From: Verrucomicrobiota bacterium | GTDB taxonomy: Bacteria; Verrucomicrobiota; Verrucomicrobiia; Chthoniobacterales; UBA10450 | Length of the DNA stretch: 64,000 nt | Assembly (NCBI GenBank): GCA_003219175.1 | Contig: QHPU01000044.1 | Coordinates: 1-64,000, forward strand | Direction: 5' to 3' | Position numbers and translations under genes: made by a program | Part shown: positions 1 through 64,000 of the stretch, piece after piece | Position numbering within the stretch: the first letter of the stretch is position 1 | How the letters are laid out: the number at the start of each line of letters is the position of its first letter | Notes under the pieces: generated by a model | Told to the model about the DNA's origin: nothing | Databases searched by the model: none | Seen by the model: only the letters and a program-made list of their open reading frames with translations

Positions 1-883
1 CGAGATGCGCGAGCTTCGGATCGCTGGGATCGGGCGAAACCACGACCGGCAACCAATCGGTGGCCGCTTTCGTTGGAATCTGCGGCATAAATTCTTTCAA
101 CCATTTGGCGAATTCATTTTGCGGAAGAACGCGACGCATTACGTCGGCTTCGCCTAACGAGGGCGAGAGAAAATCTTCACCGGAAGGTTCATAGGCAAGG
201 GGACAATTCTTGTCGGCTACGAAAAACTTCCTCGCGGAATCGCTAACGAATTTTGCGAACTCTTCGTTTCCAGCCGTGCGAGCGTAATCCAGCATCAGTC
301 CGAGACCGAACGCTGTCTGATCGTGTTCACCGATCCGGACCGGGTGAGACAATTTCGGGAGCCACGTCTTCAATCGCTCGACCGCCGACTCTTCGAGTGG
401 AAGCAAGTTTGCCGACATTTCACGAGCTTGCGGATCGTCCCACTCGCGAAGTTCGACGCAGAGTTGGAGTAACCAGGATAACCCGTAGGGTCGTTCGAAG
501 CTGGCGCGGCCTTGCCCGCGAAGGTAGTTGGCTTCTTCTTTCAGGTTTTCAGCGGTCAGACTTTGCTTCAGTGCGTTGCGCGCATCCGCCACGAACGATG
601 CGTTTGGAAATGTGCGCACCAGTCGTACGAGCAACCAATGCCCATGCACAGACGAGTGCCAATCATAGCAACCACAGAATGCGGGAGTGAGTTTGCGCGG
701 CGGTGCCACGTCCGCATCACTGTTCAAGACGTGACTGATCTTATTCGGGTATTCCTTGTGGACACAGGCCAGGGCGAGTTTGGCAAAGCGCTCGGCGGCG
801 TCGTCGTCGAAGGTGGGAGGCGTGGTTTCGGCAGCGAAACAAACTGGCGGAAGCAAAATCAGCGCTGCGAGGAGAGTTCTCAT
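1..883 (-). CDS. DUF2891 family secreted protein (C-terminus cut by window edge)
   Basis: This gene is missing from the ORF track because it runs off the left edge. Reading the minus strand from ATG at 883 gives about 294 codons without a stop. The first ~18 residues (MRTLLAALILLPPVCFAAE) form a signal peptide. The body carries family-typical blocks: GCYDWHSSVHGHW near residue 70, FERPYGLSWLLQL near 125 and AYEPSGEDFLSPSLGEADVMRR near 245, which I recognise as DUF2891. The biochemical function of this family is unknown; conserved Trp, His and Asp/Glu residues and a helical fold suggest an enzyme or a sugar-binding protein, but that is speculation. It is divergently placed from the M3 peptidase, with a long inverted repeat between them. 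Confidence 0.85.
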   Translation of the reverse strand, partial: MRTLLAALILLPPVCFAAETTPPTFDDDAAERFAKLALACVHKEYPNKISHVLNSDADVAPPRKLTPAFCGCYDWHSSVHGHWLLVRLVRTFPNASFVADARNALKQSLTAENLKEEANYLRGQGRASFERPYGLSWLLQLCVELREWDDPQAREMSANLLPLEESAVERLKTWLPKLSHPVRIGEHDQTAFGLGLMLDYARTAGNEEFAKFVSDSARKFFVADKNCPLAYEPSGEDFLSPSLGEADVMRRVLPQNEFAKWLKEFMPQIPTKAATDWLPVVVSPDPSDPKLAHL

Positions 884-931
884 TGCACGAAATGTAATCA
901 GTCTGACGTCGAGTTGCGATTGCAGACTCCG

Positions 932-1078
932 GGTAGCATGCGCGTCTCGCGTGTTGGTTTCGGCGTCTCGCCGAAACGGTCTTTCTTTAGAAATGACGGT
1001 GACCGAGTCGTTGAGCGCGATAAAGAAGTCCGCGATCGCGAGACGCGATCGCCAACACGCGAGACGCGTGCGCTACCA
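932..1078. repeat. Long inverted repeat in a divergent intergenic region
   Basis: Arms GGTAGCATGCGCGTCTCGCG (932 onward) and its near-perfect complement ending GCGCTACC at 1078 enclose smaller palindromes (TTTCGGCGTCTCGCCGAAA and GCGATCGCGAGACGCGATCGC). The arms extend through TGTTGG/CCAACA. It fills most of the 265-bp gap between the DUF2891 gene and the M3 peptidase gene. The GGTAGC/GCTACC ends resemble the TGTAGC/GCTACA ends of the other palindromic elements in this window, so it may belong to a related dispersed family. No protein is encoded here. Confidence 0.75.
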
Positions 1079-1148
1079 CCCAGGCATCGACGCGCGATTG
1101 CTTTGTCTGTCGGTGCAGACAAGTTCCGGGCTCAACAAAACGCCGGCT

Positions 1149-3353
1149 ATGGATTCACCAAAACCTTTCTCAATCCGATCATCATCACCGCGCATCTGCG
1201 CGCTGCTCGCAGCAATGCAAATCGCTGCTATAGCTGGTGCCGCTGAAAGGAATCCCTCACCAATGCCTGCTGACAATCCATTTCTGACAGAGAGTCCGCT
1301 GCCGTATCACCTGCCGCCTTTCGACAAGATCAAGGACGACCAATTTGTGCCGGCGACTGAGGCCGGGATGCAGGAACAGCTCAAGGAAGTCGATGCCATC
1401 GCGGCAAACGCGGACAAGGCCAGTTTCGAGAATACCGTCGTCGCGTTGGAGCGAACTGGGCGATTGCTTGATCGGGTGCAACGGACCTTCTCGAATCTCA
1501 ACGCCGCCGATACCAATCCGACGCGGCAGAAAATTGAGACGGAATTAGCGCCGAAGTTATCGGCGCATCACGACGCGATCCTTTTGAACAGCAAACTGTT
1601 CGCGCGGGTTCAGGAACTTTATTCAAATCGTGAGAAGTTGGGTCTCGATCCGGAATCGGCTTATTTGCTGGAACGCTACTATAAAGATTTCGTCCGGGCG
1701 GGCGCGAAGCTCTCCGATTCTGACAAAGAGAAGTTGAAAAAGATCAATGCTGAACTGGCGACGTTACAAACCCAGTTCGATCAGAACGTTCTCAAGGAAA
1801 AAAACGCCAGCTCAATTGTGGTCGATCGCCGCGAAGATCTGGCCGGGCTTTCCGAAAATCAGATCGCGGCTGCGAGTGTCGCCGCCAAGGATGAAAACAA
1901 GGAGGGGAAATTTGTGTTGCGTTTGCAGAACACGACGGGCCAGCCGGTGCTCGGGTCGTTGCAGAATCGCGCGTTACGCCAACACATCATGGAAGCGTCG
2001 CTTTCACGTAATAGTAAGGGCGGAGAATTCGATACCCGTGAGATTGTGATGCGCACGGCGCAATTGCGGGCGGAGCGGGCCAAGCTGCTCGGTTATGACA
2101 ATCACGCCGCATATCAGCTGGAAGATCAGACGGCAAAGACTGTGCCGACCGTGAACAAGCTTCTGGCTGATCTGGCGGTGCCGGCCGTCGCTAATGCCCG
2201 GCGCGAAGCGGCCGACATGCAAAAGATCGTCGACAGGGAAAAAGGCGGTTTCCAAATTGCGTCCTGGGACTGGGATTTCTATTCCGAGAAGGTACGCAAG
2301 GCCCGGTATCAATTCGATGAATCGGAGGTGCGACCTTATTATGAATTAAATCACGTCTTAGCCGATGGCGTTTTCTTTGCCGCGGGAAAACTCTACGGCC
2401 TGACCTTCAAGGAGCGCCACGATCTTCCGGTTTATCATCCTGACGTCCGGGTGTGGGAAGTGTTTGACGCCAATGGTCAGCCGCTGGCGCTGTTTCTCGG
2501 GGATTATTATGCGCGGCCTTCCAAACGGGGTGGGGCGTGGATGACTGCCTACGTCCAGCAAAGTGGATTGTTCGGGACCAAACCAGTAGTGGCGAATCAT
2601 CTGAACATTCCGAAGCCGCCGGAGGGGGAGCCGACGCTGCTGACCCATGACGAAGTGCGGACCACCTTTCATGAGTTCGGTCATGCCCTCCACGGAATGT
2701 TTTCGAACGTGAAGTATCCGCGTTTTAGCGGAACCAGTGTGCCGCGAGACTTTGTCGAATATCCCTCGCAAGTTAACGAGATGTGGGCTAACTGGCCGGA
2801 GGTACTGAAGAACTTTGCCAAACATTACAAGACCGGGGAGCCGATCCCTCAGGCCCTCTTCGACAAGGTGGTGGCGGCGGAAAAGTTTAATCAAGGTTTC
2901 AAGACGACGGAGTACCTGGCTGCATCGCTCCTCGATCAAGCATGGTACCAACTCAATCCATCGGAGGTACCGAAGGATGCTCTGGCTTTTGAAGCGGCGG
3001 CGTTGAAAAAAGCGGGCGTCGAGTTTCCTCCCGTGCCGCCGCGATATCGGACGGCGTACTTCTCTCATGCCTTTTCCACCGGATACTCGGCGGGGTATTA
3101 CTCGTATATCTGGAGTGAAGTGCTCGATGCCGACACGGTGGAATGGATCAAGGAACACGGCGGATTGAAACGGGAGAATGGTGATCGTTTACGGCAAACG
3201 CTGCTGAGTCGTGGGGGCTCGGCTGATGCGCTGGGCTTGTTTAAGAATTTTGTCGGGCGCGATCCCTACGTCGAGCCGTTGTTGAAGCGACGGGGACTGG
3301 ACAAACCGGCGGCGGATGATGCGAAATCGGCCGCTGAGCCGCCAACGCGATAG
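1149..3353 (+). CDS. dcp: M3 family zinc peptidase (peptidyl-dipeptidase Dcp-like)
   Basis: A 734-aa zinc metallopeptidase of family M3, which trims short peptides. The HEFGH zinc motif is at residues 508-512, and the third ligand is probably E537 in FVEYPSQ, followed by the VNEMW block. The order of blocks and the C-terminal FSTGYSAGYYSY segment agree with the Dcp/OpdA group. The track ORF begins at 756, but that part overlaps the opposite-strand DUF2891 gene and a repeat. ATG 1149 gives a signal-like start (ICALLAAMQIAAIAGA), so I place the protein in the periplasm. An alternative ATG at 1263 would give a cytoplasmic form. A short Ala/Lys/Glu tail follows the catalytic domain. The function is family-based; the exact start is inferred. 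Confidence 0.9.
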   Translation: MDSPKPFSIRSSSPRICALLAAMQIAAIAGAAERNPSPMPADNPFLTESPLPYHLPPFDKIKDDQFVPATEAGMQEQLKEVDAIAANADKASFENTVVALERTGRLLDRVQRTFSNLNAADTNPTRQKIETELAPKLSAHHDAILLNSKLFARVQELYSNREKLGLDPESAYLLERYYKDFVRAGAKLSDSDKEKLKKINAELATLQTQFDQNVLKEKNASSIVVDRREDLAGLSENQIAAASVAAKDENKEGKFVLRLQNTTGQPVLGSLQNRALRQHIMEASLSRNSKGGEFDTREIVMRTAQLRAERAKLLGYDNHAAYQLEDQTAKTVPTVNKLLADLAVPAVANARREAADMQKIVDREKGGFQIASWDWDFYSEKVRKARYQFDESEVRPYYELNHVLADGVFFAAGKLYGLTFKERHDLPVYHPDVRVWEVFDANGQPLALFLGDYYARPSKRGGAWMTAYVQQSGLFGTKPVVANHLNIPKPPEGEPTLLTHDEVRTTFHEFGHALHGMFSNVKYPRFSGTSVPRDFVEYPSQVNEMWANWPEVLKNFAKHYKTGEPIPQALFDKVVAAEKFNQGFKTTEYLAASLLDQAWYQLNPSEVPKDALAFEAAALKKAGVEFPPVPPRYRTAYFSHAFSTGYSAGYYSYIWSEVLDADTVEWIKEHGGLKRENGDRLRQTLLSRGGSADALGLFKNFVGRDPYVEPLLKRRGLDKPAADDAKSAAEPPTR

Positions 3354-3419
3354 GACTCACCGCAGATTTGCTCTGGCAAAACGGGAGAATTGCCTGAAAT
3401 TGGAGGTCGAGTTTCACGC

Positions 3420-5363
3420 ATGGCCGACACTATCCAACCATCTCCCATTTCCCCCGAAACGGGCACTACAGCGAATCATCCGGCTCCGGACCGAGCTGAT
3501 CTCCGGCCGGAAAATATTCAAGACGCCGTAATTCGCCTTGCCGGGAATTCGCAGGACGGAATTCAAACGGCCGGAGCGTTTCTCGCCCGGCTCGCCGGAC
3601 GCAGCGACCAGGATGTCATTACTTACATGACCATCCCGGCCACGATTTCAGGCGGGCCGTCTATCTTTCAGGTGCGGATTGGTTCCGGCGAAGTGTTATC
3701 AGCGGGCGACGAGGCCGATTTCCTGGTGGCGTTTTATCAGCACAGCTATCAGGACCACATCGATTTTCTCAAGGAAGGCGGGGTATTGCTGTACGATTCG
3801 GACAACGTTGAGCCGAATCTGGACGACAAACGTTTCGTTTACGTCGGTGTGCCGATAACCGGATTAACGGTGGAAGCGCTTGGCGGCACCGCCAAGGATA
3901 AAGGCAAAAATATTTTCGTTCTTGGTCTCATTACGAAGATTTTCAGTCTCGATGTGGAGAAGTTGAAAAAGATAATTAGCGAAAAATTTGCCGGCAAAAA
4001 CGAAAGCATCGTCAACACCGCGTTGATGGCGTTCCAAGCTGGCTATGCCTATCCGGTCGGTAAGGTGCTGACACATCAATATCGATTTGAACACATTGCC
4101 AAGACCGACGGGCGGGCGCAGATCACGATGGATGGTAATCAGGCGCTGGCTTACGGCTTGATCGCCGCGGGCGTTCGATATGGCGCCGGTTATCCGATTA
4201 CTCCCTGGTCATCAGTCATGGAGATATTGCGGCGCGAGCTGCCGAAGTACGGCGGAATTTTTGTGCAGGCGGAAGACGAACTCGGTGCCGTCTCCATCGC
4301 GCTCGGTTTTTCTTATTCCGGATATCTCGCGGTCACCGGCAGCGCAGGGCCGGGAATTTCTCTTAAAACCGAAGCGATCGGCTGGGCATCGATGGCGGAG
4401 ATTCCGCTGATCATTTGCAATATTCAGCGCGGCGGCCCGAGCACGGGGTTGCCGACGAATGTCGAGCAGAGCGATTTGCATCAGGCGATCTACGGCGGAC
4501 ATGGCGACAGTCCGCGTGTCGTCCTCGCTGCTGCGACGGTGGAAGATTGTTTCTACATCGCACTTGAAGCGGCGCGGATCGCACGCCGGTACAGCACGCC
4601 GGTTTTCATCTTGAGCGACACATCACTGGCGACGCGGATTGAAGCCTTCGACGAACCAGATCTTTCGAAATTGATGGTTAACCCAAACCCGGACCTCTCG
4701 CCACGTCAGACGTTTAAACCGTATCCGGTCGACGCCATTACACAGCATATTCCGCCGGGCACGCGGATCCTCGACGGCAAATATCCGCTGCTCTCAGGGC
4801 TCGAACACGATGAGATGGGTCACCCCACAGGTAGTCCGAAACTGCACATGGTGATGACGGCGAAGCGTCGCAATAAATTGCGCAAACTCGCCGAGGAAAT
4901 TCCGGTTCCGGAAATTTATGGCGACAAAGAGGGCGACGTTCTCCTGATCGGCTGGGGATCGACTTACGGCCCGATCCACGACGCAGTGAAACAGGCTCGC
5001 GATCATGGAGAAAAAGTCGGGGCGATTCATTTGCGCCACATTCATCCGTTACCGAATGGCATTGAAAAAATCTTCGCGAACTTCAAACGGATTGTCGTTG
5101 TCGAAATGAACGACCAGGGAGTTTACGGCTTTGGCCAGCTTGCAATCATATTGCGAGCGCGCTACTGCGAACCGAAGATCGAAAGTTTCACCAAAACGGA
5201 CGGTCTTACTTTTCGCGTCAAAGAAATTCTGGACGGCGTTTTCAAAGGCCGCTCCTTTGCGGCCAGGAAAATTCCGCGCGACGGCGCGGCCGTTGTTCAC
5301 GCCGACACCGCGCCCGAGAGCGTGAAATCGGTCAGAGAAGTTGTGCCGCAGGGAGTAGGATAA
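3420..5363 (+). CDS. korA: 2-oxoacid:acceptor oxidoreductase, fused gamma/alpha subunit
   Basis: A 647-aa protein in which an N-terminal gamma domain (about residues 35-190, with TYMTIPATISGGPS) is fused to an alpha/pyrimidine-binding domain (about 225 onward). The alpha domain has the signature YPITP at 258 and GSAGPGISLKTE. These enzymes oxidatively decarboxylate 2-oxoglutarate or related 2-oxoacids with CoA and ferredoxin. They need a thiamine-diphosphate beta subunit (KorB), which normally sits directly downstream. Here the next gene is gcvP on the other strand, so beta must lie elsewhere. I chose ATG 3420 because a GGAGGT precedes it; the track start at 3390 is TTG. The substrate (2-oxoglutarate) is the usual assignment and is not proven by the sequence. 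Confidence 0.88.
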   Translation: MADTIQPSPISPETGTTANHPAPDRADLRPENIQDAVIRLAGNSQDGIQTAGAFLARLAGRSDQDVITYMTIPATISGGPSIFQVRIGSGEVLSAGDEADFLVAFYQHSYQDHIDFLKEGGVLLYDSDNVEPNLDDKRFVYVGVPITGLTVEALGGTAKDKGKNIFVLGLITKIFSLDVEKLKKIISEKFAGKNESIVNTALMAFQAGYAYPVGKVLTHQYRFEHIAKTDGRAQITMDGNQALAYGLIAAGVRYGAGYPITPWSSVMEILRRELPKYGGIFVQAEDELGAVSIALGFSYSGYLAVTGSAGPGISLKTEAIGWASMAEIPLIICNIQRGGPSTGLPTNVEQSDLHQAIYGGHGDSPRVVLAAATVEDCFYIALEAARIARRYSTPVFILSDTSLATRIEAFDEPDLSKLMVNPNPDLSPRQTFKPYPVDAITQHIPPGTRILDGKYPLLSGLEHDEMGHPTGSPKLHMVMTAKRRNKLRKLAEEIPVPEIYGDKEGDVLLIGWGSTYGPIHDAVKQARDHGEKVGAIHLRHIHPLPNGIEKIFANFKRIVVVEMNDQGVYGFGQLAIILRARYCEPKIESFTKTDGLTFRVKEILDGVFKGRSFAARKIPRDGAAVVHADTAPESVKSVREVVPQGVG

Positions 5364-5491
5364 GTCCGAGCTCTCCACGGCGGGTATTCGACCGGACTGG
5401 CTTTTTCGCTCTGAATAACAGCGCGCGGGGACTCGCGCAGGCATTTCCGCGAAGTCATTCCCGGCGTTGCACGCTGATTACGGGCGAGGTG

Positions 5492-5518
5492 AAACTTGAC
5501 GGCTTAAAGCCGTCAAGT
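5492..5518. terminator. Perfect hairpin between convergent korA and gcvP
   Basis: AACTTGACGGCTT, then A, then AAGCCGTCAAGTT forms a perfect 13-bp inverted repeat in the 200-bp gap between two convergent genes. Its position suggests a bidirectional terminator. There is no long T-run, so it could equally be a dispersed palindrome or only protect mRNA ends. Confidence 0.5.
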
Positions 5519-5565
5519 TGGTCGCTCGCAAAACGCGGTACCGAAGCTGCGGCGGGACGAAGCGA

Positions 5566-8385
<2,820 letters not shown>

Positions 8386-8430
8386 CGTTAAAGACTACGG
8401 AGCGCGATGGGTGCTTCAAGTGAAGCGCGT

Positions 8431-8496
8431 TGTAGCTCCCGCCGTCTCTGGCGGCAGAATTTCGGTTTACTTGCCGCTGAGGACAGCGGCAGCTAC
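8431..8496. repeat. TGTAGC palindromic element, intergenic copy
   Basis: This 66-bp element reads TGTAGCTCCCGCCGTCTCTG, GGCGGCAG, then a spacer, then TTGCCGCTGAGGACAGCGGC and AGCTAC. Its sequence is nearly the reverse complement of the copy embedded in acnA (14789-14852), which shows that the two are members of one dispersed family. It lies between ilvA and gcvP, directly upstream of the shortened gcvP start, so it may have displaced the normal gcvP 5' end. Confidence 0.8.
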
Positions 8497-8533
8497 GCCA
8501 TTTTGCCACGGGATCCCTCGATCGGGACGAGGA

Positions 8534-9796
8534 TTACCGCGGATCGTAGGTTTCCACGCCGTTCTCGCGCAGTTTCTTTCGCAGCGTGGCTAGGTGGTCG
8601 CGGTTGCGTGTTTCCACCGTGCAAAGGACGTGCACCGCCGAGACATCAGAGCCGGCGAAAGCGCGATCGTGCACCACTTGTTTGATGCTGGCACCGCTGG
8701 CAGCGATTTGTGCGGTCAGATCTGCGAGACCGCCGGGCCGATCGCTAATCACGGCGGTGAAGCGAGAAAGTCGTCCGTCGGCCACGAGCCCGCGTTCGAT
8801 GACGCGGCTCAAGACGTTGGGATCGATATTTCCGCCACAAAGCAAAAGCACGACGCGTTTGCGGGCGAGACCTTTTAGATCGCCGGACAAACAGGCCGCG
8901 AGAGGAGTGGCGGCCGCACCTTCCACCACACCTTTCTGCAGCTCAACGACTCGCAAAATGGAGAGCGCGATTTCTTCTTCGGTGACAATGACGGACCGGT
9001 CGACCCGCGATTTTGCAATCTCGAATGCATTTTTCCCGACCTGTGGAATGGCGAGACCGTCGGCGAGAGTCGGTTGCATTTCGATCCGCGTCGGTTTGCC
9101 CGCTTTCAAGGCAGCGGAGAAACTGGCGACGCTTTCCGCTTCCACCGCGATGACTTTCACTTTTGGCCGCTTCGTTTTCACGGCCAGCGAAACCCCGGCG
9201 ATTAATCCGGCCCCACCGACCGGCACGATCACGGCATCGACATTGGGAACCTGCTCCAGAATTTCTAAGCCCATTGTCCCCTGACCGGCGATGATCGACG
9301 GATCATCGTAACCATCGATGTAGGCTAGTTTTTCCTTCTCGCCGATTTCGTGCGCGCGCGTTTTAGCTTCGGCGAAATCTTTCCCATGCAGAACAACGCG
9401 AGCACCGAGCTTCTGACAAGTGGTCACCTTGATGAGCGGCGCATGCTTTGGCATTACTACAGTTGCAGGAATGCCCAGCAGCTTGCCCTGATAAGCGAGC
9501 GCTTGAGCGTGATTCCCGGCTGACGCCGCAATGACGCCTCGCTTTTTCTGTTCGGCGGGCAATTGCGCAAGCACATTGCGCGCACCGCGTTCCTTAAAAC
9601 TCCCAGTGCGCTGCAAGTTGTCTAGCTTGCAGAAAATCTCCATCCCGGTGATGTCGCTCAACGGAATCGAGGGCAGACAGGGGGAGTAATAAACCGCGCC
9701 CTTGGCTCGTTCGCGTGCTGCTTCGATATCGGCAAAGCTAATCACGCGATTGCATACACCGCGCCTAAAAGGGCGGCAACGTTTTCGAAGCGTCAA
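8534..9796 (-). CDS. ilvA: Threonine ammonia-lyase with C-terminal ACT domain
   Basis: A 420-aa PLP enzyme of the threonine dehydratase family, converting threonine to 2-oxobutanoate and ammonia, the first step toward isoleucine. The PLP lysine is K68 in GSFKERGARN. The glycine loop is SAGNHAQ, and the tetraglycine-like phosphate cup is VPVGGAGL. A single ACT regulatory domain occupies about residues 340-415 (FTAVISDRPGGLADLTAQI), the arrangement seen in the shorter catabolic-type and many non-proteobacterial IlvA enzymes. The first ~17 residues are arginine-rich and unlike the family; a GTG codon at 9745 (VISFADIEAARERA) is a likely true start. It is followed on the same strand by a repeat and gcvP. 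Confidence 0.92.
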   Translation of the reverse strand: MTLRKRCRPFRRGVCNRVISFADIEAARERAKGAVYYSPCLPSIPLSDITGMEIFCKLDNLQRTGSFKERGARNVLAQLPAEQKKRGVIAASAGNHAQALAYQGKLLGIPATVVMPKHAPLIKVTTCQKLGARVVLHGKDFAEAKTRAHEIGEKEKLAYIDGYDDPSIIAGQGTMGLEILEQVPNVDAVIVPVGGAGLIAGVSLAVKTKRPKVKVIAVEAESVASFSAALKAGKPTRIEMQPTLADGLAIPQVGKNAFEIAKSRVDRSVIVTEEEIALSILRVVELQKGVVEGAAATPLAACLSGDLKGLARKRVVLLLCGGNIDPNVLSRVIERGLVADGRLSRFTAVISDRPGGLADLTAQIAASGASIKQVVHDRAFAGSDVSAVHVLCTVETRNRDHLATLRKKLRENGVETYDPR

Positions 9797-9805
9797 TGTC
9801 CCGAT

Positions 9806-11278
9806 TCAGCTGACAACGACACCGTCAAGCGACGCTCGCACGCTTTCTGCCAGCTGTTCTGGATCGAAAGGTTTCGACAGAAAAGGCAGATCGCTGGCCG
9901 GGGTGTCCAGCGTTATCTCGGGCAAATAGCCGGAGGTGAGCAGAATTTGCGTGGACGGGCTGTTGTTTCGCGTCCAGTCGGCGAAGTCGCATCCACTCAT
10001 ATCAGGCAGCACAACGTCGCTAACGACGAGGTTGACGATGTTGCACTGAATCAAGCGTTTGGCTTCGTCGGCGCGAAATGCTTCCAGGACGTTGTAGCCA
10101 AGCATCCGCAACGTCCGCACCGCGACATGTCTCACGCTGATGTCGTCTTCGACTACTAGGATTGTTTCGGTGCCGCTGGGCAATTTCGGGCGTTTGCGGT
10201 ACGGAGCCGGTGGCGGTGCGACAACCTCCGGGAGATAGATGTACACAGCCGTGCCTTTTCCGAGCTCACTTTCGACAATGATGTGTCCGCCGCTCTGGCG
10301 AACAATTCCATAACACGTAGCCAAGCCGAGGCCGCTGCCGTGGCGATCGTCTTTGGTGGTAAAGAACGGCTCGAACAGATGCTCTTTTACGTCATCCGTC
10401 ATCCCCATGCCGTTATCGATCACGCTGATGCTCACGTATTTTCCGGGCGGCAATTCCACTCGGGACTTGCCATTGCTAGAAATCGGCTCGGTCTTTAGCA
10501 CCAGCATCGAGCGCTCCAGATCATGGATCAGCTTGTTCACGTTCAGCACGCGCGGTTCCAACGGCTCGCGACGACTAAAAGTTAGAAGTTGTTTTGTCAG
10601 TGACGCGGCGCGCCCAGCGGCACTGCGAATCTCACTCAAGTATTTGGCTCCCGTTCCGCGACCCTCGACCTCAGCAACGAGCAGATCACTGTAGCCGAGG
10701 ATCGCGGTCAGGAAGTTGTTGAAATCGTGAGCGACGCCGCCTGCGAGTTGACCGAAGGCTTCCATTTTTTGGGAATGAGAAAGCTGATCATGCAGTTGTT
10801 TGTGCGCGGTCACATCCATCAGCACGCCAATGAACCTCACCGCTCGCCCACTGCGGTCGCGAATAATCAAAGCACGTTCCATTAGCTGGAGATAATGCCC
10901 CTTGGCATGTCGAAAACGATATTCGCCCGACCAATATTCGGCTTTGGATTTGATGGCCTCCCGAATTGACGCCGCAGTACGCGAACGATCCGCCCCATGA
11001 ATCTGCCGTTGCCAGAATGCAATCGTCTGATCTGACTTACCCGGGGAATAACCGAGAAGAGTATCGAGGCCCTGCGGCCAGGTGAGGTCGCCGTTCGCTA
11101 AATTCCAATCCCGAACTGCATCGTTTGTAGCCCGGGCAACCAACTGATGATAATCCGCATCTTGCGTCGAAGCGGTTTTCCGCGGAGTCTTCCGTTGGTT
11201 CTCATTATTTTTCTGTTGGGGGGAAATCTTCGGTTTCCGTTGCCGCGTCTGGATGTGAGATGCCGTAGTTGCTCGCAT
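9806..11278 (-). CDS. Hybrid PAS histidine kinase / response regulator with a deleted ATPase N-box
   Basis: A 490-aa soluble hybrid kinase. A PAS domain lies at about 45-160, the DHp helix with phospho-acceptor H184 (GGVAHDFNN) at 165-245, an ATPase domain at 245-350, and a receiver domain at 370-485 with D421 (VVSDVVLP). The ATPase G1 (DNGMGM), F (FEPFFTTK) and G2 (GSGLGLA) boxes are present. However, the chain passes directly from VNKLIHDLERSML to VLKTEPIS at residues 259/260. Homologues have about 55 residues here, including the N-box (NARDAM type) that binds Mg-ATP. The reading frame is kept, so a receiver-bearing but probably kinase-dead protein would be made. No membrane segment is seen, so the PAS signal is cytoplasmic. 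No cognate regulator gene is adjacent. Confidence 0.85.
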   Translation of the reverse strand: MRATTASHIQTRQRKPKISPQQKNNENQRKTPRKTASTQDADYHQLVARATNDAVRDWNLANGDLTWPQGLDTLLGYSPGKSDQTIAFWQRQIHGADRSRTAASIREAIKSKAEYWSGEYRFRHAKGHYLQLMERALIIRDRSGRAVRFIGVLMDVTAHKQLHDQLSHSQKMEAFGQLAGGVAHDFNNFLTAILGYSDLLVAEVEGRGTGAKYLSEIRSAAGRAASLTKQLLTFSRREPLEPRVLNVNKLIHDLERSMLVLKTEPISSNGKSRVELPPGKYVSISVIDNGMGMTDDVKEHLFEPFFTTKDDRHGSGLGLATCYGIVRQSGGHIIVESELGKGTAVYIYLPEVVAPPPAPYRKRPKLPSGTETILVVEDDISVRHVAVRTLRMLGYNVLEAFRADEAKRLIQCNIVNLVVSDVVLPDMSGCDFADWTRNNSPSTQILLTSGYLPEITLDTPASDLPFLSKPFDPEQLAESVRASLDGVVVS

Positions 11279-11500
11279 TCGCCGCGCCAGTGACGCCCAG
11301 GTCAGAAAAAAGCTAATTCTGTGCCGCTAACGCGAGAGGGTTGGAGATTTGGCGAATTGGCGCCTTGATCGAAACAGAAAATGCGTTTGTAAGCGAAAAT
11401 CTATGGAAAACATGGTCGTGGTTTTCTCAAATTTCGGAACTGAATTGTATCGCTTGCCGTTCATTTCTCTCCACGCTGCGACTCAGCCGCCGCAGACGGT

Positions 11501-12043
11501 TTAATTGAGCGCGATAGCCTTGGAAGCGCTCACCCGGCCAACGTTTTCTTCATGCTCAATGTGAAAGGTGAGACGGACATATTTGGCTTCGACTCCGAGC
11601 ATCGAGACATTGAACAGACGCTTACGCTGAAATGACACCGCTCCGTCTACCGATGTCCACTTGTCGCTGTCGGCAGACAACTTCTCGTTTGCGACCGCGA
11701 TTCTGAGTTCGCCGCGTGCCGGCTTATTCTCGTTGATGAAGGTGAAGCGATCGAGCGTGGAACTTCGTGCGAGGAAAATGATAAACGTCGTGTCGCCGTC
11801 GGGCAGCGGAGAGCTGACTGTGTTTTGTTCCATCACGAGATATTTGGTGGCGATCTGGACCTTTGCCACGGCCGCCGTCTTTTCCCTGTCATTGGGAGTT
11901 GGACTGGCGTGAGCGGCCGAAAATTTCACAAGAGCGCCAATCGCCAGTGCGATAGGGAACGTTGATCCGAGAATCTTCGGACAAGCTAGTTCAAGCCAGG
12001 ACGCGCGTCGCATACAGGCATGGTAAAGCTTAGAGTACGCCAC
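11501..12043 (-). CDS. Secreted beta-rich protein of unknown function
   Basis: A 180-aa protein with a hydrophobic segment at about 24-46 (STFPIALAIGALVKFSAAHAS) that looks like a signal peptide; the start could be the second Met (MRRASW, 12013). The mature part contains the pattern LDRFTFINENKPARGELRIAV, then FQRKRLFNVSMLGVEAKYVRLTF. This resembles a galactose-binding/discoidin-like beta-sandwich, in which strands alternate with 'the sample differs from' loops. That fold is my inference from the pattern. I cannot name a function. It stands alone between the kinase gene and a pseudogene relic. Confidence 0.6.
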   Translation of the reverse strand: MAYSKLYHACMRRASWLELACPKILGSTFPIALAIGALVKFSAAHASPTPNDREKTAAVAKVQIATKYLVMEQNTVSSPLPDGDTTFIIFLARSSTLDRFTFINENKPARGELRIAVANEKLSADSDKWTSVDGAVSFQRKRLFNVSMLGVEAKYVRLTFHIEHEENVGRVSASKAIALN

Positions 12044-12124
12044 CTTGCCGATTATGTTTTTCCGGCAAAATCTTACTTAAAATCACGCCTCTTTTTCCTT
12101 GAATTTCATTGCTTCTCTGGCTAA

Positions 12125-12307
12125 CCATCGCTGAGGGAAGGCGCTGGAATACTCTATAGTCGCCCGCTCAACGTGCCTGGAATAATTCTGAACTTTGTTG
12201 ATACTTCCTTGCCGGAGTATTACTACTACCAGTATTCGGAATACTATAACCGGCCTATAGCTGTTTCGGAATCTGAAGCGACGGCTCGACGACGGCCGGC
12301 GATTTAA
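12125..12307 (+). pseudogene. Relic of a capsular-polysaccharide tyrosine kinase C-terminus
   Basis: No track ORF covers this plus-strand reading frame, which runs 60 codons from a stop at 12122-12124 to TAA at 12305-12307 and has no start codon of its own. It reads NVPGIILNFVDTSLPEYYYY, then QYSEYYNRP. The block [VI]xGxxxNxVD followed by a tyrosine-rich tail is typical of the end of bacterial BY-kinases (CpsD/Wzc family), where the tyrosine cluster is the autophosphorylation site. No upstream kinase domain is present, so this looks like the remaining 3' end of a lost gene. The identification rests on a short match. Confidence 0.5.
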
Positions 12308-12312
12308 CCTAG

Positions 12313-13038
12313 GTGAAAGCATTACGCGTACTTGCGATCGCATTGCTCACGGCGATTGCGGGAGCGGTTGTTTCGACCGCAGCTTCGCTTTACTTAACTG
12401 AACTCTATCACGTTTCCGATTTCGAAGGCGGACGCGGGATGCTGATCTTTTTCGCGCTGGCGCCACTGGGGTTCATCGTTGGCTTAATCATCGGGTTAAT
12501 TGTTGCATTACTCAGTCGCGGAACGGGGTTCGGCGGCTTCGCGAAGGCGCAGGGAATTGCGCTCGGGATTACAATCGGCCTCGCTGCAATCGTTTCGGGC
12601 ATTCTTTATCTGGCAGCGGATCATCCGCCGACACTCGACGGTAAATCGCTTGCGCTTGAGTTCGAACTTAAGATTCCGCCCACGCTGAAGCTGCCTGCTC
12701 AGCCAAGTGTGCAGACGTTACACGCCAGTCTTTACGCTAACGACCGTGACAATCGTTATGCGTTGCTTGATTACGATAAGATCGAAACGCGCGATGGGTT
12801 TGTTTTTGTTCCCGGCAAAGCGTCGTTGCTCTCCCAGACGTTTAACCGCGATCTACTGGTTTCGATCGAGAGCGAAGGCGGCGCCAGCCAGTTTATCAAG
12901 CTGCGGCTCCGCGCGAAGCCTAACAAAGAAGATGAAGCATGGTCGGATTGGATGATGGCAACGGAGCGCGCCGATCTTAGCCAGGTGCCGGAAGGAGAAC
13001 GAATTGCCGTTCGCTATCGGGTGCAACCGGAAGAGTAG
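12313..13038 (+). CDS. Membrane-anchored protein of unknown function
   Basis: A 241-aa protein starting at GTG 12313. It has three or four hydrophobic segments in the first ~105 residues (7-28, 43-70, 82-102), including a Gly/Ile-rich helix pair, followed by a soluble domain of about 135 residues rich in beta-strand patterns (LALEFELKIPPTLKLP; FVFVPGKASLLSQTF). The soluble part ends with a typical regular C-terminus. I do not recognise the family. The gene starts 5 bp after the tyrosine-kinase relic and is followed by a TGTCATCCCGAGCG repeat, so it appears to be a single-gene unit. Confidence 0.6.
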   Translation: MKALRVLAIALLTAIAGAVVSTAASLYLTELYHVSDFEGGRGMLIFFALAPLGFIVGLIIGLIVALLSRGTGFGGFAKAQGIALGITIGLAAIVSGILYLAADHPPTLDGKSLALEFELKIPPTLKLPAQPSVQTLHASLYANDRDNRYALLDYDKIETRDGFVFVPGKASLLSQTFNRDLLVSIESEGGASQFIKLRLRAKPNKEDEAWSDWMMATERADLSQVPEGERIAVRYRVQPEE

Positions 13039-13055
13039 TTGCGGTCGCCCAATTA

Positions 13056-13160
13056 TTGTCATCCCGAGCGAAACCGCCAGTCCGACTCGGACCCAGGGAC
13101 CCCGTTGCGGAACCTTTAGGTAACTTCATCAGGATCCCTCGGCTGTCGCTCGGGATGACG
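13056..13160. repeat. TGTCATCCCGAGCG-type inverted repeat
   Basis: TTGTCATCCCGAGCG at 13056-13070 pairs with CGCTCGGGATGACG at 13147-13160, with AGGGACCCC/AGGATCCC motifs inside. The same end sequence recurs at 17261-17395 and, degenerate, at 51565-51668. It fills the gap between two convergent genes. Confidence 0.75.
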
Positions 13161-13180
13161 AAAACCGGCGAACCTTTTTT

Positions 13181-14296
13181 CTAAACATGAAACTCTCTTA
13201 CGAGCGCTTTCTTTCTTTTGTGCCGCGACATTGCAAGGTCCACCAGCCTCGACAAAAGCTCGGTATAGTTAATTCCGGAGGCTTCCCACAACTTTGGATA
13301 CATGCTGATCGAAGTGAAGCCCGGGATTGTGTTCAACTCATTGAAAAAAAGTTCTTCGCTCGTTCGGTCGAGCAACAGATCTACCCGAGCCATCCCTTCG
13401 CATTCCATGGCCAGAAAAACTTTTCTCCCCATCTCCTGCACGCGTCGGATCTGCTCGGTCTCGAGCTTCGCTGGGATGGTCAACGCGGCGCCATTTTCGT
13501 CGAGGTACTTTGCCTCATAAGAATAGAATTCATGGTTCGGTTCGATCTCGCCCGGAACGCTAACCAATGGATCGGCTCCTGAATCCGGATTTTCCAGCAC
13601 CGAAAGTTCAATCTCGCGAGCATCTATGGCGACTTCGACAAGGATTTTTACATCGTACTGAAACGCATTTTCGAGAGCCGCAGTTAGGTCACCGCCTGCT
13701 TTGACCTTTTGCACGCCAACGCTCGATCCGAGATTCGCCGGTTTAACGAAAACCGGATACCGAAGCTCTTTCTCAAGCCGTTCTGCCACCTGTCGTTTTT
13801 CTTTTCTCCAGTGCTCCTGCCTCAGCGACACATAAGACACAATTGGAAGTCCAGCATCGCGGGCCAGGCGTTTTGCCACCTCTTTGTCCATCGCCACTGC
13901 GGATGCGAGCACACCGCATCCAACGTATGGAACATCTGCGAGCTCAAGTAACCCTTGGATTGTTCCGTCTTCGCACAGAGGCCCATGGATGACAGGGAAG
14001 ACCACATCGATCGTCTTCGCTTCTCCGCTCCCGCCCAGCGAGACCAGGGCGCTGTTGACTGTCGAGTCCGGCGGAAGGACGATTCTGGGCGCGTCTTTGA
14101 AAACGGGCAGAGATTTTTTCCCCTGGATCAGAGAAAGGTCGTTGAGATGCCAGCGACCCTGCTTGTCAATCGCCACCGGAACAATCTCAAAGCGATCGCG
14201 ATCCAGGTAATTAATGACTGAGGCAGCTGATTGAAGCGAAACTTCATGTTCTCCTGATCGGCCACCGTACAGCACTGCCACGCGCAGCTTTTTCAT
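13181..14296 (-). CDS. ddl: D-alanine--D-alanine ligase
   Basis: A 371-aa ATP-grasp enzyme that joins two D-alanines for peptidoglycan precursors in the cytoplasm. The start YGGRSGEHEVSLQSA is the family signature (residues 10-24). A DVVFPVIHGPLCEDGTIQGL block follows, then the ATP-binding PVFVKPANLGSSVGV and, near the C-terminus, the metal- and substrate-binding FNELNTIPGFT. Length fits the DdlA group with its insertion. It is followed on the same strand by nothing related, and acnA lies upstream with a 36-bp gap, so the two might share a transcript although their functions are unlinked. Confidence 0.95.
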   Translation of the reverse strand: MKKLRVAVLYGGRSGEHEVSLQSAASVINYLDRDRFEIVPVAIDKQGRWHLNDLSLIQGKKSLPVFKDAPRIVLPPDSTVNSALVSLGGSGEAKTIDVVFPVIHGPLCEDGTIQGLLELADVPYVGCGVLASAVAMDKEVAKRLARDAGLPIVSYVSLRQEHWRKEKRQVAERLEKELRYPVFVKPANLGSSVGVQKVKAGGDLTAALENAFQYDVKILVEVAIDAREIELSVLENPDSGADPLVSVPGEIEPNHEFYSYEAKYLDENGAALTIPAKLETEQIRRVQEMGRKVFLAMECEGMARVDLLLDRTSEELFFNELNTIPGFTSISMYPKLWEASGINYTELLSRLVDLAMSRHKRKKALVREFHV

Positions 14297-14332
14297 AGGT
14301 CTCGGACTATCTGCGAGCTCCCGCTGCTTGAT

Positions 14333-17254
14333 TCACGCCTTTGCCAGCAGCTGGCGCAGGACGAACTGCAGAATCCCGCCGTGCCGGTAATAATCGACTT
14401 CTATCGCGGTATCGATTCGCAATCTAACGGGAACTGAATCGCTTTTCCCGTTCGCTCGCTCGATCTTTAGGGTCACAGTCATTCCCGGTTCAATTGCATC
14501 AGACAAACCGGTGATCGAAAACGTTTCTGAACCGTCAAGTTTCAAAGTTTGGGCATTTGTGCCTTCGGCAAATTGCAGAGGCAGAACGCCCATGCCGACA
14601 AGATTCGATCGATGGATTCGTTCGAAACTCGAAGCAACGACCGCTTTTACTCCGAGCAATCGCGTTCCCTTTGCCGCCCAATCACGCGATGATCCGGTGC
14701 CATACTCAGTCCCGGCCAAAATCACGAGCGGCACGTTATCTTTTTGATACTTCATGGCAGCCTCATAAATCGACATCTGTTCGCCAGTTGTAGCTGCCGC
14801 TGTCTCAGCGGCAGGATTACCCGATCTGCCGCCAGAGACGGCGGCAGCTACATCCGGTTTTCCATAATATTTCGTTATCCCGCCCTCGGTTCCCGGTACC
14901 ATCAGGTTTTTGATCCGCACGTTGGCAAACGTGCCGCGGGTCATCACCAAATCATTCCCGCGTCGTGAGCCGTAGCTGTTGAAATCCGTCGGCTCAATCC
15001 CGCGCGAAATTAGATACCGCCCGGCGGGTGAGCTCGCCTTGATCGCACCTGCCGGCGAGATGTGATCGGTCGTAACCGAGTCGCCGAAAATCCCCAGCGC
15101 ACGTGCGCCGACGATGTTTTCGATCTTTCCGGCTTTCATCGAGAAATCTTGGAAGAATGGCGGTTCATGAATGTAGTCGCTCTTCTCGTCCCATTGATAA
15201 ATGTCGCCCGTGCTGGCCGGAATTTCGTTCCACTTCGGGTTTTGATCGGCAAAATCGCGATAAAGTTTTCGAAAAACTTCCGGCGCAAGGGCGGATTGCA
15301 TAGCGTCGCGCACTTCGGTCAAGCTGGGCCAGAGGTCCCGCAGAAACGTTTCCTTCCCGTCTTTATCCTTGCCGATAGGTTCTTTAGTCAGGTCGAGATC
15401 GACGCGGCCTGCGAGGGCGAACGCGACAACCAGGGGAGGCGACATCAGGAAATTGGCTTTGATATTCTGGTGAACACGCGCTTCGAAATTACGGTTTCCG
15501 GAAAGGACTGACGCCGCAATCAGATCGTGATCATGAATTGCTTTCTCGATCTTGGGATGGAGTGGACCGGAATTGCCAATGCAGGTAGTACAACCGTATC
15601 CGACAAGGTTGAATCCAAGCTGATCAAGGTATGTTTGCAGTCCAGTTTTCGTTAGGTAATCCGAAACGACCCGTGACCCTGGAGCGAGCGAGGTTTTTAC
15701 TGCGGGATCGACGCGCAGGCCGCGCTCGACCGCCTTTTTCGCCAGCAAACCCGCCGCCAGCATCACGCTTGGATTGCTGGTATTCGTGCAACTGGTGATA
15801 GCCGCGATCAAAACGCTGCCGTGCCCGATCTTGCTTTCGCCGTGACGAAATAGATCGGCCCCTTTCATGTCTTTCGCCCGATCAGGGGTTGGCCGGTTCG
15901 TCACCATTTCGGCTTTGTTAAGTTCTTCGCCCGGATCGATTCCGGGCATGTCGCCATCATCCGGCGCGCTTCCATTTAATTGCACGAGATGTCTGGTCGA
16001 GAGATCGACATTCTCCTTTCCATAGCCGCCGTCCTTAATCGGCTGCTGCAGAAGTGACCGGAAAGTTTGGCCAAGATCGGGAAGATTGATCCGGTCCTGA
16101 GGACGTTTCGGTCCGGCAACGCCCGGCTGCACCTGTCCAAGGTCTAATTGCAGGTCGACGCTATAATCGATTTCGCCCTGGCGCGGCATGCCAAACATTT
16201 TCTGCGCGCGGAAATAATTCTCGAAGGCGGCGCATTGTTCGTCGCTGCGACCAGTTGCGCGCAAATAATTCACCGACTCCTGATCGACCGGGAAATAACC
16301 AATGGTGGCGCCGTATTCCGGCGACATATTTCCGATCGTGGCGCGATCCGGCACTGGCAATGAGGCTGCGCCTTCGCCGTAAAATTCGACGAACTTTCCA
16401 ACGACCTTTTGCGCTCGCAACATCTGGGTGATGTGCAAAACCAGATCGGTTGCCGTGACGCCTTCGCGAAGCTTGCCGGTCAAATGCACTCCGACGACTT
16501 CCGGAGTGAGAAAGTAAACCGGCTGTCCAAGCATCCCGGCTTCCGCTTCGATTCCGCCCACGCCCCAACCAACGACGCCGAGACCATTGATCATGGTGGT
16601 GTGGGAATCGGTTCCGACAAGCGTGTCGGGATAAAAAATTTCTGACTTCTGACCTCCAACCTCTGACTTCTGGCTGAGCACGCCTTTGGCCAGGTACTCG
16701 AGATTAACCTGATGCACGATGCCGATGCCGGGCGGGATTAACTGAAATGTTTTGAACGCTTGCTGGCCCCATTTCAAAAACTGGTAGCGCTCGCGATTAC
16801 GCTTGAACTCCATCTCCAAATTCAATCGCAACGCTTGTGCTGATCCGAAAAAGTCGACCTGCACGCTGTGATCAACCACCAGATCGACCGGGACCAGCGG
16901 CTCGATAATTTTTGGATCGCCAGCGAGGCGTTTCACCGCGCTGCGCATCGCCGCCAGATCAACCACCAGCGGCACACCGGTGAAATCCTGAAGAACAATT
17001 CGCGCAACCACGAAGGGGATCTCTTCGTTGGCCGGCTTCTTTCCGTTCCAATTCGCCAACGTCTCGACGTCCTCACGGCGGACCTTTTTGCCGTCACAAT
17101 TTCGCAGGACCGATTCGAGAACGATTCGAATGCTGATGGGGAGATGAGAAATTTTTCCGACGCCCTGTTTTTCCAGCTCCGGGAGGGAATGGAAAAAACC
17201 TTCGCGGCCTTTTCCAGCATCGAATTCTTGGAGGGTGTTGAATTCGTTATTCAT
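14333..17254 (-). CDS. acnA: Aconitate hydratase A with an embedded palindromic element
   Basis: A 973-aa [4Fe-4S] aconitase interconverting citrate and isocitrate in the TCA cycle. The cluster cysteines are in [12 protein letters not shown] and [13 protein letters not shown], and the swivel domain has [16 protein letters not shown]. It is longer than usual AcnA (about 890-930 aa). Two in-frame stretches explain part of this. Residues 802-822 ([21 protein letters not shown]), between YYGKPD and [10 protein letters not shown] in the swivel domain, are encoded exactly by the palindromic element 14789-14852. Residues about 193-206 ([13 protein letters not shown]), just before [11 protein letters not shown], come from simple-sequence DNA. 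Both sites are surface-loop positions in known aconitases, so the enzyme is probably active. Confidence 0.96.
14789..14852 (-). repeat. TGTAGC palindromic element inside acnA coding sequence
   Basis: A 64-bp palindromic element bounded by TGTAGC and GCTACA, with nested arms GCTGCCGCTGTCTCAGCGGC and GCCGCCAGAGACGGCGGCAGC. In the acnA direction it is read T|GTA|GCT..., which avoids the TAG in TGTAGC, and yields 21 in-frame residues absent from other aconitases. It is nearly identical in reverse complement to 8431-8496 and of equal length, orientation and frame to the putA copy at 40689-40752. Confidence 0.88.
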
Positions 17255-17260
17255 CGTTTG

Positions 17261-17395
17261 TTGTCATTCCGAATAGAGTGAGGCGGAGTCGATGCTGCAA
17301 CGCAGCCAACGTAGTTGGCGAGGCCAGCTTTCCATCCCGTTGCGTTACGTTAAAGATTTCGCATCGGGATCCCTCCACTGCGCTCGGGATGACAA
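17261..17395. repeat. TGTCATTCCGA-type inverted repeat upstream of acnA
   Basis: TTGTCATTCCGAATAGAGTG at 17261 is matched by CACTGCGCTCGGGATGACAA ending at 17395; CATCGGGATCCCTCC lies inside. It belongs to the family seen at 13056-13160. It occupies the whole space between acnA and the upstream peroxiredoxin gene, so the acnA promoter must lie in or across it. Confidence 0.75.
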
Positions 17396-17410
17396 ATGTA
17401 ACGTGCGGAC

Positions 17411-17911
17411 TCATTTCAGTTCCGCCAGTTTCGCTTTCACTTTGTTAAAATCGGGGACTACGCGTGCATCCGCGTTGCAATCGATGTATTGGATCACGCC
17501 AGCGCGATCAATCACATAGGTTGCCCGCTTCGGAACGCCGCCCATTCCGAGCCCGATTTGCGGAAGAAAGGTGTCGTAAACAGCGTCGTACATACGCGCG
17601 ACCTGATGTTCATAATCGCTCAATAATGTGACGGCGATGCATTCCTTCCGTGCCCAGGCTTCCTGCGCAAACGGATTATCTCCGCTAATACCGTAGACGA
17701 CGGCGTTCATCTGTGCGTAGGCCGCAAGATCAGAGCTGACACTGCGCATTTCCGTTGTGCAAGTGCTGGTAAACGCCATCGGGAAAAAGGCGAGCACAGT
17801 ATTTCGTTTTCCGAAATTGTCGCTCAACGTGATTTGCCTTGGCCCGCCTGTCGTTTTCGTTGGCAGCGTGAAATCAGGGGCTTTCGTTCCGACTGAGAGT
17901 GGCATGGACAA
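17411..17911 (-). CDS. Peroxiredoxin (AhpC/TSA, AhpE-like)
   Basis: A 166-aa thioredoxin-fold peroxidase that reduces peroxides through cysteine C51 in the motif FFPMAFTSTCTTEM (pattern PxxxTxxC). Further cysteines are C91 and one near residue 145 (YIDCNADA), either of which might resolve the disulfide; the classical resolving position is unclear. The sequence begins SVGTKAPDFTLP as in the AhpE/BCP branch. There is no signal peptide, so it acts in the cytoplasm. Length is normal. The gene is upstream of acnA on the same strand, separated by a repeat. Confidence 0.9.
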   Translation of the reverse strand: MSMPLSVGTKAPDFTLPTKTTGGPRQITLSDNFGKRNTVLAFFPMAFTSTCTTEMRSVSSDLAAYAQMNAVVYGISGDNPFAQEAWARKECIAVTLLSDYEHQVARMYDAVYDTFLPQIGLGMGGVPKRATYVIDRAGVIQYIDCNADARVVPDFNKVKAKLAELK

Positions 17912-18002
17912 TTCAGTATAAAAGCGACAGTTTCCGGGTCAAAAAGATCGCGAAAACGTTAAATTGCCGATTCACAATTAACAGATCACGCTTGGCCCAC
18001 GA

Positions 18003-18491
18003 ATGGAAGTATTCTGGTGGCTGTTCGCGATCGTGGTAATGGCGCTGGGGTTGATCGGCACCGTCATTCCGATCTTGCCGGGAACGACGATCATATTGGC
18101 GGCAGCGATGGTTCATCGGGTGGCGTTGGGCCCGGATCGAAGCCTTGGCTGGAGTGCCCTCCTTGCGTTGCTTTTGCTGACGCTCTTGACTTACGTGATT
18201 GATGCTGCGGCGGGCTACCTCGGCGCCAAACGTTTCGGCGCAACGAAATGGGGTTTGATTGGCGCCAGCGTTGGCGTGATTGCGGGATTATTCTTTGGTC
18301 TGTTTGGAATTTTTGTTGGGCCGGTAATCGGGGCGATCGCCGGCGAGGTTATTGGCGGGAAAGAGATCGTGAAAGCTGGTCGCGCTGGCTGGGGTACATT
18401 TCTTGGCAGCCTTGCCGGGGTAATCGCAAAGCTTTTCATCGGACTGATCATGATCGTGATTTTTCTGATGAACGTGCCGTCGCCGCTGTAG
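18003..18491 (+). CDS. DUF456 family small membrane protein
   Basis: A 162-aa hydrophobic protein with four or five membrane helices and the glycine-rich repeats typical of DUF456 (GLIGTVIPILPGTTIILAA; GLFFGLFGIFVGPVIGAIAG). It is encoded alone. The stop codon TAG (18489-18491) is the TAG within TGTAGC of a palindromic element that begins at 18487, so the last codons and stop come from the repeat boundary. Function of the family is unknown. Confidence 0.85.
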   Translation: MEVFWWLFAIVVMALGLIGTVIPILPGTTIILAAAMVHRVALGPDRSLGWSALLALLLLTLLTYVIDAAAGYLGAKRFGATKWGLIGASVGVIAGLFFGLFGIFVGPVIGAIAGEVIGGKEIVKAGRAGWGTFLGSLAGVIAKLFIGLIMIVIFLMNVPSPL

Positions 18492-18580
18492 CGGCCGCCG
18501 TCACTCGCGGCCGTTCGATGGTAGGGCGAGACTCTGTCGAGCCGGAAAAAGAGGCGGCTCCGCGGAGCGTCTGCCCTACC
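18487..18580. repeat. Tandem palindromic elements after the DUF456 gene
   Basis: TGTAGCGGCCGCCGTCACTC and GCGGCCG (18487-18513) form one short palindrome with the TGTAGC end. Next to it, GGTAGGGCGAGACTCTGTCG at 18520 pairs with GGAGCGTCTGCCCTACC ending at 18580. The first supplies the stop codon of the DUF456 gene. Confidence 0.7.
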
Positions 18581-18623
18581 GGCCGCCAAAACTGGCTTCA
18601 AATTGTTCTTGCCAGATTTTAAG

Positions 18624-18638
18624 CTTTGTATTACAAAG
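18624..18638. promoter_or_regulatory. Predicted operator CTTTGTA-T-TACAAAG
   Basis: A perfect 7-1-7 palindrome, followed by TAA, that ends 8 bp before ATG 18647. An equivalent palindrome precedes ispH (19626-19640). The winged-helix regulator encoded between them (19313-19609) is the obvious candidate binder, which implies autoregulation. This is inference from position and symmetry. Confidence 0.65.
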
Positions 18639-18646
18639 TAAGCTGA

Positions 18647-19309
18647 ATGGAGGAACGCCAGCGCGCTGAGGAGCATCTGCGGGTCATTCGAACCTTGATG
18701 GAACGCGCCACTATTTACCGCGCCATCTCCGCCCCCACCGCCCTCATCGGTGGCCTAATTGCGCTCGGGTTGACCTCGGCAATTTGGGCGAGCGAGCGCC
18801 ATTGGGCGCAAATCGCTCCGGAAGTGATGCGACATATTTCTACTCGCGGCTTCGCGGCACTTTGGCTCGGTGCCCTCGCGATTGTGCTCGCGCTGAATGC
18901 ATTCTTTATCTGGCGCAAGGCGCAGCGCGACAGCCGGCCGTTTGTCTCGCCCTCGATGAAGCTGGCCCTTCGCTCCATTCTCCCCTGTCTCATCTTTCCC
19001 GCTGCAACCACAATCTGGTTTTTTTACGACGGATACGAAACCGACAACGAACTTTTGCTGGTGCGCATTTGGATCGGATTTTACGGGCTGGCTCTGATCG
19101 CGACCCAGCATTTTGCACCGCGGTCTCTCGTGTTGCTGGGATGGGCCTTTCTGATCACGGCCGCGGGAATGATGGTGACTTCGCGTCAGCTGGAATATTA
19201 CTCGACGCCACTCGTTCCCAATCTTGCGATGGGAATTACTTTCGGCCTTTACCATTTGATTTACGCGGCATGCGTCTGGAAGTCGCCGGTGCGGGTTGGT
19301 AGCGAATGA
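18647..19309 (+). CDS. Polytopic membrane protein co-encoded with a winged-helix regulator
   Basis: A 220-aa protein with six or seven hydrophobic segments, for example PTALIGGLIALGLTSAIW, LWLGALAIVLALNAFFIW and LVLLGWAFLITAAGMMV. An N-terminal amphipathic stretch of about 25 residues (MEERQRAEEHLRVIRTLMERAT) precedes the first segment. I do not recognise a catalytic motif. The regulator gene starts 3 bp downstream, so the two form an operon. A predicted operator lies immediately upstream. The pairing of such a membrane protein with a small HTH regulator suggests a stress- or membrane-sensing module, but no function can be assigned. Confidence 0.7.
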   Translation: MEERQRAEEHLRVIRTLMERATIYRAISAPTALIGGLIALGLTSAIWASERHWAQIAPEVMRHISTRGFAALWLGALAIVLALNAFFIWRKAQRDSRPFVSPSMKLALRSILPCLIFPAATTIWFFYDGYETDNELLLVRIWIGFYGLALIATQHFAPRSLVLLGWAFLITAAGMMVTSRQLEYYSTPLVPNLAMGITFGLYHLIYAACVWKSPVRVGSE

Positions 19310-19312
19310 AAA

Positions 19313-19609
19313 ATGCTCGACTTCGACAAACTCGACAAAGCGATTCACGAGAAGGGTCGCCTTTCGATCATGACCTTGCTGGCAACGCGGATGGGCTGGT
19401 CGTTTCAGGACCTCAAGGCCGAGCTGAACATGAGCGACGGCAATCTTATCACGCACCTTCGCACCTTGCACAAACTGGGGTTGGTGGCGGTGACGAAGGA
19501 AATTCGGGATCGCCCGCAAACGAGTTATGCGTTGACGGCAAAAGGGCGCGCCGCCTTTCAGCAATACCTGCGGGTCCTGGAGCAGATCGTGAAAGCGGGG
19601 CGAAAATAA
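19313..19609 (+). CDS. Winged-helix transcriptional regulator (HTH_27-like)
   Basis: A 98-aa one-domain regulator. Helices GRLSIMTLLATRMGWSFQDLK and MSDGNLITHLRTLHKLGLV form the helix-turn-helix, and TKEIRDRPQTSYALTAKGRAAF is the wing and following helix, as in the MarR/ArsR-like winged-helix DNA-binding family PF13601. There is no ligand-binding domain or metal-binding cysteine. It sits 3 bp after the membrane-protein gene and 34 bp before ispH, and is bracketed by two identical-type palindromes (CTTTGTnnnACAAAG plus TAA), so it probably represses its own operon and perhaps ispH. The start ATG 19313 is preceded by an A-rich stretch without a clear ribosome-binding site. Confidence 0.85.
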   Translation: MLDFDKLDKAIHEKGRLSIMTLLATRMGWSFQDLKAELNMSDGNLITHLRTLHKLGLVAVTKEIRDRPQTSYALTAKGRAAFQQYLRVLEQIVKAGRK

Positions 19610-19625
19610 AAAATTTGGGCTGTGA

Positions 19626-19640
19626 CTTTGTGACACAAAG
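19626..19640. promoter_or_regulatory. Predicted operator CTTTGTG-A-CACAAAG before ispH
   Basis: A second perfect 7-1-7 palindrome with the same outer half-sites (CTTTGT...ACAAAG) and the same trailing TAA as 18624-18638. It ends only 3 bp before the ispH ATG and occupies the place where a ribosome-binding site would be, so ispH is either translated from the upstream transcript or leaderless. Confidence 0.65.
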
Positions 19641-19643
19641 TAA

Positions 19644-20477
19644 ATGAAAGTTATTGTCGCAGAACATTTCGGCATCTGTTTCGGCGTCCGCGACGCCATC
19701 GCTCAGGCCCACGCGCTCGCTCGTGAAGGATCGCTCACGATCCTCGGTGAGCTTGTCCATAATCCAATCGTGCGGGAGCAGCTGCGCGCGCAGGGCGTTC
19801 AGGAACAGTTGAGTGCGGATGCCGCAAATGGCCGCGTGATGATTACCGCGCACGGGACGTCCGACAAGCAACGTGAGGCTTTAAACAAACGCGGCTTGGA
19901 GGTGGCCGACGGCACTTGCCCACTCGTTCGATACGCGCACGACCAGCTCAAACGTCTTGTTCGGGCCGGGTACTTTCCGGTCGTGATCGGTCTGGCTGAT
20001 CACGTCGAGGTCCGGGGGTTGGTTGGGGACTTTGTGGATGCCTGCGTCATCAACGAAATCGCCGACATCAGAAAGCTTCCTCCGCGGCGTCGTTACGGAA
20101 TCGTTTCGCAAACAACGCAACCAATCGAGCGGGTTCGCGCGCTGGCTGCGGAAATCGCGCGTGCACACCCAAACGCAAAAATCCGGTTTGCCGATACGGT
20201 TTGTAAACCGACCAAAGATCGACAGCTCGCGCTCAAAAAATTGATCGCGGCGGTAGAGGTAATCGTGGTTGTTGGCGGCCGCCTAAGCAACAACACGCGG
20301 CAGCTGGTCGAGACCTGTCGGGCGGCCGGCAAGAGACCGCTGCACATTGAGCGCCCGGAAGAACTGCAGCCGGAATGGTTTCGCGGTGTCGCCATCGTCG
20401 GGCTCACCGGCGGAACCTCCACCCTCCCGGAAACGGTCGAAGCCGTCCGCCAGCGACTCGAGGGATTCCATGATTAA
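19644..20477 (+). CDS. ispH: 4-hydroxy-3-methylbut-2-enyl diphosphate reductase
   Basis: A 277-aa IspH/LytB, the last enzyme of the MEP isoprenoid pathway, reducing HMBPP to IPP and DMAPP with a [4Fe-4S] cluster. The three cluster cysteines are C12 (GICFGVR), C92 (GTCPLV) and C187 (DTVCKPT). Substrate-binding residues are visible in LVHNP, AHGTS, DHVEVRG and SQTTQ. The diphosphate-binding SSN motif of the Escherichia coli enzyme is SNN here, and the protein is about 40 residues shorter, so it is a divergent variant. The next gene overlaps its end by 8 bp. A predicted operator precedes the start, so this gene may be in the regulon of the upstream winged-helix protein. Confidence 0.9.
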   Translation: MKVIVAEHFGICFGVRDAIAQAHALAREGSLTILGELVHNPIVREQLRAQGVQEQLSADAANGRVMITAHGTSDKQREALNKRGLEVADGTCPLVRYAHDQLKRLVRAGYFPVVIGLADHVEVRGLVGDFVDACVINEIADIRKLPPRRRYGIVSQTTQPIERVRALAAEIARAHPNAKIRFADTVCKPTKDRQLALKKLIAAVEVIVVVGGRLSNNTRQLVETCRAAGKRPLHIERPEELQPEWFRGVAIVGLTGGTSTLPETVEAVRQRLEGFHD

Positions 20478-21180
20478 ACATCTCAAGACATTGGTGCGTG
20501 GTGAAGTTGACGCGCGTTGTCTGGAAAAACCGAACGTCAGGTGGTTTCTCGGCTATTGCGTTGCGATCGTTCTGGGCTCGTCTGTTTACGGTGCGACCGT
20601 CGGACTTTGGCGAGCGCCACTGCAATCGATCTTCACGGCGATCAAATTTCCCCTCCTGATTTTTCTGACCTGCATCGGTAACGGCGCGGTCAATGGAATG
20701 CTGGCGCAAGTTCTGGGATCGGGTCTCTCCTTCAGACAAACGGCGTTTGCGATTTTAATGAGTTTCGCGGTGGCATCTCTGATTCTCGGAGGCTTTAGCC
20801 CGATTACACTCTTCATCCTCTACAACGCGCCTCCGCTTGCATCGGAACACGCCATCATCGGCCACAGTGTGATGTTGCTCGCGCACGTCTGCGTCATCGC
20901 TTTCGCCGGCGTCATGGCGAATCGGCGACTTTTCGGGTTGCTGCGAAAAATGAGCGGCCACGATACGACGGCACGCGCGGTCTTATTTAGCTGGCTCGCA
21001 GGTAATCTTTTTTTGGGCGCACAGCTCGCCTGGAATCTGCGTCCCTTCATCGGCTCTCCTCAGCTCGCGGTGCTCCACCACCGCTTCCATCAAGACAGCC
21101 AAAGCTCTTTGGCAATAATTTCGTTTTCGAGCCGATGCCGGACCCGGAAAATCCAATCAGCTTGCTGGAAAACTTGTTAA
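20470..21180 (+). CDS. YIP1-like multi-pass membrane protein, first of a pair
   Basis: The track ORF begins at 20347 inside ispH. ATG 20470 (MIKHLKTLVRGEV), overlapping the ispH end by 8 bp, is the sensible start and gives 236 aa. It has about six membrane helices, with signatures SSVYGATVGLWRAPLQS and KFPLLIFLTCIGNGAVNG that resemble YIP1-like/'actin-binding WH2' annotated proteins of Verrucomicrobia. After NLRPFIGSP (about residue 196) the sequence turns into non-hydrophobic Ser/His/Arg-rich text, which suggests a frameshift or a degenerate tail. The ORF overlaps the next, paralogous gene by 46 bp, which is unusual. Function is unknown. Confidence 0.65.
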   Translation: MIKHLKTLVRGEVDARCLEKPNVRWFLGYCVAIVLGSSVYGATVGLWRAPLQSIFTAIKFPLLIFLTCIGNGAVNGMLAQVLGSGLSFRQTAFAILMSFAVASLILGGFSPITLFILYNAPPLASEHAIIGHSVMLLAHVCVIAFAGVMANRRLFGLLRKMSGHDTTARAVLFSWLAGNLFLGAQLAWNLRPFIGSPQLAVLHHRFHQDSQSSLAIISFSSRCRTRKIQSACWKTC

Positions 21181-21659
21181 AATTTCCGGGGCGCGTCGTC
21201 CATGAGCTGCACCAAACACGGGCCGCGATTTTAACGGCGTGGCTCCTCATTTTCGGAATCGTCGGTGTTGCCATCTACGGAATTGTCGTTGGCGCGCAGT
21301 CGGGCGGCGCGCAATTGTGGATCGCTCCGGCAAAGCTTGGACTCGGCACTCTGCTGTCTGTGCTGATTTGCCTGCCGAGTCTTTATATCTTCGCCTGTCT
21401 CGGCGGGATTGATGCACAACTTCGGAGTGTGTGTGGCGCGCTTTTCGCAGCTGTTTGTCTGAGCTCGATTTTGTTAATCGGTTTTGCTCCGGTGGCGTGG
21501 ATTTTTTCGCAATCGACCGACTCAATCGTATTCATGGGCACGCTGCATTTGCTTTTTTGGCTAATCCGCATCCGTTTCGGTCTGCGGGCGGCCCATCATC
21601 GCTCGATCGAAAACATTTCTGCCAACGGAAAAGAAATTTTTTCTGACGAATTGGTTTGA
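21135..21659 (+). CDS. YIP1-like multi-pass membrane protein, second of a pair
   Basis: A 174-aa membrane protein with four or five helices. It shares with the preceding gene the pattern Y-G-x-V-x-G followed by a P-rich loop and a helix ending in L-x-x-L (GVAIYGIVVGAQSGGAQLWI; KLGLGTLLSVLICLPSLY), so the two are probably paralogues or halves of one ancestral unit. Its frame is open upstream past the ATG, through FGNNFVFEPMPDPENP, to at least 21040. A single frameshift near 21060 could therefore fuse both into one long protein. The C-terminal ~30 residues are polar. Function is unknown. Confidence 0.6.
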   Translation: MPDPENPISLLENLLKFPGRVVHELHQTRAAILTAWLLIFGIVGVAIYGIVVGAQSGGAQLWIAPAKLGLGTLLSVLICLPSLYIFACLGGIDAQLRSVCGALFAAVCLSSILLIGFAPVAWIFSQSTDSIVFMGTLHLLFWLIRIRFGLRAAHHRSIENISANGKEIFSDELV

Positions 21660-21831
21660 GACGATCAATGGAAGCGATACGGCGCAAAAGAAATAACGCG
21701 TCGTACCGACGCGCTACAATCTTTCGCGTCTTTGGCGTGTGTAGCGGATCTGCATTTCCTTCATTCGCGTCATCGGTTTGATTTGCGGTTCAATTCCCGG
21801 TTTCGTGAGTCCCGGATTGTGCTAAATTAGG

Positions 21832-22251
21832 ATTGATGGCAGACGGTCGCTGGTGAGTCGTAAGATTCGCCAGAGGAAAGTCCGAACACCATACGGCAGC
21901 ATGCCGCGTAGAATACGCGGGCGGCGTTCTCGAAAGCGACGCTGACGGAAAGTGTCACAGAGAAGATACCGCCGGTTCTTTGAGAAAAGCGCAGGCAAGG
22001 GTGAAAAGGCGAGGTAAGAGCTCACCGCGTCCCGCGTAAGCGGGATGGCAGGAAAAACCCCATGCGGTGCAAGACAAAACAGGAGGAGGACAGCCGGTCC
22101 GCCAATGCCTCGAAGAAATTCGGGGCCGATCTCCGGGTATCGTCGCACCACGCTGTGTGAAAACGCAGTGGGCGTCGAAGAAAATCGATGAGATAAATGA
22201 TCGTCCTGGCTGAGAAATCAGCCGGACAGAATTCGGCTTACCGCCATCAAT
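21832..22251 (+). ncRNA. rnpB: RNase P RNA (type A)
   Basis: This is the catalytic RNA that removes 5' leaders from pre-tRNAs. The conserved 5' core GAGGAAAGTCCGAACACC begins near 21876, and the 3' core ACAGAATTCGGCTTACCG ends near 22244, matching the universal ACAGAA-CGGCTTA block. Helix P1 closes with ATTGATGGC (21832-21840) against GCCATCAAT (22243-22251). Its length of about 420 nt is normal for bacterial type A. ORFs called across it on either strand (for example 21822-22151) are artefacts. A strong terminator follows. Confidence 0.95.
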
Positions 22252-22254
22252 TAT

Positions 22255-22291
22255 GAAGGGCACTTCGGAAACGGAGTGCCCTTCGCTTTTT
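22255..22291 (+). terminator. Rho-independent terminator of rnpB
   Basis: GAAGGGCACTTCG pairs with CGGAGTGCCCTTC around a GAAA-type loop (one G-T pair), followed by GCTTTTT. This is a classical intrinsic terminator placed 4 nt after helix P1 of the RNase P RNA. Confidence 0.9.
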
Positions 22292-22296
22292 GCCAG

Positions 22297-22536
22297 TCAT
22301 CCCTCGGTCGTTTCTTTCACTTGATCGACGTCTTTCTCGATTTTCTCCACCGTCGGATGCAATTCTTTGAGGATTTCGCGCTCTTCCCTGGAAAGTTCTT
22401 CAATACTGTGGGCTTGCTCGTGCAGCTCTTTCAGCATGGCATCTTGGCGTTGCGAAATGCGATGCATCCACCAAAAGCAAACCGCCCAGCATCCGATATC
22501 TAGAAGGGTGACAAAATTTATCAGGTTGCGCCCCAT
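22297..22536 (-). CDS. Small membrane-anchored coiled-coil protein
   Basis: The 132-aa track ORF has an unlikely N-terminus; the ATG at 22536 gives 79 aa (MGRNLINFVTLLDIGCWAVC...). One membrane segment at about 5-24 is followed by a strongly charged heptad pattern (MLKELHEQAHSIEELSREER and onward) to the end, which suggests a coiled coil in the cytoplasm or periplasm. The gene converges on rnpB, and their ends lie within 10 bp, so they may share the terminator. I cannot assign a function. Confidence 0.6.
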   Translation of the reverse strand: MGRNLINFVTLLDIGCWAVCFWWMHRISQRQDAMLKELHEQAHSIEELSREEREILKELHPTVEKIEKDVDQVKETTEG

Positions 22537-22628
22537 CGTATTCGAATCGTGCCTCGGGACGCAATTGGCTCGCCGTGGTAAAGCTAGTGGCGCTTTACGG
22601 CTTAAGAGAGCACCGCGAGTATCGCTGA

Positions 22629-23594
22629 ATGTTTGCGGGAACTTCGGGAGCGACGAGACGCATTGATTGGCGCATCCCTGCGGCGTGGTTAACACTTTGC
22701 ATCGTCTGGAGCTCGACCTGGCTCGCGATCAAGGTTGGCCTGCGCGATTTGCCGCCGATTTCTTACGTCGGGATACGGTTCCTGATTGCAATTATTGCAT
22801 TGGTTGCGGTTTCCGTTGGTCAGGCTCGACTGCTGCCGCAACGCCGATCCGATTACGTTGTCCTCGCTTTTACCGGCATTCTCATGTTCACGATCAATTA
22901 TGTGCTGTTGTTTTGGGGCGAATTGCACGTTTCCTCGGGATTGGCGGCGATTTTGCAGGCATCAATCCCGATTTTCGGAATGGTCTTTGCGCATTGGCTT
23001 TTGCCCGAGGAGCCGTTGCGGTGGCAGCGACTGCTCGGTTCCTTCGTCTCCCTCGCGGGCGTGGCCTTGATTTGCGCGCGTCTGCTCAGTTTCAACGGCT
23101 GGTTTGCATTCGTGGGCGGTCTTGGGATTACCTTCGGCGCTGCCAGCGCGGCATTCTCGAATGTGTTGCTGAAATCGCGACGAATGGACCTCGCACCAGC
23201 GATGATGGCAGCCTGGCAGATGATTTTCGGAACGGTACCGTTGCTGGTTATCGGATGGATTGTCGATGGCAATCCCGCCCGGTTTCATTGGACCGGGACC
23301 GCAATCTTTTGCCTGCTCTATCTCGCGATCATCGGATCGTCGCTCACCTTTTTGCTTCTCTACTGGCTGATGCCACGGATGTCGGTAACGAAATTGCAGA
23401 CCATCTCGCTGATCACACCGCCCGGCGCGATCGCATTTGGCTGGGCTCTCGGTGGGGAACGATTGTCGGCTTGGTCGCTCCTTGGGGCCTGTTTCGTTCT
23501 CGCAGGTGTGTGGATGATTTTCCGGCCACTGGCGGATGAAAGAAAAGCAGAGCGCGCCTTGGAATCGCGGGTTGCCGCTCCGCGTGCATCGTAA
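22629..23594 (+). CDS. EamA/DMT family transporter
   Basis: A 321-aa inner-membrane protein with ten hydrophobic helices arranged as two EamA repeats. The first begins WLTLCIVWSSTWLAIKVGL with the family's PPISYVGIRFLIA; the second begins GITFGAASAAFSNVLLK. The conserved loop SLAGVALI at the end of each repeat is present. Members export metabolites, amino acids or nucleotide sugars; the substrate cannot be told. The start ATG 22629 is preceded by a short coding-like arginine-rich stretch. It ends 16 bp before the convergent aminotransferase gene. Confidence 0.88.
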   Translation: MFAGTSGATRRIDWRIPAAWLTLCIVWSSTWLAIKVGLRDLPPISYVGIRFLIAIIALVAVSVGQARLLPQRRSDYVVLAFTGILMFTINYVLLFWGELHVSSGLAAILQASIPIFGMVFAHWLLPEEPLRWQRLLGSFVSLAGVALICARLLSFNGWFAFVGGLGITFGAASAAFSNVLLKSRRMDLAPAMMAAWQMIFGTVPLLVIGWIVDGNPARFHWTGTAIFCLLYLAIIGSSLTFLLLYWLMPRMSVTKLQTISLITPPGAIAFGWALGGERLSAWSLLGACFVLAGVWMIFRPLADERKAERALESRVAAPRAS

Positions 23595-23610
23595 CGGGGT
23601 GAGGCGGACG

Positions 23611-24684
23611 CTAGCCTAAACAATCATCCAGACACGCCAGCAAGTGCGCGACGGTTTCTTCGGTTTCGTCGCCCATGTTGGAGAGGCGGAAGGTTTGGCC
23701 CTTGATTTTGCCGTAGCCGCCGTCGATGACGAGGTGATGTTTTTCGCGGAGATCTCGCACGAGCTTGGCAACGTCGATGTCCCGGTTGTTTTTGACGCAG
23801 GTAAGAGTGATCGAGCGAAAATTTTCTTCGGCGAAAAAGTCGAAGCCGTGGGTGCGAACCCAATCGTGAACCAATGCGTTAGTCCGGGCATGACGTTCAA
23901 AACGTTTCGGCAAGGTTTCGCCGAAAATTTCATCGAGCTTTGATTGCAGGGCGAAGATGTGGCCAATGCTCGGCGTGCTTGGGGTCATGAATTCGCTCTG
24001 CTGTTTTTTGAATTCAAGAAAATCAAAATAATAACCGCGATCTTTTTGCTTTTCAGCGCGCGCGAATGCTTTCTCGGAAACACTGAAAAGCGAGAAGCCC
24101 GGTGGTAGCGCTAACGCCTTTTGGGCCCCCGTCAGCATGACATCGATGCCGAGTGCGTCCATTGCGATCGGGACGGCGGAAAACGATGAGACGGTATCGA
24201 GGACGAGCGCGACATCCGGGTATTTGGCGAGAGTGCAACAAATCTCTGGCAGCGGATTCATCACGCCGGTCGAGGTCTCGTTATGAATCAGCGTGACGGT
24301 GTCGAACTTTCCGGAGGCGAGGGCGCGATCGACTTCCTTGTGATCGATGTGTTTTCCCCATTTCACCTGCAACGGCTCAGCCTCTTTTCCGCAACGCCGC
24401 GCAACATCTAGCCATTTATCTGAAAATGCGCCGCACATGCAGCAAAGCACGCGCTCGTTTACGACATTGCGGATGGCGGCTTCCATCACGCCCCAAGCCG
24501 ATGAGGTAGAAAGAAAAACGGGTTGCTTTGTGACGAAGAGTTCCTGGAGGTGCGGATGAATTTCGCGGTAGAGATTTTTGAAGGCTTCGCCGCGGTGCCC
24601 GATCATCGGGCGCGAAAACGCTGCCATGGTTTTTTGAGAAACTTCGACGGGGCCGGGAATGAAAAGCTTGTCGTGTGAGATCAC
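23611..24684 (-). CDS. Class V PLP aminotransferase (serine/alanine-glyoxylate type)
   Basis: A 357-aa class V aminotransferase from the likely GTG start at 24684 (VISHDKLFIPGPVEVS). The family opening LFIPGPVEVSQKTMAAFSRPMIGHRG is diagnostic of the serine-glyoxylate/alanine-glyoxylate group. The PLP lysine lies in LTGAQKALALPPG and the cofactor aspartate in LVLDTVSS. Substrates are probably alanine, serine or phosphoserine and glyoxylate or another oxoacid. The track start at 24747 adds 21 residues encoded by simple-sequence DNA (CATCCAATATCGAATGC-like), so I prefer the GTG, which has GGAAG 9 bp upstream. It lies downstream of a DUF421 gene on the same strand. Confidence 0.85.
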   Translation of the reverse strand: MISHDKLFIPGPVEVSQKTMAAFSRPMIGHRGEAFKNLYREIHPHLQELFVTKQPVFLSTSSAWGVMEAAIRNVVNERVLCCMCGAFSDKWLDVARRCGKEAEPLQVKWGKHIDHKEVDRALASGKFDTVTLIHNETSTGVMNPLPEICCTLAKYPDVALVLDTVSSFSAVPIAMDALGIDVMLTGAQKALALPPGFSLFSVSEKAFARAEKQKDRGYYFDFLEFKKQQSEFMTPSTPSIGHIFALQSKLDEIFGETLPKRFERHARTNALVHDWVRTHGFDFFAEENFRSITLTCVKNNRDIDVAKLVRDLREKHHLVIDGGYGKIKGQTFRLSNMGDETEETVAHLLACLDDCLG

Positions 24685-24798
24685 GGAAGAAAACTTCCAA
24701 CGCTCAATCCGACTTCGCAAGGCTGCGGCGTGGCGAATGCCCAACATCCAATATCGAATGCAGAAGTTTCGCGGGCGGCGCTCAAATCCAAAACGGCG

Positions 24799-25311
24799 CT
24801 ACTTTTTCCGCTCGATGAAACTGATGTCACCGCTGCGTTCGACATAGCCGTGGCGGATGTCCTTGATATCTTCAGTTCTTGCCTCCAGCCGCAGATCCTC
24901 TTCAAGGTCGTGTTTGGAAATATGATTGCGTCGCATCGCGCTCAGAATGAGATCGCCATCTTCGATAATGAGTTCCGGCGTGCCTTTGATCAACACTCCG
25001 AACCAATGTGAGTAATAAGCGATAAATGCGAAGAGCCGGTGTATGACAACGATCACTACGCTCCCACCTAAGGTGGCAAAAAACGCGGCGCTGCCGTTTA
25101 TTGCGCGCGACAACACTGATGCCAAAATGACGATGAGAACGGCATCAAACGCGGTTTTGCGGGCCAGCGACCGTTTATGACCGAGCCTGATCATGGCTAG
25201 AGTCGCTATGAAAACGATAATTCCGCGGAGGGAAATTTGAATGAAGGTCAAATCTTTCGGCTCCGCACCAAGACCTAAAAATGGTCCGACAAAATTATAA
25301 AAGGTGTCCAT
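24799..25311 (-). CDS. DUF421 (YetF-like) membrane protein
   Basis: A 170-aa protein with three membrane helices (about 27-45, 58-75, 80-100) and then the DUF421 soluble domain. The features that identify it are GTPELIIEDGDLILSAMRRNHISKHDLEEDLR, typical of the YetF family. These proteins are implicated in envelope stress or sporulation contexts in Bacillus, but the molecular role is unknown. Length is slightly short at the C-terminus, ending in a lysine pair. Confidence 0.88.
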   Translation of the reverse strand: MDTFYNFVGPFLGLGAEPKDLTFIQISLRGIIVFIATLAMIRLGHKRSLARKTAFDAVLIVILASVLSRAINGSAAFFATLGGSVVIVVIHRLFAFIAYYSHWFGVLIKGTPELIIEDGDLILSAMRRNHISKHDLEEDLRLEARTEDIKDIRHGYVERSGDISFIERKK

Positions 25312-25418
25312 GGTGTAAGAGTTTCGCGTGCTTCGCGCCGGCCGCGCGTATTACGAACGCGATAAGACAAATCCGAAAAACCCGCCCGGAGCGAAATATT
25401 TGAAACAAGGGAGGATTT

Positions 25419-25655
25419 ATGGCACGCGGAAGCAAATCGAAATACACAGGCAAACAAAAACGGAAAGCCGAGCATATTGAAGAGGGTTACGAAAAACGGG
25501 GAGTAAGGCGAAAAGAAGCAGCCCGACGCGCCTGGGCCACGGTCAACAAATCGAGCGGGGGCGGCAAAAAGAGCGGAAGTGGCCGCGGTAAAAAAGAAAG
25601 TAAAGCCAGCTCACGCAAAGGCGGGAGAAAAGGCGGCCGAAAGAAGAAGCGTTGA
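25419..25655 (+). CDS. Small basic protein with Lys/Gly/Ser-rich tail
   Basis: A 78-aa protein beginning MARGSKSKYTGKQKRKAEHI, followed by EEGYEKRGVRRKEAARRAWATVNKSSGGG. This N-terminal motif occurs in small proteins often annotated 'plasmid stabilization protein', a label with no firm experimental basis. The last 30 residues are almost only K, R, G and S, so nucleic-acid binding is likely. GGGAGG lies 7 bp before the ATG and supports expression. It is divergent from the DUF421 gene. Confidence 0.75.
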   Translation: MARGSKSKYTGKQKRKAEHIEEGYEKRGVRRKEAARRAWATVNKSSGGGKKSGSGRGKKESKASSRKGGRKGGRKKKR

Positions 25656-25708
25656 GGCGTCGCTTTGGGCTTCAAGAAAAACCAGGAGCGATGATTCTCT
25701 AACGGGAA

Positions 25709-26248
25709 TTAGGCTGCCGGTCTTAATTTTCGATACATGACATAAACGTCGACGAATCCGTGGCGCCGGTGCCGGAAAGCGCCTGGCAATCTCCCGACGA
25801 TTTTGAATCCGAGGTTCTTCCAGAGGCGGAGCGCAGTCGTATTGGTAGAGACGACGAAATTAAATTGCATTGCGCGATAACCTAGGCGTGTCGCCTCGTG
25901 CAAACAATGTTCAGCCATCCCCCTTCCGATTCCACGACCTTGGGCCCAGGGTGCAACCATGAAGCCGGCATTCGCTACGTGCGACCCCAACCCCGGCTGG
26001 TTGGCCTTGAGAATGTAGCTGCCGACTATTTTCTGCTCAGACAGAGCGACATAGCACCGCGTTTTCGGGCTGAACCAGTAAGCCAGTGCTTGCCGACGGG
26101 AAATGTCCGGATTAAAAGCGTAAGTATCGCGTCGGCTAACGACAGCATGGATGATTTGCCAAATGGCCTCGCGGTCTTTTCCGGTCGCGCGACGGATTCG
26201 CAGCGGTTGTAGCCAGCCGTTGCTCCTTCGGTCACCTGGGCGCGTCAT
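25709..26248 (-). CDS. GNAT family N-acetyltransferase
   Basis: A 179-aa acetyltransferase from ATG 26248; the track ORF starts at 26293. The acetyl-CoA-binding motif A is FMVAPWAQGRGIGRGMAEHC (Q/RxxGxG/A), and the second half MQFNFVVSTNTTALRLWKNLGFKIVG is the typical GNAT motif B. The domain begins at LRIRRATGKDREAIWQII. The acceptor substrate cannot be predicted. It is a single gene between two convergent/divergent small genes. Confidence 0.85.
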   Translation of the reverse strand: MTRPGDRRSNGWLQPLRIRRATGKDREAIWQIIHAVVSRRDTYAFNPDISRRQALAYWFSPKTRCYVALSEQKIVGSYILKANQPGLGSHVANAGFMVAPWAQGRGIGRGMAEHCLHEATRLGYRAMQFNFVVSTNTTALRLWKNLGFKIVGRLPGAFRHRRHGFVDVYVMYRKLRPAA

Positions 26249-26364
26249 CGGAATTTCTGCTGCCAATCTGAGACGATCAGTCCGATTTTCCAAATACCAC
26301 TTCCGTTTTCTTTGCGAACCACAACGGACCGCAGATGCGAAATTAAAGAGGTGAAGGAAATGGC

Positions 26365-26574
26365 ATGAACTTTACAGGAAAAAGCGTCACCTTGATGTTG
26401 CCGGAGATTGGGATGATCGCGCTCACCCGTGGCGCGCTTGGAGTGGGGATCGGTCTTCTCCTTAGCAACAGCTTGGAAAAGGAGGAGCGACAAAGCGCTG
26501 GTCTCGCGCTTCTGGCTGTCGGGGTTTTAACGACAATTCCGCTCCTGTTACGATTGCGTAACGCACTGAAGTAG
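26365..26574 (+). CDS. Small two-helix membrane protein
   Basis: A 69-aa protein with hydrophobic segments at about 22-35 (TRGALGVGIGLLLS) and 47-63 (LALLAVGVLTTIPLLLRL) separated by a charged loop (LEKEERQS). GAGGTGAAGGA lies upstream of the ATG. The pattern resembles small uncharacterised membrane proteins of Acidobacteria and Verrucomicrobia. It ends 54 bp before the TPR protein gene. Function is unknown. Confidence 0.65.
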   Translation: MNFTGKSVTLMLPEIGMIALTRGALGVGIGLLLSNSLEKEERQSAGLALLAVGVLTTIPLLLRLRNALK

Positions 26575-26627
26575 CGATCTTGCCCGGCGCGCGGGCGCGT
26601 GGCATAAACTCGCCCGCTGTAATTCGC

Positions 26628-27395
26628 ATGCCAATCGCAAAACAAGCCACCACCGATCCCGCGCTCGACGCGCAGGTTTTTTGGTACAAATACCAAAGAG
26701 AAATTGCCATTTTACTCGGACTGGCCGTCCTCGGAATTGTAGGACTGGCAGGCTACCGACTTTATCGAGATCGGCGCGAAATAACCGCGGCAACATTGTT
26801 TTCTGCGGCCAAAACGCCGGCTGCATATGAGGCGCTCATCAATCAGCATAGCGATACAGCGGCAGCTGCCTCCGCATATCTGTTGCTGGCAGACGCGCAG
26901 CGCAAAGATGGAAAGTATGCCGAAGCGAATGCAACGCTGGGGAAATTCCTGGAGAAATTCCCACGGCACGAACTGGCGAACACGGCGCGAATGGCAATGG
27001 CCGCAAACCTGCAGGCGATGGGTAAGGACGACGAAGCTTTTGCCACTTATCAGCAAATTGCATCGGCTAATGTTCCCGGTTTCAATGCCCCGACGGCGTT
27101 GATCGAGCAGGTGCACATTTTGCAGGAGAAGGGCAGGACTGAGGATGCGCGGCGAATCTGCGAGACAATAATGACGCAATATCGCGACAGCTACGCAGCC
27201 ATGGAAGCGAGCCAGTTGCTGCGAACGTTTTTGAAGACGGCGAAGCCGGAAACACCGCCGGTCATCGCGCCACCGAAACCCGGCGCGTCTGCGAGCGCAT
27301 CGGTCCCGCCAACGGTGAAGGTGCTCCCGGCGGCTCCGCCGGCGCCAACCTCTGCCTCAGTCGCGCCTGCGACGCCGCCAAGTGCCAAGCCATAA
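26628..27395 (+). CDS. Membrane-anchored TPR protein (YfgM-like) with Pro/Ala-rich tail
   Basis: A 255-aa protein. A single membrane helix at about 24-42 (ILLGLAVLGIVGLAGYRLY) anchors a tetratricopeptide region (about 50-185) with repeat-like stretches ADAQRKDGKYAEANATLGKF and AANLQAMGKDDEAFATYQQI. The last 50 residues are rich in Ala, Pro and Ser. The overall layout matches YfgM/ancillary SecYEG-translocon TPR proteins. The track start at 26580 lies 16 codons upstream of ATG 26628; the sequence before it is arginine-rich and not family-like. A TGTAGC palindromic element begins two bases after its stop codon. Confidence 0.75.
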   Translation: MPIAKQATTDPALDAQVFWYKYQREIAILLGLAVLGIVGLAGYRLYRDRREITAATLFSAAKTPAAYEALINQHSDTAAAASAYLLLADAQRKDGKYAEANATLGKFLEKFPRHELANTARMAMAANLQAMGKDDEAFATYQQIASANVPGFNAPTALIEQVHILQEKGRTEDARRICETIMTQYRDSYAAMEASQLLRTFLKTAKPETPPVIAPPKPGASASASVPPTVKVLPAAPPAPTSASVAPATPPSAKP

Positions 27396-27396
27396 T

Positions 27397-27466
27397 TGTA
27401 GCCACGGTTAGCGACCGCGGCGCTTTCCCGTTAGATTTGATGCCGCGGCCAGCGACCGCGGCTACA
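27397..27466. repeat. TGTAGC palindromic element filling the gap between convergent genes
   Basis: TGTAGCCACGGTTAGCGACC and its counterpart GGCCAGCGACCGCGGCTACA delimit 70 bp. The TPR gene stops (TAA) at 27395 and rpsI stops at 27470-27472, so the element occupies almost exactly the space between the two stop codons. It may act as a bidirectional end-of-transcript structure. Confidence 0.8.
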
Positions 27467-27469
27467 GCT

Positions 27470-27865
27470 TTAGCGCTTGGAGAATTGGAAGCGTTTGCGC
27501 GCTCCCGGTTGGCCGGATTTCTTCCGCTCTTTCATGCGCGGATCGCGCCGGAGCAAACCCTCCGCTTTAAGAGTGCCTCGCAAATTGTTATCGACTTGCA
27601 ACAAAGCCCGCGAAATTGCTAGACGCACCGCACCGGCCTGCCCGCTGCTACCGCCACCGGTCGCATTAATCGAGATGTCATAGGCGTTCGCCAGCTTCAC
27701 CGTTTGCAGCGGTTGCAGTACCGCGTTCTGCAGCGGCGCAGTCGGGAAGTATTCTTCAAAGCTGCGGCCGTTGATGTCGATCTTGCCACTACCTGCGGTC
27801 ATACGCACACGCGCGACGGAAGTTTTGCGGCGACCGGTAGCAACGATTTCCTGAGATTGTGCCAT
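27470..27865 (-). CDS. rpsI: 30S ribosomal protein S9
   Basis: A 131-aa S9. It contains the family blocks GRRKTSVARVRM, GxIxINGRxxEEYF, GGGSSGQAGAVRLAISRALL and ends RKRFQFSKR, the terminal KR tail that reaches the ribosomal P site. It lies 9 bp downstream of rplM, the universal bacterial L13-S9 operon. Length is normal. Confidence 0.97.
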   Translation of the reverse strand: MAQSQEIVATGRRKTSVARVRMTAGSGKIDINGRSFEEYFPTAPLQNAVLQPLQTVKLANAYDISINATGGGSSGQAGAVRLAISRALLQVDNNLRGTLKAEGLLRRDPRMKERKKSGQPGARKRFQFSKR

Positions 27866-27874
27866 GATATTCTT

Positions 27875-28306
27875 CTAACGTAATTTTACCGGCGACGGCT
27901 GCTGGGCTGCGTGCGGGTGATCTTGGCCCCGATAAACCTTCAGTTTCCGGTAAACGGAACGGCCCAGGCGATTGTGCGGAATCATTCCACGCACCGCGCG
28001 CTCGATAAGCAATTCCGGATGGCGCACCCGCCGCGCCCTCACGTTTTCCGATTTATGGCCGCCGACGTACCCGGAAAAGCTCATGAAGGTTTTTTGCTCT
28101 TCCTTTTTGCCGGTCACCCGCACCTTAGCGGCATTGACGACGATGACGAAATCACCGGTATCGACGTGTGGAGTGAAGACAGATTTCTCTTTTCCGCGCA
28201 ATAGATTCGCAGCTTTCACGGCGACACGGCCGAGCACCTGATCCTTCGCATCGATGACCCACCATTTGCGAGGGACTTCCGATGCTTTTGCTGAAAATGT
28301 CTTCAT
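27875..28306 (-). CDS. rplM: 50S ribosomal protein L13
   Basis: A 143-aa L13 of normal length with WWVIDAKDQVLGRVAVKAANLLRGK and GMIPHNRLGRSVYRKLKVY, both conserved rRNA-binding blocks. It is the first gene of the rplM-rpsI operon. The KEEQKTFMSFSGYVGGHKS region is the expected centre of the protein. Confidence 0.97.
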   Translation of the reverse strand: MKTFSAKASEVPRKWWVIDAKDQVLGRVAVKAANLLRGKEKSVFTPHVDTGDFVIVVNAAKVRVTGKKEEQKTFMSFSGYVGGHKSENVRARRVRHPELLIERAVRGMIPHNRLGRSVYRKLKVYRGQDHPHAAQQPSPVKLR

Positions 28307-28412
28307 AACGGGCGGGAAAAGGCACGGAAACTACGGGCGATGGCCGTGGGTGTCAACCGTCGCCGCGGTCAGTTCACCTCCACAAGTGTCGCACCATTGA
28401 TGCACCGGATTC

Positions 28413-28492
28413 TGTAGCCGCGTCCTTCTGGGACGCGCGCACGCTTCGTATAGCGAAGCGGCTCTGGCAAACCAGCTGAAATTTTAGCTACC
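28413..28492. repeat. Degenerate TGTAGC element upstream of rplM
   Basis: TGTAGCCGCGTCCTTCTGGG starts at 28413, and TTTTAGCTACC ends at 28492. Inside is a hairpin CGCTTCGTATAGCGAAGCG. The rest of the 220-bp gap between rplM and the CAP gene shows no gene and must hold the rplM promoter. Confidence 0.45.
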
Positions 28493-28529
28493 TCTCCACG
28501 CTGCCAACCATTGCCACCTCGGTTGCTTT

Positions 28530-29221
28530 ATGGAAATTATGAAGCCCCCGGCTCCGTTTTTGCCGCTCGTTTTCCGCCTTTTTTCGCCGCTCTTATTCGC
28601 CGACAACCTTGATCTCGCGCTCGGAGATTCAGACAGGGTGACCAGTACCGCGATCATTCATGAAATAAATATGGCAAGGCAAACCCGACGCTTTACGTGA
28701 CTTTCCTCGAACGAACCCGCCGGAACTATGCCGGTAGCGATCGCCTGATGCCGGGCGGCATTCGGTTGTTTACTCACGAGGGTGTCCGTGCAGTGGATCA
28801 GGCGATACGATTCTTGCGCCGCGCACGGCCATTGCCACCGCTCGCGCTTTCGCCTGGGCTGTGTTCAGCCGCGGCTGATTATTGTCGTGAGCAGGCTGGC
28901 GGTGCCGCCGGACATCACGGTTGCGATGGGAGCGATCCAGGAAGTCGAATCACTGGTTACGGCGTAGTCGCGCAGGATTGGGCAGAGAACATTGCTTATG
29001 GTCAACGTTCTGCCCGCGCCATTGTCATGGCGCTTATTATTGATGATGGCGTGCGCGGTCGCGGTCATCGCAGGAACATTTTCAACCGCAATTACAACGC
29101 TGTTGGAGCAGCTGACGGCCCGCACGCCAGATATGGCACTGTCTGCAGTATCGACTTCGTCAGCGGCTGCGCCGAGGGCAGGTTTGTACGTGCCGAGAGC
29201 AAGTTCGCGAATTCGTTTTAA
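28530..29221 (+). pseudogene. CAP (SCP/PR1) domain protein disrupted by a one-base frameshift
   Basis: The track shows only the second part (28697-29221). The true 5' end lies upstream in another frame: ATG 28530 gives 54 codons with a hydrophobic signal-like stretch (PFLPLVFRLFSPLLFADN) ending EINMARQ, then TGA at 28698. Restoring one A in the CAAACCC run near 28682 joins it to NPTLYVTFLERTRRNYAG, the expected continuation. The remaining CAP features are intact: ALSPGLCSAAADYCREQAGG, HHGCDGSDPGSRITGYG, ENIAYG and DDGVRGRGHRRNIFN. CAP proteins are secreted, with unclear roles in bacteria. The break is real in this sequence but could be a homopolymer sequencing error. Confidence 0.8.
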
Positions 29222-29236
29222 CGACGCGACGCCAAA

Positions 29237-29587
29237 CTATCGGTCGCGGCGTCGCTGCTGCTGCCGCGCTTTTTCGAGAATCGGTTGAACGGAGGGATCG
29301 GCCCTAAGCAACGCGTCGCGTAACCTATCGCGAAATTCCTTGCGCGCTTGCTCGTAGCGAGCCCGTGATTGCATCAGCGCCGGGTCTCGCATCGCCATGT
29401 CATGGGCCGAGCGTAACTTTGCCTGCTCATCCAGGGAAAGCCTGGAAAGCGGGATGCGCTTAAGGTCGGTGCCTGCGGACCCGGATATTATGCGTGTCGG
29501 CTGGCTCGTCACTTGTGGTGTCTGGCCAAAACCGCTCGCCAACACCAAGAAGGCGAACAAAATGGCGACCAAAAGCTGTCGTTTCAT
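29237..29587 (-). CDS. Small secreted Arg/Gln-rich protein
   Basis: A 116-aa protein with a clear signal peptide (MKRQLLVAILFAFLVLASGFGQ, cut near residue 21). The mature part is helical and strongly charged, with MRDPALMQSRARYEQARKEF and ending in RQQQRRRDR. Such layout recalls small periplasmic CpxP/Spy-like or heavy-metal-resistance helical proteins, but no LTxxQ motif is present, so I leave it unassigned. It converges with the CAP gene, the ends being 15 bp apart. Confidence 0.65.
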   Translation of the reverse strand: MKRQLLVAILFAFLVLASGFGQTPQVTSQPTRIISGSAGTDLKRIPLSRLSLDEQAKLRSAHDMAMRDPALMQSRARYEQARKEFRDRLRDALLRADPSVQPILEKARQQQRRRDR

Positions 29588-29704
29588 AGCCTAAAGTTTA
29601 ACCCAAAACGCCTGGCAAAGTTGCGTGCTAGATGAAATTTGCTCTCCTCTACGGCTAGCGCAAATCGGACGTGAACCTCCGCTTCAAGCCGCTGCTGTTA
29701 AGCC

Positions 29705-31225
29705 ATGACAAAAGTTGAGAAGAACGCCATTTCCCCAACGCGGGAACAGGATTTCCCGGAGTGGTATCAACAGGTCATTCGTGCGGCTGAGCTGGCTGAA
29801 CCCTCGGATGTTCGCGGCTGCATGGTCATTCGCCCTTGGGGCTTTGGGATTTGGGAAAACATGCAGCGGCAACTCGATGCTCTGTTTCGCGCCACCGGCC
29901 ATCGCAACGCTTATTTCCCGCTCTTCATTCCGCTGAGTTATTTCGCGAAAGAAGCTGAGCATGTCGAAGGCTTCGCTAAGGAATGCGCGGTCGTAACACA
30001 CACGCGATTGGAAGTGGACGCCGCAGGAAAAATGAAACCGGCCAGTCCATTGACGGAGCCGTTAGTCGTCAGGCCAACAAGCGAGACTATCATCGGCGCG
30101 AGCTACGCAAAGTGGGTCCAATCCTATCGAGATCTTCCTATTCTTCTCAATCAATGGGCCAACGTCGTGCGGTGGGAAATGCGGCCGCGATTATTTTTGC
30201 GCACGACCGAATTTCTCTGGCAAGAAGGCCACACTGTTCATGAGACCGAAGCGGAAGCGCGCGCGGAGACGCAACGCATGCTTGGTGTTTACGAAACGTT
30301 TGCGCGCGATCATTGCGCCATTCCTGTTTTTGCCGGGGAAAAATCGGAGGGCGAAAAGTTTCCCGGCGCGGTGCAGACGATGACGATTGAAGCGATGGTG
30401 CAGGACCGCAAGGCGATCCAGGCCGGCACTTCGCATTTTCTCGGGCAAAACTTCGCGCGTGCGAGTGGCATTCAATTTCAAAACCGCGAAGGCAAACAGG
30501 AATTTGGCTGGACGACGAGCTGGGGCATGACCACACGCATGGTCGGTACGGTCATCATGGCGCATGGCGACGACGATGGAGTCATCTTACCACCCCGTAT
30601 CGCGCCGACACAAATTGTGATTCTGCCGATTACACCGAAGGAGGAAACACGGGGGCAGGTTCTGGAAGTTTGCGACAAGCTTGCCTCCGATCTTCGGCTC
30701 AAAAGGTACGCCGACCTTGGGCTCGAGATAGAGATCGATCACCGTCAATTCGGTGGTGGAATCCGGAACTGGGAATGGATCAAAAAAGGTGTTCCCATTC
30801 GATTGGAACTGGGTCCGCGCGACCTCGAGAATCATTCGGTGACGGTTAGCCGGCGCGATCACCCGATGAAAGAGAAACAGTTGATGCCCGTGACTGAATT
30901 TGTAGCCTGCGCCCAGGAAATTCTTGGGTCGATCCAACAAAATCTTTACCAGCGCGCTCTGAAGTTTCGAGATGCCAATACGCGGGCGATTGAGAGCAAG
31001 GAAGAGTTTTACGATTTCTTCACTCCCAAAGACTCGGTAAAACCTGAAATTCACGGTGGCTTCGCGCTCGCGCACTGGAATGGCTCGCGGGAAGTTGAGG
31101 AGAAGATAAAGAGTGATCTCAAAGTCACCATCCGCTGCATTCCCGTAAGCGATCCGGAGCCTGGCCGATGTATTTTTACCGGCCAGGCGAGCAAGAGACG
31201 AGTGATCTGGGCTAAGGCATACTAG
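29705..31225 (+). CDS. proS: Prolyl-tRNA synthetase (archaeal/eukaryotic-like type)
   Basis: A 506-aa class II synthetase that charges tRNA-Pro. Motif 2 is RWEMRPRLFLRTTEFLWQEGHT, motif 3 GWTTSWGMTTRMVGTVIMAHGDDDG, and the opening is EWYQQVIRAAELAE...VRGCMVIRPWGFGIWE. The absence of the ~180-residue editing insertion of the bacterial type, together with the C-terminal extension, places it in the type used by archaea, eukaryotes and some bacteria. It is first in a short cluster with a glutaredoxin gene 43 bp downstream. Confidence 0.96.
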   Translation: MTKVEKNAISPTREQDFPEWYQQVIRAAELAEPSDVRGCMVIRPWGFGIWENMQRQLDALFRATGHRNAYFPLFIPLSYFAKEAEHVEGFAKECAVVTHTRLEVDAAGKMKPASPLTEPLVVRPTSETIIGASYAKWVQSYRDLPILLNQWANVVRWEMRPRLFLRTTEFLWQEGHTVHETEAEARAETQRMLGVYETFARDHCAIPVFAGEKSEGEKFPGAVQTMTIEAMVQDRKAIQAGTSHFLGQNFARASGIQFQNREGKQEFGWTTSWGMTTRMVGTVIMAHGDDDGVILPPRIAPTQIVILPITPKEETRGQVLEVCDKLASDLRLKRYADLGLEIEIDHRQFGGGIRNWEWIKKGVPIRLELGPRDLENHSVTVSRRDHPMKEKQLMPVTEFVACAQEILGSIQQNLYQRALKFRDANTRAIESKEEFYDFFTPKDSVKPEIHGGFALAHWNGSREVEEKIKSDLKVTIRCIPVSDPEPGRCIFTGQASKRRVIWAKAY

Positions 31226-31268
31226 TGGATTGGTTGACGTCGAAATGCCCGTTGTTTTATCATTATTC

Positions 31269-31520
31269 ATGAGCAGTGATCTCACCCTTTACAGCCGCCC
31301 CATATGTTCGTGGTGCATCGACGCCAAGGATTTTTTGCAATCCCGCGGCTACAAATTCACTGAGATCGACGTTGGCCGGAATCGCGCCGCTTACGAGGAG
31401 ATGAAGGAAATTTCCGAGCAAAGTTATGTGCCAACGCTGGTGGCCGGAGAGGAAGTGCTAGCAAATTTCGACGTCGAGCAGCTCGAGAAATTCTTAGACG
31501 AGCATCGGATCGAACCCTAA
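31269..31520 (+). CDS. Glutaredoxin-like protein (CxxC)
   Basis: An 83-aa thioredoxin-fold protein from ATG 31269; the track start is a TTG 13 codons upstream. The active site is CSWC in SRPICSWCIDAKDFL, and the cis-proline motif SYVPTLVAGEEVL follows. A glutathione-type CPxC motif is absent, so it may use a different reductant or act as a NrdH-like donor. It overlaps the next gene by one base (TAATG). Confidence 0.85.
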   Translation: MSSDLTLYSRPICSWCIDAKDFLQSRGYKFTEIDVGRNRAAYEEMKEISEQSYVPTLVAGEEVLANFDVEQLEKFLDEHRIEP

Positions 31521-32335
31521 TGCTGTTCGGACTTTTTCTCACCCTCGGCGTTGCCGTCCTTAGCGTCGCGTTGCGGAGTTTTCAGACCTCATTCTCGCAA
31601 AAGCTCGGTGCACTTGGGATTTTGATCGCCACATTTTTGGCGGTTTATTTCATTACCGGAAGCGTGGGGTGGGGGATTGCGGTGGGGGCGGCCTGGTTGT
31701 TCCTGCCGTGGCTGGAGATTCTCACCCGCATTCGAACACTGCGCCTGCCAAAAGAAAAACGGTTGCGACCAAAAACCCCTCCCTCGGCCAGTCTGTTTCC
31801 GGCACTTGATGAGATCAGCCGTGAAATCGAAAACGAGGGTTTTGCTCACATCAATGACGCCGGCTGGGATTGGGAGGATTACCGACAGTTTTTCCGGCTT
31901 TTTTACAAGACCGACGATCGTGCTCAGGCCACAATTTGTCTAAACGAACAGTATGACCTGTCGTTTTATTATTTGCGCATTTCGTCGCGCGCAAAAGATG
32001 GTCTGATTTGGACGACCTGGAATTACCCGTTGTCTTACGGATTGAAGTTAACGCCGCAATTTCGGATCAATCGTCAGCGACCGGACCAGAGCTTTTGGCA
32101 GCTCTATCAAAGCCACCGCGAATTTCTAAAACGGCATTCCGTGGAGACGGCCGCGCTCGATTCTCTCGACGATGAGCGCATCCAAATCGATATTGAAAAT
32201 GATTTGCGTGATCAAATTGCACATAATGTCCGCGCCGGCGTGCTCAAACTGGCGGCGAACGACGAGGTGAAGTACTCCTGGCGCGGCATGATCTATCTCT
32301 GGTGCCAGTTCCTGCTCGACTTGGTGCGTTTATAA
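31520..32335 (+). CDS. Conserved membrane protein of unknown function
   Basis: A 271-aa protein starting inside the glutaredoxin stop (TAATG). Two or three membrane helices in the first 70 residues (LFGLFLTLGVAVLSVAL; LGILIATFLAVYFITGSVGWGI) are followed by a ~190-residue soluble domain with aromatic-rich blocks (GWDWEDYRQFFRLFY; SFYYLRISSRAKDGLIWTTW). I recognise no motif. The tight overlap with glutaredoxin points to coupled translation, perhaps membrane-redox related, but that is conjecture. Confidence 0.6.
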   Translation: MLFGLFLTLGVAVLSVALRSFQTSFSQKLGALGILIATFLAVYFITGSVGWGIAVGAAWLFLPWLEILTRIRTLRLPKEKRLRPKTPPSASLFPALDEISREIENEGFAHINDAGWDWEDYRQFFRLFYKTDDRAQATICLNEQYDLSFYYLRISSRAKDGLIWTTWNYPLSYGLKLTPQFRINRQRPDQSFWQLYQSHREFLKRHSVETAALDSLDDERIQIDIENDLRDQIAHNVRAGVLKLAANDEVKYSWRGMIYLWCQFLLDLVRL

Positions 32336-32389
32336 CTCTTCCTCTTCCGCGACCTCTTAATCTTCGATCTGAGAGAGGGAAGAGAGACC

Positions 32390-32950
32390 TCACACTTTCA
32401 TGATCTCGGCTTCCTTGCGTCCGAGATGCTCGTCGATCGATCTCACAAAGCGATCGGTCAGTTTTTGGACCTCATCTTCGGTGTCGCGCATCCCATCTTC
32501 CGTTAGCGTACCAGACGCTTTTAGCTTTTTCGCTTCATCCAGCGCAGTTCGCCGATTCCCGCGCACTCGCACACGGGCTTCTTCGGCCATTTTGCCAAGC
32601 GAACGCACCAGATCTTTGCGGCGCTCCTCTGACAATTCCGGGATTGGCAGCCGGATAATTTTCCCATCCACCGACGGTGTTATACCGATACGGGATTCGT
32701 TAAGTGCCTTCTCGATATCACGGACTGTTCCGGCGTCGAACGGTTGCACCACCAACAGTCGCGCTTCGGGCGTGGTGATCAGGGCAAGCTGCTTCAATTT
32801 CATGGTCGAGCCGTAGGTTTGCACGTCGACATTCTCGACCAGGGCGGGCGAAGCTTTCCCGGTACGCACCGCGGCGAATTCGTGTACCATGAAATCGACG
32901 CTTTTTTCCATCGCCATTTCTGCCTCGAGAAGAATGTCGTCCTTAGTCAT
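32390..32950 (-). CDS. frr: Ribosome recycling factor
   Basis: A 186-aa RRF from ATG 32950 (MTKDDILLEAEMAMEKSVDFM); the track start adds seven residues. The conserved stretches FAAVRTGKASPALVENV and PIPELSEERRKDLVRSL, and the C-terminal EAKKLKASGTLTEDGMRDTEDEVQKLTD coiled arms, are complete. With EF-G it splits terminated ribosomes. It follows pyrH by 24 bp, the usual bacterial order. Confidence 0.95.
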   Translation of the reverse strand: MTKDDILLEAEMAMEKSVDFMVHEFAAVRTGKASPALVENVDVQTYGSTMKLKQLALITTPEARLLVVQPFDAGTVRDIEKALNESRIGITPSVDGKIIRLPIPELSEERRKDLVRSLGKMAEEARVRVRGNRRTALDEAKKLKASGTLTEDGMRDTEDEVQKLTDRFVRSIDEHLGRKEAEIMKV

Positions 32951-32974
32951 AAAAGATTCTGGCGCGAGCAAATC

Positions 32975-33700
32975 CTAATCGCAAACCAACGTCCCTATTT
33001 TTCGCCCCAGCACTACCGCACGAATGTTGTCAGGCTGGTTCATGTTAAAAATGACAATCGGGATTTTGTTGTCCATGCACAGACTGAAAGCAGTCGAATC
33101 CATCACTTGCAACCGCTTGCTCAACGCTTCGGTGTAGCTCACTTGGTCGTAGCGCTTGGCCTTCGGGTTTTTTTGGGGGTCGGAATCATAAACGCCGTCC
33201 ACCTTGGTCGCCTTCAAAATTACGTCCGCACCAATTTCGCTGGCGCGTAATGCCGCCGTCGTATCGGTGGAAAAATATGGATTACCCGTGCCGGCGACGA
33301 AAATGACAACCCGGCCAAGCTCAAGGTGACGGATGGCGCGGCCACGGATGAATGGCTCCGCCACATTTTTCATCTCAATCGCCGTTTGCACCCGCGTTTC
33401 TACTCCCATTTGTGCGCAGGCGCTTTGCAGGGCCAGACCGTTGATCACGGTCGCGAGCATTCCCATGTAATCGGCAGTGGTGCGATCCATTCCGCGATGA
33501 GCGGCAGAAGTTCCGCGCCAAATGTTTCCGCCGCCGATGACAACGCCGACCTGCACGTCAAGATTGCGCACTTCCTTAATTCGTTCGGCGATGGCGAGAA
33601 CGACCTGCGGCGAAATGTTTTCCCGCGCGCCCGGAGCTTGGAGAGCTTCGCCGCTCAATTTAAGGACGATGCGTTTGTACGCGGCGGCTTCCGTCTGCAT
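32975..33700 (-). CDS. pyrH: UMP kinase
   Basis: A 241-aa hexameric UMP kinase that makes UDP. Family signatures are [13 protein letters not shown] at the N-terminus, [33 protein letters not shown] and [17 protein letters not shown]. Length and termini are normal. It is transcribed ahead of frr on the minus strand. The expected rpsB-tsf partners are not in the window; a TGTAGC palindrome and the fmt operon lie upstream instead. Confidence 0.96.
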
Positions 33701-33750
33701 CGGGCGTCAAACATGGCGCAAGCCGGCCTTAATGAAAACAAAAATGCAGC

Positions 33751-33829
33751 TGTAGCCGCGGTCGCTCGCCGCGGCCTTGGGCCCGTGGCCGGAGGCTAAA
33801 CAGATCCGCGGTCGATGGCCGCGGCTACA
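33751..33829. repeat. TGTAGC palindromic element providing the fmt stop codon
   Basis: TGTAGCCGCGGTCGCTCGCC (33751) pairs with GGTCGATGGCCGCGGCTACA (ending 33829). In the fmt direction the outer sequence is TTG TAG CCGCGG, so the fmt stop codon at 33825-33827 is the TAG of the element terminus. Confidence 0.82.
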
Positions 33830-34766
33830 ATGAAGCAACCCGCGGGTGCCCGCGCAGAAATTCTGCCGCGCTCATTCGCCGTTTTCCTTCGAGTTGAATT
33901 TCATCGAGCGACAAGGCGTCCTTTCCGGCAGCGACGACTAACTCGTTTTCAGCCGCCAGAATTTCGCCAGGGTTTCCACTACGATCGACAATCGTTGCCC
34001 GAAAAATCTTAAGTTTGCGATCGCCGAAATTCATGAAGGCACCCGGCCAAGGGTTGAACGCGCGAATTTTTCGTTCGATCGCGGCCGCCGGCTCGTTCCA
34101 ATCGATCCGGCCGTCTTCGCGTTCGAGTTTCGGTGCGTAGGTTGCAAGTTGGCTCTCTTGTGTAGTGCGAGATGCGCCTCCTCTCGCGAGGAGCGAAATA
34201 GCCTCTCGCAAAGACTCGGGCGCAATTTCCGCCAGCCTGCCGTGCAGAGAACCGCCCGTCTCAGTCGGCGCGATTTCGATTTTTTTCGCGAGCAAAATGT
34301 CGCCGGTATCAAGACCTTGGTCCATGTACATAACGGTGATCCCGGTTTCGCGATCACCCGCGGCGATCGCCGCTTGGATTGGGGCCGCACCGCGCCAATG
34401 CGGCAAAATCGATGCGTGCAAATTGAGGCATGCGATCTTTGGAATTTCGAGCACTTCGCGTGGAAGAATTTGCCCGTAGGCCATTACGACAATCACATCC
34501 GGATTCAGAATCCGTATTGCCTCAATCGCTTCTCGCGCCTTGATCCGGGCCGGCTGGAAAACCGGCAATTTGATTTCAGATGCCCCGGACGCGACGCTCA
34601 ATTGTTGACTTGCTGCTTTGATGGGAGGCGGCGTGAGTTTCTGATCGCGACCGACGGGTTTGTCTGGTTGAGTGACGATACCGACCAGCTGATGCTCGCG
34701 CCATTCGCGGAGCATTCGCAATGTCGGCACGGCGATATCACCCGTGCCGATAAAAACGATCCGCAT
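33825..34766 (-). CDS. fmt: Methionyl-tRNA formyltransferase
   Basis: A 313-aa enzyme formylating initiator Met-tRNA with 10-formyltetrahydrofolate. The start MRIVFIGTGDIAVPTLR, the core INLHASILPHWRGAAPIQ-like block (CLNLHASILPHWRGAAPIQAAI) and the metal/folate-site AYGQILP are present, and the C-terminal RKIRAFNPWPGAF follows. A 12-residue Ser/Gln-rich stretch (QQLSVASGASEI, about 53-64) before LPVFQPARIK is not usual. Its stop codon lies within a palindromic element. It is the last gene of the adk-Zn-ribbon-fmt cluster. Confidence 0.94.
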   Translation of the reverse strand: MRIVFIGTGDIAVPTLRMLREWREHQLVGIVTQPDKPVGRDQKLTPPPIKAASQQLSVASGASEIKLPVFQPARIKAREAIEAIRILNPDVIVVMAYGQILPREVLEIPKIACLNLHASILPHWRGAAPIQAAIAAGDRETGITVMYMDQGLDTGDILLAKKIEIAPTETGGSLHGRLAEIAPESLREAISLLARGGASRTTQESQLATYAPKLEREDGRIDWNEPAAAIERKIRAFNPWPGAFMNFGDRKLKIFRATIVDRSGNPGEILAAENELVVAAGKDALSLDEIQLEGKRRMSAAEFLRGHPRVASL

Positions 34767-34771
34767 TCTCG

Positions 34772-35017
34772 TTAGGAATGCAGGGAAATCGGAACCCGCC
34801 TTCCTCGGCGCGCCTGTTGCGCCGCGATCGCTTGCGCCATCATTTTTTCACCGGCTGTGATTTCGCGCGTTCCAACTGAGGAAGCGCAACCAGTGCAGAG
34901 ATAATCGTAGAGTTCTTTGTCCGGCAAAACTAACAGCAGCCGTTCGCGCACCGGCATGGTCGCCTTGCACTTGTCGCAATAAAGAGTGGAAGCGGTGAAA
35001 TTCTCAAACTGACTCAT
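34772..35017 (-). CDS. Zinc-ribbon protein of unknown function
   Basis: An 81-aa protein with CDKC (residues 14-17) and CTGC (41-44), a typical zinc ribbon, between LYCDKCKATMPVRERLLLVLP and a charged tail. Its start overlaps the adenylate-kinase gene stop by 4 bp (ATGA), and fmt begins 5 bp after its stop. The three genes are thus translationally linked. I cannot name the family. Confidence 0.7.
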   Translation of the reverse strand: MSQFENFTASTLYCDKCKATMPVRERLLLVLPDKELYDYLCTGCASSVGTREITAGEKMMAQAIAAQQARRGRRVPISLHS

Positions 35018-35613
35018 GGTCTATGCCCGTCCACGCCGTTCACGCTGGCGAGGATGTCGAACAAAACCTTTGCTGGCGGCTGCATCGCGTCAACCACGGT
35101 GATGCATTCCTTCGGGTAGTAGGTCAGCACCGGGCGCGATTCTCTTTCATAAGTGTCGAGCCGTTTTTGGATCACCTGCTCGTTGGCGTCGTCGAGCCGG
35201 TTATCTTTCAGAGCGCGCTTTTTCAGACGCAAGAACAGCGTTTCGCGATTCGGACAAGCGAGATGGAAGACTTTTCGGACGTCGATCATGTCCTCCATGA
35301 TTTTTGCCTGACTGACATTTCGCGGAATGCCATCAAGCACGAGAGTATCGATATCGGGTTTAAATTTGTGACCTTCGACCGCAGCATCGATGGCTTCCTT
35401 CCAAAGCTCCACCGTAATCTCGTCGGGCACGAGTTGGCCTTTGCTGGAGTAGTCGAGAAAGGCTTTGCCTACTTCTGTTCGCGTATCGATGGAACGGAAA
35501 ACATCGCCACAGGGGCAGTGAAAAAAGCGCGGAATACTGCCGAGGGTTTTGCCCTGTGTACCTTTGCCGCTTCCGGGCGCACCGAAGAGGATGAACGTCT
35601 TGTATCTCATCAT
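35014..35613 (-). CDS. adk: Adenylate kinase-family nucleoside monophosphate kinase
   Basis: A 199-aa kinase with P-loop FGAPGSGKGTQG at residues 10-21 (GxPGSGKGT). LDGIPRN corresponds to the AMP-binding DGFPR motif, and RLDDANEQVIQKRLDTYERESRPVLTYY is the adenylate kinase lid-end block. The zinc-type lid is absent, so this is a short-lid form. Adenylate kinase is the best call; another nucleoside monophosphate specificity cannot be excluded. It heads the adk-Zn ribbon-fmt operon. Confidence 0.85.
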   Translation of the reverse strand: MMRYKTFILFGAPGSGKGTQGKTLGSIPRFFHCPCGDVFRSIDTRTEVGKAFLDYSSKGQLVPDEITVELWKEAIDAAVEGHKFKPDIDTLVLDGIPRNVSQAKIMEDMIDVRKVFHLACPNRETLFLRLKKRALKDNRLDDANEQVIQKRLDTYERESRPVLTYYPKECITVVDAMQPPAKVLFDILASVNGVDGHRP

Positions 35614-35727
35614 GACTGGAACTTTCTTTTATAAAACAAACGTAAAATCTGCGCAACGCCTATGCGCCATTCCGAGCCAAGGGGGACCTTGCCGGTAATC
35701 TTAAAGCTTGCCGAAGCGGCGCGGACA

Positions 35728-35982
35728 CTACTTCGCCGGCAGCGGGTCGACATTCACCCGTCGTCCCGCTCGGTCGAAGCGCACATTCCCATCGACCAGC
35801 GCAAAAATCGTGTAGTCGCGGCCGAGCCCGACATTTTTGCCCGGTAAAAATTTCGTTCCGCGCTGCCGGACAATGATGTTACCGGTGACTACCAGCTCGC
35901 TTCCAAATTTTTTAACGCCCAGCCGTTTACTGACGCTATCGCGCCCGTTCTTTACGCTACCCTGTCCTTTTTTGTGAGCCAT
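35728..35982 (-). CDS. rpmA: 50S ribosomal protein L27
   Basis: An 84-aa L27 with [20 protein letters not shown] and [29 protein letters not shown], normal for the family. The usual N-terminal Firmicutes-type leader is absent, so the mature form starts directly. It lies 2 bp after rplU in the standard L21-L27 operon. Confidence 0.97.
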
Positions 35983-35984
35983 GA

Positions 35985-36329
35985 CTAATCCGTCTCCTTT
36001 TTCGTGCTCTTCTTTGCGCCCACGCTGATCGATTTAATCTTGAGTCGCGTCAGTTTTCGCCGATGGCCGAGGGTGCGGTGATAACCTTTCCGCCGTTTAA
36101 ATTTGTAGGCGACGACCTTTTTGTCTTTGCGTTGTTCAATGACTTCGGCAGTCACTTTTGCCCCATCGATCGGTGCGCCGTGCGTCAGCTTGTCGCCGTC
36201 GGCATGCATCAAAACCTCGCCAATCACGACCTGCTTGCCTGGCTCGGTCTCGAGCAAATCGACGTCAATCGTGTCGCCTTCCGCGACGCGATACTGCCGG
36301 CCACCGGTCTTTATGATTGCAAATGCCAT
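35985..36329 (-). CDS. rplU: 50S ribosomal protein L21
   Basis: A 114-aa L21 from ATG 36329 ([19 protein letters not shown]); the track start 36395 adds 22 unrelated residues. The C-terminal [21 protein letters not shown] block is conserved, with a short lysine-rich end. It is first in the rplU-rpmA operon. Confidence 0.96.
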
Positions 36330-36417
36330 AAGGGAATTATTTGCCCCGATCAGGTAGTGATGCTTCTGAGGGAAAAGCCGCGCACAATTCCACACATGTG
36401 CGCTCTACGCAAGCAAA

Positions 36418-36490
36418 AGGTAGGGCGGTTGATCGAACCGATCCGAGCCGGATTGGCGTTCGCGGGCAATTGGGGTCAATCGCCCCCACC
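36418..36490. repeat. Palindromic element at the rsmI 3' end
   Basis: GGTAGGGCGGTTGATCGAAC starts at 36419; GGGCAATTGGGGTCAATCGC ends near 36486. A related sequence in opposite sense (GGGCGATTGAGATCAATTGC) lies upstream of rsmI at 37256-37276. The rsmI stop codon (TGA at 36476-36478) falls inside. Confidence 0.55.
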
Positions 36491-37180
36491 CGAAATCAGC
36501 AGGACAATTTCGCCTTTTGGTGGATGCACTTCGTAATGCCCGAACAAATCGGCCGCACTGCCGCGGCGATATTCTTCGAATTTTTTGGTCAACTCGCGTG
36601 CGACGCAGAGTTGGCGACCTGGCAAGATCTCGACCGCAGCGGCAAGCGTCTTTGTCAATCGGTGTGGTGACTCGAAGAAGACTGTCGTCTCATCGCGCGC
36701 AGCGGCCGCGCGTAACTCGCGCTCGCGTCCCCCGCTCTTTGTGGGCAAAAAGCCGCCGAAGAAGAATTTTTCCGTGGAAAATCCGGAACCGACGAGCGCG
36801 GTTAGAATCGAGGAGGGACCGGGAATAACCGTAAATGGCAGATCACGTCGAATGCACGCGCGGATCAGACGTGCCCCGGGATCGGACAATCCGGGCGTAC
36901 CTGCATCAGTCACTAGGGCGAGATTTTCACCGGCGACGAGGCGCTCGAGCAGTTGCGCAGTGCGCATGGCTTCATTGTGCTCGTGAAAACTGACCAGTGG
37001 CTTCTTGATTCCAAAATGTTTCAGCAACATGCCGGAGTGTCGGGTGTCTTCCGCCGCGATTACGTCGACTACTTTTAAGATCTCGAGCGCACGCAAAGTA
37101 ATATCGCCGAGATTTCCGATTGGCGTGGCCACGACGTAGAGCATGCCACGATCATCGGATGAGATTTGGTTTTGTGCCAT
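36476..37180 (-). CDS. rsmI: 16S rRNA (cytidine1402-2'-O)-methyltransferase
   Basis: A 234-aa SAM-dependent methyltransferase of the tetrapyrrole-methylase fold. LYVVATPIGNLGDITLRALEIL, AAEDTRHSGMLLKHFGI, LVTDAGTPGLSDPG and VIPGPSSILTALVGSG are all diagnostic of RsmI, which modifies C1402 in the ribosomal P site. The C-terminus (ISGGGD) and stop codon are encoded at the edge of a repeat. It is a single gene flanked on both sides by related palindromic sequences. Confidence 0.95.
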   Translation of the reverse strand: MAQNQISSDDRGMLYVVATPIGNLGDITLRALEILKVVDVIAAEDTRHSGMLLKHFGIKKPLVSFHEHNEAMRTAQLLERLVAGENLALVTDAGTPGLSDPGARLIRACIRRDLPFTVIPGPSSILTALVGSGFSTEKFFFGGFLPTKSGGRERELRAAAARDETTVFFESPHRLTKTLAAAVEILPGRQLCVARELTKKFEEYRRGSAADLFGHYEVHPPKGEIVLLISGGGD

Positions 37181-37219
37181 TCAACGTCCCTGAGGCGTCG
37201 AGAATTTTAGCTACCGCTG

Positions 37220-37298
37220 AGTCACCCGGGTAGAGGCGGTTCACCGGAACCGCCCGGGCGATTGAGATCAATTGCCCCACCCAACGTTCGCGTTCGGG
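37220..37298. repeat. Palindromic element upstream of rsmI
   Basis: GGGTAGAGGCGGTTCACCGG and AACCGCCCGGG form a hairpin, followed by GGGCGATTGAGATCAATTGC and CCCACCC. It resembles the copy at 36418-36490 in inverted orientation, so rsmI is bracketed by two related elements. Confidence 0.5.
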
Positions 37299-37348
37299 AA
37301 ACAGGGCCGAACGGCGGACGCTAAACGAACCCAAATAGGGAGGAATTT

Positions 37349-37711
37349 ATGAGGATGCCTTTTTATTTGCTGGCGCTGTTCGGATTGGCGGGGTGTGTTG
37401 CCGAACCGCCAGTCACGACAACGACGACAACGACGACTACCCGCGAAACCGTGACCACTGGTCCGGCCAGAACAGTGGGGCGTGAGGTTCTAGTTACGGA
37501 GGCGCCGCCGCCGGTGCGAGTTGAAACGAGAACGGTTGCGCCTGGCCCGGGGTATGTTTGGACGAGCGGTTACTGGCGTTGGAATGGTGCCCGCTACGAA
37601 TGGGTGTCTGGCAGCTGGGTTTTGCGACCGCGAACGACAGCAGTCTGGGTGGAAGGTCACTGGGAACGCCGGCCGGGTGGCTGGATCTGGGTCGCGGGTC
37701 ACTGGCAGTAA
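37349..37711 (+). CDS. Lipoprotein with YXWGXW-type repeats
   Basis: A 120-aa lipoprotein. The signal peptide ends in LFGLAGC, a lipobox with Cys near residue 16. A Thr-rich linker (about 24-40) follows, then Trp-rich repeats of the YXWGXW family (YVWTSGYWRWNGARYEW, WVSGSWVLRPRTTAVW, VEGHWERRPGGWIWVAGHW). AGGGAGGAAT precedes the ATG. Such proteins sit at the outer membrane or surface, with unknown function. Confidence 0.85.
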   Translation: MRMPFYLLALFGLAGCVAEPPVTTTTTTTTTRETVTTGPARTVGREVLVTEAPPPVRVETRTVAPGPGYVWTSGYWRWNGARYEWVSGSWVLRPRTTAVWVEGHWERRPGGWIWVAGHWQ

Positions 37712-37789
37712 ACTTCGCTTCTGGTTCATTGAACAAATAAATTTTGCCGGTAAAGGAACCCGACCGGCGCGCTCGTTGGCGCACTGGTT

Positions 37790-38590
37790 GTGATCGGTCT
37801 CGGCCTTCTGGGATTGGTCGCACTGATCTACTTCAAGCAGCACTCGATGATTTATCACCCCCGGTCTTACGATCCGAGCTACGCCCAGGCGTTCCCGGTA
37901 AACGGCGAAGAAATTTCCTATACCCTGCCTTTTGGAAAGCAGACCGCGTTTTATGTTCCTGCACGCAATAACGGGCAACTGCCGACGCGGCTGTGGATTG
38001 CGTTTTGCGGAAATGGCTCGCTTGCCCTGGATTGGACGACGATTCTTGCCGGTTATCCGAATTCTAACGACGCGTTCCTGCTCGTCGACTATCCAGGTTA
38101 TGGTAAGTGCCAGGGCTATGCCAGCATCGCCAGCATGCGCGTGTCGAGCGATGCCGCGCTGAACACGTTGGCCAAACGACTCGGTTTTTCCGGGGAAGAA
38201 TTAGAGTCGCGCCTCTGTACGATTGGCCACTCGCTTGGCTCGGCAGTGGCGATTGATTTTGCAGCACGCCATAGGGTCCAGCGAGTGATCGCAATTTCGC
38301 CATTCACAACTTTGCGCGAGGAAGCGGCGTGTATCATGGGCAGTCCGCTGTCACATTTGTTGGTCGAAAGCTATGATAACCGCTCCAGCATCACTGAAAT
38401 TCGAGAACGAAACCCGGAGGCGAAAATTGCGATCTTTCACGGAACGGACGACGAGGTGATCCCGGTGCGGATGGGACGCGAGTTGGCGCGGGAATTTCCG
38501 TTCATCGACTTTTTCGCGGTCGACGGTGCCAATCATGTTGGCGTTTTATATGAGGCGCACGATGAAATTATCCAGTGGATGAACAATTGA
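37790..38590 (+). CDS. Membrane-anchored alpha/beta hydrolase
   Basis: A 266-aa hydrolase starting at GTG 37790; no ATG is available before the upstream in-frame stop at 37751. An N-terminal helix (GLGLLGLVALIYF) anchors it, and HSMIYHPRSYDPS is typical of the BEM46/YfhR-like group. The nucleophile is the serine in IGHSLGSA, the acid is likely D in FHGTDDEVIP, and the histidine is in DGANHVG. Substrate unknown. It is downstream of the YXWGXW lipoprotein gene by about 80 bp. Confidence 0.8.
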   Translation: MIGLGLLGLVALIYFKQHSMIYHPRSYDPSYAQAFPVNGEEISYTLPFGKQTAFYVPARNNGQLPTRLWIAFCGNGSLALDWTTILAGYPNSNDAFLLVDYPGYGKCQGYASIASMRVSSDAALNTLAKRLGFSGEELESRLCTIGHSLGSAVAIDFAARHRVQRVIAISPFTTLREEAACIMGSPLSHLLVESYDNRSSITEIRERNPEAKIAIFHGTDDEVIPVRMGRELAREFPFIDFFAVDGANHVGVLYEAHDEIIQWMNN

Positions 38591-38670
38591 GGGCAATCCA
38601 TGGCTCGATTGCTTTTAAAGCTGCCCCTTATGTGATAGCTTGGAACGATTCAAGCTAGGGAGCACAGGCG

Positions 38671-38964
38671 ATGAAACCGAAGAGTCCGTGCGAAACCGAC
38701 AGCTGGCGGGGTCCGCAGACTGATTATTGCTTCCACTCCGGCATGGGAGAATGGCGTGGGCATTGGTGGACTCCCGGCGACGAGGGAGAATCTGCTCAGC
38801 GCCGGTTTTACGATTTCACGCGCCAGTTCATGCTGGAGTCGGCGCGGGAACGTGCAAAAGAGATGTATGTCTTCGCGTTAGTAATGCTGACCGCCGCCTG
38901 GCCGGTTGGCTACATGATTTACAGCGTCGTCAAACTCCTGCTCAAAGGCCGGCCGCTGGATTAG
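38671..38964 (+). CDS. Small membrane protein of unknown function
   Basis: A 97-aa protein with a tryptophan-rich N-terminal half (SWRGPQTDYCFHSG; GEWRGHWWTPGDEGES) and one C-terminal membrane helix (MYVFALVMLTAAWPVGYMIY). A GGGAGC lies 11 bp before the ATG. No family is recognised. The gene stands between a hydrolase and the convergent putA. Confidence 0.55.
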   Translation: MKPKSPCETDSWRGPQTDYCFHSGMGEWRGHWWTPGDEGESAQRRFYDFTRQFMLESARERAKEMYVFALVMLTAAWPVGYMIYSVVKLLLKGRPLD

Positions 38965-39035
38965 TAGTTCACGCCCCGAGTTGAGTCGCTAAGACAACGT
39001 CGCGTCAGACGTCGATCGCGCGCCCTTTTCCGAAA

Positions 39036-42000
39036 TCAGCGCGGAGGCCAGAGAAATTCGGCGCGACGTTCGGGAGTGACTTCAGGCGCGAAACCGTGGC
39101 GCATGATATTTTCCGTAACGACACGCGGGACGAGGAAGTTGAGGAGGTAATCGCTACCACCGGCTTTGGTGCCGCCGCCACTCATTTTGAATCCGCCAAA
39201 GGGATGACGACCAACCACGGCGCCGGTGCAGGAGCGATTGACGTAAACGTTCCCCGCAACGAGTTCGGCTTTGATCCGCTCGATGTTGGCGGGACTGCGT
39301 GAGAAAAATCCGGCTGTCAGCGCGTAATCGGTATCGTTAGCGATTCTGATCGCGTCGTCGAGATCGCGCGCTTTCAATACACTCAACACAGGACCAAAGA
39401 TTTCACATTGGCTGAGTGTCATCTCCGGTTTCACATCGGTAAAAATTGTCGGCGGAATAAAATAGCCTTTGTCCGGAATGTCGGTGGCTTGGAACGCCAG
39501 CGTCGCTTCGGTTTTCCCCTTCTCGATGATTTCCTGAATTCGATGGTACGCAGTCTCATCGATCACAGGACCGACGATGATTCCCGGTTGTTCGGGATTA
39601 CCAACGCGCAGACTGGCAGCAGCCGTGAGCAATCGATGCATCACGCGTTCATAATTTTCCTCCAGCACGATGAGACGCGAACAGGCGGAACATTTCTGCC
39701 CCTGATAACCGAAAGCCGAGTAGATCGTATCGACAATGGTTTCATCGAGATCGGCGTCAGAATCGACAATGACGGCGTTCTTCCCGCCCATCTCGCAGAC
39801 GACGCGCTTGAGCTCGCGCTGGCCCAGGCGGGTTTTGCCGGCCGATTCCCAAATTCGCAGACCGACTTCGCGTGACCCGGTAAATGCGATCATTTCTACG
39901 TCGGGATGATCGACGAGGTATGCGCCGATGACAGAACCGCGACCGTGCAGACAATTCAAAACTCCCGGTGGAACGCCTGCTTCCTGAAAAACTTCCATCA
40001 AGAGTGAGCCAAGGATGGCCGACGGCTCGGCCGGTTTCATGATGACGGCATTGCCCGTAACGAGTGCGGCGGTGACCATTCCGCAGAGAATCGCGACGGG
40101 GAAATTCCACGGCGCGACGACGAGCGCGACGCCTCGCGGCCAGTAATGCTGATAGCTTTCCTCGCCGGGCACATTTTGCGTCAGGCGAGGATATCCGATG
40201 AGACGCATTTGCTCCGCGTAGAAAAGGCAAAAATCCATCGCCTCGCGGATGTCGCCGTCAGCTTCGGCCCACGCTTTGCCGACTTCGAAAACTTCAACAG
40301 CGGAAAGTTCGAAACGGCGTCGGTCGAGAATTGCGGCCGCGCGCTCGAGTAACCGGCAGCGCTCTTCCAGCGGTGTGCGCGCCCATGTTTCAAAAGCGCG
40401 CCGCGCCGCTTTCACTGCACGTTCAGCCTCGGGAATCCCGGCCTCGGCGACATAACCAATGATTTCGGCTGGCGCGCTCGGATTCACCGACTTCAGGAGC
40501 TTGTCGGTCCAAATTTCTTTCCCATCGATCACCAAAGGGTGTTTCTGTCCGAAATGCGCTCGCACCTCGCGCAGCGCAGTGCGCATTTTTTCCTGAGATT
40601 CCGGTAGGACGAAATTGACGAGCGAAGCGTTTTTGTAAGAGTCGCCCGGCGGCGCCTCCGGTGTGGCGCCGTTGCGCGAGAAATCGGCTGTAGCGGCGGC
40701 CGTGTCGGCCGCAAAATCATCCGTCGGTGCAGCCGACACGGCTGCCTCTACAGCGCCATTCAGCAGCTCCCGCGGATCGCGCAGTAATTGCGTCGCCGAA
40801 ACATGCTCGGAAAATTTTGCCCGTAAAAATCCTTCGTTCGACGTGTTTTCAAGGAGCCGCCGCACCAAATACGACATGCCGGGCAGCAGTTCGCCGACCG
40901 GTGAATACTCGCGGACGCGATAACCCATATCGACGAGTGCGCGTTTGATCGGCCCTGCCATTCCGTAGAGGAATTGAAATTCGAAACGGCTACGATCAAT
41001 CTGGAGCTCTTCCGCCACGGCCTGCGCGTAAGCGATGCTGCGGACATTGTGGGAACCGAACGCCGAGGTCACAATCGACTCGTTCTCGAGCAGGATGCGG
41101 GTGAGTCTTTCGAAATTGGCGTCGCTCTCTGGCTTTTGCAGCCAGACCGGAATGACCCAGCCGTTTTGCGTCGATTTTATTTTTTCGTAGTCCCAATAGG
41201 CGCCTTTGACGAGCCGAACGGTGAACCGTGTTCCGCGCGCCCGTCCCCATGCAATCAAATCACGCAGATCAGTTTCGGCGTCGCGCAGGTAAGCCTGAAT
41301 CACGATGCCAGCGTGCGGCCAGTCGTAAAACTCCGACTCCGTGAAAAGCGTGCGAAAGAGTTCGACCGTCGCGTTTTTGTGCGCATAGCTTTCCATGTCG
41401 AAATTGATGAAAGCGCCAAGCTCTTTGGCGCGGTGCAAGATTGGCCGCAGCTTCGGAGCGAGATGCGCGAGGGCGTCGGCCGGATCGGCCGGATTCATTT
41501 GCGAATAGAGCGCCGAAATTTTTACGGAGACATTTACGACGGGGAAGAGCTCGAAGTTCTTGCCGAGCGGATCGGTCCAGCCGCGAGTTTCGCGAGCGAG
41601 ATGCTCGAGTAATTCCTGGCAACGTCCCATGTATTCGGCAGCTTCCTCTTCGCTAACGACAGCTTCGCCGAGCAGGTCGACGGTAAATCCGATTCCCTGC
41701 CGCCGCTTCTTGCGCAACGTCTTCATCACATCCTCGGGATTGCGTCCGGCGATGAACTGCCGCGCCATCCCCGAAACGTTCCAGCGCAGAAATTTGCCGC
41801 TAATGATTGGTACGATGCGCGCCAAGGAGACACCGGTGCGGATTAGCGGCGTATAGCCATTGCGCATGTCGGCGAAATATTCGTCAAGATGCTGCACGAT
41901 ATCAGAGCCGCGACGCAGCGAAGCGAGAACGTCGACGAACCGGAACATTTGTACTTTGAAATGTTCATCACGCATCGAGAACTCCATCATGCGCTGATAG

Positions 42001-42095
42001 AAACCGGCCTTGCTGAAAATCGATTCCGGGTGGCGATCCACCAGGTCAAAGATTTGCATGCCGCGGCGCTCGACCTCGGCTTGGATGGGACTCAT
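39036..42095 (-). CDS. putA: Bifunctional proline dehydrogenase / glutamate-semialdehyde dehydrogenase with embedded palindrome
   Basis: A 1019-aa PutA from ATG 42095 that oxidises proline to glutamate. The FAD proline dehydrogenase barrel spans about 95-430 (VKISALYSQ, VRLVKGAYWDYE, QFLYGMAG) and the aldehyde dehydrogenase about 500-1000, with catalytic Cys in GQKCSACSR and Glu in VCEMGGKN. Residues 449-469 (VEAAVSAAPTDDFAADTAAAT), in the linker between the domains, are encoded exactly by the palindromic element 40689-40752. A Pro/Gly/Asn-rich piece follows. No N-terminal DNA-binding domain is present, so it is not a PutA-type repressor. The linker insertion should be tolerated. Confidence 0.95.
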   Translation of the reverse strand: MSPIQAEVERRGMQIFDLVDRHPESIFSKAGFYQRMMEFSMRDEHFKVQMFRFVDVLASLRRGSDIVQHLDEYFADMRNGYTPLIRTGVSLARIVPIISGKFLRWNVSGMARQFIAGRNPEDVMKTLRKKRRQGIGFTVDLLGEAVVSEEEAAEYMGRCQELLEHLARETRGWTDPLGKNFELFPVVNVSVKISALYSQMNPADPADALAHLAPKLRPILHRAKELGAFINFDMESYAHKNATVELFRTLFTESEFYDWPHAGIVIQAYLRDAETDLRDLIAWGRARGTRFTVRLVKGAYWDYEKIKSTQNGWVIPVWLQKPESDANFERLTRILLENESIVTSAFGSHNVRSIAYAQAVAEELQIDRSRFEFQFLYGMAGPIKRALVDMGYRVREYSPVGELLPGMSYLVRRLLENTSNEGFLRAKFSEHVSATQLLRDPRELLNGAVEAAVSAAPTDDFAADTAAATADFSRNGATPEAPPGDSYKNASLVNFVLPESQEKMRTALREVRAHFGQKHPLVIDGKEIWTDKLLKSVNPSAPAEIIGYVAEAGIPEAERAVKAARRAFETWARTPLEERCRLLERAAAILDRRRFELSAVEVFEVGKAWAEADGDIREAMDFCLFYAEQMRLIGYPRLTQNVPGEESYQHYWPRGVALVVAPWNFPVAILCGMVTAALVTGNAVIMKPAEPSAILGSLLMEVFQEAGVPPGVLNCLHGRGSVIGAYLVDHPDVEMIAFTGSREVGLRIWESAGKTRLGQRELKRVVCEMGGKNAVIVDSDADLDETIVDTIYSAFGYQGQKCSACSRLIVLEENYERVMHRLLTAAASLRVGNPEQPGIIVGPVIDETAYHRIQEIIEKGKTEATLAFQATDIPDKGYFIPPTIFTDVKPEMTLSQCEIFGPVLSVLKARDLDDAIRIANDTDYALTAGFFSRSPANIERIKAELVAGNVYVNRSCTGAVVGRHPFGGFKMSGGGTKAGGSDYLLNFLVPRVVTENIMRHGFAPEVTPERRAEFLWPPR
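40689..40752 (-). repeat. TGTAGC palindromic element inside putA coding sequence
   Basis: A 64-bp palindrome with TGTAGC and TCTACA ends and arms GGCGGCCGTGTCGGCCGC and GCAGCCGACACGGCTGCC. Read on the minus strand as T|GTA|GAG..., it adds 21 residues to PutA. Length, orientation relative to the gene and reading phase are identical to the acnA copy, and the peptides align (VxAAVS...AA[ED]TAAAT). Confidence 0.88.
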
Positions 42096-42203
42096 GCTCG
42101 ACTGTAAACCGCGCCTCGCCGTTGGCAAAGCCGCGACTGATCAAACGTCCGCCGCTGATTACGCGATTGCTCGAAGGATGAAACTCGGGTAGCGACTCCA
42201 TAA

Positions 42204-43247
42204 ATGATTCCGCCGCGCCAGGAATTTGCGAGTGACAACACGGCCGGCATTTGTCCCGAAGCGGCAGCAGCGCTGGCTCAGGCCAATGCTGGTTCAGCGC
42301 CATCCTATGGCGACGATGAGTGGACCTGGCGGCTATGTGATCGGGTGCGCGAGCTTTTCGAAATCGATTGCGACGTTTTTCTTGTCTTCAACGGAACGGC
42401 GGCGAATGCGCTCGCCCTGGCACAGCTTTGCCAGCCCTTTCACAGCATCATCTGTCATGAGAACGCGCACATCGAAAATGACGAATGCGGCGCGTGCGAG
42501 TTTTATACTGGCGGATCGAAGCTGATTCCCATCCGCGGCGCGAACGGCAAGATCGATTTGTGCGAAGTGGACGCGGCGCTGCTACGGCAACACGAACTAC
42601 ATTCTCACAAGCCGCGCGTGATCAGTCTTACACAGCCGACGGAACTCGGAACGGTTTATACGGCGGATGAAATTCGCAAAATTTCAGCGTTCGCGCAGAA
42701 GCGTCAGATGCTTTTGCATGTAGACGGCGCGCGCTTTGCGAATGCCGTTGCCGCGCTTCGGTGTGCGCCGAGAGAGATCACGTGGCAGGCAGGCGTAGAC
42801 GCTCTTTCCTTTGGCGGGACAAAGAACGGTCTGGCCGCGGGCGAGCTGGTGATTTTTTTTAACAAACAGCACAGCGCTGGCTTCGACTATCGGACAAAAC
42901 AGGGCGGCCATCTGGCTTCCAAGATGCGCTTTCTGGCGGCCCCCTGGATCGCTTTGTTAGAGACGGATGTCTGGTTGAAAAATGCGCAGCGCGCGAACGA
43001 TGCAGCGCTCAGATTAGCCGACGGACTGCGTGATTGCGGAGTTGAGATCGTTTTTCCAGTTGAGTCCAACGCGGTGTTTGTTCGCCTCGATGCAATGGTC
43101 GCCCGGAAGTTGCGCGAACTTGGATGGGATTTTTACAAGTTCATCGAACCGGACATTTACCGCGTCATGTGCGCGTGGTCGACCAACGCCGAGGCGATTA
43201 CGGCGTTGCTTTCCGACTACGGAAGTTGCGTGTCTTCGGTGCGCTGA
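42204..43247 (+). CDS. ltaE: Low-specificity L-threonine aldolase family enzyme
   Basis: A 347-aa PLP enzyme cleaving threonine or related hydroxy-amino acids to glycine and an aldehyde. The opening FASDNTAGICPEA corresponds to the family's RSDTxTxP block. HENAHIENDECGA, LHVDGARFANAVAAL and the PLP lysine motif SFGGTKNGLAAGELV are clear. Length is typical. It lies 108 bp from the divergent putA, and both enzymes link amino-acid catabolism to glycine supply for gcvP. Confidence 0.93.
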   Translation: MIPPRQEFASDNTAGICPEAAAALAQANAGSAPSYGDDEWTWRLCDRVRELFEIDCDVFLVFNGTAANALALAQLCQPFHSIICHENAHIENDECGACEFYTGGSKLIPIRGANGKIDLCEVDAALLRQHELHSHKPRVISLTQPTELGTVYTADEIRKISAFAQKRQMLLHVDGARFANAVAALRCAPREITWQAGVDALSFGGTKNGLAAGELVIFFNKQHSAGFDYRTKQGGHLASKMRFLAAPWIALLETDVWLKNAQRANDAALRLADGLRDCGVEIVFPVESNAVFVRLDAMVARKLRELGWDFYKFIEPDIYRVMCAWSTNAEAITALLSDYGSCVSSVR

Positions 43248-43259
43248 TAACGTCGTACG

Positions 43260-43769
43260 ATGACTCGCGCTGGCGCGATCGCTTTCCTGCTGTCGGTGGC
43301 TGTTTGTGGTTGCCGCACCGCAGAAAATGTGGCCTCGACTTCCGCGGCGATGGTAACTGCACCCGCGCATTTTGTAAGCAAGAAGTTGCACGGCGACCAG
43401 ACAAGCACTGAGAGCACGGACGCGACAGTTTACGAGAATCAGCCGGTAGAGACAGCGCCTCCACCGCCACAACCGGCTCCCGCCCGGTCGCCTCGCACCA
43501 TCACATCAACGACGACCACGGCGTCGCCGCCGCCTCAGCAGAACGAAACTCATCCGTCAACGTCTGCGACGTCCCACCCGGGTGCGACACCGCAGAGTTC
43601 GTCGACAAATTCAGCGGCGCAGTTTCCGGTGGCAAAGCCGGTTCCCGGGAAACCTGGCTATGTTTTCAGTCCCTACGATCCCAACGGCGGTTATGTCGAT
43701 GTGAGTGGCTATCCTTCTGGGAGTAAGGTAAAAGACCCTTACTCGCAGAAGATTTTTCTGGTTCCATAA
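43260..43769 (+). CDS. Pro/Ser/Thr-rich lipoprotein
   Basis: A 169-aa predicted lipoprotein with a signal peptide ending VAVCGC (lipobox with Cys at about 18). Residues 60-120 are a disordered Pro/Ser/Thr/Gln linker. A short C-terminal motif (PGKPGYVFSPYDPNGGYVDV, then SGYPSGSKVKDPYSQKIFLVP) recurs in small Verrucomicrobia surface proteins, as far as I know. Function unknown. It starts 12 bp after the threonine aldolase gene. Confidence 0.75.
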   Translation: MTRAGAIAFLLSVAVCGCRTAENVASTSAAMVTAPAHFVSKKLHGDQTSTESTDATVYENQPVETAPPPPQPAPARSPRTITSTTTTASPPPQQNETHPSTSATSHPGATPQSSSTNSAAQFPVAKPVPGKPGYVFSPYDPNGGYVDVSGYPSGSKVKDPYSQKIFLVP

Positions 43770-43936
43770 GCTCCTTAGGTTTCGTCAGGGGGTCGCGCTG
43801 GTCCAGGGATCAACCTTTGCGGCGCGCCATTTCGTTCAGGGTACCCGACGAGCGCAGAATTGCGAAAAAAGCCCAAAACGGGCCTTACAACTTACTTGCA
43901 TTACGTATTTAGTCTGCAGGGCTTCGCAGCTCGGCA

Positions 43937-45517
43937 ATGAGGCTGGAGGAATATTGCGATCGGTCTTTAATGGGCAGCATACTTCGTGCTTTTATGGATA
44001 TTATGGGATTTACTCTCTTTCGGTTACCGCGCGGCTGTCCCCTTCAGCAGCGATCCCTCGCATCTCTGCAAATCCTCTCAATCCTGATCGTTTTGGCCAT
44101 CGGTATCCTCCTTTCTCACCACGCAGAGGGCTATGTCCTGGAGGGGGTCAGCTGGCCGAGCGGGAGTGTCGTTACCTTCCAAATGGGGCTCGGTCCGGCC
44201 GGACGCACTCTGATTGATGGAAATACATCTTGGAATACCGCTGCGTCCCCCGCACTCACCGCTTGGGACAATGTCGTGGCTCGACTGGACTACACGAGCA
44301 ACGTCGCCAGTACTTCTGCTTCCTCGGGTGACCACGTCAACACGGTAGTCTTCTCGACCACAGTCTTTGGACAGAAATTTGGAACGGGAACGCTTGCGGT
44401 CACCTACTACAGGTCTATGAACAAGTCGATTGTCGAGGCCGACATTCTGTTTAACAAAAATCAGCAGTTCGATTCCTATCGCGGGCCGCTGCGTTATGGT
44501 AGCAGCGGCTGGGCGATAGGCGATATTCGCCGGGTCTTTATCCATGAACTCGGTCATGCGCTCGGTTTGGACCATCCTGATCAGCATGGCCAGCATGTCG
44601 ACGCCATAATGAACTCGGTGACGAGTAACCGCGAGACGCTCTCTGCCGACGATACCGCCGGCGCGCAATCGATGTATGGCGCGCCAACGCCGACGCCCAC
44701 ACCTACGCCGACACCGACGCCGAACCCTTCCGGGAGCCATTTGGGCAATATTTCTACACGAATGAACGTGGGCAGCGGGAATAATGTGATGATCGCCGGC
44801 TTCATAGTTTGGGGCTCGCAATCCAAAACAATACTTGTCCGTGCGCTTGGGCCGACTCTCGGCAGCTATGGGGTCGCTAACGTATTGAGCGATCCAATGC
44901 TTGAGTTGCACGCTTCTTCGGGTGCCACGATTGCGACGAACGACGACTGGCAGACCGGATCGCAGGCTTCACAAATCAGCAGCAGTGGCTACGCCCCCAG
45001 TAACAGCAATGAACCTGCCCTGATTGCTACTCTGGCAGCGGGGTCCTACACCGCGATCGTGCGCGGTTACAACAATTCAACCGGTATCGGATTGGTCGAG
45101 GTGTATGAATTGGATACTTTATCAAGTCGTTTATCTAATATTTCGACCCGTGGACAGGTTGGCACGGACCAAAGTGTTGTCATTGCCGGCCTTATCATCG
45201 ATGGGTCAACATCAAAGAAACTGATCATTCGCGCACTGGGTCCGTCCCTGGCCGCGCCGCCATTCTCGCTCTCGGGGACGTTATCTGATCCAGTCTTGGA
45301 ACTGCATGACAGCTCCGGTAACCTGCTCGCTAGCAATGACGATTGGGGCATTGGGACCCAGGCAGCCGCTATCTCATCGAGTGGTTACTCGCCGCGGAAC
45401 GCCAAGGAGTCGGCGATTATCGCGACTCTCCCAACTGGCAACTACACTGCGATTATTCGTGGGGTGAATAATAGCACCGGGCTCGCGCTGGTAGATGCAT
45501 ATGATCTTGATCCTTAG
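43937..45517 (+). CDS. Secreted matrixin-type metalloprotease with two NISTR repeat domains
   Basis: A 526-aa secreted protein. After an N-terminal signal-like hydrophobic segment (SLQILSILIVLAIGILL, about 43-60) comes a metalloprotease domain with HELGHALGLDH at 203-213 (HExxHxxGxxH zinc ligands) and a Met-turn IMNS near 224, which is the metzincin/M10 signature. A (PT)n linker at 250-264 leads to two ~125-residue beta-rich repeats starting LGNISTR (269) and LSNISTR (about 398). Each contains ILVRALGPTL-type and NDDW blocks. This repeat is common in secreted proteins of Verrucomicrobia. The next gene encodes a secreted protein probably functioning with it. Confidence 0.88.
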   Translation: MRLEEYCDRSLMGSILRAFMDIMGFTLFRLPRGCPLQQRSLASLQILSILIVLAIGILLSHHAEGYVLEGVSWPSGSVVTFQMGLGPAGRTLIDGNTSWNTAASPALTAWDNVVARLDYTSNVASTSASSGDHVNTVVFSTTVFGQKFGTGTLAVTYYRSMNKSIVEADILFNKNQQFDSYRGPLRYGSSGWAIGDIRRVFIHELGHALGLDHPDQHGQHVDAIMNSVTSNRETLSADDTAGAQSMYGAPTPTPTPTPTPTPNPSGSHLGNISTRMNVGSGNNVMIAGFIVWGSQSKTILVRALGPTLGSYGVANVLSDPMLELHASSGATIATNDDWQTGSQASQISSSGYAPSNSNEPALIATLAAGSYTAIVRGYNNSTGIGLVEVYELDTLSSRLSNISTRGQVGTDQSVVIAGLIIDGSTSKKLIIRALGPSLAAPPFSLSGTLSDPVLELHDSSGNLLASNDDWGIGTQAAAISSSGYSPRNAKESAIIATLPTGNYTAIIRGVNNSTGLALVDAYDLDP

Positions 45518-45598
45518 ATTGAACGAAAACCGCGTCCTCGCGATCAAATGCTCTCCCTTTGAATCATTCGTAAATCCAATTAGGTTTAGGTTCCTCCA

Positions 45599-46177
45599 AT
45601 GAAAAAATTCTCCCAATTATTGATTTCCGGGGCCTGTCTGTTTCTTGCCGGCACCGGGCTGGCGACAACGGTTATTCCGCCTTCATTCGATGAGCTCGTT
45701 TCCCGGGCCCAAATGATCTTTCAAGGCAGTGTGACTGATGTGCGCTCCGAATGGACGGGAGAAGGTGCGCAACGTCACATCATGAGTTACGTGACGCTGA
45801 AAGTAGAAGACGCGATCAAGGGCAATCCTGGTTCGACCGTCACTCTGCGTATGCTGGGCGGGACCGTCGGTGGTGAGACAATGGAAGTAGCCGATGCGCC
45901 CAAGTTCAAGGTTGGCGACCGAGACATTCTGTTTGTGGAGAACAACGGCACTCAGTTTGTCCCCCTCGTCGGCATCATGCATGGTCGCTTCCGTGTAGAG
46001 AAAGATACTACAGGCCAAGATGCCGTTTTTACCAATGAAGGTTCGCCGTTAAGCGATGTCACCCAGCTTGGTAAGAGTGAAAAAGCGGCCTCCGCCGGGC
46101 GTCCCATTTCCAAGCAGGAATTCCGGCAGGCAATTCAAGCCAAAGCGCAGCAACAAGTCGGGCAGCTTAAGCCCTAA
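45599..46177 (+). CDS. Secreted partner protein of the matrixin gene
   Basis: A 192-aa protein with a signal peptide (MKKFSQLLISGACLFLAGTGLA). The mature part is beta-rich: SFDELVSRAQMIFQGSVTDV, SYVTLKVEDAIKGNPGSTVTL and MLGGTVGGETMEV, then KVGDRDILFVENNGTQFVPL. In related soil bacteria a similar protein commonly neighbours matrixin genes, as I recall, so a shared role (substrate, inhibitor or assembly) is plausible but unproven. It starts 81 bp after the protease gene on the same strand. Confidence 0.7.
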   Translation: MKKFSQLLISGACLFLAGTGLATTVIPPSFDELVSRAQMIFQGSVTDVRSEWTGEGAQRHIMSYVTLKVEDAIKGNPGSTVTLRMLGGTVGGETMEVADAPKFKVGDRDILFVENNGTQFVPLVGIMHGRFRVEKDTTGQDAVFTNEGSPLSDVTQLGKSEKAASAGRPISKQEFRQAIQAKAQQQVGQLKP

Positions 46178-46219
46178 CGCCGTTAACGGGCCGCGCCTGC
46201 CGCGCGCTTTTCAGTGTGA

Positions 46220-46447
46220 TTAAGGAACTTCGTTCGAAGCGCGTTCGCGTTTTACCTGCTGCCTCACTTCGTTAGTCCGATCAATCGCAGCCTTTGCCCA
46301 ATCGTGTTCGCTTGCTGGCCGCGGCGTCAATGTCGGCTGAGCTGCCGCCGGGGCATTTTTCTTTGCGGCCTCCGCCTTCTGCGCTGTCTGCTGATGCAAG
46401 AAGATCACGCCCGCAACGATCAATGCGATGATGACGAAGTAGCGCAT
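46220..46447 (-). CDS. Small single-helix membrane protein
   Basis: A 75-aa protein with one membrane helix (YFVIIALIVAGVIFLH) and a Lys/Ala/Pro- and charge-rich tail ending VRQQVKRERASNEVP. It converges with the secreted partner protein gene. No family recognised; the ORF has normal codon use and a sensible start, but evidence is limited. Confidence 0.5.
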   Translation of the reverse strand: MRYFVIIALIVAGVIFLHQQTAQKAEAAKKNAPAAAQPTLTPRPASEHDWAKAAIDRTNEVRQQVKRERASNEVP

Positions 46448-46518
46448 TCTTTTTCATCAGCACAATATGGGCCAGTTCCTACCATTGCCCGAAGGGATGC
46501 CGAGTGATAAATAGTCAT

Positions 46519-48633
46519 ATGAACGCAATTTGGCGTTCCGTATTCTTGCTCTGGTTGCCGACGTGGCTTGCGATGACGGCGCATGCCCAAATTTATCAAG
46601 GCCGGCAGTTGGTACACGTTGACGCCTTGGCCAATGTCAGTGCAATCGTTCCGGGCGAACCGTTCCTTGTTGGCGTTCGCCTAAAAATGGAGCCGCACTG
46701 GCACACCTATTGGAAATATCCGGGCGACGCGGGAATTCCGACCGACATCAAGTGGCAATTGCCCGGAGGCTGGCGTGTCGGCGATATTCAATGGCCCATC
46801 CCACTGAAGCTCGAGGAACCAGGTGACATTCTGATTTACGGCTATCACGATGAGGTCCTTTTGATTCAACAGCTCACGCCCCCGAAGGACCTAACCGGCG
46901 CGAATGCGAATCTGTCGGCCAAAGTTAACTGGCTTGTGTGCGAGAAAATCTGCATTCCCGGCGATGGAACGGTAACGCTGTCGCTTCCAATTGCACCAGC
47001 CAATTCGCCCGCCAACATCGACCTGTTTGCACGGTTTCAAAAGCAGTTGCCAAACTCGCCGGCTGCCGATTTTTCCGCTTCGTGGAAAGCCAATGCTGCA
47101 GGCTTGGTCTTGCACGTGAGTCACCCCGACCTGGGGAAATTTTCTTCCGTCGAATTCTTCCCGTCGCCGCCGGAAAATGTCGCTGTCGGTCATCCGCGTT
47201 TGACGTCGCGTGATGGCAATGTCTCGACCTTTGATGTTCCGCTGGACAATGCGAACGGGAAATTCAAATCGCTTCCGGGTCTGCTTGTATTTGGAAGCTC
47301 CAACGGTGCGCCCGATCGCAGTGCCTGGGATATTTCAGTGGGACATGAAACCGCAGCGGCTAACGAGAAGTCGACGTTGAGTGAAATCATTCGTTTCCTC
47401 ATTTTCGGGTTTATCGGCGGTTTCATTCTTAATTTGATGCCGTGTGTCTTGCCGGTGATCTCGCTTAAGATTTTCGGCTTTATTCAGCAGGCGGGCCAGA
47501 GTCGGGCCCGCATCTTTCGCAGTGGTCTCGCCTTCATTGCGGGAATTTTCGTCTGGTTCCTTGGTCTGGCGCTTGTCCTTGTCATCATCAAGTGGGCCGG
47601 AGGTCAGCCAGTTTGGGCAGCACAATTTACCAACCCCTATTTCGTTCTCGCCATGAGCGCGGTTGTGCTGGTCTTTGCGCTGAACCTTTTCGGCGTTTTC
47701 GAGATTAACCTGCCACAATGGCTCAGTCGCCGCGCCGTCGCCGCCGAATCCGCTCATGGGGACGCGGGGTCGTTTTTCCAGGGAGTTTTTGCAACCATTC
47801 TCGCGACGCCGTGCACTGCGCCATTTCTTGGCACCGCGCTTGGCTTCGCCTTCACGCAATCGGCTATCGTTATTCTGGCGATTTTTTCCTCAATCGCCCT
47901 CGGAATGAGTCTGCCCTACTTCTTGTTAAGCGCGCAGCCCGCCTGGCTCAAGTTCCTGCCGAAACCGGGCCCATGGATGTTACGCGTGAAACAGCTGATG
48001 GGTTTTCTGCTGATCGCAACGTTGATCTTTTTGCTTTCTGTGCTCGGAGCGCAACGCGGCGTCGCCGGCCTCATCTGGACATGCGCGTTCCTGCTCGTGC
48101 TTAGCTTGGTTTGTTGGTTGAAGGGCGTGTTCATGACGCCAGTTGCCTCCGCGCGAACCCGCGCCTCTGTCCTTCTGCTCATGCTCCTGCTCGTAATCGG
48201 GAGCGGTTACTATTTCATTTGGGAGAAATTCCAAACCGCATCAGCCGTAGGCCCGACAGCCTCTGCTGGCAGCGGCTGGGAAAAATTTACTCTGGAGCGC
48301 CTCGCCTCCGAACTGCAGCAGGGGCACCCAATTTTTATCGACTTCACCGCTGAATGGTGCATCACCTGCAAATTCAACGAATCGACCGTCCTCGAGACCG
48401 GCGCTGTGCGCGCCGCCTTTTCCGAGCATCAAATCGTAAAATTAAAAGCCGATTGGACGAACGGCGATCCGGCGATTACGAAATTATTAAAACAATTCGG
48501 CCGGCCAGGTGTCCCACTCTATGTGCTTTATCCGGGAGGCACGGCGCAACCGTATGTTTTCCCGGAATTGCTCACGAAAAATATCGTGCTAGAAAAATTG
48601 GAAACCGTTAACCGCAACATCGCGTCACAATAG
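46519..48633 (+). CDS. DsbD/ScsB-type thiol-disulfide interchange protein
   Basis: A 704-aa protein from ATG 46519. The N-terminal region (to ~290) is a beta-rich periplasmic domain with WLVCEKICIPGDG, the DsbD-alpha/ScsB-like cysteine pair. Eight membrane helices (about 295-575) contain LMPCVLPVISLK and ATPCTAPFLG, the paired cysteines that carry electrons across the membrane. The C-terminal thioredoxin domain has FTAEWCITCKFNE (CxxC). It moves reducing power from cytosolic thioredoxin to the periplasm. A thioredoxin-fold protein gene starts 2 bp downstream and is the likely client. Confidence 0.9.
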   Translation: MNAIWRSVFLLWLPTWLAMTAHAQIYQGRQLVHVDALANVSAIVPGEPFLVGVRLKMEPHWHTYWKYPGDAGIPTDIKWQLPGGWRVGDIQWPIPLKLEEPGDILIYGYHDEVLLIQQLTPPKDLTGANANLSAKVNWLVCEKICIPGDGTVTLSLPIAPANSPANIDLFARFQKQLPNSPAADFSASWKANAAGLVLHVSHPDLGKFSSVEFFPSPPENVAVGHPRLTSRDGNVSTFDVPLDNANGKFKSLPGLLVFGSSNGAPDRSAWDISVGHETAAANEKSTLSEIIRFLIFGFIGGFILNLMPCVLPVISLKIFGFIQQAGQSRARIFRSGLAFIAGIFVWFLGLALVLVIIKWAGGQPVWAAQFTNPYFVLAMSAVVLVFALNLFGVFEINLPQWLSRRAVAAESAHGDAGSFFQGVFATILATPCTAPFLGTALGFAFTQSAIVILAIFSSIALGMSLPYFLLSAQPAWLKFLPKPGPWMLRVKQLMGFLLIATLIFLLSVLGAQRGVAGLIWTCAFLLVLSLVCWLKGVFMTPVASARTRASVLLLMLLLVIGSGYYFIWEKFQTASAVGPTASAGSGWEKFTLERLASELQQGHPIFIDFTAEWCITCKFNESTVLETGAVRAAFSEHQIVKLKADWTNGDPAITKLLKQFGRPGVPLYVLYPGGTAQPYVFPELLTKNIVLEKLETVNRNIASQ

Positions 48634-48635
48634 AT

Positions 48636-49238
48636 ATGAAAACAGTTCTTCTTGCCTTGATTTCGCTCACAGCCACCACGCTTATCGCCGCCGATTCACC
48701 GCCGGTCGGAGCGGCTGCGCCGGATTTCAGCCTTCCCGATGCTGCGGGAAAAACGCACAGCCTTTCCGAATACAAGGGCAAATACGTGGTGCTGGAATGG
48801 TTTAATCCGGAATGCCCGTTTGTGAAAAAGCATTACGGCAGCGGCAACATGCAGAAATTGCAGAGCGAATACACCGGAAAAGGTGTGGTCTGGCTATCGA
48901 TCGACTCCAATGCGCCAGGCTTGGAGGGTAACCTGACGGCGGAGCAAGCGCAGAAAGTGATGAAAGATTGGAATACCAGGCAAACCGCACTGCTGCTTGA
49001 CTCTCAAGGCAAAGCCGGTCGCGCTTACAATGCACGCAACACGCCGCACATGTTTGTTATCAACCCGGAGGGCAAAATCGTTTATGAAGGCGCGATCGAC
49101 AGCAAAGCGACGCCCAATCCGGCCGACATTCCGAGCTCGACCAATTACGTGAAAGCTGCACTCGATGAATCGATGAGCGGCAAAGCCGTCTCGAACTCCA
49201 ATACCCGCCCCTACGGTTGCTCGGTTAAATACAAATAG
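48636..49238 (+). CDS. Periplasmic thioredoxin-fold redoxin
   Basis: A 200-aa protein with signal peptide (MKTVLLALISLTATTLIAADS). The redoxin core is AAPDFSLPDAAGKTHSLSEY followed by EWFNPECPFVKKHYGSGNM; the lone cysteine in NPECPF and the C-terminal PYGCSVKY cysteine may form a pair. It lacks a CxxC motif, which suggests a peroxiredoxin-like or cytochrome-maturation-type activity. Being 2 bp after the DsbD-like gene, it probably receives electrons from it. Confidence 0.85.
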   Translation: MKTVLLALISLTATTLIAADSPPVGAAAPDFSLPDAAGKTHSLSEYKGKYVVLEWFNPECPFVKKHYGSGNMQKLQSEYTGKGVVWLSIDSNAPGLEGNLTAEQAQKVMKDWNTRQTALLLDSQGKAGRAYNARNTPHMFVINPEGKIVYEGAIDSKATPNPADIPSSTNYVKAALDESMSGKAVSNSNTRPYGCSVKYK

Positions 49239-49311
49239 CCGATCTGCGCTTTGTAATTGTAGCCGGGGATCGATGATGCCGGCTGGGGAAGTTGCGTATG
49301 AAACGTATTTC

Positions 49312-49605
49312 TCAGGCTGTGCGTTTCCGGTCGATCAAGGCCCAGACTAAGGCCACAATCCACCCGACCAGGAACAGCGGTGTAAACAGCAGATCGATTA
49401 GCCAAATAGCGAAAAAGTGCGAGTGATTCCGATGGCAGGCGATGATCGCGGGCAGCATGTATAGCAAGGCGCAAATAGCGAACCAGTACGGCAGGATCCT
49501 ATCCCGATCACTCGCATAAGTCCCCGTGCTGAATGCCCAAACATCCAATACTAAAACGAGACCGATGGGCGTGTAAGTTAGAAGTACCTTGGTGATGGGT
49601 TTCAC
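49312..49605 (-). CDS. Superinfection-immunity-like small membrane protein
   Basis: A 97-aa membrane protein with three helices. The C-terminal stretch MLPAIIACHRNHSHFFAIWL followed by VGWIVALVWAL matches the superinfection immunity family (PF14373; phage T4 Imm-like), in which [YF]xxP-x-I-x-A and W-x-x-A-L-x-W-A-L are conserved. In bacteria these are widespread and mostly uncharacterised, so an antiphage role should not be assumed. It sits alone between a redoxin and an acetyltransferase gene. Confidence 0.7.
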   Translation of the reverse strand: MKPITKVLLTYTPIGLVLVLDVWAFSTGTYASDRDRILPYWFAICALLYMLPAIIACHRNHSHFFAIWLIDLLFTPLFLVGWIVALVWALIDRKRTA

Positions 49606-49661
49606 TTTCGTCGTCGGTAGTCAGTCACATTGCGCCTGGCTGTGCTAAACGCCGAATATCC

Positions 49662-50234
49662 TCACGTTACGTGAGAGTGCAGGTAACGCTCAGCGACATC
49701 GCGAAAGATCTCGTAACGGTTGAGTTCGCATACGAGGCTTATCTCCGACGATGCGGCTACATGCGTGAGGGTGAGGGGGAAACCGATTTTCTTTAGCATG
49801 CGATTCGCCATCGGGTTGTCGGCTTTAGGCTCACAAATGATACGCTTCAGATTGAAGCGTTCGTAAAAGTCGAGCGCCGACAAACAAAAGAGGCGCGGGC
49901 CGTAGCCCTTACCGCGCAGATCGGAGCGCCACATGTGGAGGTGCATTCTACCGAAATCGCCCGCTACGATGTCTTTTAGCGAAGAATGTCCGATGGCTGT
50001 ACCATCAATACACCATGCAAGCACAAAACTGGAATGGCGATCCGGCGGAGCGCCAATCATCGCAATGAGGTCGGCGCGCAGTTGGGTGGCCGACGGCACA
50101 CGCTTGATATCGAGGCCCATACGCTCGGCGTCAGCTTTGGAAGGTTGCGTGAAGTAGGCGATAAAGCCATCCAGATCTTCAATCGCGAGCGGACGAATGC
50201 TAAACTCCGGGGGTCTAGCGTTACCAAAACCCAT
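49662..50234 (-). CDS. GNAT family N-acetyltransferase
   Basis: A 190-aa enzyme from ATG 50234 (MGFGNARPPEFSIRPL). The motif MHLHMWRSDLRGKGYGPRLF (R/QxxGxG) binds acetyl-CoA, and FYERFNLKRIICEPKADNPMANRMLKKIGFP is the second conserved part, similar to RimJ/RimL-type enzymes. The acceptor is unknown. The track start at 50333 overlaps upstream sequence of the divergent neighbour and is unlikely. Confidence 0.82.
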   Translation of the reverse strand: MGFGNARPPEFSIRPLAIEDLDGFIAYFTQPSKADAERMGLDIKRVPSATQLRADLIAMIGAPPDRHSSFVLAWCIDGTAIGHSSLKDIVAGDFGRMHLHMWRSDLRGKGYGPRLFCLSALDFYERFNLKRIICEPKADNPMANRMLKKIGFPLTLTHVAASSEISLVCELNRYEIFRDVAERYLHSHVT

Positions 50235-50293
50235 ATGATTCAAGCTGGCAGGGCGGTATTCTTTAGTGTAAGTCGGTGGCTCGCTTTGCCAGG

Positions 50294-50746
50294 ATGAACA
50301 TTCTCTTGCAGACGAAAGAAGAAGTCGAGACACACTTTGGAAAAAAGGCGACCATGGCGCCCAATCTCCTCGGTATGGTCGGTCAGGGCGAAGAAGCGTT
50401 CGGTTTCCTGACCGGCGACATGAGTGAAGGATTCGATATCACGGTCGGGTTTTTTAACGGCAAAGCGCGCTACATCGCGTTCAAGAAACGGACGGGCACA
50501 CCGTGGGGCGAAGGAGATTTGCGAACAGTGCTCAGCCAAATCGGGAAGTATTCAAACTGGTCGGTCAAACCGGCTTCGGAGTTCCTCGATTACGTGGAAA
50601 AACGAAAAAAAGGAGTCGTAAACGAGGCTACGGGCTGGCAGGTGCCAAGGCGTCGCTACGCCTTCGTCTTCATCCCCGATGTTCCACGCGAAATCGGGAT
50701 CATGCCTGACAAGACGGCAATCGATCAAAAATTCCCGTTTTCCTAA
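50294..50746 (+). CDS. Conserved hypothetical protein
   Basis: A 150-aa soluble protein from ATG 50294 (MNILLQTKEEVETHFGKKAT). It shows GDMSEGFDITVGFFNGKARYIAFKK and a Trp-containing middle (TPWGEGDLRTVLSQIGKYSNW), a compact alpha/beta pattern I cannot match to a known family. It is divergent from the GNAT gene (60 bp apart) and ends 7 bp before the convergent SDR gene. Confidence 0.55.
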   Translation: MNILLQTKEEVETHFGKKATMAPNLLGMVGQGEEAFGFLTGDMSEGFDITVGFFNGKARYIAFKKRTGTPWGEGDLRTVLSQIGKYSNWSVKPASEFLDYVEKRKKGVVNEATGWQVPRRRYAFVFIPDVPREIGIMPDKTAIDQKFPFS

Positions 50747-50753
50747 TCGGCGC

Positions 50754-51557
50754 TTACTTGGCGTCGATTTTATTTGTCCCGCTGAAACGCCATGCCGCGC
50801 GCAAAACCGCTGATGGTAACGCTCGCACGATCGTCATTACAATTTTGATCGCGATTCCCGGAACCGCCAAAGCCTTATCCCGCTCGATTGCGGACAATCC
50901 TGCGCGGGCCACTTCCTCCACTGAGACATGCACGGGACTACTTCTTATTTTTCGCATCTGCTGTTCGCGATCCGCAACCTGAGCAAACTCGGTGTGCACC
51001 GGCCCCGGACAAAGGGCGGTCACGGTAATTCCGAGCCCGCGTGTTTCGGCCCGAATGGCTTCGGAAAAACTGGTGACGTATGCCTTGGTCGCCGCGTAGA
51101 CAGCGAGGTCTGGCAGTGGAAGGAAGCCAGCCGAGGAACTAACGTTCAAAATCGCGCCACGTTTCTGTGTGATCATGCGTGGAAGGACCGCGCGTGTTAA
51201 GGCCGTTAATGCCAACGCATTTACCTGGATTTGCTCGTTTACACGAGCCGGATCGGCGGTTGTAAACGAACCGTGGTCACCGAGTCCAGCGTTGTTGACC
51301 AGAAAATCGATCGGCTCGTTCGCGAGCCAGCCAGCGACTTGCACTGTTTGTTCAAGATTCGAAAGATCAACTTCGCGAATCTCAACCTGCAGCGCCTCAT
51401 TTACTCGCAGTAATTCGCTTCGCAGTTTTTCGAGACGATTCCGCCTCCTGGCGACGAGAACTAGAAGTCTTGCCCGGCCCGCGAGTTGTCGTGCTAACTC
51501 GCGCCCGATCCCCGCTGAAGCGCCGGTAATGACTGCCGCACAGCCGTCGAGTTTCAT
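50754..51557 (-). CDS. Short-chain dehydrogenase/reductase
   Basis: A 267-aa classical SDR: Rossmann motif ITGASAGIGRELA (GxxxGIG), NNAGLGDHG, catalytic serine in ILNVSSSAGFL and YAATK (YxxxK). The C-terminal hydrophobic stretch around GIAIKIVMTIVRALPSAVL suggests membrane association. Substrate is unknown. Its start overlaps the pseudouridine synthase stop by 4 bp (ATGA), so the two are co-translated. Confidence 0.88.
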   Translation of the reverse strand: MKLDGCAAVITGASAGIGRELARQLAGRARLLVLVARRRNRLEKLRSELLRVNEALQVEIREVDLSNLEQTVQVAGWLANEPIDFLVNNAGLGDHGSFTTADPARVNEQIQVNALALTALTRAVLPRMITQKRGAILNVSSSAGFLPLPDLAVYAATKAYVTSFSEAIRAETRGLGITVTALCPGPVHTEFAQVADREQQMRKIRSSPVHVSVEEVARAGLSAIERDKALAVPGIAIKIVMTIVRALPSAVLRAAWRFSGTNKIDAK

Positions 51558-52339
51558 CGTTTGTTTGTCATTGCCAGCGAGGTCGACCAGTTCCGCGGCG
51601 CGATCTTAAAGCCTCTGCGGCGGGATCTTTCGGTCCGAGCCGGAATGGCGGATTCGCTCGAGATGACATGAATCTCGCGCTTACTTAACAAGCGCCAATG
51701 TCCGCGCGGCAAGTCGCCGAGCCGCAAGTTTCCCATGCGGATTCGCGATAACATTTTCGCGTGGAATCCAAAGCGCTCGAGCATCCGGCGGATCTGTCGA
51801 TTAATCCCTTGCTCGAGGACAATGCGCAGATGCGTTGGCGAAGTTTGCTGCACGCGTTTGGCGCGGGCGCGTTTTCCATCCAGGACCACGCCGCGAAGTA
51901 ATCGCTGTGCCAGGTCCAGATTGGCCGCGCGATCGAGCACCACTTCATATTCCTTTTCGATTTTGAAACGCGGATGCGTCAGACGTTGCGTAAGCTCCCC
52001 GTCATTCGTGAGGAGCAGTAATCCTTCACTCTGGGCATCAAGTCGGCCGACATATGCCAACGAGGAAAATTTGGACGGCAGGAGGTCGTAAACCGTGTCC
52101 GTGATGTGCGGGTCGCGCCGCGTACACACAAGACCACGCGGTTTATTCAGTAAAATGTGAACGGGCGCGCGTTGATAGATCAGTTTCCCGTCGACTTTGA
52201 CGTAATCAGTCGGCCCGGGTTGAAAACGAAAATCAGTGCACGGTTTTCCATTCACCGTCACGCGCCCGCCGGCGATCAACTCATCCGCGCCGCGACGGGA
52301 TGTGATACCAGTGGCGGCGAGGAAACGATTCAGACGCAC
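51554..52339 (-). CDS. Ribosomal small/large subunit pseudouridine synthase (RsuA/RluB family)
   Basis: A 261-aa pseudouridine synthase with an N-terminal S4 RNA-binding domain (MRLNRFLAATGITSRRGADELI) and the catalytic aspartate in YVGRLDAQSEGLLLLTNDG. RluB-like 23S rRNA modification is most likely, but RsuA cannot be excluded. The last ~37 residues (after ISSES, from about 225) are encoded by a TGTCATCCCGAGCG-type repeat (51565-51668) and look like repeat translation rather than protein (arginine-rich ARTERSRRRG). The frame then ends at the ATGA overlap with the SDR gene, which suggests the repeat replaced the original 3' end. Confidence 0.85.
   Translation of the reverse strand: MRLNRFLAATGITSRRGADELIAGGRVTVNGKPCTDFRFQPGPTDYVKVDGKLIYQRAPVHILLNKPRGLVCTRRDPHITDTVYDLLPSKFSSLAYVGRLDAQSEGLLLLTNDGELTQRLTHPRFKIEKEYEVVLDRAANLDLAQRLLRGVVLDGKRARAKRVQQTSPTHLRIVLEQGINRQIRRMLERFGFHAKMLSRIRMGNLRLGDLPRGHWRLLSKREIHVISSESAIPARTERSRRRGFKIAPRNWSTSLAMTNKR
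51565..51668. repeat. TGTCATCCCGAGCG-type element encoding a protein C-terminus
   Basis: TTGTCATTGCCAGCGAGGTC (51565) pairs imperfectly with TCGCTCGAGATGACA ending at 51668. It matches the outer ends of the elements at 13056 and 17261 and forms the 3' part of the pseudouridine synthase gene. Confidence 0.65.
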
Positions 52340-52417
52340 TTCATGTTCGTTGAAGCGTTAAAAAGTGAAACTGGGCCTCTTTAACCCTTCATCGCTTCAA
52401 TTCTTCAACGGCACCAA

Positions 52418-52573
52418 TTAAACATCCGGCTTGGTCTTAGGCAGCCCAATCACCTTGCTCGTTTCTTTCCATTGAGCGCGTTTTTTGAGCAAATCTACGC
52501 GCTCGAACCGTTTCAAAACGTTGCGCTTGGCGGCAATAGTACTGGCTCCTCTGAGACTGCGATGTTGTGACAT
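52418..52573 (-). CDS. Chlamydiae/Verrucomicrobia small basic protein (TIGR04137 family)
   Basis: A 51-aa gene too short for the ORF track: ATG at 52573, TAA at 52418. The protein starts MSQHRSLRGASTIAAKRNVL and continues KRFERVDLLKKRAQWKET, then VIGLPKTKPDV. The patterns SxxxxKRxVLKRFERVxLL and W-K-x-x-x-x-V-x-G-L-x-K-T-K-P are the family signature of a small basic protein confined to Chlamydiae and Verrucomicrobia, and I recognise it on that basis. It is strongly basic and probably binds RNA or ribosomes; its function is unknown. It is flanked by GTTGAAGCG-type simple sequence on both sides. This is the best lineage marker in the window. Confidence 0.9.
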   Translation of the reverse strand: MSQHRSLRGASTIAAKRNVLKRFERVDLLKKRAQWKETSKVIGLPKTKPDV

Positions 52574-52697
52574 GGGATAAGGGTAAAACGATGCTAAAGG
52601 GTTGAAGCGTTGCAGCGTTGAGGCATTGAATGGTTAACTGGTGAATCGGACGGGGGCAGGGGACAGTAGCCAGGTGCCGCCTTATTTCAAACCGCCA
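52574..52697. repeat. GTTGAAGCG simple-sequence region
   Basis: This 124-bp gap contains GGGTTGAAGCGTTGCAGCG and GAGGCATTGAATGGTTAAC, an irregular run of ~9-bp GTTGA[AG]GC units. A similar stretch in opposite sense (CTTCATCGCTTCAATTC) lies at 52387-52410 on the other side of the small basic protein gene. No gene is seen. Confidence 0.55.
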
Positions 52698-54494
52698 TTA
52701 CAATTGATTCGAAAGAATGATGTAAGTGCCGAAGCTCGCCACCTGGTGATAAACATGAAAATGCTGCGTTAGTAATTCACGCCAGTAAGTGACCCGATCT
52801 TGTTCGATAATGAGAAAAACGGGGCGTGGGACACGCCAGTGCTCGAGCGCCGCTTTCTCGTCGAGGAAAAGATTGCGCTGCTCCGCGGTAAGAGGAATCC
52901 GCGGATCGGGCTCCTGATTGACCATCGCGAACTTACGCTCGAGATAAAACCCCAGGCTGCTGGCGACACCGGGCGAGCTCTCAAATAGCACTTCGCCATT
53001 CCTTCCTAAACGGCCGTTCAAGAATCGAGCTGCGTCAGCCAGCGAGAAAAAGGGAGCGATGCGCGCGATGCCGCTGACCATGCAAAGACCAACTACAATC
53101 ATTCCCCCGGCGAGGCCGACGGTAACGATTTTTTCCCGACCCCGCCGCATCAGATACATGGTGGCAAGCGCACCAATCAAAAGCGCAATTGCCGTAATCG
53201 CGAGAAGTGGCCGGAACTGCACCCACACGCTGGGGGGCATGTCTGCCAGCGCCTTCCAGGCGGTCCAGCGAAAATCTGTTTCGCCCCAATCGCGTTCGGT
53301 TGCAGGAACTAAAGCTGGCAGCAGCAAAGCGATAATACCGATGATCATTCCGGTAAGGGCAACGATTGCGACGCCGGCGTTGCGGAGAGGACTTGAGGCG
53401 CGCTCGAAAATCATTGCCGCCCACAGGGAGAAAGCGCTGAACATGCTCAGGGCGTAGTAATCCTGCCGCTGCCCGATCGCCAGCACCGGAACCAGGACCA
53501 CCAGAGCCCAAACCATTGGTAGCGCATTCTGGAAGGTGATCTCCCGAGGCCGCATCACCCGGCGCCAGGAAACGATCAATACAGGCAGAATTACCACCGA
53601 CCATGGAAACCACCATGCCAGGTGGCTGGCGGCGAATTGCCACCGCGGAACGTCGTCGTACCAAGTCCCGTTAGGATAGCGCCCGATCAAATGTTTGGTC
53701 CATTCCTCTGTAACGTACCGGTGGAATGCGCCATCGAAATGCATTTCGACCCAGATATACCAGGGCCCGATGATGGCCAGAAAAACCAATAGATATGGCC
53801 ACCACAAAAGCGAGCGAAACCGAACCCGCGCCTCGCGATAAAAAATCGCGAGCACACCAAACGTCGCTGCCGGAAGAACCAAACCATGCGGACCTTTCGT
53901 CAGACACGCAAGCGCGGCGCAAATCCAGAAACCGGCGAACCAGATTCGTCGCTGACGTCGTTGCTGGAAGCCGGCGAGTCCGCAATAGATCGCTCCGGCG
54001 AAGAAGGCACTAAAAAGTGGCTCCGGCATGACGATACGACCGAAAATGAATGTCCCGCTCAGGGAAAGGTAAATCAGCCCGGCGGCGAATCCGCGCCAAT
54101 AATCGGCCAGCCGTTCGCCAACTAAAAATGTGAATATCGCCGTCGCCACCACCGACAGCGCGATCGGAACACGCGTGGCTGCGGTGTGGACGCCAAACAA
54201 TTTATAGCTGGCGATGATTAGCCAGTAAAGTAACGGCGGCTTTTGCAAACGTGGAATGCTGTCGTTCGTCGGCAGTAAATACTGACCCGTTTGAATCATT
54301 TCTCGCGCAGCCGCGGCGTATTGGCCTTCCGTCTCGCTATAAAGGTCGCCGATGCCGATGGTGCCGAGATGCAACAACACCGCCAGCGCGATCAGAATAG
54401 CGAAGAGCGCGTGTCGTGTCGGCGGGGGCGGCAACGCCGCCTGTGGCCTCAGGAAGGTTTCCTCAATCGTGAGAGTCCCGGTGCCCGTAGTCAT
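52698..54494 (-). CDS. Family 39 glycosyltransferase (ArnT-like)
   Basis: A 598-aa polytopic protein with about twelve membrane helices. The first periplasmic loop begins GDLYSETEGQYAAAAREMIQ, where the acidic E-x-x-x-A pattern is characteristic of GT39/ArnT catalytic loops, and TNDSIPRLQKPPLLYWLIIA follows as in ArnT. These enzymes transfer a sugar from an undecaprenyl-phosphate donor to lipid A, lipids or proteins in the periplasm. The substrate here is unknown. It starts right after the stop codon of the YbgC-type thioesterase gene (TAAATG), so the two form an operon. Confidence 0.87.
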   Translation of the reverse strand: MTTGTGTLTIEETFLRPQAALPPPPTRHALFAILIALAVLLHLGTIGIGDLYSETEGQYAAAAREMIQTGQYLLPTNDSIPRLQKPPLLYWLIIASYKLFGVHTAATRVPIALSVVATAIFTFLVGERLADYWRGFAAGLIYLSLSGTFIFGRIVMPEPLFSAFFAGAIYCGLAGFQQRRQRRIWFAGFWICAALACLTKGPHGLVLPAATFGVLAIFYREARVRFRSLLWWPYLLVFLAIIGPWYIWVEMHFDGAFHRYVTEEWTKHLIGRYPNGTWYDDVPRWQFAASHLAWWFPWSVVILPVLIVSWRRVMRPREITFQNALPMVWALVVLVPVLAIGQRQDYYALSMFSAFSLWAAMIFERASSPLRNAGVAIVALTGMIIGIIALLLPALVPATERDWGETDFRWTAWKALADMPPSVWVQFRPLLAITAIALLIGALATMYLMRRGREKIVTVGLAGGMIVVGLCMVSGIARIAPFFSLADAARFLNGRLGRNGEVLFESSPGVASSLGFYLERKFAMVNQEPDPRIPLTAEQRNLFLDEKAALEHWRVPRPVFLIIEQDRVTYWRELLTQHFHVYHQVASFGTYIILSNQL

Positions 54495-54929
54495 TTAGTG
54501 AGAGTCGCTCAGCGCACTGCGATATTGGTCCCAGCTCTCAGGCAGTCGCAACAATTTTGCCGAAGGCATCTGGATCAATGCCAGCATCTGCCGGCATTCG
54601 GCAACGAGAACATTCTTTTGCACAATCCGAAAGGCGCACCAAAAGCGGACGCGATCGAGCCGATCGAGCCAACCCTCGACAGTGAGATGGTCACCAAGCT
54701 TGGCGGCGCGGCGATAATCAATCTCGGTGCGAATGACGACTGGGTATCTTTGCGTAGCGGCCATTTCTGTCAGCTTCAGTCCAAGTTGTTCGGCCAGCAG
54801 AGTGCGCGCGATTTCGATGAAACGCAGATAGGCAATGTTATGAACAACACCACCACAATCGGTATCGAAAAACATCACCTGCACTTCCGTACGAACACGG
54901 GGCGCCTCGGGAGTGGTCATATCGGCCAA
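54495..54929 (-). CDS. ybgC: YbgC-type acyl-CoA thioesterase
   Basis: A 144-aa single hotdog-fold protein. MFFDTDCGGVVHNIAYLRFIEIAR is the YbgC/4-hydroxybenzoyl-CoA thioesterase active-site motif, with the catalytic aspartate in FDTDCGG. YbgC belongs to Tol-Pal clusters in proteobacteria, but no tol gene is near here. It is upstream of the GT39 gene, with no gap. Confidence 0.88.
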   Translation of the reverse strand: MADMTTPEAPRVRTEVQVMFFDTDCGGVVHNIAYLRFIEIARTLLAEQLGLKLTEMAATQRYPVVIRTEIDYRRAAKLGDHLTVEGWLDRLDRVRFWCAFRIVQKNVLVAECRQMLALIQMPSAKLLRLPESWDQYRSALSDSH

Positions 54930-55015
54930 TGATTTGCAAATGCGCGCCCGAAAGCAACGTTATGAATGGAGTGTTGGAGTATTGCTGACCTGGAAACCAT
55001 CAGTCCATCCCTCCA

Positions 55016-56911
55016 CTACTCCATGGCTCCGCGTCTCGCCATCATCTGCTCGATTCCTGTAATAACTTCGGCGCTCGTGACCGCAGCCATGCAACGGAAA
55101 TCGAGCGGGCACTCCCGCAAAAAACAGGGACTGCATTCAACATGATGCCGAAAAATCCGATGCCCCTGACCTAGTGGGCCGGTGCGTTGCGGTTCGGTCG
55201 AACCAAAAATCGAAACTGTCGGAACGCGAAGCAAATTGGCCAGGTGCATTGTCCCGGTATCGTTAGTAAGCAGAAGGTCGCAATCGCGCAGTTCATTGAT
55301 TAACTGCTCGAGGGTAGTTTGGCCGATCCGATTCACGCATTTGTCACCCAGCATCGCTGTGATTTTGGCGCCAATAGCGCCATCACCGGCCGTGCCGAAG
55401 AGAACCCAGTGCACTGGGAATCGCGCTGCAATTTCTTGCGCCACTTCTGCGAAATGTGGCCATTGTTTTGCCGGTCCGTATTCCGCGCCAGGGCAAAGCC
55501 CGAATCTAAATTGCTCCCGGCGGTCTGTAACCGAATTGGCGGCGGGAAATTGCGCCCGCACCACCGCCCCCAGCGTGGTGGCGAGCTCGAGATATTTGTA
55601 GGTTTGATGAACGATACCGAGGGGTATGCTCTCGCGCGGAGATTGATTAATCAGCCAGCGCCGCCAGTGCCCCCGCCAGCCTACACGCCGTGGAATACCC
55701 GCCAGAAAAACTTCGAGCGCGCTGCGCAACGAGTTAGGAAAAAGAATTGCCACATCGAATGGCGGCCTTCGACAAAATAATCGTGCCGCCGCGACAACGG
55801 ATTTTGACGGCAATGCGATGACCTCATCGACTTCGGGCACGATTTTCCAGAGCGCCGCTAGTTTTTCCGGAACGGCAATGCTGACATGCGTATCAGGGCG
55901 TCCGCTTTTTATCGCTCTGACCGCCGGCACGCTCATGACGGCGTCGCCCAGCCAATTGCTGCTCCGAATCAAAATCCGGAACGGTTTCAGCTCAATACCG
56001 TCGGGCAGAAAAACACCGCGCTTGTATTTCGCGAGGAGGAAATTTGGCCGTGGCGTTTTCCAGCGATTGTGCACCCAGAACCAATCTTCCGGTACGCGCC
56101 GGACTTGTTCTTCCACAATTTCATTACCGCGCGCCGTCAACTTCTCAATCGATTCGCCCGCGCCTTCGATTGGCGGTCCGGCAATTGCGCGCCAGCGCGC
56201 AAAACCGTCGGTATGAACGGCGAACCCGATTAATGCCGCCTGCGTTCGGCGTGCCAGCAGCGCCGGCAATGGTGTTGTCGAAGCCAGCTTGCAAAAAAAG
56301 GGTGTCCACAGGCCGCCGTCTCCTGCATGCTGATCCATCAGAATCCCGATGCCACCGCCACTGCGCAACAGTTCAATCGCTTTGGCGAACCCTTCGCTGC
56401 GCTCAAAAACCTCAAGACCGAATCGGCTGCGCACTTCGCGAACATGGCGATCGATATGTGGATTGCGGATGCGTTGATAAATCGTGGCGGTGCGGTGACC
56501 GCGGAGGAAATACGGGAACAATCGAGTGCAAAACTCCCAGGAACCGATGTGGCTTAAAAACAACACGACCGGCTGCTTTTTCCGGAAACAATTTTCGATG
56601 TGCTCGAGATTCTCGATTTGCACCCGCCGCAGAATTTTTTCGGTCGGCATTTGGGGGAACTTCACGCTGCAAAGCAGGTTCGCGCCCAACTGTTGAAAAT
56701 GGCGACGTACGATCCACCGCATCTGTTTTTCCGACAGTTCGCCGGCGAAGGCGATTCGCACATTGCACAGAGCAAGTTTTCGATATTGTGGTAGGACTAA
56801 CCAGGCAATGAGGCCGCCGATCTGTCCGATCGCGAATACAAGAGGGAGCGGTAGCAGTCCGAACAACCCTGTCCCGATGCGATAAAGCAGATAAACAGCG
56901 TAATCGACCAT
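55016..56911 (-). CDS. Fused lipid A acyltransferase (LpxL-like) and family 9 glycosyltransferase
   Basis: A 631-aa two-domain protein. Residues 1-300 form an LpxL/HtrB lauroyltransferase-type domain with an N-terminal membrane helix, the catalytic HIGSWE motif (H121-E126, HxxxxE) and DQHAGDGGLWTPFF. Residues about 310-630 form a GT9 heptosyltransferase (WaaF-like): RILIRSSNWLGDAVMSVPAV, GLCPGAEYGPAKQWP and LLTNDTGTMHLANLLRVPTV. The fusion suggests sequential late steps of lipid A acylation and core heptose addition by one polypeptide at the inner membrane. Both halves look complete. The family is recognised; the exact acceptor sugars are inferred. Confidence 0.88.
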   Translation of the reverse strand: MVDYAVYLLYRIGTGLFGLLPLPLVFAIGQIGGLIAWLVLPQYRKLALCNVRIAFAGELSEKQMRWIVRRHFQQLGANLLCSVKFPQMPTEKILRRVQIENLEHIENCFRKKQPVVLFLSHIGSWEFCTRLFPYFLRGHRTATIYQRIRNPHIDRHVREVRSRFGLEVFERSEGFAKAIELLRSGGGIGILMDQHAGDGGLWTPFFCKLASTTPLPALLARRTQAALIGFAVHTDGFARWRAIAGPPIEGAGESIEKLTARGNEIVEEQVRRVPEDWFWVHNRWKTPRPNFLLAKYKRGVFLPDGIELKPFRILIRSSNWLGDAVMSVPAVRAIKSGRPDTHVSIAVPEKLAALWKIVPEVDEVIALPSKSVVAAARLFCRRPPFDVAILFPNSLRSALEVFLAGIPRRVGWRGHWRRWLINQSPRESIPLGIVHQTYKYLELATTLGAVVRAQFPAANSVTDRREQFRFGLCPGAEYGPAKQWPHFAEVAQEIAARFPVHWVLFGTAGDGAIGAKITAMLGDKCVNRIGQTTLEQLINELRDCDLLLTNDTGTMHLANLLRVPTVSIFGSTEPQRTGPLGQGHRIFRHHVECSPCFLRECPLDFRCMAAVTSAEVITGIEQMMARRGAME

Positions 56912-57035
56912 TGATTCGTGCCTACGTTTGCCTGTTCACAGCAGCAATCAATATTCGTTCTCGTTAGTTCCGGAGCTTTGGACCGGAGCCCGTTCAGGAG
57001 CGGGGCCGATCCCTCGCCAGCTCAGAAACGAACTA

Positions 57036-57121
57036 GACAGGATTAACAGGACTGGCAGGATTGGATTTGAAAAAAGCGACTTCTCCTCTGTAATCCTGTA
57101 ATGAATCATGTCCATCCTGTC
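57036..57121. repeat. ACAGGATT-type inverted repeat
   Basis: GACAGGATTAACAGGACTGG and CAGGATTGG on the left are mirrored by TAATCCTGTAATGAATCATG and TCCATCCTGTC on the right. This ACAGGAT-unit element is upstream of the cupin gene start (57134) and may contribute to its leader. Confidence 0.6.
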
Positions 57122-57133
57122 TCTGCCCGATAA

Positions 57134-57856
57134 ATGAAAAAACAAGATCTTTGGCGTGGGTTGCAGCCGACAGCGAAGAGCGCGCTGGGCACCCGCGATT
57201 ATCGGGCGCCGGCGCTGGCAAAACGTCTTGCCGGTGTCGGTGTGGAAGCAGGGCAGATCGTATCCGCAAATCGTCGTTCGCTCGCGGCGGTCTGGATTCC
57301 GGGCGTAGAAATTTTCCCGCGCACCATTTACATGCAGAGGCATCGCGGATTGTTTGGAGAATTTGCCCGGCGCGACGAGGGAGTTTTGGCGAATCTGAAG
57401 TTCTGGCCCCGGCAGTGGGCGACCGCGCGCATGTTCGCCAACACCGCTAAAGGTTTTCACGTCCATCCGCCGTTTATTCCCGAAGGCGAAGACGCTGCGA
57501 AATGGTTGCGGCGACAATTCGCGAAAAAAATCTTGGCTAATTACGAGGCGGAACAGTGGGACGTGATGTTTTTCGTCCAGGGGCGCGTGGAGATGATTTT
57601 GCGCGATGTCCGCGAAGGATTTCGCAGCCGCCTCATGCATTTTTACATCGACGGCGATAATCATCGCAGCCCGAACAATGTGGCGGTCGTGATTCCACCG
57701 GGTGTCGCCCATGCCTTGCGAGTAGAGGGGAGTGAAGACGCCATCATGGTTTACGGCACGAGCACGAACTTTGAGCCGGCGTTTGAAGGCCGGATCGCCA
57801 GCGACGTGGAATCGGCGCTGTTGCCGGAAAGCTGGCGAAGTTTTCTGGCGGAGTAG
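57134..57856 (+). CDS. Cupin protein of the dTDP-dehydrorhamnose epimerase (RmlC-like) family
   Basis: A 240-aa cupin. GFHVHPPFIPEG holds the histidine pair typical of RmlC-like catalytic sites, VMFFVQGRVEMILRDVREG is the first cupin motif and VVIPPGVAHALRVEG the second. The N-terminal ~95 residues are an extension of unknown role (RMFANTAKG precedes the barrel). A dTDP-sugar epimerase activity is possible but needs the neighbouring rfb genes, which are absent here. The methyltransferase gene starts directly after the stop codon (TAG-GTG). Confidence 0.75.
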   Translation: MKKQDLWRGLQPTAKSALGTRDYRAPALAKRLAGVGVEAGQIVSANRRSLAAVWIPGVEIFPRTIYMQRHRGLFGEFARRDEGVLANLKFWPRQWATARMFANTAKGFHVHPPFIPEGEDAAKWLRRQFAKKILANYEAEQWDVMFFVQGRVEMILRDVREGFRSRLMHFYIDGDNHRSPNNVAVVIPPGVAHALRVEGSEDAIMVYGTSTNFEPAFEGRIASDVESALLPESWRSFLAE

Positions 57857-58543
57857 GTGAAGCGAAAGTTCGATCCGGCGGTGCCGGAATTGATGGACCG
57901 GCCGCAGCCGCTAACGCGGGAACTAGAACGCGATCTTGCCAACATTCGCTCACTTAATCGGTGGTTTGGCAGCTATCGGCAGGTGCGACATTTTTTGGTC
58001 CGTTGGCTGCAGCCGAACGACAAAGCACGAATTCTAGATGTTTCCACCGGATCGGGCGATATCCCTCGCCTGATTGTTGATTTTGCGCGAGGCGGAAATG
58101 TTTCGGTTCAGATCGACGCCATCGATCAACAAGCCGCGACCATCGAAATCGCCCGACGCCTCAGCAACGATTATCCCGAAATCGAATTTTTCTGCGCAAA
58201 CTTGTTCGCATGGAAGCCGTCAGAACCTTACGACATCGTCCTTTGTTCGCTCACCCTTCACCATTTCAGCGAAGATGACGCTGTTCGTGTCCTGCAAAAA
58301 TGCCGCGAGTTTACCCGTGAACACGTCTTGGTCGCCGACTTGCGGAGATCGCTCTGGCTGACGTTTGGGGTTTATCTGGTGACGACAACAATCTATCACG
58401 AGGCGATGACGAAAACCGATGCGCGCCTTTCCGCGGCGCGCGCCTTCAGTTTTGCTGAAGTGCGCGAGCTGGCTCGTCGCGCCGGCTGGAAGAATTTCGG
58501 ACACCGAAAATTCCCCGTCGGGCGCCAGGTAATCTGGTTGTAA
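57857..58543 (+). CDS. SAM-dependent class I methyltransferase
   Basis: A 228-aa methyltransferase with GTG start immediately after the cupin stop. The SAM-binding motif I is ILDVSTGSGDIPRLIVDFA (V/LDxGxGxG variant with S), motif II YDIVLCSLTLHHFSEDDAV. The fold resembles small-molecule or quinone/lipid methyltransferases. The translational coupling with the cupin protein suggests they modify the same molecule. Confidence 0.83.
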   Translation: MKRKFDPAVPELMDRPQPLTRELERDLANIRSLNRWFGSYRQVRHFLVRWLQPNDKARILDVSTGSGDIPRLIVDFARGGNVSVQIDAIDQQAATIEIARRLSNDYPEIEFFCANLFAWKPSEPYDIVLCSLTLHHFSEDDAVRVLQKCREFTREHVLVADLRRSLWLTFGVYLVTTTIYHEAMTKTDARLSAARAFSFAEVRELARRAGWKNFGHRKFPVGRQVIWL

Positions 58544-58633
58544 TCTGAAAATGGCTGATCAACTGCCGGCTTAGATAGTCGGCAGGTCCGACTGGCGTTG
58601 GTAAACAGTCGCTACTTGGTAAGGTGTTGGCGG

Positions 58634-59470
58634 ATGAGAGTTATCGAAGCGACGGAAGCCGCGCAGACGCATGTACGGGAGAGAGACACTAAGTCTGTCC
58701 TCGTGCCGACGATGGGAGCTTTGCATCGCGGGCATCTCAAGCTCATTCACGTTGCGCGGGAGCATGCTGGAAAGGATGGGGAAGTCGCGGTCAGCATTTT
58801 TGTCAATCCGTTGCAATTCGAGCCGGGTTCGGATTTCGAAAAGTATCCGCGCCCGGAAGCGGCCGACGAAAAACTCTGTGAAGAAGCAGGCGTGAATCTG
58901 CTATTTCGCCCACGCGACATGTATTTTGATGATCGCTCGGTCTACATCGAAGAAACGTCACTCTCTTCTGGTCTTTGCGGCGCGATGCGCCCGGGGCATT
59001 TCCGCGGCGTCTGCACCGTGGTGGCGAAACTATTTAATTTACTCACGCCTGATGCAGCGGTGTTCGGAGAAAAAGATTACCAGCAACTGGCGGTCATTCG
59101 CCGGATGGTGCGGGACCTGAATTTTCCGATCGAGATCATTGGTGTGCCGACAGTGCGCGAAGCGGATGGGCTGGCGTTGAGTTCGCGTAACCAATATCTG
59201 AATGCGGATGAGCGGACGCAGGCAACGGTGCTTTATCGTGCGATGACTCGAGTGAAGGAGCTGGCGGATGGGGGACAAAAGTCGGTGCGAGAATTGATCG
59301 ATGCGGCGAAAGGCGTAATTGCGTCTGCGAAAAGCGCACGCGTTGATTACGTCGCCATTGTCGATGCGGTTAATTTGCACTCTCTGGAAACGTTGCGGCC
59401 AAACGCAGTCATCGCGCTGGCGGTTTTCATCGGCAAAACGCGATTGATTGATAACCTGCGACTGACGTGA
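58634..59470 (+). CDS. panC: Pantothenate synthetase
   Basis: A 278-aa pantoate-beta-alanine ligase from ATG 58634 (MRVIEATEAAQTHV); the track start adds 12 residues. LVPTMGALHRGHLKLIHVA (HIGH-like), SIFVNPLQFEPGSDFEKYPR, MRPGHFRGVCTVVAKLFN, FGEKDYQQLAVIRRMV and ALSSRNQYL are the family signatures, all intact. It makes pantothenate for CoA. Its stop overlaps nadB by 4 bp. Confidence 0.95.
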   Translation: MRVIEATEAAQTHVRERDTKSVLVPTMGALHRGHLKLIHVAREHAGKDGEVAVSIFVNPLQFEPGSDFEKYPRPEAADEKLCEEAGVNLLFRPRDMYFDDRSVYIEETSLSSGLCGAMRPGHFRGVCTVVAKLFNLLTPDAAVFGEKDYQQLAVIRRMVRDLNFPIEIIGVPTVREADGLALSSRNQYLNADERTQATVLYRAMTRVKELADGGQKSVRELIDAAKGVIASAKSARVDYVAIVDAVNLHSLETLRPNAVIALAVFIGKTRLIDNLRLT

Positions 59471-61062
59471 AGGAGTTCGATTTCGTGGTGGTCGGGAGCG
59501 GGATCGCGGGCTTGAGCTTTGCCTTAAAAGCGGCGCAGCACGGGTCGGTGGCAGTGATCACGAAACGCAAAGGGGCCGACAGCAATACAGCATGGGCGCA
59601 GGGAGGGATCGCCTGTGTCACGAGCGATGAAGATTCATTTGAATTGCATGTACGCGACACGCTCGAAGCCGGTGCCGGACTGTGCGACGAAAAAGTCGTC
59701 CGTACGATCGTGACGGAAGGGCCGGAAGCGATCCACGAGCTGATCGACGTCGGCGTGCATTTCGATGAACGCAATGTGTCCGGTCATCGCGAGCTCGACC
59801 TTGGCCGCGAGGGCGGACACTCAAAGCGGCGAGTGTTGCATGTGCAGGACGTGACCGGGCGCGAGATCGAAAACAAGCTTCTGGCCGCACTGGGCCGATC
59901 GTCCCAAGTACAGTTGCTGGAAAATCACACTGCGATCGATTTGATCACGGCTGCGAAACTGGGATTCGCGACGGAAGATCGTTGTCTTGGTCTCTACTCA
60001 CTCGAGGAAAAAACCGGCAATGTCGAGACGATCCGAAGCGATCGCGTCGTGCTGGCTACCGGCGGATGCGGGAAGGTTTATGTCTATACCACCAACCCCG
60101 CGGTCGCGACTGGCGACGGGGTAGCGATGGCATGGCGCGCCGGTGTTGCCATCGCAAACATGGAGTTCGTGCAGTTCCATCCGACTTGCCTCTTTCATCC
60201 CGAGGAGCGTTCATTTCTGATTTCCGAAGCCGTCCGTGGCGAAGGCGGGACTTTGCGGGACAACCGTGGTGGGGATTTCATGCGGCGATATCACCCGCGC
60301 GGTTCGCTGGCTCCGCGCGATGTGGTGGCGCGTGCGATTGACGCTGAGATCAAGCGCAGCGGCGCACAATGCGTTTACCTCGATATCACGCACCAGCCCC
60401 AAGCGTTTTTGCGGGAACGGTTCCCGCACATTTTCGAGACTTGTTTGCAACTCGGAATCGACATGAGCCGGCAGCCCATTCCAGTGGTGCCGGCGGCGCA
60501 TTACCAATGTGGCGGAATTAGAACCGATGTTAACGGCGCTAGCAGTCTGCGCGGTTTGTTTGCCATCGGCGAAGTGGGCTGCACCGGCTTACATGGGGCG
60601 AATCGGCTGGCCAGCAATTCGTTGCTCGAAGGTGTGGTGGTAGCGCGCCGCGCTGTCGAGGCGATGGTACGCGAGTTTCCGCGGGAGCAAGACCATAAAA
60701 TCGCGCTGCCGGAATGGGTCGCGGGCGATGTCCAGGATGTGGACGAGCTGGTCGTGATCTATCACAACTGGGATGAGATCCGCCGCCTGATGTGGGATTA
60801 CGTTGGAGTCGTCCGTACGGACAAACGCCTGCAGCGCGCGGCCTCGCGTCTACGTAATCTTCAGAGAGAAATCCGGGAGTTTTACTGGAATTTCAAGGTG
60901 TCAGTCGATCTGCTGGAACTGCGAAATCTGGCCACAGTAGCGGCCCTGATTGTCGATAGCGCGCTTTTGCGAAAGGAGAGTAGAGGGCTGCACTATACCC
61001 TGGATTACCCGGAAACCGATGAGGTTCATTTCCGGCATGATACCGTGCTTTCGCGTGGTTAA
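59467..61062 (+). CDS. nadB: L-aspartate oxidase
   Basis: A 531-aa flavoenzyme making iminoaspartate, the first step of NAD biosynthesis. The FAD-binding start VVVGSGIAGLSFAL, NTAWAQGGIACV, the succinate-dehydrogenase-like catalytic HPTCLFHPEERSFLISEAVRGEGG, and GANRLASNSLLEGVVVA are present, with a helical C-terminal domain. The GTG start overlaps the panC stop (GTGA), so cofactor synthesis genes are coupled. NadA and NadC are not in the window. Confidence 0.95.
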   Translation: MKEFDFVVVGSGIAGLSFALKAAQHGSVAVITKRKGADSNTAWAQGGIACVTSDEDSFELHVRDTLEAGAGLCDEKVVRTIVTEGPEAIHELIDVGVHFDERNVSGHRELDLGREGGHSKRRVLHVQDVTGREIENKLLAALGRSSQVQLLENHTAIDLITAAKLGFATEDRCLGLYSLEEKTGNVETIRSDRVVLATGGCGKVYVYTTNPAVATGDGVAMAWRAGVAIANMEFVQFHPTCLFHPEERSFLISEAVRGEGGTLRDNRGGDFMRRYHPRGSLAPRDVVARAIDAEIKRSGAQCVYLDITHQPQAFLRERFPHIFETCLQLGIDMSRQPIPVVPAAHYQCGGIRTDVNGASSLRGLFAIGEVGCTGLHGANRLASNSLLEGVVVARRAVEAMVREFPREQDHKIALPEWVAGDVQDVDELVVIYHNWDEIRRLMWDYVGVVRTDKRLQRAASRLRNLQREIREFYWNFKVSVDLLELRNLATVAALIVDSALLRKESRGLHYTLDYPETDEVHFRHDTVLSRG

Positions 61063-61176
61063 TACTTGGAACAGTTGCTGCTGCAATTGTAAGTAGCCCG
61101 CTGGGAAAGGGTTCCTAAAAAGGAGGAAAACCCCTTGCCTGGCGGCAGGTTTTCGGATAGAAGAGGCCACCCGCTA

Positions 61177-62004
61177 ATGAGAATAGGATTCACCCCCCTC
61201 GCTCTAGCGCTCCTCGGGATGGGGGCCGCCGTTATGGCCCAATCGCCCTATGAGAGCGCGGCGGATTTCGCCAAATACGCCCGCAAATTGCGTGACCAGG
61301 CGCTGCTGAAAGTCGAGCCCCAAGTCTTTGTGCCGACCGCGTCGCGCACCAACACCGCTACCCGCTATCCGTGGAAGACGAATATTGTGACGACGGTGTT
61401 TTGGGTGGGTGAACAGGCTGGCGGAAACAATCCGGTGCCGAATTACAAGAGCGCCTGGGACGCGAACTGGACCTCAAATTATGGTGGCTTTGATAGCCCC
61501 GACGCCTCTGCGCGCCGGAACTACATACCGGCCTCATTTGTGCCGCGGCAGAATCCGTTCTACTGCGCTCTGCCCTATAACGACGTGACGCACGGCCAAT
61601 TCAAGCCGGAAGCGCCGCTGGTCATTCCGTGGTTCAGGACCGCTTATACCGAGCCGGGCCATTCTATTTGCAAGGATCACTGGATCGCCATCCGCAAGGG
61701 CAGCCGCGTGTGCTATGCGCAATGGGAAGACTGCGGGCCGTTCCGGACCGACCATTTCCAATATGTTTTCCAGAATGAACGCCCAAAGCCTAATTTGAAT
61801 CACGGAGCCGGCCTCGATGTCTCTCCGGCTGTGCGCGATTATCTCGGCCTCGGCCCGACCGATGTGACCGACTGGCAATTTGTCGAAGTGCGGGATATTC
61901 CGCCCGGTCCATGGCGCACCTATGGCGATAACAATCATTTCGTGATCGCCAAGCGCCAGGCTGAAGCGCGGCTTGTTCAGCAGACCAACGGGAGCTCGCG
62001 GTAG
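61177..62004 (+). CDS. Secreted protein with possible double-psi barrel
   Basis: A 275-aa protein from ATG 61177 with a signal peptide (LALALLGMGAAVMAQ). The first part is rich in Trp/Tyr/Asn (FWVGEQAGGNNPVPNY; DANWTSNYGGFDSPDASARR). Later, CYAQWEDCGPFRTDHF and GAGLDVSPAVRDYLGL resemble the D-x-G-P-F and L-D-L-S-x-A-A-x-x-L patterns of double-psi beta-barrel proteins such as RlpA. Four cysteines may form disulfides. The role, perhaps cell-wall binding, is inference. Confidence 0.6.
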   Translation: MRIGFTPLALALLGMGAAVMAQSPYESAADFAKYARKLRDQALLKVEPQVFVPTASRTNTATRYPWKTNIVTTVFWVGEQAGGNNPVPNYKSAWDANWTSNYGGFDSPDASARRNYIPASFVPRQNPFYCALPYNDVTHGQFKPEAPLVIPWFRTAYTEPGHSICKDHWIAIRKGSRVCYAQWEDCGPFRTDHFQYVFQNERPKPNLNHGAGLDVSPAVRDYLGLGPTDVTDWQFVEVRDIPPGPWRTYGDNNHFVIAKRQAEARLVQQTNGSSR

Positions 62005-62018
62005 ATTCCCGCCGAGCG

Positions 62019-62062
62019 GGCGTTTCCGGAGAGACATGTTTCCGCATGTCCAGCGGAAGCGC
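62019..62062. repeat. Nested palindrome in a convergent gap
   Basis: GACATGTTTCCGCATGTC is a hairpin, enclosed by GCGTTTCCGG and AGCGGAAGCGC. It fills the 67-bp gap between a secreted-protein gene and the dynamin pseudogene and could end transcription from both sides. Confidence 0.55.
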
Positions 62063-62071
62063 GTCCTCCCG

Positions 62072-63686
62072 TTACTCTGCGCTACTTCCCATCACGCGCG
62101 GGCGCAGTTTTTCGAAGGTTGAGTCGAGCTCGTCAACGCGTTCGACCAATTGCTGGTAATGTGCGCGCTGTGCCGTGCAGAAAGCGGTGAGGGGTTGGAT
62201 AGCGGCGTTGATTTCGCCGTAGAACAAATCGATCGCGTGCGAGATCTGATTCTCGATCGCGGCCACGAGTTCAGTCCGTGTCGCGTCCATTTGTTGGGCG
62301 TAAACACGCAGAATTTTCCCGCGCTGCCGTCTTGCCAGAAACGTTCCAATAATCGCGGCGGAAGCCGCCAGCACACCGGTGACATCTGCGACGGCCGCGC
62401 TACTCATCGCTGCGACCAGTGCTACCAGACCACCCGCTGCCGCTACGCCCGCCGGAATCCGGAGCCGATCCGACGTTTCCCGAAATATTGTTCCCATTTG
62501 TTCTGCAATGACATCTCCGCCACTTCGCTCGGCCAGGGCCAGCTGAATCGATTGCAACAACTCCCGCCGTTGTCGGGCAAAATCTGGCGGGGTGCGCGGC
62601 GCCTGCGTTTTCACTCCGCCGCCAAAATGCGTTTCGATCATGTCCTGCAGTTGTGGCCAGATGCCCCGCAAATCGGTTTCAAGCAGCTGGATAGCGTTTT
62701 CGATTTGGGGCTGGACCACCTCTCGAAGCTTCGTTTCCATTTCGTCCTGCAAATCACGCCGCCAATAATCGCGTCGCCAGATCATATTCACCGTGGTCCA
62801 GAACGTCAGTTTGTTCTCGAGGAAACGCATTCCTTGGGCCGCGCAATCGCGACAAGCCTGGTCGATGCCGCGCACAAAACCGTGGACCTGCCGCAGCGTT
62901 TGCTCTTTCCGTGCTTGCAGAGAATGGATCAGACGCTCGACGCGTTCTTCGTCCTGATTGATAACGCGAAAAGCTTCGCGCACTTCTGCTGCGATCTCGT
63001 GCAAAACAACCTGCGCGGTTTGCCAGGCCGAACGCAACTTGAGCGCATGCGCACTCGCGTCTGCCATGATCAAATCGATGTGCTCCTCCAAAGGAGCAAT
63101 TTCACTCTTTTCCTCAAGGCTGGCAGCGTTCGGCGCACCCGTGCGCGCGAGTAACGCCTGACGCGCGGAAACCGCAAAGATAGGTGGTATGGTTCCGAGC
63201 TTTTGCAGTGCGGTATCCTGTAGATGACGGCGAATCACCGCGATCTCCCCCGCCTCGCGCAAATCAGCCTGTTGTAAAACAAAAACGATATTTTTCAACC
63301 AACGCTTTTGCACGAAGGCGAGAAAATCCCACGCCGATTGCGTCCAGGGATTGATCACAGAAAAAACAAAGAGCACGAGATCGGCACGCGGGACGAATTC
63401 CTCGGTGATGCGCTGGTGTTCCGCGACCATGGTATTGGTGCCGGGAGTATCGACGACGTTGAAGTTGCGCAGGAAATCGATCGGCAGAAAACGCTCGATG
63501 AGTTGGGGTGAGACGTCGACCGTCTTTTCCACCTCGCCATGGCGAAAAATGCCGGATATCGGTAAGTAGGGCATGCAGTGTCTCCAATGAGGCGGAGTTG
63601 CGTTGCAAGTCGGCCCCGAGTCGGAGTAAGCGGATCAGTGCAGTTTCGAGGTTCGTTCGAAGCTGCAAATAATGATCGGCGATCAT
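62072..63686 (-). pseudogene. Dynamin-like GTPase gene with deleted P-loop
   Basis: The track ORF (62072-63574) starts too far in. The true start is ATG 63686 (MIADHYLQLRTNLETALIRL, continuing LHALLTDI), 11 bp after the deacetylase stop. Near 63548-63556 the sequence jumps, with a change of frame, to FRHGEVEKTVDVSPQL. In related dynamin-family proteins the two blocks are separated by about 45-55 residues containing the GxxxxGKS P-loop and Switch I. The rest is complete: DTPGTNTMVAEHQ (G3), LFVFSVINPWTQSAW, then helical stalk and two membrane-inserting segments near VAAAGGLVALVAAMSSAAV. No functional GTPase can be made, although a truncated protein from the internal ATG 63574 could exist. Confidence 0.8.
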
Positions 63687-63696
63687 GCCGGCGAGA

Positions 63697-64000
63697 TTAG
63701 GTGCTGGGCGATGCGGCGACGGACGGCGAGGGCGTGGCTGCGGGTGCAACCGGCTTGGGCGTTGGCGGCGGTATTGGTGTCTGAAGTTTCAACAATTCCG
63801 AAACGGTGACGAACTTGAATCCTTTCGCTTCCAGCTCTGTCAAGGTCGCCGGCATGGCCTGGATGGTTTGCGCGTGGATATCGTGGGCTAGGACGATCGA
63901 CCCCGGACGGGTTTCTTTCAAAATTCGGCTGCTAACAACATTCGGACCCGGATTTTTCCAATCGAGCGGATCGACTTCCCACAAAATAATTTCGTAACCG
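63697..64000 (-). CDS. Polysaccharide deacetylase (C-terminal part, cut by window edge)
   Basis: The track ORF begins at an internal ATG; the reading frame is open to the window end (GYEIILWEVDPLDWKN...). LDWKNPGPNVVSSRILKETR and SIVLAHDIHAQTIQAMPATL are the final blocks of NodB-homology deacetylases, where the HDI histidine is catalytic. A Pro/Thr/Ala-rich tail of about 30 residues follows. It removes acetyl groups from chitin- or peptidoglycan-like polymers. The dynamin-like gene follows 11 bp later on the same strand. Confidence 0.85.
   Translation of the reverse strand, partial: GYEIILWEVDPLDWKNPGPNVVSSRILKETRPGSIVLAHDIHAQTIQAMPATLTELEAKGFKFVTVSELLKLQTPIPPPTPKPVAPAATPSPSVAASPST

Follow-up and report, generated by a model that had tools for sequence, protein, structure and literature searches.

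GTAG-tagged REPs supply the TAG stop codons of some genes in a Verrucomicrobiota genome

The mobile hairpin repeat in the genome of this Verrucomicrobiota bacterium is a GTAG-tagged REP (repetitive extragenic palindrome), and at some gene ends the TAG of its terminus is the stop codon. At conserved positions, namely the ends of the genes for a DUF456 protein, a DDAH-like protein, ribosomal protein L2 and an unnamed protein (locus L144), the REP swaps the stop codon without moving it. The phase in which the REP is read sets the outcome, which is an immediate stop, a stop some five codons further on, or a frame that stays open. Stop donation has been described before in other bacteria, where GTAG REP termini often supply the TAG stop of flanking ORFs; intragenic GTAG REPs were most numerous in the verrucomicrobium Opitutus terrae (Di Nocera et al. 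2013, PMC3733652). It is a phenomenon known since 2013 and now seen in a new lineage, and what is added here is that protein ends were compared between genomes that have the REP and genomes that lack it. Below, ‘the window’ refers to the 64,000-nucleotide stretch of DNA that was analyzed, and G000 to the source genome.

In the REP terminus, GTAG precedes a hairpin whose stem is mostly 8 bp long and whose loop is mostly 3 nt; several stem sequences occur. TGTAGC is found 25 times in the window, compared with 11.1 expected from shuffles, and TGTAGC..GCTACA occurs exactly at 28 places in the genome. A strong hairpin follows GTAG in 8% of cases, about 10 times the rate for control tetranucleotides (~0.7%), and the stems covary (13 double-change cells vs. 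4.3 when shuffled). With a covariance model built on the 8-bp/3-nt type alone, about 90 hairpins of that type were detected in the 3.24-Mb genome, where further stem types are also present. The arms often stand in inverted pairs, the spacers of which are variable; a REPIN is defined by a conserved spacer and a pair moving as a unit. In the Rfam search, the element matched no named RNA family; the one match was to RNase P at another place (class A RNA gene, window 21,831–22,256).

The base preceding GTAG is almost always T, partly by construction because the search model ascertains it, and in 70 of 81 cases that base is itself preceded by C or T. The dinucleotide before GTAGC is CT in 45 and TT in 25 of 87. 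Like the published GTAG-tagged REPs (PMC3733652), these repeats have GTAG at the foot of a 6–9 bp palindrome, form inverted dimers, fall into several families per genome, lie at 3′ ends and inside genes, and have the terminal TAG serving as an ORF stop. Their stem sequences are those of this lineage and may differ from those of the O. terrae families.

In the window, the fmt and DUF456 genes end within REP termini. A 79-bp inverted REP pair (33,751–33,829) lies between fmt and the downstream gene, with arms at 33,751–33,774 (plus strand) and 33,806–33,829 (minus strand). The fmt gene, encoding a methionyl-tRNA formyltransferase of 313 aa (33,825–34,766, minus strand; Pfam formyltransferase), ends with TCA TTG TAG CC, and its stop (33,825–33,827, minus strand) is contained in the REP terminus at 33,824–33,829. 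The DUF456 gene (162 aa; 18,003–18,491, plus strand) ends with CCG CTG TAG CGG, and its stop (18,489–18,491, plus strand) is contained in the terminus of a single GTAG REP arm (GTAGCGGCCGCCGTCACTCGCGGCCG; 18,487–18,514, plus strand), the inverted partner of which is gone. Both stops had been read in the preliminary description as the TAG of a TGTAGC terminus, and both readings agree with the sequence. The possibility that the DUF456 element is a copy of the fmt pair was rejected, as it is a single arm with a different stem type. Directly behind it is a pair of a second repeat family, of GTAGGGC type (GTAGGGCGAGAC...CTGCCCTACC; 18,521–18,580). A GTAGGGCGAGAC-type pair is also found at this place in congener G005, without the DUF456 REP.

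Stop donation was counted genome-wide, across the window and about 80 stretches that contain REPs, by measuring the offset from the gene stop to the REP TAG. We called the genes ourselves, scoring codon usage after training on the window; the loci were picked for holding REPs, and a few of the arms are chance hairpins. Among about 122 REP arms, eight gene ends are at offset 0: those of DUF456, gluQ, a molybdopterin oxidoreductase, the DDAH-like protein, lspA, cca, rplB (ribosomal protein L2) and the L144 protein. The fmt arm is below the hairpin threshold of the table, and fmt is counted as the ninth. We assigned the names gluQ, lspA, cca, rplB and treY (below) by reading the protein sequences, without a Pfam call, and they are presumptive. 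Ten arms are spread over offsets −1 to −20 and one is at +13; against the ten, the eight at offset 0 give a Poisson P of about 1e-7.

For most of the 122 arms there is no nearby stop on the same strand, and many REPs lie 5–14 nt behind stops. The REP pair at 27,397–27,466, for example, stands just after the TAA stop (27,393–27,395) of a TPR-protein gene and donates none; as this TAA is intact, not all 3′-end copies donate stops. The preliminary description would count its reading as refuted if the stop position were unrelated to the element in most other copies. In the distance table, most copies set no stop, and donation is a minority fate of REP arms (9 gene ends among ~122). REPs near gene ends are the stop in 8 of 28 cases and GTAGs lacking a hairpin in 34 of 86 (Fisher p = 0.37), making no enrichment. 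Because hairpin-less GTAGs are the stop as often, the coincidence of stop and REP is remarkable only if an insertion is assumed.

REPs could also be retained by selection for a hairpin right behind the stop, for mRNA 3′ protection or termination, with the TAG overlap as a by-product. Gene-near REPs of the source genome do lie mostly behind 3′ ends, as in other species (PMC3733652), and sometimes inside ORFs. However, many copies are far from any 3′ end, and hairpins come right after other stop types in only 4 of 279 cases compared with 8 of 42 for GTAG stops (at loci chosen for GTAG hairpins), so that we hold this explanation to be very improbable.

Protein ends were then compared between REP-bearing and REP-less relatives. 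At the DUF456 gene, the REP with CTG TAG is present in the source genome and its nearest relative, G004. Seven REP-less congeners have the same length and the same Leu end with TGA or TAA, as TTG TGA (G005, G001, G007), TTA TAA (G008, G010), TTG TAA (G002) or TTA TGA (G003). The DDAH-like protein ends with the same Leu in REP-less G012 (CTT TAG), G018 (CTC TGA) and G004 (CTT TGA), and so does the L144 protein in REP-less G008 and G010 (CTT TAA, CTG TAA). The product of rplB is 279–283 aa within the genus. In G009 and G004, the same REP pair stands behind a TGA (GTG TGA TGTAGCC in G009), whereas the source genome reads GTG TAG CC and lacks 5 bp relative to them, probably by later deletion. The rplB pair (L133:1312, on contig C106 of G000) separates rplB from the gene that follows it in the ribosomal protein operon.

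At the fmt gene, the comparison is mixed. The REP pair with TAG is common to seven genus members including the source genome, and is decayed in G004, which has TAA. Fmt of the REP-less congeners G001 and G006 has a tail about 16 aa longer, but in REP-less G016 the protein stops at the equivalent Leu (TTG TAA). In G007 and G013 (L036, L027), a TGA stop of fmt is supplied by another repeat, beginning GTCATCCTGA.

It had been proposed that insertion at gene ends trims the C-terminus, to be checked on Fmt and the DUF456 protein against element-free relatives. The check leaves four proteins (DUF456, DDAH-like, L2 and L144) with unchanged ends and therefore unshortened, and Fmt undecided between its longer and its equivalent relatives. 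For REP insertion in the TAG phase within the coding end to shorten proteins, the longer Fmt tails would be the best case, together with gluQ and cca, which are up to 2–4 residues shorter than some relatives. Yet most relatives differ from cca, gluQ and the molybdopterin protein by 0 to 4 residues, lspA is not shortened, its tail being if anything longer than in most relatives, and neither the four unchanged ends nor the G016 Fmt fits. Trimming is thus improbable as a general account.

The stop is swapped rather than moved, probably because the REP joins after CT or TT and rebuilds a terminal Leu codon as Leu-TAG. In this scheme, RAYT (TnpA-REP, HUH tyrosine) transposases would mobilize the REP, itself a non-autonomous hairpin, and host DNA would be joined to it with CT or TT immediately before the junction. 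If a terminal Leu codon (CTN or TTR) were split behind its second base, the insertion would regenerate CTG or TTG, followed by TAG at the old stop position. Other copies would reach the stop-TAG state later, by small deletions, probably as in rplB, or by loss of the upstream stop. We consider this scheme, together with the phase-dependent outcomes, rather probable as a whole. The anatomy of the element, the swap at conserved positions, the phase outcomes and the presence of RAYTs are read directly from the sequences, whereas it is inferred that a RAYT transposed the REP and that a Leu codon was what it entered.

The Leu route fits the DUF456, DDAH-like and L144 proteins. It fits only some of the donated stops, as the REP-less relatives of lspA, cca, gluQ and the molybdopterin protein do not end in Leu there. 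TnpA-REP enzymes cut at CT, and the group 3 REPs of S. maltophilia consist of GTAG, an 8-bp stem and a 3-nt loop (PMC8266576). The present repeats resemble these REPtrons in the group 3 shape, in the CT beside GTAG and in RAYTs with REP flanks. They differ in the RAYTs, several of which look broken or incomplete and two of which are open within host genes. Joining at TT counts against the scheme, since TT is frequent in the flanks though S. maltophilia TnpA does not cut it (PMC8266576).

The same end state could arise if REPs simply land behind genes, and stop loss or small deletions later make the REP TAG the first in-frame stop, which is harmless and so accumulates. The rplB alleles are as expected from such a back-up stop, as are the lspA tail exceeding most relatives and the REPs 5–14 nt past stops. 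This course alone, however, fails to predict the same Leu ends in the REP-less relatives of the DUF456, DDAH-like and L144 genes, and as the sole explanation it is somewhat unlikely. Returning to insertion at terminal Leu codons, the end of the L144 gene in congeners G005, G006 and G009 and in family member G014 carries GTAG-starting inverted repeats of different stem types. The GTAG tag and CT/TT joining together could make terminal-Leu insertion exactly silent, and terminal Leu codons could then be safe harbours hit repeatedly by different REP families, as at the L144 codon in these four relatives. We offer this extension tentatively, as a possibility.

In genes, the same terminus is read differently. 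REP pairs are embedded in frame in the aconitase gene acnA (14,789–14,852, reading GTA GCT) and in putA (40,689–40,752 in an ORF at 39,036–42,128, minus strand, reading GTA GAG), where the pair encodes VEAAVSAA...TAAA. These are the two embedded copies that the preliminary description had reported to read GTA, and its view that one terminus is stop or coding depending on phase holds more widely. Among 12 same-strand REP arms inside genes, 11 read in-frame GTA, one is in phase 1 and none is in phase 2, compared with TAG at the nine gene ends. In the open phase, the REP adds Val-Ala-Ala-type peptides. In phase 1, common REP stems run into TGA across the loop, and treY (L079) is ended by such a TGA, at offset +13. 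The gluQ gene (L089, G000:C16) seems to hold an in-frame REP pair (LVAAVSAAG...GTAAVAAHW) in addition to its REP-donated stop. Rickettsia palindromic elements are likewise palindromes tolerated in frame inside protein genes, with a different tag and sequence.

RAYTs are present in the source genome, with Y1_Tnp matches and a match to the NCBIfam REP transposase model NF047646 at 82.9 bits (cut-off 80). RAYT genes there carry REP flanks; several copies look broken or incomplete, and two open ones are in frame within host genes. First, a complete RAYT lies between the two halves of the RecG helicase domain in an intact 913-aa ORF (L019:211-2952; G000:C106, around 26212-26445), flanked by REP-encoded residues (GSARVSRV, RDAETSTRDARATQ). 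An inverted repeat of the same type as its flanking REPs (GGTAGCATGCGCGTCTCGCG...) occurs in the window at 932–1,077. Second, carB (carbamoyl-phosphate synthase large subunit; L016:1-3225, G000:C63, around 11023-11247) has an in-frame RAYT-like stretch without stops, which scores 62.8 bits, below the cut-off of 80.

The same in-frame RecG-RAYT is present in about 20 related MAGs (L264–L283; Chthoniobacterales and unclassified Verrucomicrobia), and RecG lacks the RAYT in L285 and L286. The related copies keep the HUH motif (MPDHVH in most; not L276) and the catalytic-type Tyr. Where dS is unsaturated, the dN/dS of the embedded RAYT is ~0.02–0.10, similar to that of RecG itself. In these roughly 20 related genomes, purifying selection maintains the RAYT within RecG. 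In the tree, the embedded RAYTs split into two separate groups, a pattern that suggests replacement, or two entries into one recG site. The protein is possibly a domesticated helicase-HUH nuclease fusion; its AlphaFold model has a pLDDT of 51 and a pTM of 0.33. A full-text literature search found no paper on a RAYT inside RecG.

A silent swap would explain why a mobile repeat does no harm at the stops of essential genes (fmt, rplB), correcting the idea of trimming. It also gives a testable rule, in which the phase of one tetranucleotide leads to a silent stop swap, a short tail or an in-frame peptide insertion. The RAYT domain retained in the RecG helicase may be a more important lead than stop donation.

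Follow-up and report, generated by a model that had tools for sequence, protein, structure and literature searches.

The last ~37 codons of a pseudouridine synthase gene in a soil Verrucomicrobiota genus (Chthoniobacterales) appear to be a captured palindromic repeat, lodged between the conserved enzyme core and a four-base overlap with the downstream gene. This capture as the synthase C-terminus is supported by the comparison of congeners that carry the repeat at this point with congeners that lack it. The gene lies in a stretch of 64,000 nucleotides (hereafter the window), and the genome searched below is the window's own (G000; 3.24 Mb in 166 contigs), with soil Verrucomicrobia and Chthoniobacterales bins as its nearest named relatives. 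The encoded protein belongs to the RsuA/RluB/RluF family (TIGR00093; 152.4 bits vs. a cut-off of 109.3) and contains both the S4 and the PseudoU_synth_2 Pfam domains. Since its scores lie below the equivalog cut-offs (152 of 318 bits for RluF, 123 of 275 for RsuA, and 116.5 of 290 for RluB), the enzyme is referred to by its family and not by an exact target base. The open reading frames (ORFs) of the synthase and of the short-chain dehydrogenase/reductase (SDR) that follows it share 4 nt, i.e., ATGA on the minus strand (51557–51554; Table 1).

Table 1. Features of the window discussed in the text.
Feature	Position	Strand	Basis
RsuA/RluB/RluF-type pseudouridine synthase gene, 261 codons	51554..52339	-	ORF; TIGR00093; Pfam S4 + PseudoU_synth_2
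Synthase conserved core, residues 1–226	51662..52339	-	NCBIfam model ends; final modelled helix 220–227
Repeat-derived C-terminal tail, residues 227–261	51557..51661	-	pLDDT <50 for 230–261; codon-position differences 4/8/2
ATGA overlap, synthase stop TGA + SDR start ATG	51554..51557	-	sequence; also in repeat-free genomes
SDR gene, downstream of synthase	50754..51557	-	Pfam adh_short 153.5 bits
Repeat A copy 1 (palindrome, decayed), one arm containing B	51566..51668	.	
Repeat A copy 2, with B, well-folded	13058..13159	-	
Repeat A copy 3, B absent, other insert present	17263..17393	+	
Repeat B (18-nt hairpin), here GTCCGAGCCGGAATGGCG, differing from the consensus at one position	51633..51650	+	genome + window motif counts

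The original prediction had held that the core ends near residue 224, that the remaining ~37 residues coincide with a TGTCAT...GATGACA repeat, and that this repeat should be sought elsewhere in the genome, and all three points were borne out. The NCBIfam RsuA/RluB/RluF models stop at residue 226, and the final ~37 codons are covered by an imperfect inverted repeat (repeat A) running from TGTCAT (51566) to GATGACA (ending at 51668), the 15-nt end arms of which are 80% complementary. With the whole element as query, 39 other matches were found in the genome at E ≤ 10 (best, 3e-12), and the end motif GTCATYCCGAGCGAAG yielded 127 matches at ≤2 mismatches vs. 3 for the reversed control, indicating a dispersed family. 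Full copies measure 84–86 nt in their simple form and ~102 nt when one arm contains an 18-mer (repeat B, see below), and are longer with other inserts. Intact copies fold far better than shuffled sequences (z of –4.7 for the copy at 13058, and of –8.25 for the L004 copy elsewhere in the genome). Because the synthase copy, unlike these, does not beat its shuffles (z of –0.83), it is regarded as old and decaying.

Comparison of the window genome with ten congeners (G001–G010) revealed the A insert at the same point, in the same orientation, and equally far from the core in G000 and G004–G009, while it is absent from the synthase end in G001, G002, G003, and G010 (i.e., six congeners filled and four empty). 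Relative to G003, the insert adds 99 nt (33 codons), a multiple of three. A conserved extension of the same kind was also looked for in repeat-free relatives; the congeners that have the extension also have the repeat. A MITE of an insertion sequence would be marked by a target-site duplication and by a transposase sharing its terminal repeats; no clear duplication was seen at the synthase insertion, and none was recognizable at the sites examined.

The same comparison bears on the proposal that a new stop codon supplied by the repeat had created the ATGA overlap, and this part of the original prediction has to be abandoned. The repeat-free G003 has the same overlap (AAG CCA TGA / ATGAAG), which is seen in 16 of the 48 family genomes whose synthase gene is followed by the SDR gene. 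Because ATGA also occurs in genomes with short, repeat-free junctions (G003, G038, G044, G061, G064, and G066), the overlap is older than the repeat and was rejected as its product. The window synthase still ends at the ancestral TGA belonging to the ATGA overlap, which the insert left in frame. The junction was nevertheless altered in other carriers, with a 4-nt gap in G004, a 14-nt overlap in G005, G006, G008, and G009, and an early stop in G007, where the synthase frame ends within the repeat, 42 nt ahead of the SDR gene.

The synthase/SDR junction has received other repeats as well. In other genera, the same junction contains single A arms (G012, G050, G057, G058, and G073), a TGTAG...CTACAG pair (G048, G053, G068, and G078), or a TGTAGCC...GGCTACA element (G049, G055, G059, G063, and G079), and a search with the arm in the genome of locus L088 (G213) returned 14 copies vs. 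0 for the control. In 25 of 30 junctions of 60–200 nt, the synthase frame ends between –8 and +24 nt relative to the SDR start. After dinucleotide shuffling, 12.7 ± 2.4 of these junctions were open, with none of 500 shuffles reaching 25, and the other two frames of the same junctions were open in 3 and 7 cases. The count draws on related species, which are not independent. With the junctions merged manually into 12 or 13 types of insert, the excess of open frames gave P values of 0.02 or 0.004, respectively. These data suggest that inserts survive where translational coupling to the SDR gene is kept, i.e., that coupling may be under selection. Such coupling is not universal, because G007 and four other long-junction species (the latter with early stops at other distances from the SDR gene) stop before it.

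We therefore propose that an ancestor of some members of this genus gained a REP-like A element, with B already nested in it, which would have landed past the final structured residue of the synthase and ahead of its ATGA junction with the SDR gene. Because this junction has no spacer, and because the window genome has no earlier stop, a ribosome finishing the core must translate the insert, which would thereby have turned into a disordered tail of ~35 residues for which nothing indicates a role at the protein level. The insert may have been tolerated because the core was complete and the frame remained open to the SDR start, so that translational coupling was preserved; the same constraint would have acted on the other hairpin repeats entering the junction in other genera. 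Taken as a whole, we consider this explanation very probable, with transposition as the route of entry, coupling as the cause of the frames staying open, and dispensability of the tail being the steps that we infer from sequence comparison. The four-base overlap may thus select which insertions survive, namely those that do not close the frame before the next start, and the filled and empty sister species would make this a traceable case in which selfish palindromes, outside Rickettsia, became the ends of proteins.

The tail itself (residues 227–261, which include EIHVISSESAIPAR) looks dispensable. Between G000 and G004, differences at the first, second, and third codon positions number 4, 8, and 2 in the tail vs. 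15, 11, and 45 in the core, so that third-position bias is absent from the tail in this pair, and dN (0.17) exceeds dS (0.08), albeit over few sites. AlphaFold2 gives pLDDT values below 50 for residues 230–261, tail length varies from 21 to 41 residues across carriers, with frame changes between them, and other genera have unrelated tails. Purifying selection on the tail is thus not visible in these comparisons, and codon-position pattern, predicted disorder, and variability together led us to reject a conserved functional extension. That the tail is nonetheless maintained by protein-level selection is very improbable, even though an arginine-rich ARTERSRRR stretch recurs in several carriers and could bind RNA, and even though the tail is apparently still translated in seven species (with only 21 residues in G007). 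Somewhat less improbable, yet still unlikely, is that the hairpin was kept for an effect in the intercistronic mRNA, on stability or on SDR translation, with the tail as a by-product. Different hairpin repeats do recur at the junction, REPs located 3′ of genes are thought to function as RNA elements (PMC3733652), and some junctions fold clearly better than mononucleotide shuffles (z of –4.7 in G007 and –5.5 in G063). However, the fold of the window copy is unremarkable, as are those of G008 (–0.6) and G009 (0.0), and many species are free of any insert.

A more serious alternative, although we also regard it as rather unlikely, is that the junction is an insertion hotspot at which G000/G004 and G005–G009 acquired the same type of element in two separate events, with G003 never having been filled. 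In the synthase and SDR tree, the carriers are grouped with support of 98/97, but the empty G003 lies inside this group, among the G005–G009 carriers, and a single carrier clade is marginally rejected (p-AU of 0.046). Because of this position of G003, one loss or a second insertion is required, and a clean single-insertion tree had to be discarded. Moreover, G000 and G004 have a right flank (AACAAACG or TAAAACG) before the ATG that is lacking in G005–G009, filling of a second gene (encoding RNase HII, see below) is patchy between the sister species G008 and G009, and the same junction took up other repeats in other genera. On the other hand, distance from the core, orientation, and the arm containing B are the same in all carriers, and the inserts can be aligned throughout. 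One insertion followed by one loss is an equally short history, and the G003 synthase gene (L041) is itself damaged by a ~68-nt frameshifting deletion. Together with an in-frame TAG in the core of the G004 synthase gene (L032), this deletion means that some bins may carry broken genes or assembly errors.

Capture of repeat A by a coding sequence evidently recurs in the window genome, since besides the synthase gene it involves the RNase HII gene and a MeaB-type gene. The C-terminus of RNase HII, encoded on the same contig (C154:82745-83503; L003:1415-2176), consists of the same composite of A and B, which reads ASPARTE instead of AIPARTE, and its stop is the repeat's own TGA. This site is also filled in G006, G008, and G003, whereas the protein ends in AQPLLALEGII in G002, G005, and G009. 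The B12-binding/MeaB-type protein (L008:355-1506) ends in SSRAKSRDPDA, which derives from a related copy of A.

Repeat B, the 18-mer nested in A, has the consensus GTCCGAGCCGGACTGGCG, i.e., GTCCG-AGC-CGGAC plus TGGCG. At ≤2 mismatches, 163 copies were found in the window genome vs. 1 for the control, mostly outside A, and the window contains three (51633–51650, 13075–13092, and 36441–36458) vs. 0.19 expected. Some copies stand by themselves, others are nested in palindromes, and others again lie in frame within genes, among them queA and aguA. Specifically, queA has a 21-nt B insert in G000 that is missing from eight congeners, and aguA has a B insert (net 18 nt) in G000 and G008 but not in G005, with a further B copy in its C-terminus. 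Since its length is divisible by three and none of the six frames of its consensus contains a stop codon, B could insert into genes as six or seven residues. In an S9 peptidase gene (orthologues L287–L290), B adjoins a repeat of GTAG type in G000, the corresponding position in G010 is taken by another pair of repeats, and the other compared genomes are empty; this peptidase loop thus appears to be a shared permissive site for unrelated in-frame repeats.

B occurs across the family and also in a second family of the same order (f5; L180–L184 in G086, G110, and G144), where it lies within each arm of a long palindrome that ends near CTAGTGTCC...GGACACTAG. The inverted B pairs of f5, 120–170 nt apart, had raised the idea that B is a REPIN end; because B is located inside both arms of this longer palindrome, it is nested rather than terminal, and the idea was dropped. 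The outer pair of the B hairpin is G-C in 55 and A-T in 3 of 63 copies, and this covariation was set aside as evidence, being too rare and partly due to shared ancestry. Cyanobacterial small dispersed repeats (work of Elhai and colleagues from 2008) are reportedly ~21–27 nt long and form precise inserts, also within other repeats. As set beside these by description, B is likewise short, dispersed, and nested, although it differs in phylum and sequence. We tentatively suggest, at somewhat less than even confidence, that B is a micro-element of 18–21 nt in Chthoniobacterales with a mobility of its own, entering genes both directly and via larger palindromes. If so, larger palindromes would carry it onward into more genes, such as those for the synthase and RNase HII, and its in-frame entry into enzymes would be informative about the movement of the smallest bacterial repeats.

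The capture in itself is a case of a published phenomenon, that of intragenic REP and RPE palindromes, and what is new is the reuse of one coupled junction and the nested 18-nt unit. Intragenic REPs with CGTC or GTAG tags are short palindromes, often in inverted pairs, that lie at gene ends or inside ORFs and are translated (Di Nocera et al. 2013, PMC3733652). The same study reported REPs in tRNA pseudouridine synthase genes, REPs that provide stop codons, and, for the verrucomicrobium Opitutus terrae, repeats with the GTAG tag; it did not report CGTC repeats from Verrucomicrobia, and neither a nested B nor recurrent insertion at one coupled junction is described there. The CGTC tag varies between CGTC and TGTC (PMC3733652), and the A arms similarly start with C/TGTC and then AT, with 26 of 31 A ends reading TGTC or CGTC before AT. 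CGTC REPs are mostly inverted dimers without a dedicated transposase, and inverted pairs of A arms were seen. The stem differs: CGTC REPs have 8–9 bp and a 4–5 nt loop, whereas the A arm ATYCCGAGCGAAGTCGAGGRAT has 5 bp (ATYCC/GGRAT) with ~12 nt between.

RPEs (Ogata et al. 2000, 2002) are characterized, in the passages on them in PMC3733652 and PMC6649704, as ~100-nt palindromes located in frame in protein genes and decaying over time, and RPE-4 and RPE-6 are CGTC repeats (PMC3733652). Repeat A resembles them, by description, in being a palindrome translated in frame at the ends of the synthase and RNase HII; it differs from them in belonging to another phylum and in that the A cases seen lie at gene ends, not in gene interiors. 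In the REPIN/RAYT system, inverted REP pairs form hairpins and constitute the mobile unit (Bertels and Rainey 2011, PMC3116915). The window genome likewise has Y1_Tnp matches and inverted pairs that form hairpins, but A and B lack the GTAG tag. No A or B pair flanks any of the ten Y1_Tnp matches at a distance of up to 1.5 kb, and isolated A or B motifs lie near two or three Y1_Tnp genes. A RAYT was therefore rejected as the mover of A or B.

Finally, the searches brought up two further repeats of the window genome. A B variant (ATCCGAGCCGGATTGGCG) lies within another palindromic repeat with GGGCGATTG-type arms, in the 36441 region of the window and at L242:7806-7884. Another dispersed repeat, of ~133 nt, is present at L242:13590-13729 and 17938-18070 (G000:C138) and has matches on both strands in G004, G005, and G008.
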